Shown: piece by piece, positions 1-64,000 of the stretch
Layout of the letters: every line of letters starts with the position of its first letter
How positions within the stretch are numbered: the first letter of the stretch is position 1
Source of the DNA: Microbacterium sp.
GTDB lineage: Bacteria; Actinomycetota; Actinomycetes; Actinomycetales; Microbacteriaceae
Assembly (NCBI RefSeq): GCF_017305435.1
Contig: NZ_JAFKIP010000003.1
Location: 496,001 to 560,000, forward strand
Length of the DNA: 64,000 bases
Direction of reading: 5' to 3'
The notes under the pieces: generated by a model
What the model was told of the DNA's origin: nothing
Databases searched by the model: none
The model's input: the letters and a program-made list of their open reading frames with translations, nothing else
Program-made: the position numbers and the translations under genes

Positions 1-3000
1 CGGGATCGCGGTGTTCTCGAGGCCCACCTCGGCGACGGTCGCCGCGCCGATCGTGACGACGGCGGAGCCATCCTCACTCGCGACGACCTTCTCGCCGCTC
101 CAGGTCGGCACCGCCCACGTGAATCGCTCGTTGTCGTCGAGGCCCGCCTCCGTCAGCGTCACCTCCGTGCCGTGCGGGATCATCGTCGGGAACTCGGTGA
201 CGGTGCCGTCGGTCGGCACATCGAACGATTCGCTGTGTCGCTCATCGCCCTCCCACCACGTGGCGAGCACGGAGACCGTCGGCGGAACGTCGGCGTCGTT
301 CAGCGACACGCCCGTCACGGTCTTGGCGACCGAGAACGTCCCCGGCGCCCAGTTCGCCTCGTTCGTGACGGTGACGAGCGTCGTGGCGCTCTGCTGATCG
401 GAGACGACGACGGTCGCGGTGCGCTCACCCGTCGAGGTCACTCCGTCTCCGGAGATGACGACCGAACCCCAGACGACCGTCGGGAACGCCGGAGACGTTC
501 CTTCGGTGAGGGTGACGACGGTGCCAGCCGGCAGCTGCACGCCGAGCGGCGTCGGCTCGACCGCGTTGATCAGGAGGTTGCGCGACTGCAGCTGTTCGTC
601 GGCATCCCGCCAGGTCGCGGTCACCGGGAACTCGGTCGACGGATCGACCTCGTCCTTCGCGGCGCCGGCGATGCCCTTGATCAGGCTGATCCCGGCCGTG
701 GAGGTGGCCGCATGGTTCTCGAGCGTGACGGATGCCTCTGCGTTCCGCCCGATCGTCACGACAGCCGACGTCCCCTGGACCTCGACTCCCGTTCCGGACC
801 ACACCGGGGCGCCCCACGCGATGCTCGACCCATCCGAGAGCGGCGTCTCCGTCAGCGTCACCTTGGTGCCGATGAGCAGGTTCTGCCCGAACGGCACGGA
901 CGTGCCGTTCGTCGGGAGAGTGAGCGTCGACGTCTGCGCGGTGCCGCCCTCCTCGGTCCAGGATGCGGTGACGCTCACCGTCGCCGGGACGGCGGGGTTC
1001 TGCGCCTGGGCGCCCGTGACGGCCTTGGTCAGCGTGAAGGTGCCGCGCGTGCGCTCGACGCTGTTGGTCAGCGAGACCGTCGCAGGAGTCGTCGCGTTCT
1101 GCGCCGTGACGGTCACCGTCGCGGGGTCGAAGACGGGCGTTCCCCACGTCAGCTGGTCATCGTCCGTCGGACGCACTTCGCTGAACGTGACGACGGCCCC
1201 GATCGGGAGCTTGTCGAGGGTCACCGGCGTCCCCGCCGTCACGGTGAACGTGCGGTCCGGCTGCGCCGGGACGTTCGCTCCGAGTGAGGACGTGTTGATC
1301 TTCGCCGTGACGGAGTACGTCTTGGCCGCGTCGACGAGACCCGCGGCACCGCCGGTGACGCTCTTGGTGAGCGTCACCGAACCGAGCTGCGCGGTGTTGG
1401 TGAGCGAGACGTCGACGTTCGTGCGGGGCGATATCGTCGCGGTCGCCGTCGTTCCGTCTTCGCTCGGGACGACGCCGGGCGACGCGGTGAACACGGGGGT
1501 GCCGAACGTGACGCCGGGCACCGACGGGAACGTGGGCTCGCTGAGCACGAGCGTCCAGCCCGTACCGCGAGCGTTGAGCGACTTCACCGGAGTGCCGTCG
1601 AGCGGCACCGACAGGTCGTACTCGTTCTGCGTCGTGCCGGTGGGGTCGACCTCCTTGACGTGCACCGTGAACGCCGTCCCGGCGGGCACGAATGCGGCGC
1701 CGGCGGTGTCGGCGAGGGTCTTGCTCACCGCGACACCACCCTTGGCGACGCCCGTGCCGGTACCGCTGCCCTTGTTGTTCTGGGTGACGGTCTTGGTCTG
1801 CTCGATGCCGCCGCCGGTCACGGTGTTGCTGTAGGTCGTGCCCGCGGCATCCATCCCGCCGCTCGTCGTGCACGTCGTGTACGTGACGACGTACTGGTAT
1901 TCGCGGCTGAAGCCATCGCTCGTGCCGGTCGGGATCGGCAGGTTCTTCGCGGGGATCGTGAAGGTCAGAGTGCCGCCGTTCTCGGCGACCTGGGTGTCCG
2001 AGGTGAGATCCACCGTCGCCAGACCGCCGCCGCTGATCTGGTCACGCGCCTGGACGGTGAGGTTCATGCGCGCGGCGAGACCACCGCTGGGATCGCCCGC
2101 CTCGCACACGGTCTGCGAGGACGAGAGGACGTCGGTCAAGGTGAGCTCGTTCTGGATGTCCTCGATCTTCTGACCGGGGATCGTGATGGACCAGTTGAGA
2201 GTCGTCTGCGGCATGTGCTCGACGCCGTCGAGCGTGACGATCGACGAGTTGATGTTGCCGTTCTTGCCCTCGTTACGGCCGGGGACCGTCGCGGTGCCGG
2301 AGGTGGGCGTGCCGTTGACGGACGCCGAGTTCTCGTAGGCCGTGCCGCCGTTCGGAAGGTCCGCCTGGGTCACGCACGTCGTGTAGCTGATGATGTAGCG
2401 CCAGTCCGACGGCTTGAACACGAGCGTCGGGTCGTCGATCGTATAGGTCACATCGAAACCCGAGGTCGACTGACTGTTGACCGTCTTCGAGAGCTTGCCG
2501 GTGATGTCCTGGCGGAGGCCGGGGGCGTTGCCGGGGTTCGGGCCATACTGCTCGACGACGGTGATGCCGGAGATGGTCGATCCGTCCGTGCAGACCTGGT
2601 GTCCGCCGCCGAGCGTCTCGACGAGGTTGATCGTGTCGGTTCCGACGAGGGCGGACCCCGGGACGACGATCTGCCACGCGATCTTTCCGTCGCGGTTCGC
2701 GCCGCCCAGCACGCTGCCGGACTTTCCGATCCCCTGTGCCCACGGCTTGTTGGTGACCGTGCCGACACCCTCGCCGGCCGCACCCCAGCCCTGGATCTGC
2801 GCGGTGTTGTCGTACGTCGTGCCCGAGGGGTCGATCTGACCATCGGGAGTACACGTCTGGTACGTCACGCGGTAGGTGACGTTCGCGTCGAACGGACCCG
2901 CGAGATCGAAGGCGAACGACGTGTCACCGGGGGCGCCGTCGAGCGTCGCGATCGACGTCACGTCGACGACCGTCGAGCCGCGAACGGTCTGCACGGTGAA

Positions 3001-3726
3001 GCCGATCGGGTCGCACAGCACGTGACCGGCGCCCAGGGTATCGGTCACGTGCGCGACCTGGTTCCCCGCAGCGACGAGGTTCGCACCCGGGATGTCGAGA
3101 GTCCACGTCATCGACCAGTTGTTGGCGTTCATGACGCCCGACTTCGTGACCTCCCCCGGAAGGACGATCCCGCTGTCGATGCCGCCACCACCGGGCAGTT
3201 CGACGGGCACGAGCGCACCGTTGAGATCGAAGACGACGTCCTTCTCCTCGGTCGCCGCGACGGCCTCGATGTCGAACTCCCAGGTGCCGCTGATGTCGTC
3301 GCGTCCCACGACCTCGTTGCTGAGCGTGCAGGTTGCGATGCTCGTGGCCGGGTCGGTGATGCACGTCCCGAACGAGATCGTGCCGCCCTCACCATCGCTG
3401 CCGACGAGCGGGAAGGTGATCGCCTCGGGGAAGTCGAACTCCGCGGGCAGGCCGATCGTGAAGGAGTCGCCCGGCTGCGGGTTCGCGTCGGTCGCGTCCC
3501 ACGTGCCGCTGAGCGTGGCGACGTCGCCGACGGTGAGCTGGCCCGGCGCCGGGCCGGTGAGGGTCGTGACCCCGACTTTGATCGCCGGGTTGGGGGCGGC
3601 GACCGCTGCCGGCGCGATCCCGCCGACGACGCCGGCGAGTCCCATCAAGACGGCGACGAGTCCCGCGACGAAGCGGTTTCCCCCGATCCGTGCGCGCCGT
3701 CGGTCGTCGTGTGCGTGCGTGCGCAT
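1..3726 (-). CDS. Secreted surface protein with tandem DUF5979 repeats (C-terminus beyond window)
   Basis: The frame is open for 1242 codons from an ATG at 3726 to base 1 with no stop, so the gene is truncated by the window edge. Residues 1-44 form a signal peptide: an Arg-rich start, a hydrophobic core and an AVA-A-type cleavage site. Residues 45 to about 650 are beta-rich repeats with paired Cys in TTCVT/TTCTT-like strands. From about residue 664 there are five tandem units of about 112-118 residues, starting near 664, 780, 892, 1009 and 1127. Each begins with a V-x-L-x-K-x-V-T-G-like motif and later has a V-x-L-T-E strand, which fits the DUF5979 family. A GGGGAGAA ribosome site precedes the ATG. 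A sortase E gene lies at 34124, so C-terminal sorting-signal anchoring is plausible, but that end is not visible. An adhesive or wall role is inferred. Confidence 0.85.
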   Translation of the reverse strand, partial: MRTHAHDDRRRARIGGNRFVAGLVAVLMGLAGVVGGIAPAAVAAPNPAIKVGVTTLTGPAPGQLTVGDVATLSGTWDATDANPQPGDSFTIGLPAEFDFPEAITFPLVGSDGEGGTISFGTCITDPATSIATCTLSNEVVGRDDISGTWEFDIEAVAATEEKDVVFDLNGALVPVELPGGGGIDSGIVLPGEVTKSGVMNANNWSMTWTLDIPGANLVAAGNQVAHVTDTLGAGHVLCDPIGFTVQTVRGSTVVDVTSIATLDGAPGDTSFAFDLAGPFDANVTYRVTYQTCTPDGQIDPSGTTYDNTAQIQGWGAAGEGVGTVTNKPWAQGIGKSGSVLGGANRDGKIAWQIVVPGSALVGTDTINLVETLGGGHQVCTDGSTISGITVVEQYGPNPGNAPGLRQDITGKLSKTVNSQSTSGFDVTYTIDDPTLVFKPSDWRYIISYTTCVTQADLPNGGTAYENSASVNGTPTSGTATVPGRNEGKNGNINSSIVTLDGVEHMPQTTLNWSITIPGQKIEDIQNELTLTDVLSSSQTVCEAGDPSGGLAARMNLTVQARDQISGGGLATVDLTSDTQVAENGGTLTFTIPAKNLPIPTGTSDGFSREYQYVVTYTTCTTSGGMDAAGTTYSNTVTGGGIEQTKTVTQNNKGSGTGTGVAKGGVAVSKTLADTAGAAFVPAGTAFTVHVKEVDPTGTTQNEYDLSVPLDGTPVKSLNARGTGWTLVLSEPTFPSVPGVTFGTPVFTASPGVVPSEDGTTATATISPRTNVDVSLTNTAQLGSVTLTKSVTGGAAGLVDAAKTYSVTAKINTSSLGANVPAQPDRTFTVTAGTPVTLDKLPIGAVVTFSEVRPTDDDQLTWGTPVFDPATVTVTAQNATTPATVSLTNSVERTRGTFTLTKAVTGAQAQNPAVPATVSVTASWTEEGGTAQTSTLTLPTNGTSVPFGQNLLIGTKVTLTETPLSDGSSIAWGAPVWSGTGVEVQGTSAVVTIGRNAEASVTLENHAATSTAGISLIKGIAGAAKDEVDPSTEFPVTATWRDADEQLQSRNLLINAVEPTPLGVQLPAGTVVTLTEGTSPAFPTVVWGSVVISGDGVTSTGERTATVVVSDQQSATTLVTVTNEANWAPGTFSVAKTVTGVSLNDADVPPTVSVLATWWEGDERHSESFDVPTDGTVTEFPTMIPHGTEVTLTEAGLDDNERFTWAVPTWSGEKVVASEDGSAVVTIGAATVAEVGLENTAIP

Positions 3727-3812
3727 GCGTCTTCTCCCCAAGATTCCCCAAGAATGCAGATGTTGGCCAACCAGGGTGCCTGGCGGATCTGGCCGATGTC
3801 TCTACCGAGTCC

Positions 3813-3818
3813 AGCCTA
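3813..3818 (-). promoter_or_regulatory. Candidate -10 box of the surface-protein gene
   Basis: On the minus strand the box reads TAGGCT, a motif used as -10 repeatedly in this window. It implies a leader of about 80 bases. That leader contains two direct copies of a 9-mer (TCCCCAAGA on the plus strand, at 3735-3743 and 3745-3753) and a TTGGCCAA palindrome. Confidence 0.45.
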
Positions 3819-3857
3819 TCCGCGACTTGCACCGGAGGCGGTCCATCGATTCGATAA

Positions 3858-5327
<1,470 letters not shown>

Positions 5328-5343
5328 CCCTTCGCGTACGGGC

Positions 5344-5371
5344 GGAACTTGCACACACGTGTGCAAGTTCC
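5344..5371. promoter_or_regulatory. Perfect 12-bp inverted repeat, TetR operator over the tetR promoter
   Basis: GGAACTTGCACA at 5344-5355 is repeated inverted as TGTGCAAGTTCC at 5360-5371, with a CACG spacer. A TTGCAC -35 (5349-5354) lies inside the left arm. A TACACT -10 (5373-5378) follows 18 bases later, and the GTG start of the TetR gene is six bases beyond that. A repressor bound here would block its own promoter, so autoregulation is inferred. Confidence 0.75.
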
Positions 5372-5384
5372 GTACACTGAAGCG

Positions 5385-6035
5385 GTGACCACCACCGCTT
5401 CGCTCCGTCGCCCCCGGAAGGATGCCGCCGCCAACCGCGCCGGCATCCTCCGCGCCGCCGCGACCACGCTCGCCACCGATCCCTCGGCGTCGATCGACCA
5501 GATCGCGCGCGCCGCCGGGCTCAGCCGGCGCGCCCTGTACGGGCACTTCGACGACCGCCACGCCCTGCTCGCCGAACTCATCAGCGCCGGATCGCAGCGC
5601 TTCAACGCGATCGCGGCCTCCGTCGACGAGCCCGACGCCCGCCTCGCCCTCGCACGCCTCACCGCGACTCTCTGGACGGAGGCCGCGCACGTGCAGGTCG
5701 CCGCGGCGCTCGCCCTCTCCGAGGCGCACGTCGAGGAGACCGCGGCGGCCCTCGCGCCGCTCCGCCGCACGGTCGCCGCGATCGTGCGCAGCGGGCAGGA
5801 GGCAGGGACCCTCCGCACCGACATCGCCGCGCCGACGCTCGCGCGCCTCATCGAAGAGGCCGCGCGTCTCGCGGTCAGCCGGATCGACGCCGCCTCACCC
5901 GCCGCGACCGATCTGGCCGTCCGCACCGTGCTGAGCATCGCGGGCCTCTCCTGGCGCGAGGCCGAGGACCTGCTCGCCGCGCACTCCGACGTCATCGGTG
6001 ACATCGCCCGCGATGCGGCGCGGAGCGCCCGCTGA
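5385..6035 (+). CDS. TetR-family transcriptional regulator
   Basis: The protein has 216 residues. The N-terminal helix-turn-helix spans about residues 15-60: an SIDQIARAAGLSRRALYGHF-type stretch, typical of TetR proteins. The C-terminal helical part would bind an unknown ligand. The GTG start follows a -10 box by six bases, so the message is probably leaderless. The gene overlaps the next one by one base (TGATG) and likely controls the three-gene unit with the degenerate ABC-like protein and the Pip homologue. Confidence 0.85.
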   Translation: MTTTASLRRPRKDAAANRAGILRAAATTLATDPSASIDQIARAAGLSRRALYGHFDDRHALLAELISAGSQRFNAIAASVDEPDARLALARLTATLWTEAAHVQVAAALALSEAHVEETAAALAPLRRTVAAIVRSGQEAGTLRTDIAAPTLARLIEEAARLAVSRIDAASPAATDLAVRTVLSIAGLSWREAEDLLAAHSDVIGDIARDAARSAR

Positions 6036-6784
6036 TGCGCGTCGAGCTCGACGGCGTCGCCAAGGGCCGGCGGGATGCCGCGCTCCCGCCGACATCCCTC
6101 ACCTACTCCTCCGGCCGGGCGACCCTGGCCACCGCCGAGACCGAGCAGCGCCCCACCGTGCTCGGTCTCATCGCGTCGGGCCGAATGGCCCCCGACGCCG
6201 GAGCGGTGTCGATCGACGGCGCGGCCGGCCGCCGCGCGGTCTCCGACCTCCGCCGCCGCGTCGCGCTCGTCGACGCGCCCGACGTGAGCGACCCCGCTCC
6301 CAATGTGACGGTGGCGGGTGTCGTGGGCGAGGAGCTCATGTTCGCGGGGCTCCCCGCCGACCCCATCTCCGCCCGCCGCTGGCTGCATGAGCACGGGCTG
6401 CGCGGGCTCTCCCGCCTGCCCATCGGCGACCTCGCGCCGCGCGAGCGCATCCGGATCCTCCTCGAGCTCGCCGCCGTCCGCCCGCGCGTGGACGGTCTCG
6501 TCCTCGTCGCCCCGGATCGTCATGGCGGCGACCCGTCCGCGTGGTGGAGCCTCGCCGAGGAGTTCGCCGCGCGCGGCCTCGCCGTGCTCGTGATCGCGGG
6601 CGAGGCATCCCGTGCCGCGCTCACCGCCGCGCAGGAGACGAGCACGGCGACGGGTGGCGACCGCGGGAGTCGCTCCCGCCTGCGGCCGAGCCGCGTGCGG
6701 CCGAGCCGCCGGCGGACGAACCTTGCCGGCGCCGACCTCGCCCACTCCGACCTCGCCCACCCCGACCGGGAGGGAGCCCGATGA
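6035..6784 (+). CDS. ABC ATPase-like protein lacking the catalytic motifs
   Basis: This is a 249-residue protein whose outline follows an ABC nucleotide-binding domain. Where the Walker A P-loop should be, it reads GRATLATAETEQRPTVLG with no GxxGxGK(S/T). The signature region reads LAPRERIRI instead of LSGGQ. The Walker B stretch reads GLVLVAPDRHGG with no Asp-Glu pair. It is therefore unlikely to hydrolyse ATP. The last 35 residues are Arg-rich and low-complexity. It overlaps tetR by one base and the Pip gene by four (ATGA). A structural or regulatory partner of the membrane protein is the simplest idea; the ABC relationship itself rests on alignment by eye. Confidence 0.6.
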   Translation: MRVELDGVAKGRRDAALPPTSLTYSSGRATLATAETEQRPTVLGLIASGRMAPDAGAVSIDGAAGRRAVSDLRRRVALVDAPDVSDPAPNVTVAGVVGEELMFAGLPADPISARRWLHEHGLRGLSRLPIGDLAPRERIRILLELAAVRPRVDGLVLVAPDRHGGDPSAWWSLAEEFAARGLAVLVIAGEASRAALTAAQETSTATGGDRGSRSRLRPSRVRPSRRRTNLAGADLAHSDLAHPDREGAR

Positions 6785-8592
6785 AGATCCCCGCCATGAT
6801 CGCCGCCGAGCTGCGTCGCCTCACGGCGACCCGCATGTCGGTGATCGCCCTCCTCGCGCTCATGCTCGTGCCCGTCCTGTACGGAGGCGTCTACCTCTGG
6901 GCGAACCAGGACCCGTACGGCAACTTCTCCGAGGTGCCCGTCGGCCTCGTCAACCTCGACGAGGGCACGGGAGCGGGTGCGGACGCCACCGTCTACGGCG
7001 ACCGCGTGACCGATCAGCTGGTCGACAGTGGGGCCTTCGACTGGAAGACGCTCACACCCGACGAGGCGGCGACGGCGTTGGCGAACGGCGACATCGACTT
7101 CGTCGTGACGCTGCCCGCCGACTTCTCGGCCGCCCTGTCGTCGGCCGCGGGCGACACTCCGCACCAGGCCACGATCGGCCTGCAGACCAATGACGCCAAC
7201 AACTACCTGGCATCCACGATCGGCACGCAGGCCGTCGAGAAGATCCGGCGTTCGGTCGCCGAACTCGTCGGTCAGGAGGCCGCCTCGCGCCTGCTCACGG
7301 CTCTCAGCGACATCCGCGGCAAGCTGGCCGAGGCGACGGACGGCGCGACGACGCTCGCCGACGGCGCCGGTCGGCTCGCCGACGGCAGCGCACAGCTGCA
7401 GACGGGGACCGCCGCCCTCGCGCAGGGCGCGGGCACGCTCTCGTCGGGCGCGGCGCAGGTCGCGGACGGGGCGGCGCAGGTCGCCGACGGCACCGCGACG
7501 CTCGACGGATACGCCGATCGCGCCGGCGCGGCCGGCCAGCAGGTCGTCGACGCACTGCCGCAGGCACGTGACGACATCGCCGCGCTCCTCGCCCAGCAGG
7601 GCCTGGACCAGGCGACGATCGACGCCGTGCTCGCGCGGCTCGACCCGGTCGGCGACGCGGCCCGCACCGCGAACGCGCGCCTGCAGGCCGCGGTCGGGCA
7701 GGTCGATCAGCTCGCGGCGGGCGCCGCTCAGGTCTCCGCGGGGGCCGCGCAGGTCTCGAGCGGGGCGAGCGCGCTGACGGACGGAGCCAACCAGGCGGCA
7801 TCCGGTGCCGCCTCCCTCGCGGCGGGCGCCGCACAGGTGAAGGACGGCTCGGCGCAGCTGCGCGACGGCCTCGCTCAGGGTGTCGCGGCGATCCCCGACA
7901 CGGACGCCGCGACGCGCGACGCGCAGGCGAAGACCATCTCCGACCCAGTCGCCGTCGACTCGAGCGCGCTGACCTCCGCCGGCGACTATGGCGCGGGGCT
8001 CGCCCCGTTCTTTGCGGCCCTCGCCGGCTGGATCGGCATCTACGCGCTCTTCCTCATCGTGAAGCCGATCTCGCGGCGGGCGGTGACCGCGCTGCGCTCA
8101 CCCATCCGCGTGACGATCGCGGGGTGGCTGACCCCCGCCTTGCTCGGCGCCGTCGGGATGGTGGCGCTCTTCGGCGTGCTCTCGCTCGCCCTCGGGTTCG
8201 CGTTCGCGAACCCGCTCGGGACCCTCGGCATCCTCATGTTCGCGTCGTTCACGTATGCGGCGATCATCCTCGCGCTGAACGTCTGGCTCGGATCGGTGGG
8301 CCAGTTCGTGGGGCTCATCCTCATGGTGCTCCAGCTCGTCACGGCGGGCGGCACGTTCCCGTGGCAGACGCTGCCGGCGCCGCTCGCGTGGCTGCACCAC
8401 GTGCTGCCCATGGGTTACGTCGTGGATGCCATGCGTCAGCTCATGTACGGCGGCGATCTCGCGCGCGTGGGCGCCGACGTCGCGGTCCTCCTCACGTGGC
8501 TCGTGGGCGCGCTCGCGCTCGCGGCGATCGGCGTCACGCGGATGACGCACCGCCGGACGCTGCGCGACCTCCAGCCGAGCCTGATCGGGTAG
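6781..8592 (+). CDS. YhgE/Pip-family ABC-2-like membrane protein
   Basis: The protein has 603 residues. One membrane segment lies near residues 17-37 and a bundle of about five at the C-terminus (about residues 405-590). Between them is an extracytoplasmic part with a long run (about 180-370) of repeated Ala/Gly-rich heptad-like units such as LADGAGRLADGSAQL and GAAQVADG. This layout is that of the YhgE/Pip 'phage infection protein' family, related to the type VII secretion component EsaA and to ABC-2 permeases. The start is the ATG overlapping the previous stop. Export of a peptide, lipid or drug is inferred; the substrate is unknown. Confidence 0.8.
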   Translation: MKIPAMIAAELRRLTATRMSVIALLALMLVPVLYGGVYLWANQDPYGNFSEVPVGLVNLDEGTGAGADATVYGDRVTDQLVDSGAFDWKTLTPDEAATALANGDIDFVVTLPADFSAALSSAAGDTPHQATIGLQTNDANNYLASTIGTQAVEKIRRSVAELVGQEAASRLLTALSDIRGKLAEATDGATTLADGAGRLADGSAQLQTGTAALAQGAGTLSSGAAQVADGAAQVADGTATLDGYADRAGAAGQQVVDALPQARDDIAALLAQQGLDQATIDAVLARLDPVGDAARTANARLQAAVGQVDQLAAGAAQVSAGAAQVSSGASALTDGANQAASGAASLAAGAAQVKDGSAQLRDGLAQGVAAIPDTDAATRDAQAKTISDPVAVDSSALTSAGDYGAGLAPFFAALAGWIGIYALFLIVKPISRRAVTALRSPIRVTIAGWLTPALLGAVGMVALFGVLSLALGFAFANPLGTLGILMFASFTYAAIILALNVWLGSVGQFVGLILMVLQLVTAGGTFPWQTLPAPLAWLHHVLPMGYVVDAMRQLMYGGDLARVGADVAVLLTWLVGALALAAIGVTRMTHRRTLRDLQPSLIG

Positions 8593-8674
8593 TCCCGGCG
8601 TCCGGTCGGCGCGGCGCGGTCGCGCCCAGCCCCGTCGCGCGGCCCGGTCGCGCCCGAGAGGGCCGTTCGTTGCC

Positions 8675-8713
8675 GAGAGGGCCCCCTGTTCGCCGTGAAC
8701 AGGGGGTCCTCTC
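8675..8713. terminator. 17-bp hairpin downstream of the Pip gene
   Basis: GAGAGGGCCCCCTGTTC at 8675-8691 pairs with GAACAGGGGGTCCTCTC at 8697-8713 with a single G-T wobble and a GCCGT loop. There is no T run, as is common in GC-rich actinobacteria. The left arm's CGAGAGGGCC also occurs at 8654. The interval 8593-8828 otherwise holds GC-rich direct repeats (CGGTCGCGCCC twice) and no gene. Confidence 0.5.
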
Positions 8714-8828
8714 GTGAAGAGGGGGCTGAATCGCGCGCGAGCGAGCGCGGTGCGACGGAGTCAACCCCCCGACGCGGACGCGGGCCTCGCCTACGATCGA
8801 AAGGGACCCCCGGTGAAGGAGGCCCCCG

Positions 8829-9428
8829 ATGGCGACCGCCAGCGTCCGCGCGTTCGACTGCTCTCCCGACGACGTCTTCGCCGTCCTCGGTGACGGATGG
8901 CTCTACCCGGCGTGGGTCGTCGGGGCCTCGCGAATGCGCGCCGTCGATCCCGCGTGGCCCGCGGAAGGCGCTCATCTGTACCACTCGCTGGGCGCGTGGC
9001 CCGTGCTCTTCGACGACGACACCCAGGTCGTCGAGTGGGATCCGCCGCGGCGGGTGCGGCTGCGGGCGAAGGCCGGTCCGCTCGGTCGAGCGGTCGTCGT
9101 GATCGAGGTCAAGCCTCGCGGAGACGGTTGCGTCGTGCGCATGGGCGAAGAACCCGTCGCAGGTATCGCGCGGCGTCTGCCCCGATTCGCGTGGGCTCCC
9201 GTGCTCCACCTGCGCAACGAAGAGACCCTGCGACGCCTGAGGTTCCTGGCCGAAGGGCGTCGGCACGAGCGCGATGCGGGCGACGCCACGGCGCGACCGA
9301 CGGTCCCGCGCCCGGCGCCGGGCCGTCCCGAACCGCATGCCGCCGCGGAGGTCGCGCAGGCGACGGATGCCGCGGCCGCCGCACGGGGTGACGACCAGAG
9401 CCACGACGACCGGGACGCTCCCGCATGA
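8829..9428 (+). CDS. SRPBCC-family (START-like) protein
   Basis: This 199-residue protein has an N-terminal fold typical of the polyketide cyclase/START superfamily (about residues 1-145): the strand MATASVRAFDCSPDDVFAVL, an L-Y-P-x-W-V-V-G segment, and a C-terminal helix with HLRNEETLRRLRFLAE. These proteins bind small hydrophobic ligands; none can be assigned here. The last 55 residues are Ala/Pro/Arg-rich and probably disordered. A strong GAAGGAGG ribosome site precedes the ATG. It overlaps the following flavoprotein by four bases, so the two are co-translated, and a link to lipid or isoprenoid chemistry is a guess. Confidence 0.7.
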   Translation: MATASVRAFDCSPDDVFAVLGDGWLYPAWVVGASRMRAVDPAWPAEGAHLYHSLGAWPVLFDDDTQVVEWDPPRRVRLRAKAGPLGRAVVVIEVKPRGDGCVVRMGEEPVAGIARRLPRFAWAPVLHLRNEETLRRLRFLAEGRRHERDAGDATARPTVPRPAPGRPEPHAAAEVAQATDAAAAARGDDQSHDDRDAPA

Positions 9429-10870
9429 CCGACGTCGAGGTCGTCGGCTCGGGTCCGAACGGGCTCGCCGCCGCCGTGACACTCGCCCGCGCGGGGCTGC
9501 GCGTCCGCGTCTACGAGCGGATGGCGCACGCCGGCGGAGGCGCGTCCACCACCGAGTCGGTGGCGCCCGGGTTCTGGCACGACACCTGCTCGGCGGTGCA
9601 CCCGCTCGCGGTCGCATCTCCGTTCTTCCGTGCGTTCGGGCTGACCCGCCGGGTGGAGTTCGCGACGCCCGAGATCTCGTTCGCCCACCCCCTGCACGCG
9701 CGACCGGGCGGCTCCGGCATCGCGTACCGGGACCTCGAGCGCACCGTCGACGGTCTCGGGCGGGACGGTGCGGCCTACCGCCGCCTGATCGCGCCGCTCG
9801 CCGCGCACGCCCTCGAGGTGGCCCGGTTCACCGGTTCGGCGCTGCTGCGCGTCCCACCGCATCCGATCGTCACGGCCCGTTTCGGCGCGCGCGCTCTCAC
9901 GCAGGGCAGCCCGCTCTGGAACGCCGGCTTCTCGGGCGAGGTCGCACCGGCGATGATCACGGGCGTCGCCGCGCACGCGATCGTGCGACAGCCGAGCCCC
10001 GTCGCCGCGGCGGCCGGGCTCGCGCTGCAGACGCACGCGCACGCGGGCGGCTGGCCGATCCCGCTCGGCGGATCGCAGGCGATCGCCGACGCCCTCGCCG
10101 ACGACCTGCGCGCGCACGGCGGCGAGATCGTCACCGACCACGAGGTCGCCTCCCTCGACGAGCTGACGGCCCGCGCGGTCATCCTCGACGTCACTCCACG
10201 GGCGCTCATCCGCCTCGCCGGCGCGCGGATGCCCGCCGCCTACCGGCGACGGCTCGAGCGGTTCCGCTACGGCAGCGGCGCCGCGAAGGTGCAGTTCGCG
10301 CTGTCGGGTCCCGTCCCGTGGGCGGACGAGCAGCTGCGGGATGCCGGGACGATCCACCTCGGCGGCAGCCGCGCCCGGATCTCCGCGGCGGAGCGGGACG
10401 TCCTCGCCGGACGGCACGCGGCATCCCCCTACGTGCTCGTCTCGCAGCCCTCGCGCTTCGACGCGAGCCGCGCGCCCGGGGAGGCGCAGGCGCTCTGGAC
10501 GTACACGCACGTCCCGACCGGCTCGACCGTCGATCAGACCGAGACGGTGACCCGCGTCATCGAGGAGTACGCGCCGGGCTTCCGCGACGTCGTGATCGCC
10601 GCGCGCGGCACGACCGCCGCGCAGCTCGCCGTCGACAACCCGAACTACATCGGCGGCGACATCGGGGCGGGTGCGGCGACTTTCGGGCAGCTCCTCGCCC
10701 GGCCCGTCCTGAGCCTCGACCCGTGGCGCACCCCGATGCCCGGCGTGTACCTGTGCGGGGCGTCGACGGTGCCGGGACCCGGCGTGCACGGCCAGTCGGG
10801 CTGGTTCGCCGCGCGCAGCGCGCTCCAGCACGAGTTCGGCGTGCGCCGCACGCCCTCACTCGCCCCCTGA
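9425..10870 (+). CDS. NAD(P)/FAD-dependent oxidoreductase, phytoene desaturase-like
   Basis: The product is a 481-residue flavoprotein. The N-terminal dinucleotide-binding motif VVGSGPNGLAAA is followed by a helix and the acidic strand end VYERM. The C-terminal FAD-contact motif GVYLCGASTVPGPGVHG lies near residue 440. This layout is that of the CrtI/NAD(P)-binding amine oxidase superfamily. No other carotenoid genes are present, and proteins of this type in actinobacteria are often misannotated as phytoene desaturase, so the substrate is open. It is translationally coupled to the SRPBCC gene and ends convergent to the Mrp operon. Confidence 0.8.
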   Translation: MTDVEVVGSGPNGLAAAVTLARAGLRVRVYERMAHAGGGASTTESVAPGFWHDTCSAVHPLAVASPFFRAFGLTRRVEFATPEISFAHPLHARPGGSGIAYRDLERTVDGLGRDGAAYRRLIAPLAAHALEVARFTGSALLRVPPHPIVTARFGARALTQGSPLWNAGFSGEVAPAMITGVAAHAIVRQPSPVAAAAGLALQTHAHAGGWPIPLGGSQAIADALADDLRAHGGEIVTDHEVASLDELTARAVILDVTPRALIRLAGARMPAAYRRRLERFRYGSGAAKVQFALSGPVPWADEQLRDAGTIHLGGSRARISAAERDVLAGRHAASPYVLVSQPSRFDASRAPGEAQALWTYTHVPTGSTVDQTETVTRVIEEYAPGFRDVVIAARGTTAAQLAVDNPNYIGGDIGAGAATFGQLLARPVLSLDPWRTPMPGVYLCGASTVPGPGVHGQSGWFAARSALQHEFGVRRTPSLAP

Positions 10871-10907
10871 CCCTCGCCTCCACACGTCGACGGAAGGAGG
10901 GCGGGGA

Positions 10908-11264
10908 TCAGCCGCCCGCGGCGGGCGGCGTGCGGCGCGACTCGGCGAGCTCGTCGACGTAGAGCGAACGCTCGTCGATCGTCCCGTTGCGATAGGCCTG
11001 GCGCCCGACCATGTGCGCCGACAGCGGCGCCGTCGCGAGCTGGATGATCACGACCGGAACGAGGAACGCGACCACCGGCCATGCCCGCAGGGCGAGCGCG
11101 ACCGCGATGCAGATGAGGATGAACCCGAGCACCTGGGGCTTCGTCGCCGCGTGCAGACGGGTGGGCACGTCGTGGAAGCGCAGCAGACCGATGGATGCCG
11201 TGAGGCACAGCAGCGCCCCGATCAGCACGAGGACGAGGGCGACGACGTCCAGGATCTCGTTCAT
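10908..11264 (-). CDS. mrpG: Mrp cation/proton antiporter subunit G
   Basis: This 118-residue membrane protein has three hydrophobic segments (residues about 5-25, 38-57, 62-82) and the subunit G hallmark GLLRFHDVPTRLHAATKPQ. It is the last gene of the Mrp operon and overlaps mrpF by four bases (ATGA). MrpG is needed for assembly of the multi-subunit Na+(K+)/H+ antiporter in the cytoplasmic membrane. The hydrophilic C-terminal tail is about 30 residues. Confidence 0.9.
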   Translation of the reverse strand: MNEILDVVALVLVLIGALLCLTASIGLLRFHDVPTRLHAATKPQVLGFILICIAVALALRAWPVVAFLVPVVIIQLATAPLSAHMVGRQAYRNGTIDERSLYVDELAESRRTPPAAGG

Positions 11265-11530
11265 CGGTGGGTGTTGTCCCTTCTCGCGACGAAGCGCGCG
11301 ATCGCGATCGATCCGAACACGCCGACCGCGGCGATGACGAGGAGCGCGGGGAGGCTCCGGGTGTGGTGATTGATCACCATGTCCGCGCCGAGGGTGCACA
11401 TGATGAGGGTGAGGAGAACGTCGGACGCGACCGCGCGGTCGAGGATCGACGGGCCGAAGACGATCCGCCACAGGGTCAGCAGACCCGCGATCCCCAGCAC
11501 TGCGTAGATCAGGACGACGAGGACGCTCAC
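11261..11530 (-). CDS. mrpF: Mrp antiporter subunit F
   Basis: This is an 89-residue protein with three membrane segments and the conserved GPSILDRAVASD motif of MrpF, which resembles the cation/bile-acid transport MnhF family. I chose the GTG at 11530 because it overlaps the mrpE stop in a GTGA arrangement and follows a GAAGGAGGTG ribosome site; a GTG three bases upstream is an alternative. It belongs to the membrane antiporter complex. Confidence 0.9.
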   Translation of the reverse strand: MSVLVVLIYAVLGIAGLLTLWRIVFGPSILDRAVASDVLLTLIMCTLGADMVINHHTRSLPALLVIAAVGVFGSIAIARFVARRDNTHR

Positions 11531-12111
11531 CACCCCGCACCTCCTTCTCGCGGAGACAGGGCGCCATGCGCGCGGATCGCCTCGAGCTGCGCCCGCGAGC
11601 CGACGGCGCGGACGATCCGCGCCTCCCAGCCCTGCACGGCGCGACGCTGGTGATCGACATCCCGTTCGGAGGAGACGCCGATGACGTGCAGGTACAGGAT
11701 GCGCCGATCGCGGTCCACGTCGATGATGAGCGATCCCGGGATGAGCGACGCGGTGACGCCCACGTGCGCCATGATCAGGTCGTCGTCGGTACGCAGCGGC
11801 ACCGCGATGACGGCCGTTCCGGGGTAGCGCAGCGGATTGAGCGTCTGCCACGCGACGAGCAGCGAGCCGCGCACGAGCGCCAGGCAGAACATGACCACGA
11901 AGACCGCGCCGTACCAGAGGTTCACCCGCCCGGACAGCTCGACCGGCGGCAGCCGGAAGACGCGCGTCACGAAGACCGCGACGACGAACCCCGTGAGCGC
12001 CGCGAGCACCGTGAACTGGCCCCACAGCAGCATCCACAGGGCGATGAGCCACACGAAGAACGGCAGCTGACGCCAGATGGATGCCGCGACCGCCTTCATC
12101 GTCGGGCTCAT
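11527..12111 (-). CDS. mrpE: Mrp antiporter subunit E
   Basis: The protein has 194 residues. Two or three membrane helices lie in the first 100 residues and a soluble domain follows, containing the MrpE motif VGVTASLIPGSLIIDVD. The ATG at 12111 overlaps the mrpD stop by four bases. The C-terminal 50 residues (after SSERDVDHQRRAVQGWE) are charged and probably cytoplasmic. MrpE contributes to complex stability rather than carrying the ion path. Confidence 0.9.
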   Translation of the reverse strand: MSPTMKAVAASIWRQLPFFVWLIALWMLLWGQFTVLAALTGFVVAVFVTRVFRLPPVELSGRVNLWYGAVFVVMFCLALVRGSLLVAWQTLNPLRYPGTAVIAVPLRTDDDLIMAHVGVTASLIPGSLIIDVDRDRRILYLHVIGVSSERDVDHQRRAVQGWEARIVRAVGSRAQLEAIRAHGALSPREGGAGW

Positions 12112-13673
12112 CGGCCGGCCTCCTGCTCGAGCTGGACCAGGGTCACGGGCGTGAGGAGCGCGTCGCCGATGCTCGTGCACAGCTGGTAAAGCGGGCCGGC
12201 GAACACCGTGAGGGCGACCGTGACGGCGACCATCCCGGCGGTCGTCGCCGTCATGATGCGCGGGATGACGCGGCGCGCGCTCTGGTCGTCGGCGGCGGGA
12301 GCGGAGCCGAGGTATTCGATGCGCTCGACGACGCCCGTCTCCTCGGTGTGGTCGACGTCCTCGCGCCAGAAGGCGAGGTTCCACGCGCGCATGAGCGTGT
12401 ACAGGGTCAGCAGCGACGTGATGATGCCGCCGACGATGAGGACGTACATGAGCGGAGTGCCGACCTGAGCGGCGGCGTCGAAGAGTGCGAACTTGCCGAT
12501 GAAGCCCGAGAACGGGGGCAGACCGCCGAGGTTGATCGCGGGGATGAAGTACAGCACGGCGATCACCGGCGCCGCCTTCATGAGCCCCTTCACCTTGAGG
12601 ATCGAAGTCGAGCCCGCGCGACGCTCGACGAGCCCCACCGCGAGGAACAGGGTGGTCTGCACGATGATGTGGTGGACCATGTAGTAGATCGTGGCGCCGA
12701 GCGCGAAAGGCGTCGCGATCGCGAGGCCGAACACCAGATAGCCGACGTGGCTGACGAGCGTGAACGACAGGATGCGCTTGAGCTCCGCCTGCGCGAGCGC
12801 GCCGAGGACGCCCACGATCATCGTCGCGAGGGCGACGACCAGCAGCAGGGTGTTGACGTCGTTGTCGCGGAAGATCTGCGTCTCGGTGCGGATCATCGCG
12901 TAGACGCCGACCTTCGTCAGCAGGCCAGCGAAGACCGCGGTCACGGGTGCGGGCGCGGTCGGGTACGAGTCGGGCAGCCAGAACGACAGCGGGAAGACGG
13001 CCGCCTTGATGCTGAAGGCGAGCAGCAGCATGAGGTGGAGGACGAGCTGCGTGGCATCCGGCAGCTCGCCCATCCGCTCCGCGAGCTGAGCGATGTTCAC
13101 GGTTCCGAGCGCACCGTAGATGGCGGCGATCGCGGCGAGGAAGAGGATCGACGAGACGAGCGAGACGACGATGTAGACGACGCCGGTGCGGATGCGCGAC
13201 TCCGTCGACCCGAGGGTGATCAGCACGTAGGAGGCGACGAGCAGGATCTCGAACCCGACGTAGAGATTGAACAGGTCGCCCGCGATGAACGCGTTGAAGA
13301 TGCCGGCCGCGAGGATGAGGTACGAGGGGTGGAAGATCGTGACCGGGGTGTCATCGTCGCCGTCGGCCGCGCCCTGCCCGACGGAGAACAGGAGGACGGC
13401 GAGCAGGACGATGCTCGAGACGACGACGAGGAGCGCCGCGAGCTGGTCGACGTAGAGGACGATGCCGAAGGGGATCGGCCAGCCGCCGACCGAGACGGCG
13501 AGCGCCTGCCCCGAGGAGTCGACGGCGTACAGCAGCACCGACGCGATGACGAGAGTGAGCGTCAGGGTCACGATCGAGACGCCGACCTGCACGCGGCGCC
13601 GGCGACCGAAGATCAGCGCGACGCCCGCGCCGAGGAGCGGCAGGGTGACGAGCAGCGGGACGAGCGAGCTCAC
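12108..13673 (-). CDS. mrpD: Mrp antiporter subunit D
   Basis: The product is a 521-residue polytopic protein of the proton-translocating NADH dehydrogenase ND4/NuoM-like family. It carries the conserved core PLSFWLPDSYPTAPAPVTAVFAG-type region, with the Lys and Glu residues that form the proton route in this family. MrpD and MrpA are the ion-translocating subunits. The GTG start overlaps the mrpC stop (GTGA), and the end overlaps mrpE (ATGA). Confidence 0.93.
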   Translation of the reverse strand: MSSLVPLLVTLPLLGAGVALIFGRRRRVQVGVSIVTLTLTLVIASVLLYAVDSSGQALAVSVGGWPIPFGIVLYVDQLAALLVVVSSIVLLAVLLFSVGQGAADGDDDTPVTIFHPSYLILAAGIFNAFIAGDLFNLYVGFEILLVASYVLITLGSTESRIRTGVVYIVVSLVSSILFLAAIAAIYGALGTVNIAQLAERMGELPDATQLVLHLMLLLAFSIKAAVFPLSFWLPDSYPTAPAPVTAVFAGLLTKVGVYAMIRTETQIFRDNDVNTLLLVVALATMIVGVLGALAQAELKRILSFTLVSHVGYLVFGLAIATPFALGATIYYMVHHIIVQTTLFLAVGLVERRAGSTSILKVKGLMKAAPVIAVLYFIPAINLGGLPPFSGFIGKFALFDAAAQVGTPLMYVLIVGGIITSLLTLYTLMRAWNLAFWREDVDHTEETGVVERIEYLGSAPAADDQSARRVIPRIMTATTAGMVAVTVALTVFAGPLYQLCTSIGDALLTPVTLVQLEQEAGR

Positions 13674-14236
13674 GACGCGTCACCCCCGTCGCGGGGATGC
13701 CGGGACTGCGGGTGGTCGGAGGGGGCGTCGTCGCGGATCTCGTCGAGGTCGCGGTGATGCAGCACGGTGATGGGGGCGGTGTCCGTTCCGATGAAGTCGG
13801 TCGTCGCGTCGTCGTCCTCGTCCTCGATGGATGTCTCGTCATCCATCTCGTCCTCCTCCACCGCGCCGCGATCGCGGAGATCGCGCAGCGCGACGTCCTC
13901 TTCGTCGTCATGGACGGTGTCGGCCTGGCCGAGCTGCCAGGAGCGGTAGATGAGGGCGAGGAGGAAGGCCGAGACGGCGAAGGTGATGACGATCGCGGTG
14001 AGGGTGAGGGCCTGCGGGAGCGGGTCGCTCATGTCCTCGGCATCCACTCCGTTCGCGGAGCCGAAGAACGCGGCGACGCCGGGACGGCCCATCACCACGA
14101 GCAGGAACAGGTTCGTCGCGTTGCCGAGGAGGAGGAAGCCGATGAGGACGCGCGTGAGGCTGCGTTCGAGCATCGCGTAGATGCCCGCCGCGTAGAGGAT
14201 CGCCATGATCACGATGAGGACGCCGGAGACGGTCAC
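13670..14236 (-). CDS. mrpC: Mrp antiporter subunit C with acidic tail
   Basis: This is a 188-residue protein. Residues 1-115 are the NuoK-like MrpC core with three helices, including LLGNATNLFLLV and QALTLTAIVITFAVSAF. About 70 extra residues follow that are very acidic (EEDEMDD, EDEDDDATT), which is unusual for this subunit. The GTG start overlaps the mrpA stop in a GTGA arrangement. The tail is probably cytoplasmic; its role is unknown. Confidence 0.9.
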   Translation of the reverse strand: MTVSGVLIVIMAILYAAGIYAMLERSLTRVLIGFLLLGNATNLFLLVVMGRPGVAAFFGSANGVDAEDMSDPLPQALTLTAIVITFAVSAFLLALIYRSWQLGQADTVHDDEEDVALRDLRDRGAVEEDEMDDETSIEDEDDDATTDFIGTDTAPITVLHHRDLDEIRDDAPSDHPQSRHPRDGGDAS

Positions 14237-17187
14237 GACACCGCCCCCGTTCCCTGGCGGTCGCGCAGCTCCTGCGCCTGGCGATCGACCTCGCCGCCGA
14301 GCGAGCGCAGGACGTCGAGCACGAGACCGATCACGACGAGGTAGACGCCGATGTCGAAGAACGTCGACGAGACGAACTCGACGTGCCCCAGGACCGGCAG
14401 ATCGGCCTCCCACACGGCGCTCGTGAGCGGCGCGGCGCCGAACAGGAGCGGCACGACGGCGCACGCGATCGCGAGGGTCATGCCGGCACCGAGGAGGCGC
14501 CCGGCATCCGTCGGGGCCGCCGCTCCCAGCTCGTACCGACCGCCGGCGATATAGCGCATGACGAGCGCCATGCCCGCGACGAGCCCGCCGGCGAACCCGC
14601 CGCCGGGGAGGTTGTGACCGGCGAACAGCAGGTAGATCGAGACGACGATGATCGTGTGGAAGAGGACGCGCACGATCACTTCGAGCAGGATCGAGCGATT
14701 CTCGGGCTTCACGCGCTGGCCCCCGACGAGCCACGCCTGGCGCGTGCTGCCGGGCTGCGTCGAGCGCGGGCGCGGGCCCTCGTCCGTCTCGACGAGGGGA
14801 CGGCGGGTGCGCGTGGCTCCGGTCGGCAGCGACGAGATCGCACTCGAGAGCAGGTCGGAGCGGTGCGTCACGAAGACGAGCGACGCGACGCCCGTCGCGG
14901 CGAGGATCAGGACGGACAGCTCGCCCATCGTGTCCCACCCGCGAAGGTCCACGAGGGCGACGTTGACGACGTTCTTGCCGTGACCGAGCTCGTAGGCGAG
15001 CTCGGGGAACGCCGTCGAGATCGGCTCGGCGACGCGGGAGCCCGTCGCGACGAGGGCGACGAGGGCCATCGTCGCCCCGCCCGCGATCGCGAGCACGGCG
15101 CGGGCGACGGGCCACACCGACGCGTTGTGCTCGCCCATGCGCGACGGGATCCGCCGCAGCACGAGCGCGAAGGCGACGAGCGTCACCGTCTCGATGAGGA
15201 TCTGAGTGAGCGCGAGGTCGGGAGCGCCGCTCGTCGCGAACAGCGCCACCATGCCGAGGCCCGTGACCGATACGAGGACGACGCCTGTGTAGCGCTTCTG
15301 CGCACGCACCGCGATGACGCCGGCGAGGATCATGATCGGCGCCACCACGAGCTGCATGGGCGTCTGCCAGGCATCCACGAAGATCTGCCATTCGGCGCCC
15401 GAGACGAGGCCGCCGACGAACGCCGTGGTCTGGGCGGCGACGAACACGACGAAGATCGTGCCGACGTAGACCGGCAGCGAGCCGCGCTGTGTGAAGGTCG
15501 TCGTCCAGACCGCGATGCGGGCGATGACGCGGAGCGTCGCGTTGTACACGTCGGCGGCGGAGAACGGCAGGATGCGGCGCAAAGGAGCGCGGCGGTAGGT
15601 GAGCCAGAACAGCACGGCGCCGACCGCGATCGACCCGAGCGAGAGGAACAGCGCCGGTTCGAGGCCGTGCCAGAGCGCGAGGTGATACGGGTAGGCGCTT
15701 TCGCCGCCCGCGGCGGGGAGCGTGTCGGCATAGCCGGAGAACGCGATGTCGAGGAGCGGCGCCGCGAAGCCGCCCACGACCGTCAGAGCGGAGAGGATGA
15801 TCGGCGCTGCGAGGAACCCGATCGGGGGGTCGGGCCATTCGGTGACCGGGCGGGGCGCTCCGGACTCGTCCTTCTTCGTCCAGAAGGCACCCCAGACGAA
15901 ACGGATGCCGTAGGCCGTCGTCAGCACGGAGCCGAGGACGATCCCGATGAGCGGGATGAGCGCCTCGGCGTGCGCGCCGCCCTCGAGGAGCGAGGTGAGC
16001 GCGGCCTCCTTCGCCACGAAGCCGACCGTGGGCGCGAGCCCGACCATCGACGCGATCGCGATGATCGAGAACGTCGCGAGGGTCGGCGCCTGCCGGCCGA
16101 CGCCGGAGAGCTCGCCGATGTCGCGCGTCGACAGCTGCCGGTCGATCACGCCGACGACGAGGAACAGCGACGACTTGAACAACGCGTGCCCGATGAGCAG
16201 CGCGAGTCCCGCGAGCGCGGAGTTGCGCTCCCCGTAGCCGAGGACGACCGTCAGCATCCCGAGCTGGCTCACGGTGCCGAACGCGAGGATGCGCTTGAGG
16301 TCGGATTCGCGGAGCGCTTGCAGGCCGCCGAGGAGCATCGTGAAGATGCCGAGGGTGATGATGATCGGTCGCCACGGCGCCGCGAACGCGAAGGCCGGCG
16401 CGCAGCGCGCGATCAGGTAGATGCCGGCCTTGACCATCGCGGCGGCGTGCAGATACGCGCTCACGGGGGTCGGGGCGGCCATCGCGCCGGGCAGCCAGAA
16501 GTGGAACGGGAAGATCGCCGACTTGCTGAGCGCCCCGACGAGGAGCAGCACGATCGCCGTGTCGATGAGGGGACCGGTGAGGGTCGACCCGGGGGCCGCG
16601 TAGGCGGCGAGGATCGCGGAGAGGCTGTTCGTGCCGGCCTGCACCACGAGGATGACGGCTCCGACGAACATCGCGAGTCCACCGAGGGTCGTCACGAGCA
16701 GAGCCTGCAGCGCGGCACGGCGGCTCGCGCCGCGGGCGTGGTAGAAACCGATCAGCAGGTAGGAGAGGATGCTCGTGATCTCCCAGAACATCACGAGCAC
16801 GATGAGGTCGTCGGTGAGGACGAGCCCGTACATGGCCCCCGCGAAGGCGAGCAACACCGCGCTGAACTGACCGACACCCGCCTTCTTGCCGTCGAAGTAC
16901 CAGCGGCAGTAGATCATGACGAGCGCACCGACGCCGGTGACGATGAGCGCCATCACCCAGCCGAGGGTGTCCATGCGCATCGACAGCTCGAGGCCGAGCT
17001 GCGGAACCCAGGCATAGGACTCGGTCGGGATCTCGCCCGCCAGCACCTGCGGCGTCAGCGCGGCGGCCTGCACGAATCCCGCGAGGGGGACGAGCGCGGC
17101 GACCAGGAACGCACGCGACCCGATCCGCCCGACCAGCCATGGCAACGCCAGCGGGAGCACCGCGAACGCAGCCAGGAGCAAGAGCAA
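14233..17187 (-). CDS. mrpA: Mrp antiporter subunit A, fused A/B form
   Basis: The product is 984 residues. Residues about 1-780 are the NuoL-like MrpA with many helices, including the FPFHFWLPGAMAAPTPVSAYLH proton-channel motif. About 840-984 match MrpB (ENRSILLEVIVRVLFHTIIVVSIYL and GHNLPGGGFAGGLVAG), so no separate mrpB exists, as in many actinobacteria. The start is a TTG at 17187 with an AGGAGG site five bases upstream. A TAGACT -10 box lies at 17224-17229. It is the first gene of mrpA-C-D-E-F-G. The complex exports Na+ in exchange for H+ and supports pH and salt tolerance. Confidence 0.93.
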   Translation of the reverse strand: MLLLLAAFAVLPLALPWLVGRIGSRAFLVAALVPLAGFVQAAALTPQVLAGEIPTESYAWVPQLGLELSMRMDTLGWVMALIVTGVGALVMIYCRWYFDGKKAGVGQFSAVLLAFAGAMYGLVLTDDLIVLVMFWEITSILSYLLIGFYHARGASRRAALQALLVTTLGGLAMFVGAVILVVQAGTNSLSAILAAYAAPGSTLTGPLIDTAIVLLLVGALSKSAIFPFHFWLPGAMAAPTPVSAYLHAAAMVKAGIYLIARCAPAFAFAAPWRPIIITLGIFTMLLGGLQALRESDLKRILAFGTVSQLGMLTVVLGYGERNSALAGLALLIGHALFKSSLFLVVGVIDRQLSTRDIGELSGVGRQAPTLATFSIIAIASMVGLAPTVGFVAKEAALTSLLEGGAHAEALIPLIGIVLGSVLTTAYGIRFVWGAFWTKKDESGAPRPVTEWPDPPIGFLAAPIILSALTVVGGFAAPLLDIAFSGYADTLPAAGGESAYPYHLALWHGLEPALFLSLGSIAVGAVLFWLTYRRAPLRRILPFSAADVYNATLRVIARIAVWTTTFTQRGSLPVYVGTIFVVFVAAQTTAFVGGLVSGAEWQIFVDAWQTPMQLVVAPIMILAGVIAVRAQKRYTGVVLVSVTGLGMVALFATSGAPDLALTQILIETVTLVAFALVLRRIPSRMGEHNASVWPVARAVLAIAGGATMALVALVATGSRVAEPISTAFPELAYELGHGKNVVNVALVDLRGWDTMGELSVLILAATGVASLVFVTHRSDLLSSAISSLPTGATRTRRPLVETDEGPRPRSTQPGSTRQAWLVGGQRVKPENRSILLEVIVRVLFHTIIVVSIYLLFAGHNLPGGGFAGGLVAGMALVMRYIAGGRYELGAAAPTDAGRLLGAGMTLAIACAVVPLLFGAAPLTSAVWEADLPVLGHVEFVSSTFFDIGVYLVVIGLVLDVLRSLGGEVDRQAQELRDRQGTGAVS

Positions 17188-17223
17188 ACTGGCCTCCTGA
17201 CGTTCGCGGGGGGTCGGACTCTC

Positions 17224-17229
17224 AGTCTA
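17224..17229 (-). promoter_or_regulatory. -10 box of the mrp operon, overlapping the lacI stop codon
   Basis: TAGACT on the minus strand lies about 37 bases upstream of the mrpA TTG. Its first three bases are the TAG stop codon of the LacI-family gene, so the end of one gene supplies the promoter element of the next. The assignment is by motif only. Confidence 0.4.
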
Positions 17230-18276
17230 CCGGGGCGCGGGAGCGGTGGTGTTCCCGGGGCGGAATCGACAGGTCAGCAGCACGGACGCCGCCCGCTCGC
17301 CGTCGAGGAGAGCCGCGACGGCGAGGCCCGCCGCGTGTCCCTTGCCCGTGGCATCCTGCACCAGCGTCGTCAGCTCGTACGGAGCGAGGCCGTCCACGGG
17401 GACGCCGTCGAAGCCGGTCACGCTGACATCGGCGGGCACGCGCAGCCCCGCCTCCTCGGCGGCGCGGATGACACCGGCGGCGAGCAGGTCGCTCTGCGCG
17501 ATGACCGCCGTCGGCCGCCGGTCGGGGTCGGCGAACAGCACGCGCCCGGCGGCGAGGCCCTCGTCGATGGAGCTCGCCGCGGTCGCGAGCGCCGGCGCGT
17601 CCGGGTAGACGTCGCGTGCGCCCTCGAGGCGCTCTCGGGTCACCTCGACGCCGATCGCGGCGCTCGGACTGATGAAACCGCGGGTGGCGCGCTCGTCCTG
17701 CCACAGCGTGACGATCGCGACGTCGGTGTGCCCGAGCGCGCGCAGGTGCTCGGCGGCCTGACGCTGCGCGTCGCGGTTATCCAGCGCGACGCGCGGGACG
17801 CCGGGCCCCGCGTCGCCCTCGACGACGACGATCGGGATGCCGCGGGCTGTGACCTCGGGAAGAGTGTCACGCGTCGCGCTGTCGCAGCTGAGGAGCACGG
17901 CGGCGTCGACCGGAGCGGTCATCAGCGAGGGTGCGTTGTCGACATCGGAGCCCCGGCGCAGGAGCAGGAGGCCCGCGCCGAGGGGGGCGACCGCCTCGGC
18001 GAGCCCGTCCATGAGCAGGCGCTGCACGGGGTCGAGGAAGAGGTCTTTCAGACTCGAGCCGACGACGACGCCGACGATGCCGCTGCGGCCGCGGCGCAGC
18101 GACGCCGCACGTGGGTCGGGTCCCGTGTAGCCGAGCTCGGCGGCGGCGGCCTGCACCCGACGACGGGTCACGTCGGAGACGGGCGTCTTGCCGCTGAACA
18201 CGACGGACGCGGTCGACGGCGAGACGCCCGCCTCGCGGGCGACGTCGGAGATTGTGGCGCGTCGCGTCGTCGTCAT
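17227..18276 (-). CDS. LacI-family transcriptional regulator
   Basis: The protein has 349 residues. The N-terminal LacI helix-turn-helix (ATISDVAREAGVSPSTASVVFSGK, about residues 7-30) is followed by a hinge and a periplasmic-binding-protein-like sensor domain that binds a sugar or related effector. I prefer ATG 18276, which a TAGCAT -10 box (18283-18288) precedes by six bases; a GTG at 18279 is the longer alternative. The gene is divergent from an MFS transporter, and a CG-centred palindrome lies between them. That suggests it represses itself and the transporter. Confidence 0.88.
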   Translation of the reverse strand: MTTTRRATISDVAREAGVSPSTASVVFSGKTPVSDVTRRRVQAAAAELGYTGPDPRAASLRRGRSGIVGVVVGSSLKDLFLDPVQRLLMDGLAEAVAPLGAGLLLLRRGSDVDNAPSLMTAPVDAAVLLSCDSATRDTLPEVTARGIPIVVVEGDAGPGVPRVALDNRDAQRQAAEHLRALGHTDVAIVTLWQDERATRGFISPSAAIGVEVTRERLEGARDVYPDAPALATAASSIDEGLAAGRVLFADPDRRPTAVIAQSDLLAAGVIRAAEEAGLRVPADVSVTGFDGVPVDGLAPYELTTLVQDATGKGHAAGLAVAALLDGERAASVLLTCRFRPGNTTAPAPR

Positions 18277-18307
18277 CACCTCATGCTAGCCCGCGCCGAC
18301 GATTCGT

Positions 18308-18319
18308 CGAATCGATTCG
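18308..18319. promoter_or_regulatory. Palindromic LacI-type operator in the lacI/MFS divergent promoter
   Basis: CGAATCGATTCG is a perfect 12-bp palindrome with the central CG typical of LacI-family operators. It sits directly upstream of the TAAGCT -10 box (18321-18326) of the MFS gene and about 20 bases from the lacI -10 box, so binding could block both promoters. Confidence 0.6.
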
Positions 18320-18320
18320 G

Positions 18321-18326
18321 TAAGCT
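18321..18326 (+). promoter_or_regulatory. -10 box of the MFS gene, leaderless arrangement
   Basis: TAAGCT ends six bases before the GTG at 18333, with no room for a ribosome site. Confidence 0.5.
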
Positions 18327-18332
18327 GTCCGG

Positions 18333-19571
18333 GTGACTCTCGACACCTCCGTGACCGGAACGCGCCTGGCGCCCTGGCGCACCGCCGTCTTCACCCTGTT
18401 CCTGCTGTCCGGAGTGACGTTCGCGTCGTGGGCGTCGCGGCTGCCGGCGGTCAAGCAGAACCTGGGCATCGACGACTTCGAGGTCGGGGTGCTGCTCTTC
18501 TCGATGGGCGCGGGCTCGCTCCTCGGTGTCATGTCGGCGAACGTCATCGTCGCCCGGTGGGGAGCGAAGCGCGGCCTCTCGGTGACGGTCGTGGGCGTCG
18601 CCGTGGGCCTCTTCCTCGCCGCGCTCGGCGTCGATGCGCTCGGATCGTACCCGCTCGCCGCGATCGGCCTCGCGCTCATGGGCCTGTGCTTCGGAGCGAC
18701 CGACGTCATGATCAACGTCGAGGCGGCATCCGTCGAGCAGGCGACCGGCCGTACCCTCATGCCGCTCTTCCACGCGTTCTTCAGCCTCGGCACCGTGGCC
18801 GGCGCGGGCATCGGCGTCGCGATGGCCGCCTGGGGCGTCGGCGCTTCGTGGCACCTGGGCACCGTGGCGGTCGTGTGGCTCGCCGTGACGATCGTCGCCC
18901 TGCGCTTCGTGCCGGCCCCGGATGCTGCGCACGCCGCAGCGGCGGCAGCCGACTCCTCCTCGACGCGCCGCGAGCGGCTGCATGCCGCGCTCGAGGTCTG
19001 GCGCGACCCGCGCACCTACGCGATCGGCGCGATCATCCTCGGCATGGCATTCGCGGAGGGCAGCGCCAACGACTGGCTCACGATCGCGGTCGTCGACGGA
19101 CACGGCGAGTCGGAGGCGACCGGCGCGATCTTCCTCACGGTGTTCTCGATCTCGATGACGGTCTTCCGCGCCGTCGGCGGCCCGCTCGTCGACCGGATCG
19201 GCCGGGTGTGGGCGCTGCGCGGTCTCGCCGTGACGGGGGGCATCGGCCTCATCGTGTTCATCCTCGCGCCGAATCTGCCGCTGGCCTTCGTCGGCGTCGC
19301 TCTCTGGGGCGCCGGCGCCTCACTCGGATTCCCGCTGGGCATGTCGGCGGCGGCGGACGACCCGGCCAAGGCCGCGGCATCCGTCTCGGCGGCGGCGACC
19401 ATCGGCTACGTCGCGTTCCTGTGCGGCCCGCCGGTGCTCGGCTGGATCAGCCACCAGATCGGCATCCTCAACACCCTCTGGATCATCGTCGGCCTCATCG
19501 TCATGAGCGGCTTCGCGTCGGGCGCCGCGAAGCCGATCGCGGGCTCGAAGGTCGGCGCCGGGCACCACTGA
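18333..19571 (+). CDS. MFS transporter
   Basis: This 412-residue protein has about twelve hydrophobic segments in two halves. A central hydrophilic loop of about 35 residues (around 195-230) is rich in Ala, Ser and Arg. The N-terminal region [36 protein letters not shown] is typical of the YbjJ/FucP-like branch of the major facilitator superfamily. The leaderless GTG start and the divergent LacI gene suggest sugar-linked control; the substrate cannot be read from the sequence. Confidence 0.85.
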
Positions 19572-19776
19572 CCCGGCCTGCGCATTCGCGCGCTTTGCGC
19601 CGGCCGCCGCGCCGCGCGCGCCGCGCGCGCCGCCCGCGCCGAGTGCGCCGCATCCCACCGAAAGGGCCGGTTCTTCGCGCGCAACAACCGGCGACCTCGG
19701 CAACAACCGGCGCGCTCGGCTCCAGCCGTCACCAGCCGGTGCCGCGCGACGGCCCCGACCCGATCCCGCGCCCGCG

Positions 19777-19782
19777 TACACT
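19777..19782 (+). promoter_or_regulatory. -10 box of nucS, leaderless arrangement
   Basis: TACACT ends six bases before the GTG start at 19789. The upstream interval 19572-19776 is very GC-rich, with alternating GCGC runs and two copies of CAACAACCGGCG, and holds no gene. Confidence 0.55.
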
Positions 19783-19788
19783 CGACGG

Positions 19789-20484
19789 GTGCGTCTCGTC
19801 ATCGCCCGTTGCTCCGTCGATTACACCGGGCGCCTCAACGCCCACCTCCCGCTCGCGACGCGCCTGCTCGTGCACAAGGGGGACGGCTCGCTGCTCGTGC
19901 ACTCCGACGGCGGCTCGTACAAGCCGCTCAACTGGATGAGCCCGCCCTGCACGCTCACCGTCGAAGAACCGGATGCCGAGTCGGCGACGGCTGGAGTGCG
20001 TGAGCACTGGCGGGTCACCCATGCGAAGACGGGGGACGCGCTGCTCGTGCGCATCTATGAGGTGCTGCACGATTCCGCGCATGAGCTGGGCGTCGACCCG
20101 GGACTGCAGAAGGACGGCGTCGAGGCCGATCTGCAGCGTCTGCTGGCCGAGCAGGTCGACGTCATCGGCGACGGGCTGACGCTCGTCCGGCGAGAGTTCC
20201 CGACGGCGATCGGGCCGGTCGACCTGCTGCTGCGCAACCCCTCCGGCGGCACGATCGCCGTCGAGGTGAAGCGGCGCGGCGACATCGACGGCGTCGAGCA
20301 GCTGACCCGCTACCTCGACCTGCTGAACCGCGACCCGCACCTGGCTCCCGTCGCGGGCGTCTTCGCCGCGCAGGAGATCAAGCCACAGGCGAAGGTGCTG
20401 GCCGGCGACCGCGGCATCCGCTGCGTCACGCTGGACTACGAGGGCATGAAGGGCACCGAGTCGGGCGCGCCGCGCCTGTTCTGA
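19789..20484 (+). CDS. nucS: Endonuclease NucS (EndoMS), non-canonical mismatch repair
   Basis: The product is 231 residues, the normal NucS length. NucS cuts both strands at mismatched DNA and replaces MutS/MutL in most actinobacteria. The catalytic residues of the RecB-like nuclease domain are visible: D145 in PVDLLLR, then E159 and K161 in AVEVKRRG. The N-terminal domain (residues 1-115) has the dimerising beta barrel with [13 protein letters not shown]. No C-terminal QxxLF-type clamp motif is certain, but the protein ends in APRLF, close to the beta-clamp-binding tail described for this family. Confidence 0.92.
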
Positions 20485-20492
20485 GCCGCCGA

Positions 20493-20498
20493 TAGGCT
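20493..20498 (+). promoter_or_regulatory. -10 box of the HAD gene, leaderless arrangement
   Basis: TAGGCT ends six bases before the ATG at 20505. Confidence 0.55.
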
Positions 20499-20504
20499 GG
20501 CGGG

Positions 20505-21179
20505 ATGACTTCGCGATCGCCCTTCACGTGCGTGCTGTGGGATGTGGACGGGACGATCGTGGATGCCTCGGACGGCATCCTGCGTCGCCTGACGATCGCG
20601 CTCGAGCACTTCGGCAAGCCCGCGCCGACGCGCGCTGAGCTCGTGCACTGGATCGGGCCGCCGATGTTCGACTCGTTCCAGACGAACGTCGGCATGAGTC
20701 CCGCCGAAGCCACCGAAGCGGTCGCCTACTACCGCACGATCGGCAAGGCCGACGGCTACACGACGGGCGCGAAGCTCTACCCCGGCATCGCGCAGCTGAT
20801 CGGAGACCTGGATGCCGCGGGCATCGCGCAGGCGACAGCGAGCTCGAAGCCCGAGGTTCAGGTGGTGGCGCTGATGGAGCACTTCGACCTGGTTCCGCAT
20901 CTGCAGGCGATGGCAGGGTCGACCCCCGACGAGAAGACGCTCGCGTCCAAGGCGGACATCGTCGCCGAGGCGCTGCGTCGCCTCCAGGCGGCGGGCGCTG
21001 ACACGAGTCGCCCGGTGCTCATCGGCGACCGTCACCACGACGTCGAGGGCGGCGCCGCGCATGACGTCGCGGTGATCTTCGTGCGCTGGGGCTTCAGCTG
21101 GCCCCACGAAAGCGAGGGCGCCACAGCTGCCGTCGACGATGTCGACGCGCTGCGCGCCCTGCTGTTGATCGAAGACTGA
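20505..21179 (+). CDS. HAD-superfamily hydrolase, phosphoglycolate phosphatase-like
   Basis: This 224-residue protein has the HAD motif I DVDGTIVD with the nucleophile D13 and acid/base D15. Motif II is the Ser in TASSK, motif III the downstream Lys, and motif IV GDRHHDV. An alpha-helical cap lies between residues about 22 and 85. The family dephosphorylates small phosphate esters; it resembles Gph and 5'-nucleotidase-type members, and the true substrate is unknown. The stop codon is inside a strong terminator hairpin. Confidence 0.82.
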   Translation: MTSRSPFTCVLWDVDGTIVDASDGILRRLTIALEHFGKPAPTRAELVHWIGPPMFDSFQTNVGMSPAEATEAVAYYRTIGKADGYTTGAKLYPGIAQLIGDLDAAGIAQATASSKPEVQVVALMEHFDLVPHLQAMAGSTPDEKTLASKADIVAEALRRLQAAGADTSRPVLIGDRHHDVEGGAAHDVAVIFVRWGFSWPHESEGATAAVDDVDALRALLLIED

Positions 21180-21204
21180 CGGCCCGCGCGAACGCGGGCC
21201 GTCA
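21177..21204. terminator. Bidirectional 12-bp hairpin between HAD gene and cspA
   Basis: TGACGGCCCGCG and CGCGGGCCGTCA are perfect inverted copies with a CGAA loop. The hairpin sits between two convergent genes and includes the TGA of the HAD gene, so it can stop transcription from either side. Confidence 0.75.
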
Positions 21205-21211
21205 ACCCGGA

Positions 21212-21418
21212 TCAGATGGGTCGGATGTTCTCCGCCTGGAGGCCCTTGGGGCCCTGGGCGATCTCGAACTCGACGCGCTGGTTCTCCTCGAGGGAGCGGT
21301 AGCCGCTCGACTCGATGGCGGAGTAGTGAGCGAAGACGTCCGCGCCGCCCTCATCGGGAGCGATGAAGCCGAAGCCCTTCTCCGAGTTGAACCACTTGAC
21401 GGTGCCCTGCGTTGCCAT
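21212..21418 (-). CDS. cspA: Cold-shock protein
   Basis: This is a 68-residue single cold-shock domain that binds single-stranded nucleic acid and acts as an RNA chaperone. The RNP1 motif KGFGFI and the RNP2 motif DVFAHY are both present (RNP2 has Ala where Val is more common). An AAGG ribosome site precedes the ATG. Upstream DNA is a long gene-free interval that probably carries a 5' leader, as in other csp genes. Confidence 0.93.
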
Positions 21419-21774
21419 GACTGCCTTACTGACGTGCGATGCCGACGCAGTCGCGCCGACGCCTCAACCGTACTTGGGTACAGCGATCCGCGCAGGACTG
21501 TGACGGCGATGGTGACACAAACGTTGCATGAATACCATTCGACGCCCGAGCGTTTCGCGCGATGCGCGCCGCTCGGGCGTCGACGGATCCCCCCGGATAC
21601 GCCACGCTCGGCGTGGCTGCGACCACTGTACGGATTCATCGGGCGGGTCCTCCTCGGATCACATGGGAATCTGCCGTGAGATCTCTTCGAGCACCCGAAG
21701 ACCGATGCCCCGCGACAGAGATTCACAGAAGGTGCGTCTCGGTGTCATCAGTACCGAACGTAGAATCCAGTGCG
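21419..21774. other. 356-base divergent regulatory interval between cspA and a GntR gene
   Basis: No gene is supported here. The minus-strand side should contain the cspA promoter and leader; I see no convincing -35/-10 pair for it. The plus-strand side ends in a TAGAAT -10 box at 21761-21766 for the GntR gene. No clear terminator or strong hairpin was found. Confidence 0.5.
21761..21766 (+). promoter_or_regulatory. -10 box of the GntR gene, leaderless arrangement
   Basis: TAGAAT ends eight bases before the ATG at 21775 and no ribosome site fits between them. This fixes the start at 21775 instead of an in-frame upstream ATG at 21562. Confidence 0.55.
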
Positions 21775-22416
21775 ATGATCGCCCACCTCTCCCCGATCGA
21801 GGTCGCCGGCGGCATGATCCTCAGCGATGAGGTGCATGCGCGTATCGGCGCTGCCATTCTCGACGGCACTTTCGGCCCCGGCCAGCGATTGCGCGACGTC
21901 GATCTCGCTCTCCAGCTCGGCGTGTCCCGCACTCCGATCCGCGAAGCCCTGCAGCGCCTCGAGCGCTTCGGCCTCGTCGAGATCGCCGTCGGCCGCTACA
22001 CGCGCGTCTCCACACCCGACGATCGACTCCGCGAGGAGACGGGCGAGTTCACGGCGTACCTGATGGGCAATGCGCTGCGCATCGCGCTGCAGCGCTGCGA
22101 CGAGGATCAGCACGCGACGATCGTCGAGCTCGCGGATGCCGTGGTCGACAGCGCCCACCGCGCCGATGCGTTGGGGCTGTTCGAGGCATCCACCGACATG
22201 TTCATCGAGGTGACCAAAGCGACGGGCAACGCGATGTTCATCGGTGTCATCCGCGAAGCCGCGCTCGCGATCCAGCGCAACCTGCACGGCTGGCATCCCT
22301 TCCTCGCCGGGCCGATCAGCCGCAACGACGGGTACGAACGGCTGCGCGCGTGCATCGCCTCCCGAGACGCGGACGGCGCCGAGCGGATGCTCCGCTACCT
22401 GCACGGCGTCTCCTGA
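21775..22416 (+). CDS. GntR-family regulator, FadR-like
   Basis: The protein has 213 residues. The N-terminal winged helix (about residues 15-80) includes GPGQRLRDVDLALQLGVSRTPIREALQRLERFGLVE. An all-helical C-terminal domain of the FCD type follows, which usually binds a carboxylate with metal help. The target and ligand are unknown. It is convergent with the NmrA-family gene and divergent from cspA; neither position predicts its regulon. Confidence 0.85.
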   Translation: MIAHLSPIEVAGGMILSDEVHARIGAAILDGTFGPGQRLRDVDLALQLGVSRTPIREALQRLERFGLVEIAVGRYTRVSTPDDRLREETGEFTAYLMGNALRIALQRCDEDQHATIVELADAVVDSAHRADALGLFEASTDMFIEVTKATGNAMFIGVIREAALAIQRNLHGWHPFLAGPISRNDGYERLRACIASRDADGAERMLRYLHGVS

Positions 22417-22462
22417 GCCGGACGAGGACGCAGCAACGACACGACGACCGACAAGACGCACC

Positions 22463-23299
22463 TCAGCGGAAGAGACGGGCGTTGTCCTCGACCCATGTGC
22501 GGAACGTGCGAGACGGCGCGCCCGTGATGCGGGTGTACTCATCGGAGATGACAGGAGTGGTGCCGACGGCTTCGCGCCAATCCTTGATGATCTGCCGCAC
22601 CCACACCTCGGGGACGTACCGCGACAGCATCGCCGCAGACTCCGCCTCCGTCTGCTCGATCACGGCCACGGTTCGCCCGATGACCTCGCCGATGATGGCG
22701 ACCTGATCACGCAGGGTGAGACGGTCTGGACCAGTCAGGATCGGCGTACGCCCGATCAGCGTGTCACTCGTCAGGGCGATCACCGCGACGTCGGCGATGT
22801 CCTGTTCATGGATAGGCACCTGCACGGCATCCGGATAGGGCAGTGGCACCGCGTTCTCTCCCTTGACTCCCCAGCTCCAGCGCGCCGCGTTGCTGGCGAA
22901 TCCGCCCGGTCGCAGGAACGTGTAGGCCAGACCCGACTCCTCGATGGCTCGTTCGACGCGGAGGAAACGCGAACCGTTGAAGTCCTCCGACGCGCCAGGA
23001 GACGTCGCCGACGATGAGGACAGAAGAACCACATGCCGCACCCCCGCCGAGGCGAACGCCGCGATCAATGCTTCCGGTTCGGCCAGATCGGCATACAGGA
23101 AGACTCTGTCGACGGTCTCGAGCGCGGACGCGAACGACTCCGGCTCATTCAGATCCGCTGCGAAGACCCTCACCTCGGCTGACAACGACAGCTTCTGCGG
23201 AGTACGACTCGACGCCCTCACCTCGACCCCCCGCTCGACCAGACCCGTGACGACAGCGCTCCCCACGGAACCACTCGCACCCACGACAAGAACAGACAT
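22463..23299 (-). CDS. NmrA-like NAD(P)-binding protein (atypical SDR)
   Basis: This 278-residue protein has the N-terminal dinucleotide motif VGASGSVGSAV and a Rossmann fold. A later LRPGGFASN segment and an open C-terminal part fit the NmrA/azoreductase-quinone oxidoreductase-like branch of extended SDRs. I chose ATG 23299, which has a GGAGGA site five bases upstream; an in-frame ATG at 23311 precedes that site. It is divergent from a TetR gene, and three 13-bp operator boxes lie in between, so it is very likely repressed by that TetR and induced by an unknown redox or xenobiotic signal. Confidence 0.85.
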   Translation of the reverse strand: MSVLVVGASGSVGSAVVTGLVERGVEVRASSRTPQKLSLSAEVRVFAADLNEPESFASALETVDRVFLYADLAEPEALIAAFASAGVRHVVLLSSSSATSPGASEDFNGSRFLRVERAIEESGLAYTFLRPGGFASNAARWSWGVKGENAVPLPYPDAVQVPIHEQDIADVAVIALTSDTLIGRTPILTGPDRLTLRDQVAIIGEVIGRTVAVIEQTEAESAAMLSRYVPEVWVRQIIKDWREAVGTTPVISDEYTRITGAPSRTFRTWVEDNARLFR

Positions 23300-23317
23300 G
23301 GCTTCCTCCATCTATAA

Positions 23318-23359
23318 CGAACACCGTTCGCGAACAGTATTCGTCACGAACGTTGTTCG
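23318..23359. promoter_or_regulatory. Three CGAACNNNNTTCG boxes in the NmrA/TetR divergent promoter
   Basis: CGAACACCGTTCG (23318-23330), CGAACAGTATTCG (23331-23343) and CGAACGTTGTTCG (23347-23359) share the frame CGAACNNNNTTCG. The first two abut and the third follows after three bases. The set lies between the minus-strand TATAGA -10 of the NmrA gene and the plus-strand TAGGCT -10 (23367-23372) of the TetR gene. Cooperative binding by the adjacent TetR is inferred. Confidence 0.75.
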
Positions 23360-23378
23360 TGTCAAATAGGCTGTCGTC

Positions 23379-24062
23379 ATGTCACAGCGCGAAGAATCGA
23401 TGCGGCGCGGACGCTCGGCGAAGGCCCCGCTGTCCCGGCAGTCGATCATCGAGTCGGCCATGGCGTTGATCCGCGCGCACGGCGTCGAGGCCGTCACGCT
23501 CCGGCAGGTCGCCGAGCAGGTCGAAACCGGGCCAGCGTCGCTGTACGCGTATTTTGCGAACCGCGACGTTCTTCTCGGGCACGTCCTCGATACGGCATAC
23601 GCGCATGTACCGCTCGTCGACGCGGGCGCACACGGACTCGATTGGCGGGAAGCCCTCACCCAGACGATCGTCAACACGATCGACGTCCTGCAGAGCTACC
23701 CCGGACTCGGAGCCGTCGCACTCGGCACGATCCCCATCCTTCCCGGCGCCCTCCGACTCGCCGAACACGAACTCATGCTGATGGAAGCCGGCGGCATCAC
23801 CGACGACCGCAGCGCGATGGCGATAGACCTCATCGCCCAGTTCGCCGCGTCCACCGCGATCGAACGCACCGCGCAGCGGGACGGCGCACGTGGTGACGTC
23901 GAACGAGAGCATGTGCGCAGCGCATATGAGAGCGCGGATCCGGAGCAGTTCCCCCGCATCACACGGTCTGCGGCGCTGCTGACCGGCCCAGACGAGCAGG
24001 TCAGACGCGAGTTCGCCATCCGAGTCCTGATCACGGGAATCGAGCTGTCCACCACGCCCTGA
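23379..24062 (+). CDS. TetR-family transcriptional regulator
   Basis: The protein has 227 residues. The helix-turn-helix VTLRQVAEQVETGPASLYAYFANRDVLL lies near residues 40-67, and the C-terminal domain resembles TetR_C. The ATG follows the TAGGCT -10 box by six bases, so the message is leaderless. It is divergent from the NmrA-like gene and probably controls both through the three boxes between them. Confidence 0.87.
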   Translation: MSQREESMRRGRSAKAPLSRQSIIESAMALIRAHGVEAVTLRQVAEQVETGPASLYAYFANRDVLLGHVLDTAYAHVPLVDAGAHGLDWREALTQTIVNTIDVLQSYPGLGAVALGTIPILPGALRLAEHELMLMEAGGITDDRSAMAIDLIAQFAASTAIERTAQRDGARGDVEREHVRSAYESADPEQFPRITRSAALLTGPDEQVRREFAIRVLITGIELSTTP

Positions 24063-24100
24063 GCATCGGCACCGACGGCAGCTGCAGCGCAGAACGAAAG

Positions 24101-24134
24101 ACGGGTGAAACCCCGAAACCGGGGGTTCACCCGT
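24101..24134. terminator. Hairpin between TetR gene and tRNA-Leu
   Basis: ACGGGTGAA and TTCACCCGT form nine pairs, then an A-G mismatch and four G-C pairs close a GAAACC loop. On the minus strand it follows the tRNA-Leu gene and is trailed by CTTTCGTTCT, so it mainly terminates the tRNA transcript. Confidence 0.65.
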
Positions 24135-24160
24135 TCACGATGTCCTGGAACATCACACTG

Positions 24161-24244
24161 TGCGCGAGGGGGGACTTGAACCCCCACGCCCTTGCGGGCA
24201 CTGGCACCTGAAGCCAGCGCGTCTACCTATTCCGCCACTCGCGC
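24161..24244 (-). tRNA. tRNA-Leu (anticodon CAG)
   Basis: The 84-base gene folds into a cloverleaf. The acceptor arms GCGCGAG and CTCGCGC pair fully and are followed by an A discriminator. The anticodon loop reads TTCAGGT between TGGC and GCCA stems. A long variable arm (TGCCCGCAAGGGCGT) marks it as a class II tRNA, and a GGTTCAAGTCC T-loop is present. CCA is not encoded. Confidence 0.95.
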
Positions 24245-24344
24245 ATGCTGCGCTCCCGATCGACGGGAACTCAACTTCCCGAGGATATCACGGGCGCGCG
24301 GCGCCTCAGAATCACGGAATGTGCTCTCGTTCAGGGTGTGCAAC

Positions 24345-24350
24345 TAGCAT
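24345..24350 (+). promoter_or_regulatory. Candidate -10 box of the fha-pst-rod-pbp-pkn operon
   Basis: TAGCAT lies about 32 bases upstream of the fhaA GTG and leaves room for a GAGGAG ribosome site at 24372-24377. No clear -35 was identified. Confidence 0.4.
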
Positions 24351-24382
24351 GTACGCACCGGCCAGCCAGCTAGAGGAGCCCC

Positions 24383-25114
24383 GTGGGACTACTTGACAGC
24401 TTCGAGAAGGGTCTCGATCGCGCCGTCAACGGCGCCTTCGCACGGTCCTTCCGCAGCGGCATCCAACCGGTGGAGATCGCGGCGGCGCTGCGGACCGAAT
24501 TGGATGCCAAGGCCGCCGTCGTGAGCCGCGACCGCATCCTCGCGCCGAACACGTTCGAGGTGCGCCTCGCCCCCGCCGACGCCGAGCGGATGGGGTCGCT
24601 CGGTTCGACGCTCGACGATGAGCTGCACACCCTCGTGACGACGCATGCGCAGGCGCAGGGCTTCTCCTTCGCGGGCCCCGTCTCGATCTCGATCGCCGCC
24701 GACGAGCAGCTGCCCACCGGCACCCTGCGCATCCTTTCGCAGACGGCAGCCGGCCAGGTCGCCTGGCGCGGCGTCGTGGATGTCGAGGGCAAGCGCCACC
24801 CCCTCACCAAGGGCCGCACGGTCATCGGCCGCGGCAGCGACGCCGACATCACGATCGCGGATGCCGGGACGAGTCGTCGTCACGTCGAGATCCTGTGGGA
24901 CGGGGAGCGGGCGATGGTCCGCGACCTCGGTTCGACCAACGGCACCCAGCTCGACGGACGCAAGATCTCCGAGGCGCCGCTGCCCCCCGACGGGATCATC
25001 ACGATCGGGCGCACCGACATCACCTTCCGCGTGATCGCGCAGGCGACGCAGCCACGCCCGACGACCTCCGCCGCCGACGCGACGCGCGCCTTCGGGATCG
25101 GCGGGCTCACGTGA
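24383..25114 (+). CDS. fhaA: FHA-domain protein FhaA (DUF3662 plus FHA)
   Basis: This is a 243-residue cytoplasmic protein. An N-terminal DUF3662 domain (residues about 1-120: MGLLDSFEKGLDRAVNGAF to SISIAADEQLPTGT) is followed by a C-terminal FHA domain (about 142-220). The phosphothreonine-binding residues are visible as TVIGRGSDAD, TSRRHVE and STNGTQLDG. Mycobacterial FhaA has a linker of some 300 residues that is almost absent here. FhaA recognises kinase-phosphorylated partners such as MurJ in mycobacteria. It is the first gene of the operon and overlaps fhaB by four bases (GTGA). Confidence 0.92.
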   Translation: MGLLDSFEKGLDRAVNGAFARSFRSGIQPVEIAAALRTELDAKAAVVSRDRILAPNTFEVRLAPADAERMGSLGSTLDDELHTLVTTHAQAQGFSFAGPVSISIAADEQLPTGTLRILSQTAAGQVAWRGVVDVEGKRHPLTKGRTVIGRGSDADITIADAGTSRRHVEILWDGERAMVRDLGSTNGTQLDGRKISEAPLPPDGIITIGRTDITFRVIAQATQPRPTTSAADATRAFGIGGLT

Positions 25115-25659
25115 GTCAGCTCACTCTGCTCCTGCTGCAGATCGGCTTCCTGATCCTGCTGTGGGCGTTCGTCTTCGCGGTCGTCTACTCCCTGCGCGCC
25201 GACCTCTTCGGCGTCAAGGTGCGAAAGCTCCCCGACCCGGCCCCGGCTGCCGCTCCCGCGGCATCGGCCGCCGATGTCACGGCCCCCGTCGCACCGGTCG
25301 CCCGACCCGCGGCATCCACCGCGCGCCCCCCGCAGGCGACCGGCGGCCCGCAGAAGGCCACCCGCGACGCGGTCTCGCGCATCGTCATCACGAGCGGCCC
25401 GAAGGCCGGTCTCGAACTGCCGCTCACCGGCGAGCCCCTGACTATCGGGCGATCGAGCGAGTCGGGCCTCGTCATCCGCGACGACTACACGTCGAGCCAC
25501 CACGCGCGCCTGCTCCTGTGGGGCGACCAGTGGATGCTGCAGGATCTCGACTCGACCAACGGCACGTGGCACGACGGCGAGCGCGTCGCGAGCCCCGTCC
25601 CCGTGCGGATCGGCGCCCCCATCAAGGTCGGCGCGACGACCTTCGAGCTGCGGAAGTAG
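25111..25659 (+). CDS. fhaB: FHA-domain membrane protein FhaB
   Basis: This 182-residue protein has one N-terminal membrane helix (residues about 4-28), a Pro/Ala-rich linker, and a C-terminal FHA domain (about 108-180) with LTIGRSSES, SSHHARL and STNGTWHDG. Family members dock on phosphorylated Thr of the Ser/Thr kinases and link them to the division machinery. The start is the GTG overlapping the fhaA stop. Confidence 0.92.
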   Translation: MSQLTLLLLQIGFLILLWAFVFAVVYSLRADLFGVKVRKLPDPAPAAAPAASAADVTAPVAPVARPAASTARPPQATGGPQKATRDAVSRIVITSGPKAGLELPLTGEPLTIGRSSESGLVIRDDYTSSHHARLLLWGDQWMLQDLDSTNGTWHDGERVASPVPVRIGAPIKVGATTFELRK

Positions 25660-25671
25660 CCCGGCGTCAGC

Positions 25672-26919
25672 ATGGTCTTCGAGGGGTCGAGCGCCGCCAT
25701 CTCCCACACCGGGAAGGTGCGCTCCAACAACCAGGATTCGGGCTACAGCGGCTCGAACCTCTTCGTCGTCGCCGACGGCATGGGCGGCCACGCCGGCGGC
25801 GATGTGGCATCCAGCATCGCCGTGCACCGACTGAAGGACCTCGACCAGCCCTTCGCGACGCCCACCGAGGCCGAGCACGCGCTGCAGCAGGCCATCGCCT
25901 CGACGGCGACCGTCCTCATCGACACCGTCGCCGATCGCCCCGAGCTCGCGGGCATGGGCACGACGGTCAGCGCACTGGACTTCGTCGACGACTACGCCGT
26001 CATCGCGCACATCGGCGATTCGCGCATCTACCTCTACCGCGACGACGCGCTCACGCAGATCACGACCGACCACACGTTCGTGCAGCGGCTCGTCGACTCG
26101 GGTCGCATCACGCCGGAGGAGGCGCGCTACCACCCGCGACGCTCCGTCCTCATGCGCGTCCTCGGCGACATGGACCCCGACCCCGAGGTCGACACGTTCA
26201 TCATGCCGACCCAGCCCGGCGACCGCTGGCTGCTGTGCTCGGACGGCCTCTGTGGCGTCGTCGACGACGCCCATACGGCCAAGACGCTCGGCCAGCACCT
26301 CCCGCCCGGGCGCACGGCGGACCTGCTCCTCAAGCAGGCGCTGGATGCCGGGGCCCCCGACAACGTCACCGTCATCATCGTCGACGTGGGCGGCAGCCAC
26401 CCGATGTTCAGCGGCACCGCCACGATCGTCGGCTCGGCATCCAACCCGCAGGGCATCGAGGTGCCGGCGGCGCGCGCCGGCCGGACGAGCTGGCTGCACC
26501 CGAATCGGCAGGCCGCCAACGAGCCGACCCACTTCGAGCCTGCCCCCGAGTTCCTCGAGGAGCTCATCGAAGAGGACCGCCGCCGTTCGCGGCGTCGCCG
26601 CCTCTGGTGGATCGTCGGCCTCATCGTCGTGATCGGCGCGCTCTTCGCCGGTGTCGCCGCCGCGTACTCCTGGACGCAGACACGCTACTTCGTCGGGTCG
26701 GACGAGAACTCCGTGGTCATCTACCGCGGCATCCAGCAGGACATCGGCCCGATCTCGCTGTCGACGCCCTACGAGGACACCGGCATCCTGCTCGTCGACC
26801 TGCCCTTCTATCAGCGCCTCGCGGTGCAGCAGACGATCTCGGCCCGTTCGCTCGCCGACGCCCAGCAGATCGTCGACACCCTGCGCTCGACGGACACGAC
26901 GGAAGGGAGCTCGCCATGA
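25672..26919 (+). CDS. pstP: PP2C-type Ser/Thr phosphatase PstP
   Basis: The product is 415 residues. The N-terminal PP2C domain (about 1-240) has the metal-binding motifs SNNQDSG, VVADGMGGH, CSDGL and DNVTVIIVD. Residues about 240-305 are a linker, one membrane helix lies near 311-333, and about 80 residues are outside the cell. It removes phosphate from PknA, PknB and their substrates. The stop overlaps the rodA start (ATGA). Confidence 0.93.
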   Translation: MVFEGSSAAISHTGKVRSNNQDSGYSGSNLFVVADGMGGHAGGDVASSIAVHRLKDLDQPFATPTEAEHALQQAIASTATVLIDTVADRPELAGMGTTVSALDFVDDYAVIAHIGDSRIYLYRDDALTQITTDHTFVQRLVDSGRITPEEARYHPRRSVLMRVLGDMDPDPEVDTFIMPTQPGDRWLLCSDGLCGVVDDAHTAKTLGQHLPPGRTADLLLKQALDAGAPDNVTVIIVDVGGSHPMFSGTATIVGSASNPQGIEVPAARAGRTSWLHPNRQAANEPTHFEPAPEFLEELIEEDRRRSRRRRLWWIVGLIVVIGALFAGVAAAYSWTQTRYFVGSDENSVVIYRGIQQDIGPISLSTPYEDTGILLVDLPFYQRLAVQQTISARSLADAQQIVDTLRSTDTTEGSSP

Positions 26920-28301
26920 CCGACACGACCTCGCCCGTCGCCGCCGACACCACGATCATCAAGGCGCTGCGCCGCATCCGGATGCCGCAGACGCAGCGCA
27001 ACCGCGAGCTGGGGCTGCTCCTGTTCGGGTTCCTCATCAACGCATCCGCGGTCGCCCTCGTCCAGCTCGGCGCGACGGGGCACATCGACTGGACGTTCCT
27101 CTACTACTGCGGCGGCCTCACGGTGCTCGTCCTCGGCCTCCACATCGTGCTGCGCTACCGCGCACCGCAGGCGGACCCGTTCGTCGTCCCGATCGCGACC
27201 GTGCTCTCGGGCCTCGGGCTCGCGATGATCTACCGCATCGACATCGAGGACGGCGACTCGGGATGGGCGGCGTACTCCACGCGCCAGCTCGCGTGGCTCG
27301 CGATCGCGATCGCGCTGGCCGTCGCGATCGTCATCGCCCTGCGCAACTACCGCGTGCTGCTGCGGTACACCTACGTCTTCGGCTTCGCCGGCATCCTCCT
27401 GCTGCTCCTGCCCTTCGTGCCCGGCCTCGGCACCGACCAGAACGCGGACGTCTGGATCTCGATCGGCGGCTTCTTCTCCTTCCAGCCGGGGGAGCTCGCC
27501 AAGATCTGCCTCGCGATCTTCTTCGCGGGCTACCTCGTGCGCACCCGCGAGGCGCTGACCTCGGTCGGCACCCGCTTCCTCGGCATGACCTGGCCGCGGC
27601 CGCGCGAACTCGGCCCCCTGCTGCTGCTGTGGGCAGGAGCGATGGCGATCATCGTGCTCCAGCGCGACCTCGGCACCGGAATGCTCATCTTCGGCATGTT
27701 CGTCGCGATGCTCTACGTCGCGACCGGCAAGACGAGCTGGGTCGTGATCGGCCTGACCCTCGCCGCCATCGGCGTCGCCGCCGCGACGAGCATCCTGCCC
27801 TACGTCCAGGCGCGGTTCACGAACTGGCTGTACCCGTTCGACCCCGACACCGTCGACGGCTCGAGCTATCAGCTCGTCAGCGGCATCTTCGGGCTCGCGC
27901 ACGGCGGCCTCATCGGCACCGGACTCGGTCAGGGGCGCCCCGGTCTCACCCCGCTGTCGCAGAGCGACTACATCTTCCCGAGCCTCGGCGAGGAGATCGG
28001 CCTCATCGGCGTCTTCGCCATCCTGTGCCTGTACATGGTGTTCACGAGCCGCGGCGTGCGCGTCGGCCTCGCCGGTCAGGACGACTTCGGCAAGCTCCTC
28101 GCGACCGGCCTGTCCTTCACGATCGCACTGCAGGTGTTCATCATGGTCGGCGGCGTGACGCGCCTCATCCCGCTCACGGGCCTGACCACCCCGTTCCTCG
28201 CGGCCGGTGGATCGTCGCTCATCGCCAACTGGATCATCGTCGCGCTCCTGCTGCGCATCTCCGACGCCGTCCGCTCCCGCCCGCGTGTGGTGATCGGGTG
28301 A
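26916..28301 (+). CDS. rodA: FtsW/RodA/SpoVE-family peptidoglycan polymerase
   Basis: This 461-residue SEDS glycosyltransferase has about 11-12 membrane helices. Conserved SEDS features are LQRDLGTGM, the loop QGRPGLTPLSQSDYIFPSLGEEIGLIG and TTPFLAAGGSSL near the end. It polymerises lipid II and works with the neighbouring class B penicillin-binding protein. The start is the ATG overlapping pstP. Position in the pkn operon matches the mycobacterial RodA (FtsW-like) gene. Confidence 0.93.
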   Translation: MTDTTSPVAADTTIIKALRRIRMPQTQRNRELGLLLFGFLINASAVALVQLGATGHIDWTFLYYCGGLTVLVLGLHIVLRYRAPQADPFVVPIATVLSGLGLAMIYRIDIEDGDSGWAAYSTRQLAWLAIAIALAVAIVIALRNYRVLLRYTYVFGFAGILLLLLPFVPGLGTDQNADVWISIGGFFSFQPGELAKICLAIFFAGYLVRTREALTSVGTRFLGMTWPRPRELGPLLLLWAGAMAIIVLQRDLGTGMLIFGMFVAMLYVATGKTSWVVIGLTLAAIGVAAATSILPYVQARFTNWLYPFDPDTVDGSSYQLVSGIFGLAHGGLIGTGLGQGRPGLTPLSQSDYIFPSLGEEIGLIGVFAILCLYMVFTSRGVRVGLAGQDDFGKLLATGLSFTIALQVFIMVGGVTRLIPLTGLTTPFLAAGGSSLIANWIIVALLLRISDAVRSRPRVVIG

Positions 28302-28314
28302 AGGAGGCGCTCTC

Positions 28315-29775
28315 ATGACAAAGGAACTGCGGCGCCTCAGCCTCATCATGCTCGCGATGTTCGTCGCCCTGTTCGGCGCGACGAGCTGGATCCAGGTCGT
28401 GCAGGCGCAGGACCTCGCCGACAACGAGCACAACCGCCGCGCCCTGTACGACTCGTTCGAGGTCCAGCGCGGGTCGATCATCGCCGGCGACGAGGTCATC
28501 GCCCAGTCGGTGCCGTCGGACGACATCTACAGCTGGCAGCGTCAATACACGGATGCCCCGATGTGGGCGCCCGTGACGGGCTACATCAATCCCGTGCTGA
28601 ACTCGGCGACGGGGATCGAGCGCGCGATGAACAGCGAGCTGTCCGGCACCGCCGGGTCGCAGTTCCTCTCCCGCATCGACCGCATCATCACGGGCCAGCC
28701 GCCGCGAGGCTCCAACGTCCTTCTGACCCTCGATCCCGCCCTCCAGCGCGCGGCCTACGAAGCCCTCGGCGACTACCAGGGCGCGGTCGTCGCCGTCGAG
28801 CCGAAGACCGGACGCATCCTCGCGATGGTCACGAGCCCGAGCTACGACACGAACACCCTCGCCGTCCACGATGCCGACGCCGTCAACACGACCTACGACG
28901 ACCTGGTCGCGAGCGCGACGAACCCGCTGTGGAATCGTGCGATCGGCTCGAGCCTCAACCCGCCCGGCTCGACGTTCAAGCTCGTCGTGGCATCCGCTGC
29001 TCTGGCCTCGGGCCAGTTCACGCCCGATTCGACGTTCCAGAACCCCTCCAGCTACGTCCTGCCCGGCACGTCGCAGACGATCCACAACTTCGACGGGGGA
29101 GCGTGCGGCCCGGGCGACACCGTCACCCTCGCGACGGCGCTGCGACTCAGCTGCAACATCCCGATGGCGCAGCTCGCGATCGCCCTCGGCGACGACGCGA
29201 TCCGTGCCGAGGCGGAGAAGTACGGCTTCAACACGCGCTTCGACATCCCGCTGACGACGGATGCCTCGATCTACCCCGCCGGACCGCTCGACGATGCGCA
29301 GACCGGACTCACCGGCTTCGGCCAGCAGAACGTGCAGGCGACGCCGCTGCAGATGGCGCTCGTCGCCGCCGGCATCGCCAACAAGGGGATCGTCATGAAC
29401 CCGCGGATGGTCGACCGAGTCGTCGCCCCCGACCTCACCGTGCAGCAGACCTTCGAGGACACGCAGTTCGGCCGCGCGCTGAGCGATGCGGATGCCGCGA
29501 CGATGACCTCGCTCATGATCGCCAATGTCAGCGACGGCGCAGCGAGCGGTGCAAGAATAGACGGCGTCGACGTCGCCGGGAAGACCGGCACGGCCGAGCA
29601 CGGACCAGGTGATCCGTACACCCTCTGGTTCACCGGTTTCGCCCCGGCGGACGACCCCCAGGTCGCCGTCGCGGTCATGATCGAGGACGGCGGAGGGCTC
29701 GGACAGTCCGGGACGAGCAACGGGATCGCGGCCCCCATCGCGAAGAAAGTACTAGAGGCGGTGCTGAGCAGATGA
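28315..29775 (+). CDS. pbpA: Penicillin-binding protein PbpA (class B transpeptidase)
   Basis: This is a 486-residue protein with one N-terminal membrane anchor (about 8-28), a dimerisation region and a C-terminal transpeptidase domain. The active-site triads are all present: S219-T-F-K222, S279-C-N281 and K423-T-G425. It cross-links peptidoglycan made by the adjacent RodA. A GAAGGAGG site precedes the ATG and the stop overlaps pknA (ATGA). Confidence 0.95.
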   Translation: MTKELRRLSLIMLAMFVALFGATSWIQVVQAQDLADNEHNRRALYDSFEVQRGSIIAGDEVIAQSVPSDDIYSWQRQYTDAPMWAPVTGYINPVLNSATGIERAMNSELSGTAGSQFLSRIDRIITGQPPRGSNVLLTLDPALQRAAYEALGDYQGAVVAVEPKTGRILAMVTSPSYDTNTLAVHDADAVNTTYDDLVASATNPLWNRAIGSSLNPPGSTFKLVVASAALASGQFTPDSTFQNPSSYVLPGTSQTIHNFDGGACGPGDTVTLATALRLSCNIPMAQLAIALGDDAIRAEAEKYGFNTRFDIPLTTDASIYPAGPLDDAQTGLTGFGQQNVQATPLQMALVAAGIANKGIVMNPRMVDRVVAPDLTVQQTFEDTQFGRALSDADAATMTSLMIANVSDGAASGARIDGVDVAGKTGTAEHGPGDPYTLWFTGFAPADDPQVAVAVMIEDGGGLGQSGTSNGIAAPIAKKVLEAVLSR

Positions 29776-31493
29776 GACCGACGCAAGGTGTGAGCTTCGG
29801 GGGTCGGTACGAGCTGGACTCGCGGATCGCGATCGGCGGGATGGGCGAGGTCTGGGAGGCCACCGATCACGTGATCGGGCGGACGGTCGCCATCAAGATC
29901 CTCAAGGACGAGTACATGGGCGACCCCGGGTTCCTCGAGCGCTTCCGCGCCGAGGCCCGCCACGCCGCCCTCGTCAACCACGAGGGCATCGCGAGCGTCT
30001 TCGACTACGGCGAGGAGAACGGTTCGGCCTTCCTCGTGATGGAGCTCGTGCCCGGTGAGGCGCTGTCGACCATCCTCGAGCGCGAAGGGTCGCTCTCCAC
30101 CGACAAGACGCTCGACATCGTCGCCCAGACCGCAGCCGCTCTGCAGGCCGCGCACGCGGCGGGGCTCGTCCACCGCGACATCAAGCCGGGGAACCTCCTC
30201 ATCACGCCCGACGGGCGCGTGAAGATCACCGACTTCGGCATTGCGCGCATCGCCGACCAGGTGCCGCTGACGGCGACCGGGCAGGTCATGGGCACCGTCC
30301 AGTACCTCTCGCCCGAGCAGGCCTCCGGCCACCCGGCATCCCCGTCGACCGACATCTACTCGCTCGGGATCGTCGCGTACGAGTGCCTCGCCGGCAAGCG
30401 CCCCTTCACGGGCGAGTCGCAGGTCGCGATCGCGATGGCGCAGATCAACGACGCGCCGCCGCCCCTGCCCGAGACGATCGCCGAGCCCGTGCGCAACTTC
30501 GTGATGTCGATGATCGCGAAGAAGCCCGACGACCGACCCGCCACGGCGTCGGCCGTCGCCCGTGCGGCGTCGGCGCTCCGTCGCGGCGACATCGCCGGCG
30601 CGATCGCGATCGTCCCGGCGATCGCCGGTGCCGGGCGCCTCGACGCCGCCACCCAGCTCCTCGGCACGGGGGGCGAGGAGACCACGCGCATCCTTCCGAC
30701 GGCCGCCGCGGCACCGGCTGCGGCGCCGGCGCTCACTGCCGACGCGGAAGAGCCCGCGAAGAAGAAGCGCAGCCCCTGGACGTGGCCGCTCGTCGCCCTC
30801 ATCGTCCTGCTGCTGCTCGTCCTCGGCGGGACCGTATTCGCGCTGCTGTCGAACCAGCAGCCCGCACCGGCGCCGTCGTCGTCCTCGCCGTCGGAATCGC
30901 CCTCGCAGACGCCGTCGAAGTCGCCGTCTCCCACGGCCGCGAACATCAACCTCGGTGCGATCACGCTCGTCGGCAAGACCTGCGACGAAGCGAAGAGCGC
31001 CCTGACCGCCGCCGGCTTCACGGCAGAGGCGACGTGCACCGACGGTGACGCCGCATCGACGGAGGATCAGATCGGCAAGGTCTACCGGACCAACCCGAGC
31101 GGCGGGAACGTGCCGCCCAGCACGGTTGTCGCCCTCACGGTCTACGGGCCGCAGTCCGAGATGGCCCAGCCCGGCGCTCCGACCCTCAGTGCGACCTCGG
31201 TCGCGGCCGGCGGCGAGCTGAACGTCACGTGGCAGGGGTACTCGTGCCCCGCGGGCTTCACGCCGACCAACTACGTCTTCAGCGTCGAGGGGGGCACGTT
31301 CCAGGCGGGTGGCGGCACCAAGGCCTCCTTCCTGATCGGTCAGCAGCCCGCGGTCGTCATCGCCGGAGCATCCGGGACGGTCGTCGTGAACTACTCGGTC
31401 GAGTGCGAGAACAGCTCGGGCAACGTGCGCACGTCGCCGAGTTCGGCCCAGACGGTCGCGACCATCACGCCGACGCCGTCCGCGACGCCCTGA
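29772..31493 (+). CDS. pknA: Ser/Thr protein kinase PknA with PASTA and extra C-terminal domain
   Basis: This 573-residue kinase has an N-terminal catalytic domain (about 12-275) with the GGMGEVW P-loop, the VAIK lysine, HRDIKPGN (D136) and DFG (D154). A membrane helix lies near 337-358 and a Ser/Pro linker follows. One PASTA-like unit spans about 395-460. A further region of about 100 residues (GAPTLSATSVAAGGELNVTW onward) is probably a beta sandwich. Mycobacterial PknA lacks extracellular PASTA, so this layout is richer. It phosphorylates division and cell-wall proteins. Confidence 0.92.
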   Translation: MRPTQGVSFGGRYELDSRIAIGGMGEVWEATDHVIGRTVAIKILKDEYMGDPGFLERFRAEARHAALVNHEGIASVFDYGEENGSAFLVMELVPGEALSTILEREGSLSTDKTLDIVAQTAAALQAAHAAGLVHRDIKPGNLLITPDGRVKITDFGIARIADQVPLTATGQVMGTVQYLSPEQASGHPASPSTDIYSLGIVAYECLAGKRPFTGESQVAIAMAQINDAPPPLPETIAEPVRNFVMSMIAKKPDDRPATASAVARAASALRRGDIAGAIAIVPAIAGAGRLDAATQLLGTGGEETTRILPTAAAAPAAAPALTADAEEPAKKKRSPWTWPLVALIVLLLLVLGGTVFALLSNQQPAPAPSSSSPSESPSQTPSKSPSPTAANINLGAITLVGKTCDEAKSALTAAGFTAEATCTDGDAASTEDQIGKVYRTNPSGGNVPPSTVVALTVYGPQSEMAQPGAPTLSATSVAAGGELNVTWQGYSCPAGFTPTNYVFSVEGGTFQAGGGTKASFLIGQQPAVVIAGASGTVVVNYSVECENSSGNVRTSPSSAQTVATITPTPSATP

Positions 31494-31522
31494 CCTGACG
31501 GCGTGTACGGAGGCCGGTCGGT

Positions 31523-31528
31523 TAGGCT
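31523..31528 (+). promoter_or_regulatory. Candidate internal -10 box upstream of pknB
   Basis: TAGGCT lies in the 65-base gap between pknA and pknB. It could give pknB its own transcript, starting near 31536, just upstream of an AGGGGGAG ribosome site. Confidence 0.45.
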
Positions 31529-31558
31529 GGCGACGGAGTGCCAGGGGGAGAAGTGTCT

Positions 31559-33259
31559 GTGAAGTCGCGCGTGCTGTCCGACCGTTATCGGGTCGACGAG
31601 CTGATCGGGCGTGGCGGCATGGCCAGCGTCTATCGCGGTCAGGACGTCACGCTCGGCCGTGAGGTCGCGATCAAGATCCTCAAGCGCGAGCTCGCCGCCG
31701 ACCCTGCGTTCCGCACACGGTTCCGCCTGGAGGCCCAGGCCGCCTCACGGATGTCGCACCCGACGATCGTCCGCGTCTATGACGCGGGCGAGGACGGCGA
31801 GACGGATGCCGACGGCACGACCCATCCCGTGCCGTACATCGTCATGGAGCTGGTCTCGGGACGGCTGCTGAAGGACGTGATCGCCGAAGGGCCGGTGCCG
31901 ATCCCCGACGCGCTGCGCTACACGGACGGCATCCTCGAGGCGCTCGAGTATTCGCACCGCGCCGGCGTCGTGCATCGCGACATCAAGCCCGGCAACGTCA
32001 TGGTGACCGGCGACGGCCAGGTCAAGGTGATGGACTTCGGTATCGCCCGCGCCGTCTCCGACTCGTCGTCGACCGTCGCGGAGACGACGGCGATCATCGG
32101 CACCGCCGCCTACTTCTCGCCCGAGCAGGCGAAGGGTGAGCCCGTCGACTCCCGTGCCGACGTGTACTCGACCGGTGTCGTGCTGTACGAGATGCTCACC
32201 GGGCGTCCGCCGTTCCGAGGCGACACTCCGGTCGCCGTCGCGTATCAGCACGTGAGTGAGACGCCGCTGGCCCCGTCCGAGATCGTGGAGACCGTGCCGC
32301 GGTCGCTCGACGCCGTCGCGCTGCGCGCCCTCGCGAAGGACCCGTTCCAGCGCTACCAGGACGCCGGCGCGTTCCGCCAGGCGCTGGATGCCACGGCAGA
32401 GGGCCGCGTTCCCAGCAAGAAGCAGGTCGGCGCCCTCACGAGCGAGCTCTACGGCGACAACCCGCGCCAGGCGGCCGAGACTGCCCGATCGCTGCGGCAG
32501 CTCTCGACCGACACGACGATGAAGCGCACGCAGGCGGGTCCTCCCGCCGCGTGGATCTGGGCGGGGATCACGGTCCTCGCGGTCGTGCTGATCTCGGTGC
32601 TGTTCTGGGTGATCTCGAGCCGCCCCGGCACGACGATCCCCGACAACGCACGGGTCGTCCCCGACGTCATCGACATGTCCTGGGATCGCGCGAACGAGCT
32701 GCTGTACGGCCAGGACCTGCAGGCCGACCGCCTGGAGGAGAGCAGCGACAAGATCGCCGCCGGCAACGTCATCCGCACCGAACCGGCGGCAGGGATCACC
32801 GTCGCCCCGGACCAGACCGTCAAGGTGTATGTGTCGACGGGTCAGCAGATGGGCACGGTGCCGGATCTCGCGGGGCTGTCGACCGAGGCGGCGACCGCCG
32901 CGCTGACGTCCGCGCAGCTCGCGCTCGGGTCCGTGACGACGCGGAACGATCCGGAGCTCAGCGCCGGCACGGTGATCTCCGCCGATCAGACCGGGGGCGA
33001 TCAGATCCCCACCGGCACCGCCGTCAACCTCGTCGTCGCGAGCGGATCGGTGACGCTCGTCGATGTCGTAGGCTATACCGTCGAGGCGGCGCAGCGCGCC
33101 CTCACCGCCGACGACGTGAAGCTCACGCCCTCCGTCGTGGAGGATCCCTCCTGCCCCGCCGGACGCGGTGACCCGACCGTCGCGGCGCAGTCGCTCGCTC
33201 CCGGCGACGTGCCGATCCACTCGACGGTGGAGCTCACGGTCTGCACCGGCCGCCCCTGA
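31559..33259 (+). CDS. pknB: Ser/Thr protein kinase PknB with three PASTA domains
   Basis: The product is 566 residues from GTG 31559. The kinase domain (about 9-275) has GRGGMASVYRG, HRDIKPGN (D141) and DFG, a membrane helix lies near 332-354, and three extracellular PASTA repeats fill the rest. PASTA repeats sense lipid II and muropeptides. I chose GTG 31559 because AGGGGGAG lies eight bases upstream and it leaves the usual short lead before the kinase domain; GTG 31538 and 31553 are in-frame alternatives. It is the last gene of the operon. Confidence 0.93.
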   Translation: MKSRVLSDRYRVDELIGRGGMASVYRGQDVTLGREVAIKILKRELAADPAFRTRFRLEAQAASRMSHPTIVRVYDAGEDGETDADGTTHPVPYIVMELVSGRLLKDVIAEGPVPIPDALRYTDGILEALEYSHRAGVVHRDIKPGNVMVTGDGQVKVMDFGIARAVSDSSSTVAETTAIIGTAAYFSPEQAKGEPVDSRADVYSTGVVLYEMLTGRPPFRGDTPVAVAYQHVSETPLAPSEIVETVPRSLDAVALRALAKDPFQRYQDAGAFRQALDATAEGRVPSKKQVGALTSELYGDNPRQAAETARSLRQLSTDTTMKRTQAGPPAAWIWAGITVLAVVLISVLFWVISSRPGTTIPDNARVVPDVIDMSWDRANELLYGQDLQADRLEESSDKIAAGNVIRTEPAAGITVAPDQTVKVYVSTGQQMGTVPDLAGLSTEAATAALTSAQLALGSVTTRNDPELSAGTVISADQTGGDQIPTGTAVNLVVASGSVTLVDVVGYTVEAAQRALTADDVKLTPSVVEDPSCPAGRGDPTVAAQSLAPGDVPIHSTVELTVCTGRP

Positions 33260-33331
33260 CGCGCAGAGCATCGCCTCGGACCCGCCGGACCCGCAGGGCC
33301 TGCCCGGATCGGCGCGCCTGGAGGCGGCCGG

Positions 33332-33973
33332 TCAGTCGACGAGTCGGTGCGGTGAGAGCGCCGCGCCGCGTGCGGCGGCGTGCGCCAGCTCCGGATCACC
33401 GGTCCGGGTGAGCCAGTTCCCCAGCATCCGATATCCGCCCTCCGTCAGCACGGCTTCGGGGTGGAACTGCACGCCGCACAGCGGCAGTGCCCGGTGGGCG
33501 AGAGCCATCACGACGCCGGACGCCGTCCGAGCCGTCACCGCGAGCTCGGGGGGGAGCGTCGACTCGTCGACAGCGAGCGAGTGGTAGCGGGTCGCGGTGA
33601 CGGGGGAGGGGACCCCCGTGAAGACCCCGTCGCCGTCGTGGAGCACCTCGCTCGTGATGCCGTGCATGAGCTCCGGCGCCTGGGTGACCCGCGCGCCGAA
33701 CGCCACGGCGATCGCCTGGTGACCGAGGCAGACGCCGAGGAGCGGGATGCCGCGCGCCGCCGCCGTCCGGACGATCTCGATCGAGGCACCGGCATCCTCC
33801 GGCCGCCCCGGACCCGGCGAGACGAGGATGCCGCTGCATCCGGCCGTCTCCGCGACGGGGTCGACGACGGCATCCGCCTCGATCATCCGCGTCGTCGCTC
33901 CGAGCTCGTGGAGGTAGCCGACGAGGGTGTGCACGAAGCTGTCGTGGTTGTCGACCACGAGGACGTCAGCCAC
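33332..33973 (-). CDS. pabA: PabA/TrpG-type glutamine amidotransferase
   Basis: This 213-residue class I amidotransferase has the nucleophile C82 in LLGVCLGHQ, an SPGPGRPEDAG oxyanion strand and the catalytic His-Glu in FHPEA. It would supply ammonia to a chorismate-using partner (aminodeoxychorismate or anthranilate synthase) that is not in the window. The same gene sits beside pknB in other actinobacteria. The GTG start overlaps the preceding small membrane gene by eight bases. Confidence 0.85.
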   Translation of the reverse strand: MADVLVVDNHDSFVHTLVGYLHELGATTRMIEADAVVDPVAETAGCSGILVSPGPGRPEDAGASIEIVRTAAARGIPLLGVCLGHQAIAVAFGARVTQAPELMHGITSEVLHDGDGVFTGVPSPVTATRYHSLAVDESTLPPELAVTARTASGVVMALAHRALPLCGVQFHPEAVLTEGGYRMLGNWLTRTGDPELAHAAARGAALSPHRLVD

Positions 33974-34124
33974 CGATGGTCGACTCCTGCGGGGAGATGA
34001 ACTGCTGCGCCCAGGGGAAGACGTACCAGAAGAGCCCGTAGAGGATCGCGGCCACGAGGACCAGCAGGATCAGCACCCGCACCCAGGCAGGGCCGGGCAG
34101 GAGGCGCCAGAGTGCGGCGTACAT
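33966..34124 (-). CDS. Small single-span membrane protein, 52 residues
   Basis: The ATG at 34124 overlaps the sortase stop (TGATG), and the gene runs into the start of pabA. The product has a short N-terminus (MYAALWRLLPGPAW), one strong membrane helix (about residues 15-38) and a short polar tail. No function is recognised. Tight overlap on both sides argues that it is a real gene translated with the sortase. Confidence 0.6.
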   Translation of the reverse strand: MYAALWRLLPGPAWVRVLILLVLVAAILYGLFWYVFPWAQQFISPQESTIGG

Positions 34125-34918
34125 CAGGACGAGGCTCCTACGGTCGGCGCGGCGAGCGAGGCGGGCGGACCCGCGGCGGTGGGGGTGAAGCTGTCGAAGA
34201 CGGCGTACGCGATGATCCGCTCGAGCATGTTGAGCTTCGGCGCGCACGACGTGAGGGTGAGGTAGCGTCCGTTCGCCGCGACGCCGACCTGCTGCGGAAC
34301 GGGAAGGAGCACCTCGACCTGCGTGTCCTGCACGTACTCGAGCGTGCGGAAGCGGTAGGTGTACCAGCCGTCCGGGGTCTGGATGACGATCGCATCGCCG
34401 ATGACGAGCTGATCGATCGGGTCGAACGGCGCACCAGAGGTCCACCGGTGCGCGGCGTACACGGTGTTGCCCACGTCTCCCGGCATGGCCGTGTCGGCGT
34501 AGTGCCCGATCTCGCCCTGATCCAGGATGTCGGTGCGCGAGGTTCCGGCCGCGATCGTGAACTGCCACGCCGGACCGAAGCGCGGGATGAACATCACCCC
34601 GAACGGCGTGCCGTGGTCGGGCTGCGTCTGCACGGGGACGACCGTCTCGACGGGGGCGGCGGTGTCGGTCGGCGACGGCGAGGGGGATGCCGCATCGGAG
34701 GCCGTCGGCGACGCCGTCATCCAGCTCTGCGAGAGGGCGCTGGCTTCCTTGTGCTTCTCGGCCCCGATGATCCAGTCGCCGATCCACATCTGCCACGCGA
34801 CATAGAGCAGCGCGACGATGCCGAGTGTGATGAGGATCTCACCGAGCACACCGACGAACGATGCGCGGCGGCGCGGCGCGCGGTGTCGACGGCGCGTGAT
34901 CGTCGCGGGTTCGCCCAT
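34124..34918 (-). CDS. srtE: Class E sortase
   Basis: This is a 264-residue transpeptidase with an N-terminal membrane helix (about 22-45), a Pro/Ser/Thr-rich spacer and a C-terminal catalytic domain. The active site shows H157 in AAHRW, C225 in TLTSC and R234 in MLERII. Class E enzymes join LAXTG-type surface proteins to peptidoglycan outside the membrane. The DUF5979 protein at 1-3726 is a possible client. A GAGAAT -10 (34925-34930, minus strand) ends six bases before the ATG, which suggests a leaderless message. Confidence 0.9.
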   Translation of the reverse strand: MGEPATITRRRHRAPRRRASFVGVLGEILITLGIVALLYVAWQMWIGDWIIGAEKHKEASALSQSWMTASPTASDAASPSPSPTDTAAPVETVVPVQTQPDHGTPFGVMFIPRFGPAWQFTIAAGTSRTDILDQGEIGHYADTAMPGDVGNTVYAAHRWTSGAPFDPIDQLVIGDAIVIQTPDGWYTYRFRTLEYVQDTQVEVLLPVPQQVGVAANGRYLTLTSCAPKLNMLERIIAYAVFDSFTPTAAGPPASLAAPTVGASS

Positions 34919-34960
34919 AGTCGGATTCTCGCACAGCGTGGCTGTGGCGAGGCTGGCAGG

Positions 34961-34966
34961 TAGAAT
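34961..34966 (+). promoter_or_regulatory. -10 box of crgA, leaderless arrangement
   Basis: TAGAAT ends six bases before the crgA ATG at 34973. Confidence 0.6.
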
Positions 34967-34972
34967 CTCCGC

Positions 34973-35212
34973 ATGGCACGATCTGGCAAGGATGACGAGC
35001 AGCTCACCGAGCGCACGGAGGGCGAAGCCGCCCCCAACCCGGTGTGGTTCAAGCCCATCATGCTGGGCCTCATGATCCTCGGGCTTCTCTGGGTGATCGT
35101 CTTCTACCTCAGCGGGCAGGCGCTGCCCGTCCCCGGCATCGGCGGCTGGAACCTCGTGATCGGGTTCGGCATCGCCTTCGTCGGCTTCCTCATGACGACG
35201 CGCTGGCGCTGA
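34973..35212 (+). CDS. crgA: Cell division protein CrgA
   Basis: This 79-residue protein has a charged N-terminus, then two membrane helices (about 27-46 and 59-75) separated by a short loop (SGQALPVPGIGGWN), and ends MTTRWR. This is the normal CrgA layout. CrgA is an actinobacterial septum protein that contacts FtsZ, FtsI and the CwsA/Wag31 growth machinery. It is divergent from the sortase operon and close to the pkn genes, as in relatives. Confidence 0.93.
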   Translation: MARSGKDDEQLTERTEGEAAPNPVWFKPIMLGLMILGLLWVIVFYLSGQALPVPGIGGWNLVIGFGIAFVGFLMTTRWR

Positions 35213-35300
35213 TCCCTGTCCACACCCTCGTCCACGGGGTGTGAATTACACGGGTGTCATTCATCCCCATCTGTGGACGAAGCTGTGGATAACTCTGCCG
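35213..35300. other. Intergenic interval with a perfect DnaA box
   Basis: TGTGGATAA at 35284-35292 is the reverse complement of the consensus TTATCCACA. Related 9-mers are nearby (TGTGGACGA just upstream of it). It lies about 14 kb from oriC between convergent genes, so a titration or timing role is possible; chance occurrence cannot be excluded. Confidence 0.5.
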
Positions 35301-36158
35301 CTACCGGTAGAGGAAGAGGGGGATCGCGAGCAACGCGATGAGCCCGACCGCCACCGCGACGAGCAGCCACACCTGGGTGCGCTGCTGACGAATGGCGCGC
35401 GTGCGCGCGAAGATGAAACCCACGAGCGCGCCGACGAGCCCGCCACCGATGTGCGCCTGCCACGCGATGCCCGAGCCCGGCAGGAACGTGATGACGAGGT
35501 TCAGACCCAGAAGCACCGCGATCGCGGTGACGTTCGCGCCGATGTGCCGTCCGATCACGAACATCGCGCCGAGGAGGCCCCAGACCGCGCCGGACGCTCC
35601 GACGACCCACGTCGATGGGGCGAGAAGCGCGGTCAGCACGGAGCCGCCTACCGCGCTCAGCAGATATAGCGCGAGGAAGCGCCATCTTCCGAGGAGTGGC
35701 TCGAGACTGCGCCCCAGTGCCCAGAGCGCCAGCATGTTGAGTGCGATGTGCCACGGGCTCGCGTGCACGAGCGTCACGGTGACGAGTCGCCACGGCTGCG
35801 TATAGGCGAGCTGGCCGTTGAACGCGAGCCAGACCTGCACGAGATCCCCGAAGCCGCCGGGGATGAGCCCCAGCAGGTAGAAGAAGATCGTCACGCCCAT
35901 GAGCGTGTAGGTGACGATGGGCGTGCCGTTCGCCGCCGCCCGCGCGAGGGGGCGGCGGCGCGGCATCCGGGTCACGTTCGCCTGGTGCTGCTTCCGCTGC
36001 TCCGCAAGGCACTCCGGGCAGATGACACCTACCGGGAGCGGGGTCTGGCACTCCGGGCAGATCGTGCGCAGGCACCGCTGGCACAGCACGAAGCTCTGCC
36101 GGTCCGGATGCCGGTAGCAGAAGTTGTCCGGATTGGTCTGGAACGCGGTATCGCTCAC
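35301..36158 (-). CDS. Rhomboid-family intramembrane serine protease
   Basis: This is a 285-residue protein. Residues 10-52 form a Cys/His-rich zinc-binding motif (CYRHPDRQSFVLCQRC, then two CPEC pairs). A linker and about seven membrane segments follow. The catalytic dyad is S189 in GASGAVWG and H236 in QAHIGGG; the oxyanion His/Asn are in HIALNM (H137, N141). Substrates are unknown. The GTG start is the only good candidate. It is convergent with crgA and lies downstream of the cyclophilin. Confidence 0.9.
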   Translation of the reverse strand: MSDTAFQTNPDNFCYRHPDRQSFVLCQRCLRTICPECQTPLPVGVICPECLAEQRKQHQANVTRMPRRRPLARAAANGTPIVTYTLMGVTIFFYLLGLIPGGFGDLVQVWLAFNGQLAYTQPWRLVTVTLVHASPWHIALNMLALWALGRSLEPLLGRWRFLALYLLSAVGGSVLTALLAPSTWVVGASGAVWGLLGAMFVIGRHIGANVTAIAVLLGLNLVITFLPGSGIAWQAHIGGGLVGALVGFIFARTRAIRQQRTQVWLLVAVAVGLIALLAIPLFLYR

Positions 36159-36176
36159 GTGACGGGGCGTCGGCTC

Positions 36177-36734
36177 TCAGACGGCGACGACGTCGATCGA
36201 GCTGATCACGACGGGCTCGACCGGACGGTCGCCGGCACCCGTCCGCACCGCGGCGATCTCGTCGACGACTGCGCGCGAGGCGTCGTCGGCCACCTCGCCG
36301 AAGATCGTGTGCTTGCCCTGCAGCCACGGGGTCGGGTCGGTCGTGATGAAGAACTGCGATCCATTCGTGCCCTCGGCCTTGCCCGTGATGGCGTTGCGGC
36401 GCAGGCCCGCGTTCGCCATCGCGAGGATGTACGGCGCGTTGAAGTTCAGCTCGGGGTGGATCTCGTCGTCGAAGTTGTAGCCGGGGCCGCCGACGCCCTG
36501 ACCGAGGGGGTCGCCGCCCTGGATCATGAAGTTCGGGATGATGCGGTGGAAGATGACGTCGGTGTAGAGGGGGCCCTCGCCCGGCTTGCCGGTGGCGGGG
36601 TGCGTCCAGGCCTGCGATCCGTCGGCGAGACCGGTGAAGTTCTGCACCGTGCGCGGCGCGTGGTCGCCGAACAGGTTGACGACAATGTCGCCGTGGTTGG
36701 TGTGGAAGGTGGCTACGGCGGTGTGGATCGTCAT
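36177..36734 (-). CDS. ppiA: Peptidyl-prolyl cis-trans isomerase, cyclophilin type
   Basis: This 185-residue cytoplasmic protein catalyses proline isomerisation. It has the cyclophilin core FHRIIPNFMIQGGDPLGQGVGGPGY, NGSQFFIT and HTIFGEV. I chose ATG 36734 over ATG 36758 because a GAGAAT -10 (36742-36747) ends seven bases upstream, and homologues begin MTIHTAVATFHTN-like. It probably shares a transcript with the rhomboid gene, 18 bases downstream. Confidence 0.92.
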   Translation of the reverse strand: MTIHTAVATFHTNHGDIVVNLFGDHAPRTVQNFTGLADGSQAWTHPATGKPGEGPLYTDVIFHRIIPNFMIQGGDPLGQGVGGPGYNFDDEIHPELNFNAPYILAMANAGLRRNAITGKAEGTNGSQFFITTDPTPWLQGKHTIFGEVADDASRAVVDEIAAVRTGAGDRPVEPVVISSIDVVAV

Positions 36735-36823
36735 GCTGGGTATTCTCCCACCTGTCAACCCCTTCCGAGGTCGCGGGCGTCTGGCAAGATGGGGGGAAAC
36801 GACCCCGGATCAGGGAGGGCACC

Positions 36824-37393
36824 GTGAGCCTCAGCCGTAAGCGCAAGAAGGAACTCCGCAAGCTTCAGGACCAGGCGAGCACGCTGTGGGAGTCACAGCA
36901 GGTTCTGCTCGGTCAGGCGGGGGATGTCGCGCGTGAGGCGGGGCGTCAGCTCGGGAACTACAACCGCGAGCAGGTCGTGCCGACTGTGCAGCACACGTAC
37001 GAGAAGTACGCCGCACCGTACGTCGACCAGGGCGTCAAGACGTCGCGCAAGGTCTACAACGACAAGATCGTTCCTGCCGCCGGTGCCGTGATCGGCTCGG
37101 CGCTGAGCGTGTGGGATGCCGCGAACGAGAAGCGCTCCGACCTCGCCGCCGGTCGCGGGTTCGGGTCGGTCGATTTCGCCGCCCTGCAGAAGAAGGCGGA
37201 GAAGTACGGCAAGCAGGCATCCAAGCAGCTCGTCGTGGCACCGCCGAAGAAGGGTGTCAGCGCGGGCGGCGTCATCGCGATCCTGCTGGGCGTCGCTGCG
37301 GCGGCCGGCGTGATCTACGCGGCCTGGCAGACGCTGCGCGCCGACGACGAGCTGTGGGTCGCGGACGACCCGCTGCGCGCCCCCGACGCCTGA
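36824..37393 (+). CDS. Conserved hypothetical protein with C-terminal membrane helix
   Basis: This 189-residue protein is unrecognised by motif. Residues 1-120 are charged and helical (RKRKKELRKLQDQASTLWESQQ and VVPTVQHTYEKYAAPYVDQ), residues 121-142 are Lys-rich, and a single membrane helix lies near 148-168 (GGVIAILLGVAAAAGVIYAAW). The shape resembles membrane-tethered YtxH-like proteins. The GTG start has an AGGGAGG site upstream. A paired inverted repeat begins just after the stop. Confidence 0.7.
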   Translation: MSLSRKRKKELRKLQDQASTLWESQQVLLGQAGDVAREAGRQLGNYNREQVVPTVQHTYEKYAAPYVDQGVKTSRKVYNDKIVPAAGAVIGSALSVWDAANEKRSDLAAGRGFGSVDFAALQKKAEKYGKQASKQLVVAPPKKGVSAGGVIAILLGVAAAAGVIYAAWQTLRADDELWVADDPLRAPDA

Positions 37394-37416
37394 GTCGCCT
37401 TCGAAGCCGACCGGAT

Positions 37417-37533
37417 GATCTCGATACACCGGCACTGACGTGCCGGCACTCGATCACCGAACCGCAACATCCGCCGCAGGCGCCGTTCCCCTTCGGTGGT
37501 TGAGTAGCCGCCGCAGGCGGCGTATCGAAACCA
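37417..37533. repeat. Paired inverted palindromic repeat (left and right halves, long spacer)
   Basis: The left half (37417-37460: GATCTCGATACACC, stem, CACTCGATCACCG) and the right half (37494-37533: CGGTGGTTGAGTAG, stem, GTATCGAAACCA) are inverted relatives of each other. Their stems are GCCGGCA-type and GCCGCC/GGCGGC-type. This is the same family as the parS-linked units at 54813-56102. It fills the gap between two plus-strand genes and could act as an RNA hairpin. Confidence 0.75.
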
Positions 37534-37542
37534 TGGTGACAA

Positions 37543-38022
37543 ATGCCCGATCCTCTCGACCGCGTGCGCTCCGCGGCGGCCGCCCGCGGCCTCGACATCG
37601 AGCTGCGTGAGCGGCCCGCGGCATCCAGCCTCGCCGAGGCCGCGGCATTGTTGGGGCTCGAGCCGGCGGACATCGTGAAGACGCTCGTGGTCAAGCGCTC
37701 CGACGACAGCTACCTGTTCGCCCTGATCCCCGGCGATCTGGCGATCTCGTGGCCGAAGCTCCGGGCTCTCGTGGGCGTCAACAAGCTCCGCCTACCCGAA
37801 CCCGAGCTCGCCCTGCAGGCGACCGGTTACGAACGCGGCACGATCGTTCCGATCGGCAGCACCCACGACTGGCCGGTGTATGCCGACGCCTCGATCGCGG
37901 GCCGTCGCATCGCGATGGGCGCCGGCGCGCACGGCTACAGCCTGTTCGTCGACGCCGACGAGCTCATCGCCGCCTACGACGCGACGGTCGCCGACATCTC
38001 GCAGCCCGCCGCTCCCCGGTGA
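37543..38022 (+). CDS. YbaK/EbsC-family aminoacyl-tRNA deacylase
   Basis: This 159-residue single-domain protein has the YbaK fold: SSLAEAAALLGLEPADIVKTLVVK, the Lys in that segment and a GGG-like IAMGAGAHG loop. The family hydrolyses misacylated tRNA such as Cys-tRNA(Pro), acting in trans as a proofreading enzyme. The ATG begins nine bases after an inverted repeat. The exact tRNA substrate is not known. Confidence 0.85.
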   Translation: MPDPLDRVRSAAAARGLDIELRERPAASSLAEAAALLGLEPADIVKTLVVKRSDDSYLFALIPGDLAISWPKLRALVGVNKLRLPEPELALQATGYERGTIVPIGSTHDWPVYADASIAGRRIAMGAGAHGYSLFVDADELIAAYDATVADISQPAAPR

Positions 38023-38050
38023 TCCGTCCCGGCGCAGACCGGCGATCCCC

Positions 38051-38093
38051 CGGTGATCGAGTGCCGGCGCGGAGCGCCGGTGTATCGAGATCA
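38051..38093. repeat. Single palindromic repeat, left-half type, inverted
   Basis: CGGTGATCGAGTGCCGGCGC and its continuation to 38093 are the reverse complement of the left half seen at 37417. The stem is GCCGGCGC/GCGCCGG with a short loop. It lies between convergent ybaK and Nudix genes and may serve as a terminator hairpin. Confidence 0.7.
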
Positions 38094-38510
38094 GACGCCC
38101 GCCATCTCCCGCGCGAGGTCGACGAGCTGAACCCGGTGCAGCCTTTCGACAGCGTCGAGCGTGAACCACGCCGCCCGGTCGGTCGACCCGCCGACCTCGT
38201 CGCGCAGATCTCCTCCGACGACACGCGCACGGTAGACGATCCGGAGGGTGTGAAGCGGCCCGCTCGCGCCCGGCGCAAGGCGCTGCCGCGCCGGGATGAC
38301 GCGGGAATGGATGCCGAGGAGTTCCTCGACCGTGACCTCGAACCCCGTCTCTTCGCGCACTTCGCGCACGACGGCGTCGGCGGGGTCTTCTCCGGCCTCC
38401 AGTCCGCCGCCGGGGAGTGTCCATGCGGCGCGCGGCCCCTCGTGCCAATGCGCGAGCAGCATCCCGCGCTCGTCGACGATGACGGCATAGGCGGCTACCC
38501 GCAGATCCAT
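38091..38510 (-). CDS. Nudix hydrolase
   Basis: This 139-residue protein has a complete Nudix box (GGGLEAGEDPADAVVREV followed by REETGFEV) near residues 34-59, which binds Mg2+ and cleaves nucleoside diphosphate derivatives. The substrate (damaged dNTP, NADH or other) is not predictable. It ends at the inverted repeat 38051-38093 and lies 16 bases downstream of the MerR-HEAT gene, so it may be the last gene of that transcript. Confidence 0.88.
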   Translation of the reverse strand: MDLRVAAYAVIVDERGMLLAHWHEGPRAAWTLPGGGLEAGEDPADAVVREVREETGFEVTVEELLGIHSRVIPARQRLAPGASGPLHTLRIVYRARVVGGDLRDEVGGSTDRAAWFTLDAVERLHRVQLVDLAREMAGV

Positions 38511-38526
38511 TCCGCGATCCTAGCCG

Positions 38527-39552
38527 TCATCCGGACGCCGGCTGCGCGGAGTCGTCTTCGGTTCGAGTGTCGAGTATGAACCTGGCGGTGACCGCAGTCG
38601 CGCGGTCGTCGTCATCGAGCAGCATGTGCAGCGTGTCCTTCGTGGCGGCAATGGGGAGATCGGTCAGCGCTGCGACCAGGCGCCGACGGGCAACGGGTTC
38701 TGAGGCCGCCAGCTCCGCCGACAATGCGGTGATGACCTGATCGATGTGCCCGTCACGGATTGCGAGTTCCGTGAGCGCGTCGGCGGCTTCGACATCATCC
38801 CGCCCCGTGCTGATGAGGGCGACCAGCGCAGGGATTGCCCCACTCTTGCCGTGCTGAGCGCGGGTGATGATCGCACGTGCTCGGATGCGCGGATCCTCAT
38901 GATTCGCGGATTTCATGATCACCCGTTGCGCGGCACGGGTGTTGATCTTCACGAGTGCATCGAGGGCGTGGCGCCTCCGATCGCTCTCGTCGGACTGCAT
39001 CGCATGAGCGAGTGCGGAGACCGCGTCATCCCCGCCTCTTCGCGCGATAGCCCATTGCAGGGCTCCCGCCGCGTCTTCGGTGCTCTCACGCAGCATGGCC
39101 TCAACGAGTATGGGGATGTCTCTCCGGTCGGCTTCGGTGACCTCCAGCGCCAGTTGCTGGCGGCGCGAAGGACTCGCAGATTCCAAGCCTCGAACGAGTC
39201 CGATGGTTCGAAGGACGTCATGCCACGTCTTCGGATCGGTGGCTTGCACCTCCTCGAGGCGCTGCACCAGTTCCTGAGCCTGATCGATCTGCTCCCGTGT
39301 GCGGTTGATCACGTGGGAGACCACAACGGCAGGATCGAAATCGCGGTCATCGATCACGTCCGCGATCTGCGCGAGGCCCATCCCCAGCGACCGCAATCCC
39401 TCGACGTGGAACAGTCGCCGCAGATCGTTCTCGGAATACTCCCGGTACCCACCGGCTGTCCGGTCCGAGGGAGACACCAGGCCGATGCGGTCGTAGTGGC
39501 GCAGCATCCGGGCGCTGATGCCCGAACGCTGCGCCACCTCGCCGATCAGCAA
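38527..39552 (-). CDS. MerR-family regulator with C-terminal HEAT repeats
   Basis: This 341-residue protein has an N-terminal MerR winged helix-turn-helix (residues 1-70: LIGEVAQRSGISARMLRHYDRIGLVSP to LRSLGMGLAQI) and a dimerisation helix to about 115. About 200 residues of HEAT-like helical repeats follow (DAVSALAHAMQSDESDRRRHALDAL, EDPRIRARAIITRAQHG). The sensor part is thus a helical solenoid, not a small ligand pocket. The TTG start abuts the TAG of the HEAT gene upstream. The pair likely forms a switch in which the HEAT domains sense a partner or ligand. Confidence 0.85.
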   Translation of the reverse strand: MLIGEVAQRSGISARMLRHYDRIGLVSPSDRTAGGYREYSENDLRRLFHVEGLRSLGMGLAQIADVIDDRDFDPAVVVSHVINRTREQIDQAQELVQRLEEVQATDPKTWHDVLRTIGLVRGLESASPSRRQQLALEVTEADRRDIPILVEAMLRESTEDAAGALQWAIARRGGDDAVSALAHAMQSDESDRRRHALDALVKINTRAAQRVIMKSANHEDPRIRARAIITRAQHGKSGAIPALVALISTGRDDVEAADALTELAIRDGHIDQVITALSAELAASEPVARRRLVAALTDLPIAATKDTLHMLLDDDDRATAVTARFILDTRTEDDSAQPASG

Positions 39553-40227
39553 CTACTGCTCCCGCACTGCCGGCGCCCCACGAAGAGCCACAACCCGCTT
39601 CGCTTCTGCAATCGCCGCGTCAAACCCTTCATCGGGGTCCGCCATGATCGCCAACGTTGCCACGGCATGCGCGCTCACGTCGTCGTTCTCACCGCGAGCT
39701 GCGTCTTCGATCACCGATTCGACAGTCGCTCCGAGCACGGCGAACGCCCGACTCAGGCTCCGTTGCGTCTCTCGGTCTCCCCGCCCGAGCTCGCCGACCA
39801 GTTCCCGAGCCAGCAGGACCTCTCCACCCTGAGGGACGAACCCGGCAGCAGTGCGCCATGCGGCGCGAGCCACCTCAACGTCCTCGTCATGAAGGAGGTC
39901 CACGGTGATCGCGTTCCCGGTCGCGGGGTCACCGATCTTCGAAAGCGTGTGCAGCGCCTGACTGCGCGCTTGTGGGGAACTGGAGTGAAGCTCGGGCAGC
40001 ACGGCCTTCACCGTCATCGCAGGATCATGTCTCGTCAGCGCCCAGGTCAGCATGTCCCGGACGAAGAAGTCCGGTTCCACTTCGCAACGCTCCACGAGAA
40101 CCTCGATGTAGGACCCATCTGGTCGAGTGCCGGCTGCCAAAGCAGCCTGCAAGCGCGCAGATGCGCTGGTGTCCCTGAGCGCAGTCCTCAGCCGGTTTCC
40201 CGGTGTGTCCGTTGTGATCTCGACCAT
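39553..40227 (-). CDS. Stand-alone HEAT-repeat protein
   Basis: This 224-residue protein is made almost wholly of alpha-helical HEAT-like repeats (FVRDMLTWALTRHDPAMTVKAVLPEL, SSPQARSQALHTLSKIGDP, DEDVEVARAAWRTAAG). It has no signal peptide or catalytic motif. A GAGGAGG ribosome site precedes the ATG, and the promoter contains a TTGTCAC/GTGACAA palindrome. It is co-transcribed with the MerR-HEAT gene, whose C-terminal half has the same repeat style. Function is unknown; AlkD-type DNA glycosylases share the fold but no supporting residue is evident. Confidence 0.75.
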   Translation of the reverse strand: MVEITTDTPGNRLRTALRDTSASARLQAALAAGTRPDGSYIEVLVERCEVEPDFFVRDMLTWALTRHDPAMTVKAVLPELHSSSPQARSQALHTLSKIGDPATGNAITVDLLHDEDVEVARAAWRTAAGFVPQGGEVLLARELVGELGRGDRETQRSLSRAFAVLGATVESVIEDAARGENDDVSAHAVATLAIMADPDEGFDAAIAEAKRVVALRGAPAVREQ

Positions 40228-40256
40228 CTCGATACCTCCTCAACGTACTTCACACC

Positions 40257-40271
40257 TTGTCACCGTGACAA
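40257..40271. promoter_or_regulatory. MerR-type operator upstream of the HEAT/MerR operon
   Basis: TTGTCAC and GTGACAA are perfect 7-bp arms around one base. On the minus strand a TTGACA lies directly upstream. The palindrome then sits in the spacer before a weak -10, the position MerR regulators use to twist the promoter. Autoregulation is inferred. Confidence 0.6.
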
Positions 40272-40376
40272 TGTCAACCCCCGGGGTCTCATGGAAACAC
40301 GCGCAGCCGAGATTCGCCGAGCCTACGAAGACAAAGAAGTCGAACTCCGCCAGGAGTTCGACTTCGTCTGAAACTG

Positions 40377-40449
40377 TGGAGCCTGGGAGAATCGAACTCC
40401 CGACATCCTGCTTGCAAAGCAGGCGCTCTACCAACTGAGCTAAGGCCCC
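40377..40449 (-). tRNA. tRNA-Ala (anticodon TGC)
   Basis: This is a 73-base cloverleaf. GGGGCCT pairs with AGGCTCC with one G-T wobble, the discriminator is A, the anticodon loop reads TTTGCAA, and the T-loop GTTCGATTC is present. It lies 11 bases downstream of tRNA-Ile on the same strand, the usual gyrA-linked pair. Confidence 0.96.
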
Positions 40450-40460
40450 GGAGGGGGTGG

Positions 40461-40534
40461 TGGGGCTACCAGGACTTGAACCTGGGACCTCTTCATTATC
40501 AGTGAAGCGCTCTAACCGCCTGAGCTATAGCCCC
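40461..40534 (-). tRNA. tRNA-Ile (anticodon GAT)
   Basis: This is a 74-base cloverleaf. GGGGCTA pairs with TAGCCCC, the discriminator is A, the anticodon loop reads TGATAAT, and the T-loop GTTCAAGTC is present. It is transcribed with tRNA-Ala. Confidence 0.96.
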
Positions 40535-40623
40535 GTGAGGGATCGGCATCGACGCCGTCAACCTCCAAGACTTTACCCGATCCCACGCCGAACCTGAAAT
40601 CGTGGGCGTGGTTTACTCGACGC

Positions 40624-41340
40624 ATGAGCGGTCCGCATCCGGGGGAGGCCCACAGCGAAAGTCTCGGCCAGCGTCTGAACTGGCTGCGCGCGGGGGTGCT
40701 CGGCGCGAACGACGGCATCGTCTCGACCGCTGCACTCGTCGTCGGCGTCGCGGGAGCCACGACATCCAGCGCCGCCCTCCTCACGGCGGGGCTCGCCGGC
40801 CTCGTCGGCGGTGCGATCTCGATGGCGCTCGGCGAGTACGTCTCGGTGTCGAGCCAGCGCGATACCGAACGCGCGCTCATCCAGAAGGAGCGCCTGGAAC
40901 TCGAAACGATGCCTGACGAAGAGCTCGCCGAACTCGCCGACATCTATCGGCGCCGCGGACTGAGCGACGACACCGCCCGGCGCGTGGCTGAGGAGTTGAC
41001 CGCGCACGACGCGCTGTCGGCGCACCTGGATGCCGAGCTGAAGATCGACGCGGACGACCTCGTCAATCCGTGGCACGCCGCGATCTCCTCGGCGATCTCG
41101 TTCACTCTGGGCGCCCTGCTGCCGCTTCTCGCGATCCTGCTGCCTCCTCCGCAGCTGCGGGTCGGCGTCACCGTCGTCGCGGTGCTCGCAGCGCTCGCGC
41201 TGACGGGTTCCCTCGCCGCGCACCTCGGCGGTGCGCCGAAGCGGCGGGCCGTGACGCGGCTCGTCGTCGGAGGCGCACTCGCCCTCGCCGTCACGTGGCT
41301 GATCGGAACGCTGCTCGGGACGAGCGGCGTGGTCGGGTGA
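40624..41340 (+). CDS. VIT1/CCC1-family metal ion transporter
   Basis: This 238-residue protein has two N-terminal membrane helices (LRAGVLGANDGIVSTAALVVGVAGA and LTAGLAGLVGGAISMALGEYVSVSSQ). A charged cytoplasmic helical insert (about 80-140, rich in Glu) follows and then three C-terminal helices. These are the features of VIT/CCC1 Fe2+/Mn2+ transporters, where the Glu-rich insert binds metal. It is divergent from tRNA-Ile and convergent with the DUF3566 gene. The transported metal is inferred from the family. Confidence 0.9.
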   Translation: MSGPHPGEAHSESLGQRLNWLRAGVLGANDGIVSTAALVVGVAGATTSSAALLTAGLAGLVGGAISMALGEYVSVSSQRDTERALIQKERLELETMPDEELAELADIYRRRGLSDDTARRVAEELTAHDALSAHLDAELKIDADDLVNPWHAAISSAISFTLGALLPLLAILLPPPQLRVGVTVVAVLAALALTGSLAAHLGGAPKRRAVTRLVVGGALALAVTWLIGTLLGTSGVVG

Positions 41341-41346
41341 GGCGGA

Positions 41347-41748
41347 TCAGTTGGAGGTGAAGCCGACGAGCAGGCCGCCGGTCACCTTGACCATGAGGTT
41401 GTAGATGCCCGCGACGACGGCGCCGAGGACGGTGACGACGATGAGGTTCAGGATCGCGACGATCGCCGAGAACGCCATCACCTGCGAGAGGCCGATGTAG
41501 TCGCTCAACACGAAGTTGTCGTCGAACGCCTTGAACAGGTCATCGAGGCGCGTGATCATGCCCGTGGTCTGCAGCACCATGAAGACGAGGAACGCACCGA
41601 CGATCGTCACGATCGCCAGAGCGACCGCAGCGAGGAACGACAGCTTCACGGCCGACCAGAAGTCGACGTACACGAGGCGCAGGCGCACCTGCTTCGCGCT
41701 CGTCTTGCTCGATGACTTCTTGGCCAGCTTGTCGGCTACCGTGCTCAT
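41347..41748 (-). CDS. DUF3566 transmembrane protein
   Basis: This 133-residue protein has two membrane helices (about 33-58 and 90-120) after a Lys/Ser-rich N-terminus. The family occurs next to gyrA in most actinobacteria and its role is unknown. The ATG overlaps the gyrA stop by four bases. Only six bases separate it from the convergent VIT-family gene, so no terminator fits between them. Confidence 0.88.
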
Positions 41749-44318
41749 GCGTCAGTGTCACTCTCTTCGGGGGTCGAGGGCGTGGTCTCGTCCGCGGGGC
41801 TCGCCGCTTCGTCGGCGTCACCCAGGGTACGCTCCGAGTTCCGGGCGATCGCGAGGATGCGGTCGTCGTCATCGGGGCGGGCGAAGACGACACCCATGGT
41901 GTCGCGCCCCTTGGCGGGGACCTCGGCCACGGCAGAGCGTACCACCTTGCCGCTGGCAAGAACCACCAAGACCTCGTCGTCCTCGGCGACCATCAGACCA
42001 CCCGCGAGATCGCCCCGATCCTCGCTGAGCTTGGCCACCTTGATGCCCAGTCCACCGCGTCCCTGCAGGCGATATTCGCTCACCTTGGTGCGCTTCGCGT
42101 AGCCGCCTTCCGTGACGACGAAGACGAACGCGTCGTCCGCGGCGACGGATGCCGAGAGCAGAGAATCGCCCTCGCGGAAGCTCATCCCCTTGACGCCCTC
42201 CGTCGCGCGACCCATCGGGCGCAGCGAATCGTCCGTCGCGGTGAACCGCAGTGACATACCGTGCCGAGAGATCAGGAGGATGTCGTCGGTGTCGTCGACG
42301 AGCAGCGCGCTGACGACCTCGTCGCCGCCGGTCTCCTCCTCCTGCCCGCGCAAGCGGATCGCGATGATCCCGCCCTGACGGTTCGTGTCGTACTCGCTGA
42401 GGAAGGTCTTCTTGATCTTGCCGTCGCGCGTCGCGAGCACGAGGTGGGTCGCGACCTTGTAGTCGCGGATGTCGAGGATCTGCGCGATCTCCTCACCCGG
42501 CTGCAGCGCGAGGAGGTTGGCGACGTGCTGACCCTTGGCATCCCGCCCCGCCTCGGGGAGCTCGTAGCCCTTCGCGCGGTAGACGCGCCCCTTCGAGGTG
42601 AAGAAGAGCAGCCAGTGGTGCGTCGTCGTCACGAAGAAATGCTCGACGACGTCGTCGGCGCGCAGCTGCGCACCCTTCACACCCTTGCCGCCGCGGTGCT
42701 GCGAGCGATAGTTGTCGCTGCGCGTGCGCTTGATGTATCCGTCGCGGGTGACCGTGACGACGACCTCCTCCTCGGGGATGAGGTCTTCCATCGACATGTC
42801 GCCGTCGAATCCGTGCAGGATGTGCGTGCGACGCTCGTCGCCGAACTTGTCGACGATGCCCGTGAGCTCTTCCGCGATGATCGTGCGCTGGCGCTCCTCG
42901 TCGGCGAGGATCGCCTGGTATTCCGCGATCTGCCGCTCGAGCTCGGCGAGCTTGTCGAGGATCTTCTGACGCTCGAGCGCGGCAAGGCGGCGCAGCTGCA
43001 TCGCGAGGATCGCGTCGGCCTGGATCTCGTCGACACCGAGCAGCTCCATGAGACCTGTGCGCGCCGCCTCGACGTCGGGCGAACGGCGGATGAGCGCGAT
43101 GACCTCGTCGAGCGCGTCGAGCGCGAGCGCGTAGCCGCGCTGGATGTGCGCGTCCTCCTCGGCCTTGCGCAGGCGGTACTGCGTGCGGCGGACGATGACC
43201 TCGACCTGGTGCTCGATCCAGTACGAGACGAACCCGTCGAGGGCGAGCGTGCGCGGCACGCCGTCGACGATCGCGAGCATGTTCGCGCCGAAGTTCTCCT
43301 GCAGCTGCGTGTGCTTGTACAGGTTGTTCAGGACGACCTTGGCGACGGCATCCCGCTTCAGGACGATCACGAGGCGCTGACCCGTGCGGTCGCTCGTCTC
43401 GTCGCGGATGTCGGCGATGCCCTGCAGCTTGCCGTCGCGGGCGAGGTCGCGGATCTTCGCCGCGACGTTGTCGGGGTTGACCTGGTACGGCAGCTCGGTG
43501 ACGACGAGGCACGTGCGACCGTGGATCTCCTCGACGTTCACGACGGCGCGCATCGTGATGGAGCCGCGGCCCGTGCGCTGCGCCTCGCGGATGCCCTTCG
43601 TCCCGAGGATCTGCGCCCCGGTGGGGAAGTCGGGGCCGTGGATGCGGCCCATCAGCGCCTCGAGGAGCTCGTCGCGCGTGGCATCCGGGTGTTCGAGCGC
43701 CCACAGCGCACCCTCGGCGACCTCGCGCAGGTTGTGCGGCGGGATGTTCGTCGCCATACCGACGGCGATGCCGACCGAGCCGTTGACGAGCAGGTTCGGG
43801 AAGCGCGCCGGCAGGACCGTGGGCTCCTCGGTCTTGCCGTCGTAGTTGGGCTCGAAGTCGACCGTGCCCTCTTCGATGTCGCGGACCATTTCCATGGCGA
43901 GGGGCGCCATCTTGGTCTCGGTGTAGCGGGATGCCGCGGCACCCATGTTGCCGGGGGTGCCGAAGTTGCCCTGACCCTCGGCCAGCGGGTAGCGCAGCGA
44001 CCAGGGCTGCACGAGCCGGACGAGCGCGTCGTAGATCGCCGAGTCGCCGTGCGGGTGGAACTGGCCCATGACGTCGCCGACGATGCGGGCGCACTTGTTG
44101 AAGCCCTTGTCGGGGCGGTACCCGCCGTCGTACATGCCGTAGATGACACGGCGGTGCACGGGCTTGAGACCATCGCGGACGTCCGGCAGCGCACGGCCGA
44201 CGATGACGCTCATCGCGTAGTCGAGGTAGCTGCGCTGCATCTCGACCTGCAGGTCGACCTGGTCGATGTTCCCGTGGTTGTAGTGCGCGGTCGGGTCGGG
44301 GCGTTCTTCGTCAGTCAT
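41745..44318 (-). CDS. gyrA: DNA gyrase subunit A
   Basis: This 857-residue subunit cuts and rejoins DNA during negative supercoiling. The catalytic tyrosine is Y132 in RYTETK. The quinolone-determining region [10 protein letters not shown] carries S93 and D97, the drug-sensitive residues. The C-terminal half has six beta-propeller blades with the GyrA-box-like QHRGGKG. It follows gyrB after 64 bases that contain one palindromic repeat. Confidence 0.97.
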
Positions 44319-44340
44319 GTGTGTGCTTTCGGTGATCGAT

Positions 44341-44380
44341 GGTTTCGATACGCCGGCCGTGCCGGCTGCTCAACCACCGG
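44341..44380. repeat. Single palindromic repeat between gyrB and gyrA
   Basis: GGTTTCGATACGCCGGC, a CGT loop and GCCGGCTGCTCAACCACCGG form the reverse complement of the right half of the parS-linked repeats. The stem is GCCGGC. It fills most of the 64-base gyrB-gyrA gap, where an RNA hairpin would affect messages running from gyrB into gyrA. Confidence 0.75.
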
Positions 44381-44382
44381 TA

Positions 44383-46434
44383 CTAGATGTCGAGGAAGCG
44401 GACGTCCTTCGCGTTGCGCTGGATGAACCCGCGCCGCGACTCGACGTCTTCGCCCATGAGGATGGAGAAGATCTCGTCCGCGGCGGCCGCGTCGTCGATC
44501 GTCACCTGGCGGAGGGTGCGGGTGTCGGGGTCCATCGTGGTCTCCCACAGTTCCTTGGCGTTCATCTCGCCGAGGCCCTTGTACCGCTGCACGCCGTTGT
44601 CCTTCGGGATGCGCTTGCCGTCTTCGAGGCCGGCGGCGAGGAGCGCGTCGCGCTCCCGGTCGCTGTAGACGTACTCGTGGGCGGAGTTCGACCACTTGAG
44701 GCGGAACAGCGGCGGCATCGCGAGATAGACGTAGCCGGCTTCGATGAGCCCGCGCATGTACCGGAACAGGAGGGTGAGCAGGAGCGTCGTGATGTGCTGG
44801 CCGTCGACGTCGGCATCCGCCATCAGCACGATCTTGTGGTACCGCGCCCGGGAGACATCGAAGTCCTCGCCGATGCCGGTCCCGAACGCCGAGATCATCG
44901 CCTGGATCTCCGCGTTGCCGAGCGCGCGGTCCAGGCGCGCCTTCTCGACGTTGAGGATCTTGCCGCGCAGCGACAGGATCGCCTGCCGCTCGGGGTCGCG
45001 GCCGGAGACCGCGGAGCCGCCGGCCGAGTCGCCCTCCACGAGGAAGATCTCCGAGATCGACGGGTCCTTGCTCGTGCAGTCCTTGAGCTTCTCCGGCATC
45101 GAGAAGGACTCGAACACGCTCTTGCGGCGCGCGGTCTCGCGGGCCTTGCGCGCCGCGAGTCGCGCGGTCGCCGCGTCGATCGCCTTCGTGATGATGCGCT
45201 TGGCCTGTGCGGGGTTGCGGTCGAGCCAATCGGTCAGCTGGTCGCCGACGACCTTCTGCACGAACGCCTTCGCCTCGGTGTTGCCGAGCTTGGTCTTCGT
45301 CTGGCCCTCGAACTGCGGCTCGGAGAGCTTGACGGAGATGACGGCGGTGAGCCCCTCTCGGATGTCCTCACCCGTGAGGTTGTCGTCCTTCTCCTTGAGC
45401 AGGTTGTTCGCGCGTGCGTACTTGTTGATCAGCGTCGTCAGCGCCGCACGGAAGCCCTCCTCGTGCGTGCCGCCCTCGTGCGTGTTGATCGTGTTCGCGA
45501 AGGTGAACACGTTCTCGGTATAGCTCGTCGTCCACTGCATCGCGAGCTCGAGCGAGATGTGGCGCTCCGTGTCCTCCGACTCGACCTCGATGATCTCGTC
45601 GTTGACGATCTCGGCCTTGCGCACCTTGTTGAGGTACTCGACGTAGTCGACGAGACCCCGCTCGTAATGGAAGTCGTCGAAAGGCTGCTTCTCGACCGCC
45701 TGGCCGTCCTCACCGTCGACGACGTACGCGGATGCCGGACGCTCGTCGCGCAGCGTGATCCGCAGTCCCTTGTTCAGGAACGCGGTCTGCTGGAAGCGGG
45801 TGCGCAGCGTGTCGTAGTCGAAGTCGACGGTCTCGAAGATCGTGGCATCCGGCCAGAACGTGATGATCGTGCCGGTCTCGTCGGTCTTCTCGCCCTGTGC
45901 GAGCGGGCCCTGGGGCTTGCCGCCGTCGGCGAAGGTCTGCCGCCAGACGAACCCTTGACGCCGGATCTCGACCTCGAACCGCGTGGAGAGCGCGTTCACG
46001 ACCGATGAGCCGACGCCGTGGAGACCACCGGAGACCGCGTAGCCGCCGCCGCCGAACTTTCCGCCGGCGTGGAGGACCGTCAGCACCACTTCGACGGTCG
46101 ACTTGCTCGGGTCGGAGCCGTGAGGGTCGACGGGGATGCCGCGGCCACGGTCGATCACGCGGACCGCGCCGTCCTCGAGGATCGTCACGTCGACGAGGTC
46201 GTTGTGCCCCGCGAGTGCCTCGTCGACGGAGTTGTCGACGATCTCGTACACGAGGTGGTGGAGACCGCGCTCACCGGTCGAGCCGATGTACATGCCGGGA
46301 CGCTTACGGACGGCCTCGAGGCCTTCGAGCACCTGGATGGCATCGGCCCCGTACTCGTTCTCGACCTTCTTCGCCTGCGCGGGCTGCGTGGTGGGGATGT
46401 CCTCGGGAACGCTGTCGGGGGTATCGGATGTCAT
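44383..46434 (-). CDS. gyrB: DNA gyrase subunit B
   Basis: This 683-residue subunit is of normal length. The GHKL ATPase region ([27 protein letters not shown] and [15 protein letters not shown]) is followed by transducer and TOPRIM domains with EGDSAGGSA and the metal site DADVDGQHI. The quinolone-linked [14 protein letters not shown] segment is intact. A TAGAAT -10 lies upstream at 46495-46500. Confidence 0.97.
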
Positions 46435-46494
46435 AGGTTTCGAGCGCTCCTGGCGTGGCGGATGATCGAGGCGCCCGCATTTCGCGGACGTTCC

Positions 46495-46500
46495 ATTCTA
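46495..46500 (-). promoter_or_regulatory. -10 box of gyrB
   Basis: TAGAAT on the minus strand lies in the 143-base gap between dciA and gyrB, about 60 bases before the start codon. The leader contains an AGGAG site 12 bases from the ATG. Confidence 0.5.
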
Positions 46501-46577
46501 TCCGGTTCGCGGTCGGTTTCGTCCGCTGAACGGCCCTGTGGCGCCGTGAAATCGGTCCGGAGGCCGATGGACGTCCC

Positions 46578-47063
46578 TCACCCGTAGGTATCGCGAGGGC
46601 CGCGCCCTGGAACGGCTCTGGGGCCCCATTTCCAGGAGGGGACGTCGGGTCCTACGAAACGGACGTTCTGGACGTTCGCGTCGGGGAAGCGTCGCATCAA
46701 CTGGGTGACGATCTCCGCGCGCATGAGCTGGAGGTTCTTCGCCCATGCCGTCGAATCGCACTGGACGGTGAGGATGCCGCCCTCGAGAGCCACGGGATTC
46801 GCGTGCCGCGCGGTCTCCGCCCCGGTGACCTCTTCCCACTGCAGCACGAGATCCTCACGAGCGAGCTGCGTGTCCCAGCCGGACTGGCGGGTGAGGTCGG
46901 CGAGAGCGTCGCCGAGGCCCTTCGGGTCGCGACCGGGAGCGAACGGCTGCTTGTCCTCGTCGTCGACGGCGCGCTTCCGCCGGCGCCGGGCAGCGCGCGG
47001 CGAGGGCTCGAGGCCGCGCAGACGCAGGTAGGTGCCGACCGTCTCGGGGATGTCATCGGTCAT
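46578..47063 (-). CDS. dciA: DUF721 protein, DciA-like helicase loader
   Basis: This 161-residue protein has a basic N-terminus (RRRRKR) followed by a KH-like DUF721 domain (WEEVTGAETARHANPVALEGGILTVQCDSTAWAKNLQLM). DciA loads the DnaB replicative helicase in bacteria lacking DnaC. I chose ATG 47063, which overlaps the recF stop by 11 bases; ATG 47069 is in frame and also possible. Confidence 0.87.
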   Translation of the reverse strand: MTDDIPETVGTYLRLRGLEPSPRAARRRRKRAVDDEDKQPFAPGRDPKGLGDALADLTRQSGWDTQLAREDLVLQWEEVTGAETARHANPVALEGGILTVQCDSTAWAKNLQLMRAEIVTQLMRRFPDANVQNVRFVGPDVPSWKWGPRAVPGRGPRDTYG

Positions 47064-48285
47064 CGGCATCCCCTTCCTCGGCTGCGATCTCGGCGACGAT
47101 CGTGCCGGCGACGACCCGCACCGTGCGTGCACGCAACGCCGGCGGCACATCGGCTTCGACCGCCGCGGTCACGACGACCTGCTCGTAGCCTTCCACGAGG
47201 GCGGCCAGGCGCGCGCGCCGGTCGGCGTCGAGCTCGGCGAAGACGTCGTCGAGGATGAGGATCGGGTCACCGAGCTGCGACTGTGCGCGCAGGAGCTCGG
47301 CGGACGCCAGACGCAGCGCCAGCGCGACCGACCAGGATTCACCGTGCGATGCATAGCCCTTGACCGGGAGTCCGCGAACGCGCAGCAGCAGATCGTCGCG
47401 GTGCGGGCCGACGAGTGTGAGGCCACGGTCGAGCTCGGAGGCCCGCTTGTCGGCCAGCGCGGAGCGGAACTGCGCCTGGATCTCCGCGGACTGCGAAGCC
47501 GCGGAGGTACGGCGCGGCTCGCCCGTACCGGTCTCTCCGGTCGCGACGCCTGCCGCCGGCGCCTCGAGATCGTCCTCCGGATCGCCGCCCCCGATGGAGA
47601 GGGCCCACTCGAGCTCGGGACGGTGATCCTCCCCGGCGATCGCGGTGTACGCCGCAGCGACCGGCCCGGCGAGATCCGCCGCGAGCGCCAGCCGCGCCCG
47701 GATGATGTCGGTCCCGAGCGCCACGAGCTTGTCGTCCCAGACATCCAGGGTCGACAGGGCGTCACCGCGGATGCCGCGGGCGCGCGCCGACTTGAGCAGC
47801 GCGGTCCGCTGTTTGAGCACCCGGTCGTAGTCGCCGAGCACGCCGGCCATGCGCGGCGCGCGCTGGATGAGGAGCTGATCCGCGAAGCGCCGTCGCGCAG
47901 ACGGATCGGTGCGGACGATCTGCAGATCCTCCGGTGCGAAGAGGACGACCTGCGCGTAGCGGGGCAGCTCGGACGTCTTCACCGGTGCGCCGTTCACGCG
48001 TGCCTTGTTGCTCCCGGTGCGGTTCAGCTGGGATTCCAGCAGGACGCGACGGTCGCCATACGCCAGGCGCATGCGCACGATCGCGGCATCGGCCCCATCG
48101 CGGACCATCGGGGCATCCTGCGAGACGCGATGAGAGCCGAGCGTCGCGAAGTAGCCGATGGCTTCTGCGAGATTCGTCTTGCCTTGGCCGTTGCGGCCGA
48201 CGAAGACGTTCGCGCCGGGGGCGAGGCTCACGTCGGCGACCGCGTAGTTGCGGAAGTCGACGAGACTCAGCTGCTCGACGATCAC
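47053..48285 (-). CDS. recF: DNA replication and repair protein RecF
   Basis: This 410-residue SMC-like ATPase has Walker A GRNGQGKTN, a signature region SHGESWS and Walker B ILILDDVFAELD. It loads RecA at single-strand gaps. It is somewhat longer than typical RecF, with an insert at about 233-270 (GGGDPEDDLEAPAAG to TGEPRRTS) of low complexity. The GTG start lies ten bases after the dnaN stop. Confidence 0.95.
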   Translation of the reverse strand: MIVEQLSLVDFRNYAVADVSLAPGANVFVGRNGQGKTNLAEAIGYFATLGSHRVSQDAPMVRDGADAAIVRMRLAYGDRRVLLESQLNRTGSNKARVNGAPVKTSELPRYAQVVLFAPEDLQIVRTDPSARRRFADQLLIQRAPRMAGVLGDYDRVLKQRTALLKSARARGIRGDALSTLDVWDDKLVALGTDIIRARLALAADLAGPVAAAYTAIAGEDHRPELEWALSIGGGDPEDDLEAPAAGVATGETGTGEPRRTSAASQSAEIQAQFRSALADKRASELDRGLTLVGPHRDDLLLRVRGLPVKGYASHGESWSVALALRLASAELLRAQSQLGDPILILDDVFAELDADRRARLAALVEGYEQVVVTAAVEADVPPALRARTVRVVAGTIVAEIAAEEGDADDR

Positions 48286-48295
48286 CGGAACGGGG

Positions 48296-49438
48296 TCAGC
48301 GCAGGAGCAGGTTCGGCTGCAGCAGGTACTTGAAGCTCTCGGGGGTTCCGGACGTCTGCGGCGTGATGAGGACGGGGCTCAGCTTGTTGGCGTTGTCGCT
48401 CGAGGTGAACGTGATGCGGGCGAACTCGCTCTTGACCGCGCCCAGGGCTTCGAGGAGGTACTGCGGGTTGAGACCCAGCGTGACCTCTTCTCCCGTGAGG
48501 GTCGCGTCGACCGACTCGGTGGCACGCGCCTGCTCGGTGCCCGCGGCATCCATCGAGACACCGTCCTCGGTGAATGTGAACCGCAGGGGCGCCGACCGGT
48601 CCAGCACGAGCGAGACGCGCCGCACGGCCTCGGCGAGGTCGGCCGTGCCGACGACCGCGTAGTGGTCGGTCTGCTCGGGGAAGAGGCGCCGCACGGGCGG
48701 GAAATTGCCCTTGATCAGGAGGGACGTGACCGTCTTGTTGCCCGAGGTGAAGGCGATGATCTCGCGGTCTCCCGATCCCGAGAACGACACCTGGATGTCG
48801 CCCGAGTGCGCGAAGGTCTTTCCGACCTCGGTGAGCGTGCGCGCCGGCACGAGGGCCGTGGTGGACTCGTCGCCGGCCACGGTGCCACCGTCCCACTGCA
48901 CGTCGCGAAGGGCGACGCGGTAGCGGTCGGTCGCGACGAGGCTCAGCGACGTCCCCGCCACCTCGAGCTGCACGCCCGTGAGGACGGGAGTGACGTCGTC
49001 GCGCGACGCGGCGAACGCGACCTGCGAGATCGCCGTCGCGAAATCGTCCGCGGGTACGAGACCGGACTCCCCGGAGACTTCCGGGATCGCGGGGTATTCC
49101 TGCACCGGCATCGAAGCCAGGGTGAACCGTGCCGAGCCGCACGTGAGGAGGATGCCGTCGTCCTCGGTGACCTCGATCTGGATCGGTGCGTTCGGCAGCC
49201 GGCTCGCGATCTCGGAGAGCAGCCGGCCGTGGACGAGGATCGTGCCGGGCTCGTCGACGGTCGCCTCGATCGTCGTGCGTGCGGAGGCCTCGTAGTCGAA
49301 CGCCGCGAGCGACAGACCCTCGTCGGAGGCCTCGATCAGCACGCCCGCGAGGATCGGCTGCGGGTTGCGCTGCGGCAGGAGCTTGACGACGAATGACACG
49401 GCCTCGCTGAAGACGTCGCGATTCACGTGGAACTTCAC
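48296..49438 (-). CDS. dnaN: DNA polymerase III beta subunit (sliding clamp)
   Basis: This is a 380-residue three-domain clamp that encircles DNA and holds the polymerase. It begins with KFHVNRDVFSEAVSFVVKLLPQRNPQPILAGVLIEA and ends with the usual short strand and hydrophobic-pocket residues. The GTG start at 49438 borders the oriC interval. It is followed closely by recF and dciA. Confidence 0.97.
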   Translation of the reverse strand: MKFHVNRDVFSEAVSFVVKLLPQRNPQPILAGVLIEASDEGLSLAAFDYEASARTTIEATVDEPGTILVHGRLLSEIASRLPNAPIQIEVTEDDGILLTCGSARFTLASMPVQEYPAIPEVSGESGLVPADDFATAISQVAFAASRDDVTPVLTGVQLEVAGTSLSLVATDRYRVALRDVQWDGGTVAGDESTTALVPARTLTEVGKTFAHSGDIQVSFSGSGDREIIAFTSGNKTVTSLLIKGNFPPVRRLFPEQTDHYAVVGTADLAEAVRRVSLVLDRSAPLRFTFTEDGVSMDAAGTEQARATESVDATLTGEEVTLGLNPQYLLEALGAVKSEFARITFTSSDNANKLSPVLITPQTSGTPESFKYLLQPNLLLR

Positions 49439-49858
49439 TGTGGCTCCCTGGGGGTCGGCTCGGGCGTCTCCATGCTAGTGCCCGGTCTCGTGATTCTCGC
49501 AGGGGAGCTTCTGCGTCGGGCGTCCCGCCGACCTGGTGATCGAATCGGATTCTCTGAGATGGTTCTCTGTCATGGTGTTAACAGCTGTGGAAAGTGTGGA
49601 TAACCTCGTCGATCCCTCTCGTTGAGCGGGAACCACACGTCTGTAAGTTGTGAGCGGGCTGCGGATGCCCGTGTGCGAGCGGGATGCGGGCATGCCGCAC
49701 GTGCGGTCGATCATCCACAGTGAGGACGGATTCGCCCACAGGCATCCCGATTCGACGGGTAGTTATCCACAGGCTCTCCACACTGTGAAGAACGCGCATG
49801 ATTGAGCACACCGTTGCCTGGTGTCAAGTCGCGGGCGGTGCGATCGCCCGGCGAGAGG
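49439..49858. other. oriC: Replication origin oriC between dnaA and dnaN
   Basis: This 420-base gene-free interval has two perfect DnaA boxes: TGTGGATAA at 49595-49603 and TTATCCACA at 49763-49771, in opposite orientations. Near matches are TCATCCACA at 49711-49719, TGTGGAAAG at 49586-49594 and TCGCCCACA at 49732-49740. The segment 49540-49585 (ATCGAATCGGATTCTCTGAGATGG, then GTGTTAACAG) is AT-richer than its surroundings and is the best unwinding candidate. The position is the standard oriC site of actinobacteria. Confidence 0.85.
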
Positions 49859-51325
49859 TCATCGCGAGACGCGGCCGAGCTGCGTCGTGATCTCCGAGAC
49901 CTGGTTGTAGATCGAGCGGCGCTCCTTCATGAGCTCCGCGATCTTCTTGCATGCGTACATCACGGTCGTGTGATCCCGGTTCCCGAAGAGCTGACCGATC
50001 TTGGGCAGGGACAGGTTCGTCCGCTCGCGACAGAGGTACATCGCGATCTGTCGCGCCGTGGCGACCGACTGCGAGCGACTGGAGCCGTAGAGATCGTCGA
50101 CCGACAGTCGGAAGTACTGGGCCGTCGCGGCGATGATGTCTGTCGGCAGGATGACGCCCGCATCGTCGGTGTCGACGATGTCCCGGAGCACGGTCTGAGC
50201 GAGGGCGATGTCGAGCGTCGAGCGGTTGAGGCTCGCGAACGCGGACACCCGGATGAGGGCGCCTTCGAGTTCGCGGATGTTGCTGGAGACCTTGGTCGCG
50301 ATGTACTCGAGCACCTCGTCGGGTACGAGCAGGCGTTCGGACTGCGCTTTCTTGCGGAGGATCGCGATGCGCGTCTCCAGGTCGGGCGCCTGCACGTCGG
50401 TGATGAGACCCCACTCGAACCGGCTGCGCATGCGGTCTTCGAAGCCCGTGAGGTGGCGGGGCGGGACGTCACTCGTGATGACGACCTGCTTGTCGTGGTC
50501 GTGCAGGGTGTTGAACGTGTGGAAGAAGGCTTCCTGCGTCTCGGCCTTCCCCTGCAGGAACTGGATGTCGTCGATCATGAGGATGTCGACGTCGCGGTAG
50601 CGCGCTTGGAAGGCCGAACCCCGGTTGTTGGCGATCGAGTTGATGAAGTCGTTCGTGAACTCTTCGCTCGAGACGTACCTCACGCGGATGCCGCTGTACA
50701 GGCTGAGCGCGTAGTCGCCGATCGCGTGCAGGAGGTGCGTCTTGCCGAGGCCCGAGTCGCCGTAGATGAAGAGCGGGTTGTACGCCTTGGCCGGCGCTTC
50801 CGCGACCGCGACGGCGGCCGCGTGCGCGAAGCGGTTCGACTGGCCGATGACGAAGTTGTCGAACGAGTACTTCGGGTTCAACCGGGTGTCGTTGCGCGAG
50901 GTGCCGGGGGCGATGTCGGGTCCGTCGTCGGAGCCGGGGCGTGAGATCGGCGCGGGGGCGAGTGTTCCGGACAGCGGTGCCGTGCCATCCGGGTGCGCAC
51001 CGACCCCGTTCGAGGTCTGGACCGGGATCGGCGCCGTCAGGTGCGCATCGGCGAGCTCGGGATTCACGACGACCCGGAAAGAGGTCGCGCTCGGTTCGGC
51101 CTCGGCGCGGGCGAGGGCCTCCATGATGGGGGCGCGCAGGCGCTTGTTGAGCTGTGCCGCGGTGAGGTCGTTGGGCACGTCGAGGTAGAGGGTTCCACTC
51201 ATCACGCCCTGCGCGACGGCGAGGCTGAGAAAGCCCTGCATCTGCGGCGTCACGCGCTCATCGGCATCCAGCAGGGCGCGCGCAGCGGTCCAGACCGGAA
51301 CATCCGGAACGTCGTGCTGAGACAT
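49859..51325 (-). CDS. dnaA: Chromosomal replication initiator DnaA
   Basis: This 488-residue protein has domain I to about residue 85, a Pro-rich domain II to 148 and a AAA+ domain III. Walker A is GDSGLGKT (189-196) and Walker B is DILMIDD. Domain IV contains the DnaA-box reading motif [15 protein letters not shown]. It binds the boxes in oriC and in its own promoter (51335-51443) to start replication. Confidence 0.97.
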
Positions 51326-51587
51326 GCAACCCCCTGTGGATAACTACCCGAGCCACGGTAGTCAGCGACCCCGTCGAGGGCAAAATCCACTGTAGTTCCG
51401 GCCCGCGTGTCCCTGCCAGTGCTCATCCACAGGCGGTGGATAATATCCCTTCGGTCCCTGTCGGTTTGAGGTCTGGGGCGACTCGACGTATCCTCAGTAG
51501 GTTGACTTATGCCCACCTGGGCAGTCCCCTGTACCTGTGTCCCCGGTCTAGAGCGTTCGGGTGACCCGCCGATCCGGAGTGATCCAC
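51326..51587. promoter_or_regulatory. dnaA/rpmH divergent promoter with DnaA boxes
   Basis: One perfect DnaA box TGTGGATAA (51335-51343) lies ten bases from the dnaA start. A facing pair, TCATCCACA (51423-51431) and GGTGGATAA (51435-51443), is one mismatch from consensus on each side. They should give DnaA autoregulation. The same interval must hold the rpmH promoter; no single -10 stands out. Confidence 0.7.
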
Positions 51588-51725
51588 ATGAGCAAGCGCA
51601 CGTTCCAGCCCAACAACCGCCGCCGCGCCAAGAAGCACGGCTTCCGTGCCCGCATGCGCACGCGTGCCGGCCGTTCGATCCTGTCGGCGCGCCGCGCCAA
51701 GGGTCGTACCGAGCTCTCGGCCTGA
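51588..51725 (+). CDS. rpmH: 50S ribosomal protein L34
   Basis: This is a 45-residue basic protein ([19 protein letters not shown], ending TELSA) of the large ribosomal subunit. It matches L34 over its full length. A GGAG site lies ten bases upstream. It starts the rpmH-rnpA-yidD-yidC-jag-rsmG group. Confidence 0.97.
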
Positions 51726-51735
51726 CCTCCTCGCG

Positions 51736-52086
51736 GTGCTGGCGCGCGGGAATCGCATCACCCGCGGGGCGGAGTACAAAGCCGTCGTCCGCGGTGGGTC
51801 CCGTTGCGCCGGTCCGCACACGGTGACGTACGTGGTCACCTCCTCCGCGTCGTCGCCGAGCGACCGCCCGGCACGTTTCGGCTTCATCGTGAGCAAACAG
51901 GTGGGCTCGGCCGTGACCCGCAACACCGTCCGGCGTCGGCTGAAGGCCGTCTGCGCCGAAGCCCTGCCGAATGTCGCCGCCGGCGCGGACGTCGTGATCC
52001 GCGCGTTGCCGTCCGCGGCATCCGCCGACTTCGCCGCTCTGCGCTCGGAAGTCGTCCGCTGCTTGACCAGGCGAGCGGCCGCGTGA
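51736..52086 (+). CDS. rnpA: Ribonuclease P protein component
   Basis: This 116-residue protein helps the catalytic RNA process tRNA 5' ends. It has the RNP motif RNTVRRRLK and a basic fold with FGFIVSKQVGSAVTRN. I chose GTG 51736, ten bases after rpmH; homologues begin MLARxNRI-like. There is no strong ribosome site, so coupling to rpmH is likely. The stop overlaps yidD (GTGA). Confidence 0.93.
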   Translation: MLARGNRITRGAEYKAVVRGGSRCAGPHTVTYVVTSSASSPSDRPARFGFIVSKQVGSAVTRNTVRRRLKAVCAEALPNVAAGADVVIRALPSAASADFAALRSEVVRCLTRRAAA

Positions 52087-52469
52087 GCGTCACGACGCTG
52101 CCGTCCTATTCCCTCGGGACCGGCCGCTTCATGGCATCCGACCTCCTGGGCGCGGTTCCGCTGCTGCCCCGCAACGCGGGCCTTGCGCTCCTGCACGGGT
52201 ATCGGGCGACGATCTCGCATGTCTACGGCGACGTCTGCAAGTACTACCCGTCGTGCTCGGCATACGCGGTCGGCGCCGTCCAGCAGCACGGGCTGATCAA
52301 GGGCTCTGCTCTCACCGCCGCGCGTCTCGCGCGCTGCCATCCTTGGGCACGCGGAGGCGTCGACGACGTCCCGCTGCACCGCAGTTTCCGACACGAGCTG
52401 ACCCCGCACGGTTTCGTCGTGCCCTCCACTGACGGCCTGCCCGCGGGTACGTCGCCCAGAAAGGACTGA
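52083..52469 (+). CDS. yidD: Membrane protein insertion efficiency factor YidD
   Basis: This 128-residue protein contains the YidD core YPSCSAYAVGAVQQHGLIKG, with the preceding LLHGYRATISHVYGDVCKY and the downstream RLARCHPWARGGVDDVP. It assists YidC-dependent insertion. It is longer than usual at both ends. The GTG overlaps rnpA by four bases and the gene ends three bases before yidC. Confidence 0.92.
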   Translation: MSVTTLPSYSLGTGRFMASDLLGAVPLLPRNAGLALLHGYRATISHVYGDVCKYYPSCSAYAVGAVQQHGLIKGSALTAARLARCHPWARGGVDDVPLHRSFRHELTPHGFVVPSTDGLPAGTSPRKD

Positions 52470-52472
52470 TCC

Positions 52473-53591
52473 GTGCTGGATCTTCTGTACCGCGCCGCCG
52501 CCACGCCCACCCCGGTGGTGCCGACGCCGACCACGCCGATGCCGGGCACCAGCCTGGACTTCTTCAGCGCGATCATGTGGCCGTTCAAGTGGATCGTCGA
52601 GGCGATCCTCGTGTTCTGGCACTGGATCTTCACCACCGTGGGTCTGCCGGCGGATGCCGGTCTGACCTGGGTGCTGTCGATCATCGGTCTCGTGGTGGTC
52701 GTGCGTTCCGCGCTCATCCCGCTGTTCGTGCGGCAGATCAAGAGCCAGCGCAAGATGATGGAAATCGCCCCTGAACTGCGGAAAGTTCAGGAGAAGTACC
52801 GCGGTAAGAAGGATCAGCTGTCGCGCGAGGCGATGAGCCGCGAGACGATGGCGCTCTACAAGAAGCACGGCACCACGCCCGTGTCGAGCTGCCTGCCCCT
52901 GCTCGTGCAGATGCCGATCCTGCTCGGTATGTTCTACACGCTCTCCGACGTGAAGAAGCACGCGGAGTGGGGCATGGGCGGTGTCGGCCTTCTCAGCAAG
53001 GACCTCACCTGGCAGTTCTACGAGGCCAAGCTCTTCGGCGTCGCTCCCCTGCACACAAGCCTCACCGAGGCCGTCGGCCAGAAGCCGGACGGCTGGGAGG
53101 CGACGGTCGCGATTCTCGTGATTCTCGTGATCCTCATGATCGCGTCGCAGTTCATCACGCAGCTGCAGATCATCTCGAAGAACCTCTCCCCCGAGGCCAA
53201 GACCGGCCAGGCCTACCAGATGCAGCGCATCATGCTCTACATCCTGCCGCTCGCCTTCATCTTCTCGGGTGTGTTCTTCCCGCTCGGCGTCGTCCTCTAC
53301 TGGTTCACGTCCAACATCTGGACGATGGTGCAGCAGTTCCTCGTTATCCGGAACCTCCCCACGCCGGGCTCGGATGCGGCGAAGGCGCGTGAGGAGCGCT
53401 TGGCGCGAAAGGGCAAGGCCCTGGATGCCTCGGGCAAGGTGATCCCGATGGAGAAGTACGAGGCCGAGCAGAAGCGTCTGTACGAAGAGGCGCAGAAGGC
53501 CAAGGCGGAGGCGCCGAAGCGGCAGCAGCCGGTCAGCAAGCAGCGTGCGAAGAAGCAGGCACAGAAGAACAAGCCGCAGGACGAGTCCTGA
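52473..53591 (+). CDS. yidC: Membrane protein insertase YidC
   Basis: This 372-residue Oxa1/YidC protein has about five membrane helices, among them TWVLSIIGLVVVVRSALIPLFV (with the conserved Arg in the hydrophilic groove) and LPLLVQMPILLGMFYTL. The C-terminal tail is Lys/Ala/Gln-rich and could contact the ribosome. It inserts membrane proteins alone or with SecYEG. The GTG start follows an AGAAAGGA site. Confidence 0.95.
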   Translation: MLDLLYRAAATPTPVVPTPTTPMPGTSLDFFSAIMWPFKWIVEAILVFWHWIFTTVGLPADAGLTWVLSIIGLVVVVRSALIPLFVRQIKSQRKMMEIAPELRKVQEKYRGKKDQLSREAMSRETMALYKKHGTTPVSSCLPLLVQMPILLGMFYTLSDVKKHAEWGMGGVGLLSKDLTWQFYEAKLFGVAPLHTSLTEAVGQKPDGWEATVAILVILVILMIASQFITQLQIISKNLSPEAKTGQAYQMQRIMLYILPLAFIFSGVFFPLGVVLYWFTSNIWTMVQQFLVIRNLPTPGSDAAKAREERLARKGKALDASGKVIPMEKYEAEQKRLYEEAQKAKAEAPKRQQPVSKQRAKKQAQKNKPQDES

Positions 53592-53609
53592 ACGGGCGGG
53601 AGAAGGACC

Positions 53610-54134
53610 ATGAGTAACACGACTGACCAGGCCGGAACGGACTCCGTTCCCGTTGCTGAGGGTGCGTCGACGAGCGTCGAGCAGCTCGAGCAGGAGGGCG
53701 ATATCGCGGCCGACTACCTCGAGGGCCTTCTCGACATCGCTGACATCGACGGCGACCTCACCCTCGATGTGCGAGCGGGCCGCGCGTATGTGTCGGTCGA
53801 GAACGACGATGAGGACGCGCTCACGCTGATCTCATCGCCGGACACCGTCCAGGCGTTGCAGGAGCTCACGCGCATCGCGGTGCAGACGCAGACCGGGCGG
53901 TTCTCGCGGTTGATCCTGGATGTCGGTGGTTCGCGCGACGCGCGTCAGCGTCAGCTCGAGAAGCTGGTGGATCGTGCCATCGCCCGTCTCGACGAGGGGG
54001 CGTCGCAGGCATCCCTGCCGGCGATGTCGAGCTACGAGCGCAAGCTGGTCCACGACGTCGTCGCCGCGCGCGGGCTCGTGTCCGAGTCCTACGGCGAGGG
54101 CGCCGATCGGCACACGGTGATTCGCCGCGGCTGA
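53610..54134 (+). CDS. jag: Jag-like KH/R3H RNA-binding protein
   Basis: This is a 174-residue protein. An acidic N-terminus (about 40 residues) precedes a KH-like fold (YLEGLLDIADIDGDLTLDVRAG to LQELTRIAVQTQTG) and a C-terminal R3H domain with YERKLVHDVVAARG. The N-terminal 'Jag' domain of Firmicute members is missing, as is normal in actinobacteria. The role, probably with YidC or in RNA binding, is not settled. Confidence 0.9.
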   Translation: MSNTTDQAGTDSVPVAEGASTSVEQLEQEGDIAADYLEGLLDIADIDGDLTLDVRAGRAYVSVENDDEDALTLISSPDTVQALQELTRIAVQTQTGRFSRLILDVGGSRDARQRQLEKLVDRAIARLDEGASQASLPAMSSYERKLVHDVVAARGLVSESYGEGADRHTVIRRG

Positions 54135-54142
54135 TGCCGGGC

Positions 54143-54156
54143 GTTTCACGTGAAAC
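54143..54156. other. parS site 1
   Basis: GTTTCACGTGAAAC, the perfect 14-bp ParB binding site, lies seven bases before the rsmG start. It is the only one of the seven not linked to a palindromic repeat. Confidence 0.9.
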
Positions 54157-54162
54157 ATCGCG

Positions 54163-54786
54163 ATGATCGAGACGGAGCCGGCAGAGGCATCCCTGGTCTT
54201 CGGTGAGCAGATCGATCGCGCACGCCTGTTCGCGGCGGCCCTCGGCGAGCATGGCGAGGAGCGCGGGCTCATCGGTCCCCTGGAGCCACCCCGTCTGTGG
54301 ACGCGGCACATCCTCAACTCGGCTATCGCCGCGCCGCTGTTCCCCTCCGGCGGTGTCGTGGGTGACATCGGATCCGGAGCGGGATTGCCGGGTCTCGTGC
54401 TCGCGATCGCGCGGCCCGATGTGCAGTGGGTCCTGGTCGAGCCGATGGAGCGCCGTGTCGCGTGGCTTTCCGAGCAGAAGGAGTCGCTGGGTCTCGACAA
54501 TGTCGAGGTGCTCCGTGCGCGCGGCGAGGACTGGACACGCGGCCCCATTCTGGATGCCGTGACCGCTCGTGCCGTCAGCGCGTTGCGTACGCTCATTCCG
54601 CTGACCGCGCCGCTCCTGCGCCCGGGTGGTGAGTTGATTCTGCTCAAGGGCGCCAACGCGCAGAACGAGATCGACGCCGCCGACAAGGCGATCCGCAAGT
54701 ACAAGCTACGAGACGTTCGCGTCGAGGTCGTCGGTGAGGGTGTCATCTCCGAACCGACCCGTGTGATCCGGGCGACCGCCGGCTGA
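54163..54786 (+). CDS. rsmG: 16S rRNA (guanine-527-N7) methyltransferase RsmG
   Basis: This 207-residue SAM-dependent methyltransferase has the cofactor motif GDIGSGAGLPGLVLAIA, the acidic strand end VEPMERRVAWL and a late DAVTARAVSAL strand. It methylates G527 of 16S rRNA; loss gives low-level streptomycin resistance in many bacteria. A parS site lies between jag and this gene, so ParB binding could affect its expression. Confidence 0.94.
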   Translation: MIETEPAEASLVFGEQIDRARLFAAALGEHGEERGLIGPLEPPRLWTRHILNSAIAAPLFPSGGVVGDIGSGAGLPGLVLAIARPDVQWVLVEPMERRVAWLSEQKESLGLDNVEVLRARGEDWTRGPILDAVTARAVSALRTLIPLTAPLLRPGGELILLKGANAQNEIDAADKAIRKYKLRDVRVEVVGEGVISEPTRVIRATAG

Positions 54787-54812
54787 TCTCCTCCCCCTGT
54801 CTCTCCGGCGTT

Positions 54813-54908
54813 GTGATCTCTATACGCCGCGCTGCGCGCGGCACTCGATCACCGGAGGGGATCCGCCCGGTGGTTGAGTAGCCGCCGACGGCGGCGTATC
54901 GAAACCAC
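54813..54908. repeat. Paired inverted palindrome, unit 1 of the parS array
   Basis: The left half is GTGATCTCTATACGCC, stem, CACTCGATCACCGG; the right half is CGGTGGTTGAGTAG, stem, GTATCGAAACCAC. The left stem is GCCGCGC/GCGCGGC with a TGC loop and the right stem GCCGCC/GGCGGC. parS 2 follows 20 bases later. Confidence 0.8.
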
Positions 54909-54928
54909 TTCTTTTCATCGCGGGAAGT

Positions 54929-54942
54929 GTTTCACGTGAAAC
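54929..54942. other. parS site 2
   Basis: This is a perfect GTTTCACGTGAAAC, 20 bases after repeat unit 1 and followed by a CATCATCGGGAGGGG spacer that recurs after parS 6. Confidence 0.92.
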
Positions 54943-54962
54943 ATCATCGGGAGGGGTCAGCT

Positions 54963-55052
54963 GTGATCTCGATACCCCACGCTGCGCGCGGTACTCGATC
55001 ACCGTGGGTCGGTGGTTGAGTAGGGCGGCGAAGCCGCGCGTATCGTAACCAC
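54963..55052. repeat. Paired inverted palindrome, unit 2 of the parS array
   Basis: Both halves are present (GTGATCTCGATACCCCACG to GGTACTCGATCACCG and GGTGGTTGAGTAG to GTATCGTAACCAC) with a few substitutions, so it is the most diverged complete unit. Confidence 0.8.
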
Positions 55053-55072
55053 TGCCTCTCATAGCTGGGAGT

Positions 55073-55086
55073 GTTTCACGTGAAAC
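55073..55086. other. parS site 3
   Basis: This is a perfect GTTTCACGTGAAAC, 144 bases after parS 2 and 20 bases after repeat unit 2. Confidence 0.92.
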
Positions 55087-55105
55087 ATCACCTAGGTGGT
55101 CATCT

Positions 55106-55195
55106 GTGATCTCGATACGCCGCGCTGCGCGCGGCACTCGATCACCGAGGGTCGGTGGTTGAGTAGCGCGGCGAAGCCGCGCGTATCGAAACCAC
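55106..55195. repeat. Paired inverted palindrome, unit 3 (no parS follows)
   Basis: The left stem is GCCGCGC/GCGCGGC and the right stem GCGCGGC/GCCGCGC. Instead of a parS site, the DNA continues to the GIY-YIG gene at 55289, so the unit is interrupted at this point. Confidence 0.8.
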
Positions 55196-55288
55196 ATCCA
55201 CTCCTCCACATTCGACCAATCGTCGGATCTCTCCACAGATTGATCGGCGTCACCACGGGGCTCTGCCGCCCCCGCGCATCATCGTGGC

Positions 55289-55597
55289 TTGGCATATATG
55301 TACATCCTCGAGTGCGCAGACCACTCCTACTACGTGGGCAGTACGCGCAACCTCGAGCATCGGCTCTGGTTGCACGACATCGGTGAGGGCGCCGAGTACA
55401 CCAAGCGCCGACGACCGCTGGAGCTCGTCTACGTCGAGGAGTTCGCCCAGGTGGCGGATGCACTCGCGCGGGAGAAGCAGGTTCAGGGGTGGAGTCGCGC
55501 CAAGAGACAGGCGCTGATCTCGTATCACGGAGACCAACTGCCGGATCTTTCGCGCAAGCGATTCACCCATGACGATGAGTCGACGGGTGCGTTGTGA
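55289..55597 (+). CDS. GIY-YIG-domain protein inside the parS array
   Basis: This 102-residue single-domain protein begins MAYMYILECADHSYYVGSTRNLEHRL, which carries the GIY-YIG motif as MYIL and YYVGSTRNL with the conserved Arg. A YEE/VYVEEF strand and a Lys/Gln-rich end follow. It resembles the small UPF0213 (YhbQ-like) family, whose role in DNA processing is poorly known. The start is a TTG (55289); ATG 55298 is an alternative. Its TGA stop (55595-55597) lies inside the first bases of repeat unit 4. It may be an insertion into the array or simply an old gene around which repeats grew. Confidence 0.8.
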   Translation: MAYMYILECADHSYYVGSTRNLEHRLWLHDIGEGAEYTKRRRPLELVYVEEFAQVADALAREKQVQGWSRAKRQALISYHGDQLPDLSRKRFTHDDESTGAL

Positions 55598-55683
55598 TCT
55601 CGATACACCGCGCTGCGCGCGGCACTCGATCAACGAACTCCGGTGGTTGAGTAGCGCGGCGCAGCCGCGCGTATCGAAACCAC
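55594..55683. repeat. Paired inverted palindrome, unit 4 of the parS array
   Basis: Both halves are intact with GCCGCGC-type stems on each side. Its first bases (GTGATCTC) include the stop codon of the GIY-YIG gene. parS 4 follows after 20 bases. Confidence 0.8.
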
Positions 55684-55703
55684 AGCCTTTTGCCACGGCA
55701 AGT

Positions 55704-55717
55704 GTTTCACGTGAAAC
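55704..55717. other. parS site 4
   Basis: This is a perfect GTTTCACGTGAAAC, 20 bases after repeat unit 4. Confidence 0.92.
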
Positions 55718-55736
55718 ACCGACTGAAGGGTGCGCC

Positions 55737-55834
55737 GTGATCTCGATATACCGCGCTGCGCGCGGCACTCGATCACCGAGGGGCTCACGCCCGGTGGTTG
55801 AGTAGCGCGGCGCAGCCGCGCGTATCGAAACCAC
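55737..55834. repeat. Paired inverted palindrome, unit 5 of the parS array
   Basis: Both halves are intact; the spacer between them (AGGGGCTCACGCC) is close to that of unit 6, which suggests recent duplication. Confidence 0.8.
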
Positions 55835-55855
55835 AGCCTTCTGCCGCGGGCAATC

Positions 55856-55869
55856 GTTTCACGTGAAAC
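55856..55869. other. parS site 5
   Basis: This is a perfect GTTTCACGTGAAAC, 152 bases after parS 4. Confidence 0.92.
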
Positions 55870-55887
55870 ATGACGGGCGGGTGGGGT

Positions 55888-55984
55888 GTGATCTCGATAC
55901 ACCGCCCTGCGCACGGCACTCGATCACCGAGGGGGCTCGCGCCCGGTGGTTGAGTAGCCGCCGGAGGCGGCGTATCGAAACCAC
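55888..55984. repeat. Paired inverted palindrome, unit 6 of the parS array
   Basis: The left stem is mutated (GCCCTGCGCACGGC) while the right stem is GCCGCC/GGCGGC. The tail spacer CTGCCGCGGGCAA before parS matches unit 5. Confidence 0.8.
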
Positions 55985-56005
55985 AGCGTTCTGCCGCGGG
56001 CAAGC

Positions 56006-56019
56006 GTTTCACGTGAAAC
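56006..56019. other. parS site 6
   Basis: This is a perfect GTTTCACGTGAAAC, 150 bases after parS 5. Confidence 0.92.
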
Positions 56020-56039
56020 ATCGTCGGGAGGGGTGAGGT

Positions 56040-56102
56040 GTGATCTCGATATACCACGCTGCGCGCGGCACTCGATCACCGGAGTCCGGGGCGTGGTTGA
56101 GC
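56040..56102. repeat. Partial palindrome, unit 7 of the parS array
   Basis: The left half is complete (GTGATCTCGATATACCACG to CACTCGATCACCGG) but the right half is reduced to GTGGTTGAGCGGCG, so parS 7 comes early (104 bases after parS 6). Confidence 0.75.
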
Positions 56103-56109
56103 GGCGAGT

Positions 56110-56123
56110 GTTTCACGTGAAAC
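56110..56123. other. parS site 7
   Basis: This is a perfect GTTTCACGTGAAAC, 61 bases before the parA start. ParB spreading from here could repress parAB. Confidence 0.92.
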
Positions 56124-56183
56124 GGGGATGAAGGGGGAGAGGCCTCGACTACAGTGGAATGGTCCCCGAAACGATAGGAGTCC

Positions 56184-57119
56184 GTGGTGCAGGAATCGGA
56201 GAACGCGACCGCTCCCGCACCCTTCTCTATCGATGACAGCCCGATTGCGCGCGAACTCGCGGACCTCACGTCTCGACGCCGGGCACTGGATGCCGTGTCT
56301 CTCGATTTCGAGGGAAAGACGCGCATCCTCACGGTGTCGAACCAGAAGGGCGGGGTGGGCAAGACCACCACAACCGTCAACATCGCCGCGGCGCTGGCCA
56401 CACTCGGAGCACGCGTCCTCGTGATCGACCTCGATCCGCAGGGAAACGCATCGACGGCTCTCGGTGTCCCGCACACGGCCGACATCCCGAGCGTCTACGA
56501 CGTCCTGATCGACGAGTTCCCCCTCGCCGACATCATCCAGACGAGCCCGGAATCCCCGAACCTGCTGTGCGCGCCGAGCACGATCCACCTCGCCGGCGCG
56601 GAGATCGAGCTGGTATCCCAGGTCGCCCGCGAGCACCGGCTGCGCACGGCGCTGGAGGAGTACCTCGCGGCATCCACTGATCGTCTGGACTACGTCCTCA
56701 TCGACTGCCCGCCGTCGCTCGGACTGCTCACGATCAACGCATTCACGGCGGCCGACGAGCTCATGATCCCCATTCAGTGCGAGTACTACGCGCTGGAAGG
56801 CCTCAGCCAGCTCCTCGGGAGCATCCGGATGATTCAGAAGCATCTGAACCCCACGTTGCACCTCTCGACGATCCTTCTCACGATGTATGACGGACGGACG
56901 CGGCTGGCGCAGCAGGTCGCGGAGGAGGTGCGCGCGCACTTCCCGAGCGAGGTGCTGACGACCGTCATCCCGCGTACGGTGCGCGTGTCCGAGGCTCCGA
57001 GCTTCGGGCAGACGGTCATCGCGTACGACCCGCAGTCGGTCGGCGCCGTGTCGTACCGTGAAGCAGCGGTCGAGCTGGTGCAGCGACAGCGAGTCAAGGC
57101 GAACGAGGAAGGCAACTGA
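56184..57119 (+). CDS. parA: Chromosome partitioning ATPase ParA
   Basis: This 311-residue protein has a 45-residue N-terminal extension and then a deviant Walker A, KGGVGKTT (signature K55, catalytic K60), DLDPQGNAS and the Walker B VLIDCPPSLGLL. It binds DNA non-specifically in its ATP form and moves ParB-parS complexes. The GTG start has a TAGGAG site; a TACAGT -10 lies near 56149. It overlaps parB by one base (TGATG). Confidence 0.95.
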   Translation: MVQESENATAPAPFSIDDSPIARELADLTSRRRALDAVSLDFEGKTRILTVSNQKGGVGKTTTTVNIAAALATLGARVLVIDLDPQGNASTALGVPHTADIPSVYDVLIDEFPLADIIQTSPESPNLLCAPSTIHLAGAEIELVSQVAREHRLRTALEEYLAASTDRLDYVLIDCPPSLGLLTINAFTAADELMIPIQCEYYALEGLSQLLGSIRMIQKHLNPTLHLSTILLTMYDGRTRLAQQVAEEVRAHFPSEVLTTVIPRTVRVSEAPSFGQTVIAYDPQSVGAVSYREAAVELVQRQRVKANEEGN

Positions 57120-58195
57120 TGGCGAAGCGCACAGGATTGGGCCGGGGGATCGGTGCCCTCATCCCGACCACCGAGAGCACCGAGTCCCGCCCGGTCGACG
57201 TGTTCTTCCCTGGGGCATCGACCGCAGTGAAAGCGCCCGGAGCGTCGATACCGGCGAAAGATGCCGCGGATGCCGCCGGTGCCGTAAGCCCTTCCGGTAC
57301 CGGAGCGATCGCCGAGGACGCCCCGGTGACGGACGGCGCTCACGCAACGGCCGAGGTCGACGCCGATCTCGTCACGGTCCCGGGCGCGCAGCTCATCGAG
57401 ATCGACCCGAACGAGATCGTGCCGAACCCCCGGCAGCCGCGGACCAACTTCGACGCGGACGACCTCGCTGAGCTGGTGCATAGCGTGCGCGAGTTCGGCG
57501 TCCTGCAGCCCGTCGTCGTGCGTCGCAACGATGAAGGCGCGTACGAGTTGATCATGGGTGAACGCCGCACCCGTGCATCGCGCGAAGCCGGCCTCACCTC
57601 GATCCCCGCGATCGTCCGCGACACCGCGGACGACGATCTGCTGCGCGACGCCCTCCTCGAGAACCTGCACCGCTCGCAGCTCAATCCTCTCGAAGAGGCA
57701 TCCGCCTATCAGCAGCTCCTCGAGGACTTCGGCATCACGCAGGAGCAGCTCGCGACGCGCATCGGCCGCTCACGCCCCCAGATCAGCAACACCATCCGCC
57801 TGCTCAAGCTGCCCGTTCCGGTGCAGCAGCGCGTCGCGGCGGGGGTGCTGAGCGCGGGGCACGCGCGGGCGATCCTCTCGCTCGACAACGTCGAGGCGAT
57901 GCAGCGCCTCTCGGACAAGATTGTCAACGAGGATCTCTCCGTCCGCGCCGCGGAGGCGGCGGCGAAGGGGGTGGATGCCGCGGCGCACCGCACCCCGGCA
58001 CCCAAGGCCGGCGCGCGCCGCGCTCACCTCGACGATGTCGCAGAGCGGCTGGGTGACCGGCTCAACACAAAGGTCAAGATTTCGCTGTCCGCGAGAAAAG
58101 GCCAGGTCATCATTGATTTCGCGACCGTTCAGGATCTCAACCGGATCCTCGCGGAGATCGGCGAGACCGAGTACGGCGCCACTGCGGGAGCGTAG
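57119..58195 (+). CDS. parB: Chromosome partitioning protein ParB
   Basis: This 358-residue CTPase clamp has an acidic and Ala-rich N-terminus. The ParB/Srx domain starts at EIDPNEIVPNPRQPR, with the CTP-binding GERRTRASREAG box. The helix-turn-helix TQEQLATRIGRSRPQISNTIRLL reads parS, and a C-terminal dimer domain ends the protein. Its targets, seven perfect parS sites, lie just upstream. The TAG stop is also the first part of the next promoter's -10 box. Confidence 0.95.
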   Translation: MAKRTGLGRGIGALIPTTESTESRPVDVFFPGASTAVKAPGASIPAKDAADAAGAVSPSGTGAIAEDAPVTDGAHATAEVDADLVTVPGAQLIEIDPNEIVPNPRQPRTNFDADDLAELVHSVREFGVLQPVVVRRNDEGAYELIMGERRTRASREAGLTSIPAIVRDTADDDLLRDALLENLHRSQLNPLEEASAYQQLLEDFGITQEQLATRIGRSRPQISNTIRLLKLPVPVQQRVAAGVLSAGHARAILSLDNVEAMQRLSDKIVNEDLSVRAAEAAAKGVDAAAHRTPAPKAGARRAHLDDVAERLGDRLNTKVKISLSARKGQVIIDFATVQDLNRILAEIGETEYGATAGA

Positions 58196-58198
58196 GCT
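58193..58198 (+). promoter_or_regulatory. -10 box of the gene after parB, overlapping the parB stop
   Basis: TAGGCT starts with the parB TAG codon and ends six bases before the GTG at 58205, giving a leaderless start for the next gene. Confidence 0.5.
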
Positions 58199-58204
58199 GG
58201 ACGG

Positions 58205-58546
58205 GTGACCGACCGCCCACCGCTCCCGCGACGCGCCAGCCTCGAGGTGCTGCGCGCCGAGGCATCCGATGAGCTTTCGGTGCTCATCGAGGAGCGGATC
58301 CGCGACGGTGAGGACCCCTGGGACTTCATGGAGGACCTCCCGTCGGTCGACGAACTGGTCGTCCTCACGCTGCGCGCGGAGAACATCGCCGCCGACGGCG
58401 GCAACCGCCCGACCGTCGCGCGCAACTACCGGGTGCTGCGACAGATCTCGCTCGACTACCCGGCACTCACGCGTGCCGTGTGGCGACTGCTCGGCAGCGA
58501 GCCGCACCGCACGTGGGATGCCTCGGTGCGCGTCGAAGCGTCCTGA
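58205..58546 (+). CDS. Small conserved protein downstream of parB, function unknown
   Basis: This 113-residue acidic helical protein (SLEVLRAEASDELSVLIEERIRDGEDPWDFMEDLPSVDELVVLTLRAENIAADGG) has no recognised domain. The gene probably starts at GTG 58205, and could be expressed both from its own promoter and from parAB. A palindromic repeat and a terminator follow. Confidence 0.65.
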   Translation: MTDRPPLPRRASLEVLRAEASDELSVLIEERIRDGEDPWDFMEDLPSVDELVVLTLRAENIAADGGNRPTVARNYRVLRQISLDYPALTRAVWRLLGSEPHRTWDASVRVEAS

Positions 58547-58547
58547 T

Positions 58548-58590
58548 GTGGTCTCGATACACCGCGCTCCGCGCGGCACTCGACCGCCGG
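58548..58590. repeat. Single palindromic repeat, left-half type
   Basis: GTGGTCTCGATACACC, a GCGCTCCGCGC stem and GGCACTCGACCGCCGG form a diverged left half of the parS-linked family. A broken second copy (GCTGCGCGCGGCATCCGACCACC) follows directly. Confidence 0.65.
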
Positions 58591-58627
58591 CGGGAGCTGC
58601 GCGCGGCATCCGACCACCGAAGTTGCA

Positions 58628-58672
58628 CGACGCTGCGGCGCTCGACCGATGAACGGGAGCGCCGCAGCGTCG
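58628..58672. terminator. 16-bp bidirectional hairpin
   Basis: CGACGCTGCGGCGCTC and GAGCGCCGCAGCGTCG are perfect inverted copies around a 14-base loop. They lie between the parB-downstream gene and the convergent trxA. Confidence 0.8.
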
Positions 58673-58676
58673 GCGA

Positions 58677-59000
58677 TCAGGCGAGGTAGGTGGCGAGGTC
58701 CTGCTCGAGGGCGAACTTCGGCTTCGCGCCGATGATCGTCTTCTCGACCTGGCCCTTGTTGAACACCTTCATCGCGGGGATGGAGGTGATCTGGTACTCC
58801 ATCGCGAGGTTGGGGTTCTCGTCGACGTTGAGCTTCAGGACGGTGATCTTGTCGCCGTTCTCCGTCTGGATCTCGTCGAGGATGGGCCCGACCATGCGGC
58901 ACGGCCCGCACCAGGCGGCCCAGAAGTCGACCAGAACGGGGCCTTCCGCGTCGATGACGTCCTGCTGCCAGGTGCTCTCGCTCGTGGCCTTCGCGGTCAT
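58677..59000 (-). CDS. trxA: Thioredoxin
   Basis: This 107-residue protein has the redox motif WCGPC (C31, C34) and the cis-Pro segment SIPAMKVF. It reduces cytoplasmic disulfides using electrons from the neighbouring thioredoxin reductase. The ATG has an AAGGAGAA site. It lies 89 bases downstream of trxB. Confidence 0.97.
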   Translation of the reverse strand: MTAKATSESTWQQDVIDAEGPVLVDFWAAWCGPCRMVGPILDEIQTENGDKITVLKLNVDENPNLAMEYQITSIPAMKVFNKGQVEKTIIGAKPKFALEQDLATYLA

Positions 59001-59089
59001 GATGTTCTCCTTAGGGGTGGTTCGCTGAACTCAAACGCCGAACGCAGCCGGTTTGTTCCGGGGCCGCGACCGGGGCGCCGGAGGTGGTG

Positions 59090-60094
59090 TCAGGCGGCGT
59101 CCGCCGCGGTGTCGCCGTCGGCATCCGTGAGACCGTCGATCTCCGCGGCATCCCGCTCGGGGAGGCCCGCGTCGCCGCGGGCGGCGAGGTAGTGCTCGAC
59201 GTCGAGTGCCGCGGTGGTGCCGGAGGCCGCGGCGGTGACGGCTTGCCGGTAGGTCGGGTCGACGACGTCGCCCGCGGCGAACACGCCGGCGACGGAGGTG
59301 CGCGACGAGCGCCCGTCGACCCAGACGGTGCCGTGCTCGGTGAGCCGCAGCTGGTCGTGCACGAGATGCGTGCGCGGGTCGTTGCCGATCGCAACGAAAA
59401 CCCCGGTCACGGGCAGTTCTCGCGTCGTTCCGTCGACGGTGTCGCGCAGCAGCAGGCCGGTGACGGCATCGCCGCCGAGCACGTCCTCGACCTCGCTGTT
59501 CCAGACGAACTCGATCTTCTCGTTCGCGAAGGCGCGGTCCTGCATGATCTTCGACGCGCGCAGCTCGTCACGGCGGTGCACGATGTAGACCTTCGAGGCG
59601 AACTTCGTCAGGAACGTCGCCTCCTCCATCGCTGAATCACCTCCGCCGATGACGGCGATCTCCTGCTCGCGGAAGAAGAAGCCGTCGCACGTCGCGCAGT
59701 ACGAGACGCCGTGGCCGGAGAGACGCTGCTCGCCCTCGATGCCGATCTTGCGCGGCGCGGAACCCGTGGCGAACACGACGGACTCCGCCTCGTGGACGGT
59801 GCCGTTGCCGAGCGTGACCTTCTTGACGTCACCCGCCAGATCGAGCTCCACGACGTCCTGATACAGCACTTCGGTGCCGAACTTCTCCGCCTGTTCCTGC
59901 ATCTTGGCCATGAGATCAGGGCCCATGATGCCCTCGGGGAACCCGGGGAAGTTCTCGACCTCGGTCGTGTTCATGAGCTCGCCGCCGGTCTCGACGGAGC
60001 TGGCGACGAGCAGCGGGGAGAGGTTCGCACGCGCCGCGTAGATCGCGGCGGTGAATCCCGCCGGCCCGGAACCGATGATGATGACCTGTCGCAC
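59090..60094 (-). CDS. trxB: Thioredoxin reductase
   Basis: This 334-residue flavoenzyme transfers electrons from NADPH to thioredoxin. The FAD motif GSGPAGFTAAIYAARA is at residues 8-23, the redox pair is C133-A-T-C136, and the NADPH motif is GGGDSAMEEA. I chose GTG 60094 because the FAD strand starts directly after it. The C-terminal 25 residues are acidic and Ala-rich. Confidence 0.95.
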   Translation of the reverse strand: MRQVIIIGSGPAGFTAAIYAARANLSPLLVASSVETGGELMNTTEVENFPGFPEGIMGPDLMAKMQEQAEKFGTEVLYQDVVELDLAGDVKKVTLGNGTVHEAESVVFATGSAPRKIGIEGEQRLSGHGVSYCATCDGFFFREQEIAVIGGGDSAMEEATFLTKFASKVYIVHRRDELRASKIMQDRAFANEKIEFVWNSEVEDVLGGDAVTGLLLRDTVDGTTRELPVTGVFVAIGNDPRTHLVHDQLRLTEHGTVWVDGRSSRTSVAGVFAAGDVVDPTYRQAVTAAASGTTAALDVEHYLAARGDAGLPERDAAEIDGLTDADGDTAADAA

Positions 60095-60221
60095 TGCTCT
60101 GCCTTTCCGAGGCGATTCGGGGCTTTCCGTGCGGCCCGAGGTCGGGCCACGAAACGTAGAACCCATGGTAGCCGCGGGGCATTCCATGACAGGGCGGACG
60201 CTCCGCGTCAACGCCCGCGCG

Positions 60222-61838
60222 TCAACGTCCGAGGATCCGCCGCACGAGCCGCGTCGCGATACCCAGCTCCGGCGCGCGCAGCACGGCGAGGGCGGCGACA
60301 TAGACGACGAGGGATGCCGCGCCGACGATCGCGCCTCCCGCCGCCCCCAGGAACCGGTCGCTCGTCGTCCACCCGCCGGTGCCGCCGAGGAGGAGGAACA
60401 CGGCCCATCCCGCGGCGAACGCGGGTACAGCGGCGATAGCGAAGCGGCCGAGTGCGCGCCACGTGGGACGGAGCGCACTCGTGTCGGTGTGACGCCGCAG
60501 CAGCCGCAGCGCGACCGGAAGCTGCACATACGTCGACAGTGACTGGGTGAGCGCGACGGCCGCGGCGAGGAAGGCGAGCGGCAGGATGCCGAGGTTCACG
60601 GCGATCACCGCGATCACGGCTCCGATGGCGGCGAGGGCGGCCTGGACGAAGGAGAACACGAACGGGGTGCGGGTGTCCTGGAAGGCGAAGAACCCGCGGC
60701 GCAGCACCACCAGCACCCCGAACGGAACGAGCGCGATGAGGTAGGCGCACAGCACCCAGGCCATCGCGATGGCCCCCTCCGAGCTGTTGGTGAAGACGCG
60801 GGTGATCGGGACGGATGCCGCGGCGATGGCGGCCGTGAATCCGAAGGCGAACAGGGCGATCGCCCGGATCGACTCGTCGAGGTTCGGCCCGACGCGGTCG
60901 AACCGTCCGGCGGCGACGTCTTCGGCGAGGCGCGTGAAGTACGTCGTCGAGATCGACATCGCGACGATCGAGTGCGGCAGCATGAAGATGAGCCACGCGT
61001 AGACCATGACCGACACGCTCGCGGTGCCCGAGGCGAGCGTCACGACCTGGCTCTGCACGATGCCGGCGACCTGCCCCACGACGACCGCGAGGAAGGTCCA
61101 CCACGCGAGCGTGCCGATGTGGCGCAATCCGATGCCCCGCCAGCGGAAGTCGGGGCGCACGTGCAGCTTCGTGCGCTTCCAGAAGAACAGCAGCACGACG
61201 GTCTGCAGTGCGATGCCGAGGGTGGCCGTTCCGCCGAGGAGCGCGATCATGCCGGCATCCCAGTCGGACGTCTCGGTGAACGGGCCGCCGAAGACGGCGA
61301 GGAAGACACCGAACCCGGCGATCGAGACGAGGTTGTTGACCGTCGGCGCCCAGCTGTACGGGCCGAAGACCTTGCGCGCGTTCAGCACTTCGCCCAGCAG
61401 CGCGAACAGGCCGTAGAACAGCAGCTGCGGCAGCACCCAGTAGGCGAACGCGACGGCAAGCGCGTGCTGATCCGGCTTCCAGGATGCGGCGTACAGCCAG
61501 ACCAGGACCGGCGCGATGGCCATCATGAGCGCAGTCGCGGCGATGAGGACGACCGCGCCGAGCGTGAGGAGCTTCGACACGTATCGCGATCCGCCGTCGC
61601 TGTGGGCCGCCGCCTTGACGATCTGCGGCACGATGATGCCCGTGATCACGCCCGCGGCGAGCAACTCGTAGACGTTCGTCGGCAGCGTCGCAGCGACGCT
61701 GAACGCGTCGGCGGCGCGACTGCCGTACGAGCCTATGACCGCGACGAGCACGAGCGAGCGGACGAGGCCCGTGATCCGGGAGAAGAGCGTGCCCGCCCCG
61801 ATGATGGCGCTGGCGCGACCGAGGCTAGCCATCGGCAT
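60222..61838 (-). CDS. murJ: Lipid II flippase MurJ (MviN)
   Basis: This 538-residue protein with about 14 membrane helices (starting ASAIIGAGTLFSRITGLVRSLVLVAVIGS) moves lipid II across the membrane. In mycobacteria, MurJ carries a C-terminal pseudokinase that PknB phosphorylates and FhaA binds; this protein has no such domain. The ATG overlaps the DUF6049 stop by 14 bases; ATG 61832 is also possible. Two direct copies of CGCGTCAACG flank its stop (60204-60213, 60218-60227). Confidence 0.92.
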   Translation of the reverse strand: MPMASLGRASAIIGAGTLFSRITGLVRSLVLVAVIGSYGSRAADAFSVAATLPTNVYELLAAGVITGIIVPQIVKAAAHSDGGSRYVSKLLTLGAVVLIAATALMMAIAPVLVWLYAASWKPDQHALAVAFAYWVLPQLLFYGLFALLGEVLNARKVFGPYSWAPTVNNLVSIAGFGVFLAVFGGPFTETSDWDAGMIALLGGTATLGIALQTVVLLFFWKRTKLHVRPDFRWRGIGLRHIGTLAWWTFLAVVVGQVAGIVQSQVVTLASGTASVSVMVYAWLIFMLPHSIVAMSISTTYFTRLAEDVAAGRFDRVGPNLDESIRAIALFAFGFTAAIAAASVPITRVFTNSSEGAIAMAWVLCAYLIALVPFGVLVVLRRGFFAFQDTRTPFVFSFVQAALAAIGAVIAVIAVNLGILPLAFLAAAVALTQSLSTYVQLPVALRLLRRHTDTSALRPTWRALGRFAIAAVPAFAAGWAVFLLLGGTGGWTTSDRFLGAAGGAIVGAASLVVYVAALAVLRAPELGIATRLVRRILGR

Positions 61839-63984
61839 CCTCTCTCTCCCCAGCCTCCGGAGCAGCCTCTGGAGCGGCCTCCGGTGTGCTCGCTCCGGCG
61901 CGCCGGCGGCGCAGCTTCAGCACCGTGCGGACGATTCCGAGGATCAGGAGCGCCGCGACGAGTGTGATCATGATGACGAGCCCGACCGACTCCCACTCCG
62001 CGTGCACCGACACGTGCACCGGGACGGTGTCGCCGATCGTGACACCTGTTGCGCTCCGCAGCTGCAGTTCGAGCGTCGACTCGCCGCTGCCCACCCGCGC
62101 CTGCACGGGCACCTGCACGCGCGTGTTCTGCGAGGGCCCCGCCTCGACCGGAGTCGTGCCCTGCACGATGAGGCGCGGGTCGTTCCGCGTGGCGAAGAGG
62201 ACCACCGACACGGGCCAGCGCAGGTCGTTGCGCACCGAGAAGCTCAGCGGCGCGCTCGAGGCGGCGAGCGTGATGTCGACCGGCGGGGTGATGGCGACCG
62301 CGCCCAGTGTGTCACGCGTCTGGGTGCGGTGATCGGTGAACGCGGTCGCGGCGGCATCCGCCGTCGCCGTGCGCCAGCCGTTGCCGATGAGCTGCAGGAT
62401 CGCGGCGCGCTCGGGGGAGGTCAGCACCGTCGGGTCCGCGAGGATCGACGAGAAGCTCTGCAGCTCGCCCTCGTCGCTCAGCAGGGTGTGCAGCTCGTCG
62501 ACGCGCTGGTCGTCGACCGCGTCGGCATGCAGCGTGACGGGCGCGGCCCCGCCGCTCGTGAGGGCGGCGATGTCGGCGACGGCGGTGCGCCCCGCGAGGC
62601 TGGATGCCGTCTGCAGCGCCGCGCGCAGCGAGGGGGCCGCGGCCGTACGGTCGACCGTGACGAGGAGCGTCCCCGCTCCCGCGTCGGATGCCGCGAACTG
62701 CGCGTACGCGGACGCGGCGGCCAGGGCGGCGTCCCGCGTGGGGGTCGCTTCGCTCGCGGCGGCCGCGCCGAGCGCGCGCGACGTGTCGGCGTCGTAGACG
62801 AGGAGGCGCGCGTCGCCGGCGTCGGTCGCGGTCGCCCAGGCGGGAGCCGCGGCATCCGTCACTGCGCTCGAGTCGATCAGCGTGAAGCTGGATGCCGAGG
62901 CGAGAGCCCTCACCGTCTCGGTGCCCGCGGTGCCCGTCGCAGGCCACAGCACCGTGTCGCCGGTGCCCCCGACGTCGGTGAGCTGGGCGAGCGTCGGGAG
63001 GTTGTCGGGTGCGCTGGAGCTTGAGTTGGGACTGGGGCTGGGCGCCGCGGAGGGCGTGCCGGATGCCGCGCGGAAGTCGCGCGCGGCCATGTACGGGTCC
63101 AGGGGCAGCGGCTCGAGCGGGGTGCCGAGCCCGGCCGTGATCTGGGTCGCGAGGTCGGCATCGCCGAACTGCAGCGCGAAGCGCGGGTTCGGCAGGGCCA
63201 TCAGGTCGGTGAGCCACGCGCTGGCGCTCGCGGGGGCCGCGCTGCCGAGCACGCGGATCGCGGCGACGATCGCGGGATCCACCGCGAGGACGGACGTCGA
63301 ACCCGTGACCGCATCGAGAGCGCTGCGCAGGTCGCCGCCGGGCGCGGTGAGCGTCGTGAGCTCGTCGGCGGTGAGCAGCCCGGTCGAAAGGGCCGGGGCG
63401 GTGATCGGGACGACGACGCTCACGGATCCGCCCGTGCCGGCGCCCGGGACCACGAGCACGGTCCGCGCCGTGACCACTCCCTGCGGCGTCGTGTAGTCCG
63501 CACGGACGGGATAGACCCCCGGCGTGCGCGCGGCGAACGCCGCCGGGTCGAGGCTGATCGTCGTCGCTCCGGTCGCGCGGCTCGCGATGCGCGGCAGCGT
63601 CGTGTCGGCGAGGACGGTCTCCGTACGGGCGAGGGCGGAGGCGTCTGCGCCGTCGCCGGTGTCGCCCGAGAGCCACGCGCGCGTCGCCGCCCGGTCGCCG
63701 AGGGCCGTCGCGGACGTCGTCACGTGCACGGCGCCCGCGTCGAGGTCGGCGAGGGTCGGGTTGTAGGCCGAGAGCGTCAGCGCGAGGGCGCTGCTGGTCG
63801 ACACGACTCCCGCGCCGGACGGTGCCACGGTCAGTGCGATCGACGACGCGTCGCTCGCGGCGTCGTCGTCGGCGACGGCGGGCGATGCGAGGCCGAGCGC
63901 GACCGTGACCACCGCCGACAGCGCGAGCACGGCGACCCACGCTCTCGCGAGAGGGCGGGCGCGGCGGGACGGGCTCAAGGTCAT
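61825..63984 (-). CDS. DUF6049 single-span extracellular protein
   Basis: This 719-residue protein has a signal peptide (residues 1-38, cleavage near SPAVADD) and a large extracellular part rich in Ala and Thr. A Ser/Pro/Asn linker near 325 (PSPSPNSSSSAPD) precedes a C-terminal membrane helix (about 665-690) and a short cytoplasmic tail with Glu/Ala repeats. The family (DUF6049) sits next to murJ in actinobacteria and its function is unknown. It shares the murJ transcript. The upstream end, including the promoter, is beyond the window. Confidence 0.85.
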   Translation of the reverse strand: MTLSPSRRARPLARAWVAVLALSAVVTVALGLASPAVADDDAASDASSIALTVAPSGAGVVSTSSALALTLSAYNPTLADLDAGAVHVTTSATALGDRAATRAWLSGDTGDGADASALARTETVLADTTLPRIASRATGATTISLDPAAFAARTPGVYPVRADYTTPQGVVTARTVLVVPGAGTGGSVSVVVPITAPALSTGLLTADELTTLTAPGGDLRSALDAVTGSTSVLAVDPAIVAAIRVLGSAAPASASAWLTDLMALPNPRFALQFGDADLATQITAGLGTPLEPLPLDPYMAARDFRAASGTPSAAPSPSPNSSSSAPDNLPTLAQLTDVGGTGDTVLWPATGTAGTETVRALASASSFTLIDSSAVTDAAAPAWATATDAGDARLLVYDADTSRALGAAAASEATPTRDAALAAASAYAQFAASDAGAGTLLVTVDRTAAAPSLRAALQTASSLAGRTAVADIAALTSGGAAPVTLHADAVDDQRVDELHTLLSDEGELQSFSSILADPTVLTSPERAAILQLIGNGWRTATADAAATAFTDHRTQTRDTLGAVAITPPVDITLAASSAPLSFSVRNDLRWPVSVVLFATRNDPRLIVQGTTPVEAGPSQNTRVQVPVQARVGSGESTLELQLRSATGVTIGDTVPVHVSVHAEWESVGLVIMITLVAALLILGIVRTVLKLRRRRAGASTPEAAPEAAPEAGEREDADG

Positions 63985-64000
63985 GACGGGATTCGACTCC

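Follow-up and report, generated by a model that had tools for sequence, protein, structure and literature searches.

parS sites interleaved with a dispersed REP-like family and a GIY-YIG nuclease gene in Microbacterium

How does a chromosome partition locus come to carry parS sites that alternate with pairs of palindromes? The question is raised by a locus of Microbacterium sp. that lies within a 64,000-nucleotide stretch of contig NZ_JAFKIP010000003.1, referred to as the window in the following. The initial annotation of this DNA described a series of repeated cassettes and proposed that they constitute a functional device, in which the palindromes would act on ParB spreading, as roadblocks or by shaping it, with ParB loading tuned through the copy number. 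Our analysis confirms the observation and partly supports its interpretation.

The parS array and its palindromes

The array contains seven exact copies of the 14-mer GTTTCACGTGAAAC, which corresponds to the parS consensus (Table 1). A whole-genome pattern search finds no further exact copy in the 3.5 Mb of the genome, and the reversed 14-mer, used as a control pattern, has no match in it. With seven exact sites near genes for ParA- and ParB-domain proteins, the locus has the composition of a ParABS cluster, i.e. a consensus palindrome in the vicinity of parA and parB. The sites had been placed between jag and parA, with spacings of 144, 152, 150 and 104 bp between neighbors. Both statements are correct for the sites, but the stretch also holds rsmG/gidB and a GIY-YIG nuclease gene, the latter absent from the earlier account of the array. 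Because of the position of rsmG/gidB, the first parS sits in the jag-gidB gap, and the nuclease gene splits the array in two. A literature search for Microbacterium together with parS yielded nothing relevant among the matches listed.

The palindromes between the sites are, as had been described, paired and inverted: they belong to two types of opposite orientation, and the resulting pairs alternate with parS. The GATC-arm type (GTGATC...GATCAC) has seven copies in the array, one of them degenerate, while the GGTT-arm type (GTGGTTGAG...TCGAAACCAC) has six full copies and a truncated one. Strict patterns for the two types match five times each in the window, compared with no match in 100 shuffles. 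All are built alike, as (outer arm)GAG...inner hairpin...TCGA(outer arm'), which we call the formula below, and their hairpin pairs covary, with 98.2% of cells paired, a value equaled by none of 500 shuffles.

Table 1. Features of the parS array and its surroundings (window coordinates)
Feature	Position	Strand	Basis
jag/khpB-like gene, R3H domain, left border	53610..54134	+	Pfam PF01424, E 1.1e-15
parS1, gap jag-rsmG, without adjoining palindromes	54143..54156		exact 14-mer
rsmG/gidB gene	54163..54786	+	Pfam PF02527, E 8e-44
REP GATC-arm type copy 1, degenerate	54813..54853	-	direct-repeat family D1
REP GGTT-arm type copy 1	54870..54908	+	pattern match
parS2	54929..54942		exact 14-mer
REP GATC type copy 2	54963..55003	-	pattern match and unit layout
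REP GGTT type copy 2, altered at one base, missed by strict pattern	55012..55052	+	family D5
parS3	55073..55086		exact 14-mer
REP GATC type copy 3	55106..55146	-	pattern match
REP GGTT type copy 3	55155..55195	+	pattern match
Single-domain GIY-YIG nuclease gene, UPF0213-like	55289..55597	+	PF01541, E 6.8e-17
REP GATC type copy 4	55594..55634	-	pattern match
REP GGTT type copy 4	55643..55683	+	pattern match, folding
parS4	55704..55717		exact 14-mer
REP GATC type copy 5	55737..55777	-	pattern match
REP GGTT type copy 5	55794..55834	+	pattern match
parS5	55856..55869		exact 14-mer
REP GATC type copy 6	55888..55928	-	pattern match
REP GGTT type copy 6	55946..55984	+	pattern match
parS6	56006..56019		exact 14-mer
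REP GATC type copy 7, then truncated GGTT-type remnant near 56093	56040..56080	-	pattern match
parS7	56110..56123		exact 14-mer
parA	56184..57119	+	PF13614/PF01656
parB, N-terminal, HTH and C-terminal ParB domains	57119..58195	+	PF02195, PF17762, PF23552
Dispersed copies of both REP types outside the array	37417..37532		pattern match; one more at 38055-38092

The palindromes are not specific to the array. Genome-wide, the two REP patterns have 23 and 6 matches, of which 6 and 5 lie inside the array, and a joint pattern has 34. The array palindromes are thus members of a dispersed, genome-wide REP-like family, and they show the general traits of REPs, being short hairpin repeats that are dispersed and often occur as inverted pairs. 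Literature searches, conducted by words rather than by repeat sequence, returned no description of GAG/TCGA repeats.

The nuclease gene and the repeats around it

The nuclease gene sits where the layout of the array would have a parS, with a REP pair on either side. It starts with a TTG or with the ATG at 55298, and its TGA stop falls within the next REP. Y5, Y15, G17, R25, H29 and E62 are invariant among 11 aligned GIY-YIG sequences, in line with the conserved Tyr, Arg and Glu positions of this superfamily. The solved structure nearest by sequence is 1zg2. The only other GIY-YIG match in the genome is a 729-aa frame, presumably UvrC. The gene was not assigned to the GIY-YIG homing endonucleases, which are encoded within an intron or intein or have additional DNA-binding domains: judged by ORFs and Pfam matches, it stands free in intergenic DNA and encodes one Pfam domain.

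The proximity of nuclease and repeats extends well beyond this locus. In 80 loci, mostly from Actinobacteria and picked solely by GIY-YIG protein similarity, formula repeats occur at 3.67 per kb within 600 bp of the gene and at 0.27 per kb beyond 1.5 kb, a 14-fold difference, with about 0.09 per kb expected from shuffles. At least one repeat lies near the gene in 74 loci, and 61 have repeats on both sides. The 70 nuclease genes with full flanks have 4.1 repeats on average (both sides in 53), whereas 154 other ORFs of at least 150 codons from the same loci average 0.43, with repeats on both sides in 4. Where a REP was found, the median distance to the nearest one is 21 bp on the stop side and 90 bp on the start side, and 35 of 77 loci have a REP no more than 20 bp from the stop. 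The six loci with no formula repeat near the gene are L112, L130, L161, L167, L171 and L173, and all of them except L112 carry other repeats there. Since the formula was first spotted by eye on all 80 loci, a count-based ranking built on 40 of them and checked on the other 40 (24/40 and 21/40 loci) is not fully blind. A formula-free test gave the same direction: repeated 11-mers make up 0.30 of the near flanks versus 0.05 of distant non-ORF DNA, and among the 49 loci that offer sufficient distant DNA, 45 have the higher value near the gene, the reverse being found in L100, L141, L146 and L170. Most REPs of the 30 same-genus GIY loci escaped a strict scan for near-perfect hairpins owing to the internal loop, and in L092, L095 and L097 the GIY-YIG gene finder gave no protein.

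Furthermore, the nuclease tree follows the REP arm type, which changes 25 times on it, compared with a mean of 38.7 and a minimum of 33 in 300 label shuffles; the Microbacteriaceae subset of this test included rows without a stated family. The dispersed REP family is tied to the GIY-YIG nuclease and appears to travel with its gene. Likewise, the two co-vary among 99 genomes of the genus, where 21 of the 30 nuclease-bearing genomes have at least ten REPs, versus 7 of the 69 that lack it (Fisher 4e-9, the 99 genomes not being independent, and the REP counts resting on two dialects only). Presence was defined by a 52.5-bit cut-off (class R) set after the search result had been seen; one genome (G014) was scored as present with a copy that has two internal stops, and eight with only a weaker standalone GIY-YIG match were scored as absent. 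Given the exceptions, i.e. seven genomes without a class-R nuclease that have at least ten REPs and five with the nuclease that have fewer than five, one has to assume loss as well as dialects that escaped detection.

Related repeats and enzymes

RAYTs are thought to mobilize GTAG REPs. The REP/BIME/REPIN systems with their RAYT (TnpA-REP) resemble the present one in their short imperfect palindromes, which are dispersed, occur as inverted pairs able to fold into one long hairpin and flank one cognate nuclease gene, but the enzyme there is an HUH/Y1 tyrosine transposase, whereas here it is a GIY-YIG nuclease. In addition, the conserved letters of GTAG REPs are an unpaired terminal GTAG, while GAG...TCGA lies inside the hairpin. 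The window repeats were therefore not assigned to the GTAG REP/RAYT class, as both the Y1/HUH enzyme and the terminal GTAG are absent; a GTAG does occur in the GGTT-type REP, internal to the element, and none in the GATC type. One could still imagine that a RAYT, the reported partner of GTAG REPs (PMC3733652; PMC2817692, PMC3116915), or another transposase moves the repeats, with the GIY-YIG gene as a hitch-hiker. However, the Y1 transposase fold (PF01797), the sole transposase family scanned, is absent from the genome under study and from 98 of the 99 genus genomes, this one included, and the one genome that has it (G040) is without a dialect-A or -B REP match. A RAYT-type enzyme was dropped on these grounds, and movement by any such other enzyme seems to us highly improbable.

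A further parallel is offered by the CGTC REPs, which include Neisseria dRS3 and, like the Microbacterium repeats, flank GIY-YIG genes, in this case those of many proteobacterial relatives of the nuclease. The text of a 2013 survey gives no dedicated enzyme for them and names A. lipoferum, S. meliloti, N. aromaticivorans and Neisseriae among their carriers (PMC3733652). As that text describes them, they differ from the Microbacterium repeats in stem, loop and tag, having a terminal unpaired CGTC, an 8-9 bp stem and a loop of 4-5 bases; with the CGTC tag absent, the window repeats were not placed in this class. We fetched 18 loci from plasmid-collection matches (8 of the 36 rows of one list and 10 of the 33 of another), partly chosen among organisms that the survey text lists as CGTC-positive (PMC3733652). 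Hairpins of either type are found on both sides in 11 of these 18; the shuffles of the corresponding near/far test preserved single-base composition only. In fetched loci, CGTC-tagged hairpins lie to the left and right of the GIY-YIG gene in Sphingobium, Novosphingobium, Neorhizobium, Rhizobium, Shinella, Sinorhizobium meliloti, Azospirillum and Neisseria, while for Aeromonas and Photobacterium the script places them on a single side. Among the 18 loci, L194 and L195 are one-sided by script, L185 has one doubtful hairpin, and neither the GAG/TCGA nor the CGTC scan found hairpin repeats in L180, L182, L184 and L192, although L182 and L192 have another repeat.

The UPF0213 family (YazA, BH0048) shares with the present nuclease the single domain, the length of about 95 aa and the match to 1zg2. 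Unlike here, the genes inspected in Bacillus and Radiobacillus lie in an operon, where they overlap the neighbor on either side, and have no GAG/TCGA repeat nearby; the three Bacillota members of the wider family that were examined (L200-L202) were all without such repeats in a GAG/TCGA scan. We found no association of GIY-YIG with REPs in open-access PMC titles and abstract openings among the matches listed.

In A. lipoferum 4B, a REP dimer-GIY-REP dimer unit lies between sufB and sufC. It is missing in A. oryzae, A. ramasamyi and Azospirillum sp. B510, which are about 95% identical. Azospirillum thus presents, at one site, the occupied and empty states of an orthologous position that are expected of a mobile element. 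This insertion is left unexplained if the repeats are passive, recombination-prone hairpins of intergenic DNA, their ladders arising by unequal crossing-over, and the nuclease is an Slx1-like host repair enzyme that is tolerated nearby or resolves cruciforms. Such a scenario draws on the description of Slx1 as a structure-specific nuclease (PMC8287910) and as a GIY-YIG protein (PMC1564403), on the strong folding of a REP pair as single-stranded DNA (z -4.0), and on the fact that unequal crossing-over at repeats would yield a ladder without any nuclease. Yet it also accounts neither for the two-sided flanking at about 20 and 90 bp nor for the nuclease tree following the REP arm, and we consider it unlikely.

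Origin of the parS ladder

The spacers between units are homologous: their similarity was reached by none of 2000 shuffles and by none of 2000 random samples of pieces from the window. Whole units were therefore duplicated, as the initial annotation had suggested. It had also named differences between strains by whole cassettes as support, and the unit number does differ in a genome whose nuclease is a close relative: this genome has three complete parS-to-parS units plus a shortened one, while L099 has nine parS and six complete units of 128-189 bp. In L098, which is cut by a contig end, there are five parS and three complete units. These two genomes have the nearest nucleases, and both share the parS-REP-REP unit.

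We consider it probable that a mobile element composed of REPs and a GIY-YIG gene moved into the parS region, where its repeats co-amplified parS. The mobile unit would consist of a REP pair, the nuclease and another REP pair, and its landing site may have been the long non-coding DNA with parS from rsmG to parA. The nuclease would read the dispersed REPs with their outer arms and GAG...TCGA motifs, and its putative cutting of REPs could move or amplify them. Tandem copies would then arise at REP pairs through recurrent cutting, through repair or through unequal pairing, and a parS enclosed by two such pairs would be copied along, producing the parS-REP-REP ladder, presumably as a passenger rather than under selection.

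The same data bear on the device reading, under which the REPs may affect ParB. Whole-unit duplication and the greater number of units in the genome of a close nuclease relative agree with it, as do the 12 of 30 same-genus loci whose nuclease gene is no more than 1.5 kb away from parS and the case of G066 (L090), which has other REPs and a nuclease placed elsewhere on the tree, and nonetheless its own ladder of three complete units of 157-162 bp. Against it, 17 of the 30 same-genus parS stretches, each examined from its first parS over some 1.5 kb, have no formula repeat and still carry 3-8 parS (for instance eight in G028, seven in G037 and seven of the eight in G047, with 0 repeats each), which is one of the outcomes that the initial annotation had listed as refuting its reading. 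Canonical parS beside parAB, as here, is typical of ParABS clusters; in this one the sites alternate with REP pairs. Moreover, most repeats lie elsewhere in the genome, and the parS number is not clearly higher with a nuclease in the cluster (median 7 versus 6, p 0.09). The view of the palindromes as part of a parS device is not supported, and we judge it quite improbable.

If an element did enter the region, its location could also reflect vertical inheritance of one ancient insertion instead of recurrent entry. For the parS-located nucleases, only four parsimony changes are needed, and the AU test rejects a single clade just marginally (p 0.048); conversely, parts of the group are far apart on the tree and have different REP arms. 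We regard a single ancient insertion as somewhat unlikely.

More broadly, small GIY-YIG nucleases may be the missing cognate enzymes of a large share of bacterial REPs (the GAG/TCGA repeats of Actinobacteria and other phyla and the CGTC REPs of Proteobacteria, including Neisseria dRS3), mobilizing them and, in Microbacterium, capturing and multiplying parS, a generalization to which we give even chances. REPs are common bacterial repeats, and a single-domain nuclease some 95 residues long would be a testable candidate enzyme for the GAG/TCGA and CGTC classes. If true, selfish repeats can rebuild a chromosome partition locus and yield natural variants in parS number and spacing. We also considered that the parS number grows with the REPs; its correlation with the genome repeat number is weak (rho 0.32, p 0.002).

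The parS array and its repeats

The interval between jag and parA holds all exact parS sites of the 3.5-Mb genome, seven in number, with no further exact copy elsewhere. From 54813 onwards, parS alternates with palindromes of two kinds, arranged as inverted pairs with one member per strand. The initial annotation proposed that the whole cassette, rather than parS alone, had been duplicated, and the spacers bear this out: whether they precede, separate or follow the palindromes, they are more similar between units than in 2000 shuffles and in 2000 sets of random pieces of the window. The duplicated entity is therefore the unit. Both rsmG/gidB and a GIY-YIG nuclease gene within the ladder of units had been overlooked. 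The latter occupies, between two palindrome pairs, the position that parS holds in another unit, and its stop codon lies within the following palindrome.

Features of the parS array and its genes
Feature	Position	Remarks
Palindrome GTGATC-GAG...TCGA-GATCAC		7 copies, one degenerate
Palindrome GTGGTT-GAG...TCGA-AACCAC		6 full copies and a remnant
rsmG/gidB gene	54163-54786	
GIY-YIG nuclease gene	55289-55597	102 codons; inside the ladder

The palindromes are short dispersed repeats (REPs) of the formula arm-GAG...TCGA-arm', and are not components of parS. The patterns for the two types match 23 and 6 times genome-wide, with 6 and 5 of these matches in the array, and a joint pattern has 34. Furthermore, 17 of 30 parS stretches from the same genus carry no formula repeat despite holding 3-8 parS sites each, in a scan that reached 1.5 kb beyond the first listed parS and required perfect 4-base arms, so that worn copies are missed. 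At least one formula repeat was found in all six stretches with a nuclease in the parS cluster, and in 7 of the 24 without one there. The inner stems vary with compensating changes on both sides: among 16 same-length copies of the 34 joint-pattern matches, all outside the array, 98.2% of cells are paired (0/500 shuffles as high), with double changes in 6 of 11 pairs. As single-stranded DNA, one REP pair taken from the array forms a single long hairpin (z -4.0). The second dense REP spot of the window (37417-38092) has no nuclease gene; there, the same REP types flank an unrelated small ORF (37543-38022) on both sides (37417-37532 and 38055-38092).

Linkage between nuclease and repeats

The nuclease and these repeats are associated. 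We analyzed 80 loci chosen by nuclease similarity alone, the best 80 of 181 relatives, from Microbacteriaceae, Nocardioidaceae, Micrococcaceae, Gordoniaceae, Propionibacteriaceae, some Chloroflexi and others. In many, the flanks share one build in another spelling (e.g. CGTT-GAG..TCGA-AACG, GGTC-GAG..TCGA-GACC or CCCT-GAG..TCGA-AGGG). With the arm left free, 340 formula repeats occur in 92,594 bp near the nuclease (3.67/kb; 8.5 expected from shuffling), compared with 135 in 503,925 bp of far DNA (0.27/kb); near repeats are present in 74 of the 80 loci, and on both sides in 61. Among all head/tail letter pairs, GAG/TCGA ranked first in 40 loci (24/40), and the other 40 gave 21/40. Per nuclease gene, 4.14 repeats were counted (70 genes), versus 0.43 per other ORF (154 ORFs of these loci with 150 codons or more). 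A formula-free test agrees: repeated 11-mers make up 0.30 of near flanks versus 0.05 of distant non-ORF DNA, with 45 of the 49 loci that have enough distant DNA concurring and four showing the opposite. The arrangement is compact: the median distance to a REP is 21 bp downstream of the nuclease stop and 90 bp upstream of the start, and in 35 of 77 loci a REP lies within 20 bp of the stop. One locus labelled Planococcus sp. APC 4015 (L118) has parS and formula repeats beside a nuclease that clusters with those of Microbacterium on the tree; it probably stems from a mislabelled or contaminated assembly.

Co-variation and probable entry into parS regions

On a tree of 103 nucleases (74 labelled rows), which rests on a short alignment and leaves 49 of 99 inner branches open, arm type changes 25 times, compared with 38.7 on average and never fewer than 33 in 300 shuffles. 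In a subset of 45 labelled rows (Microbacteriaceae, same-family genomes or no stated family), it changes 16 times (shuffled: 24.2, minimum 20). Across 99 same-genus genomes, at least 10 REPs of two patterns counted genome-wide (dialects A and B) occur in 21 of 30 genomes with a nuclease of class R, set at 52.5 bits, versus 7 of 69 without (Fisher 4e-9); in the 91 genomes at least 90% complete, the figures are 21/30 and 6/61 (8e-9). The REPs of the seven REP-rich genomes that lack the class-R gene (G003, G021, G029, G037, G064, G079 and G093) may be fossils, and five genomes have a class-R nuclease with fewer than five REPs (G031, G049, G067, G068 and G088). The RAYT fold (PF01797) of classical REP enzymes was found in one of the 99. 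In G014, which has 52 dialect-A REPs, the class-R frame (L092) contains two internal TAG stops; the nuclease copy here is decaying, next to a repeat family that is either living or fossil.

In 12 of 30 same-genus loci and in 12 of the 80 named loci, the nuclease is no more than 1.5 kb away from parS, with four genomes in both sets; we infer that chance alone would place far fewer in a region of only a few kb when the genome measures 3-4 Mb. The nearest nucleases, from Microbacterium sp. SCN 70-27 (L098) and Microbacteriaceae bacterium PS02067 (L099), lie inside the same ladder: the former has 5 parS sites and three complete units up to the contig end, the latter 9 parS sites and six complete units, versus three in the window. 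G066 (L090) shows a ladder of its own, built on other REPs, with three complete units at 157-162 bp. Entry into the parS region takes four changes on the tree, and a single origin is only marginally rejected (p 0.048). The non-coding DNA near parA is long and may simply be permissive for such elements, or parS, itself a palindrome, could attract them.

Proteobacterial relatives and a possible mechanism

Among proteobacterial relatives, taken from large replicons of a plasmid collection, CGTC-type hairpins reach 2.28/kb within 500 bp of the nuclease (far, 0.50/kb; shuffled, 0.15/kb), and 11 of 18 loci have CGTC or GAG/TCGA hairpins on both sides. A 2013 survey found CGTC REPs without a dedicated transposase (PMC3733652); the nuclease-flanking hairpins fit these in tag and in build, as well as in several of the species that carry them (A. 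lipoferum, S. meliloti, N. aromaticivorans and Neisseria). In Azospirillum lipoferum 4B (L191), the sufB-sufC gap of 617 bp is filled by a REP dimer, the nuclease and another REP dimer, while it measures only 87-129 bp in A. oryzae, A. ramasamyi and Azospirillum sp. B510, with flanks 94.7-95.7% identical. Another nuclease-REP unit, with unlike repeats, occupies this gap in Shinella sp. PSBB067 (L199), and the gap is possibly a target site common to both.

Linkage and co-variation are demonstrated here, as are unit duplication and, at one site, insertion polymorphism. Beyond these, a mechanism may be proposed. Slx1 is described as a structure-specific endonuclease (PMC8287910) and is of the GIY-YIG type (PMC1564403). 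A nuclease of this kind might recognize an extruded REP by its outer arm and its GAG/TCGA internal loop and nick it, after which repair or strand transfer would copy the REPs. Copying between adjacent REP pairs could then yield tandem units, with parS carried along. No link between GIY-YIG nucleases and REPs (including RAYT, REPIN, dRS3 and MITE) was apparent in the open-access literature, and it may be reported elsewhere.

Genes of the yazA type in Bacillus and Radiobacillus overlap with operon neighbours, and neither these nor an Acetoanaerobium relative have a GAG/TCGA repeat nearby. In Sphingomonas parapaucimobilis (L178:2986-3306), the flanking repeat appears to encode the C-terminal end of the nuclease as annotated. 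Beside the gene, two Rhizobiaceae nuclease loci (L182 and L192) carry a repeat of a further type, TTCCTGTG..CACAGGAAT, which falls outside the counts of both scans.
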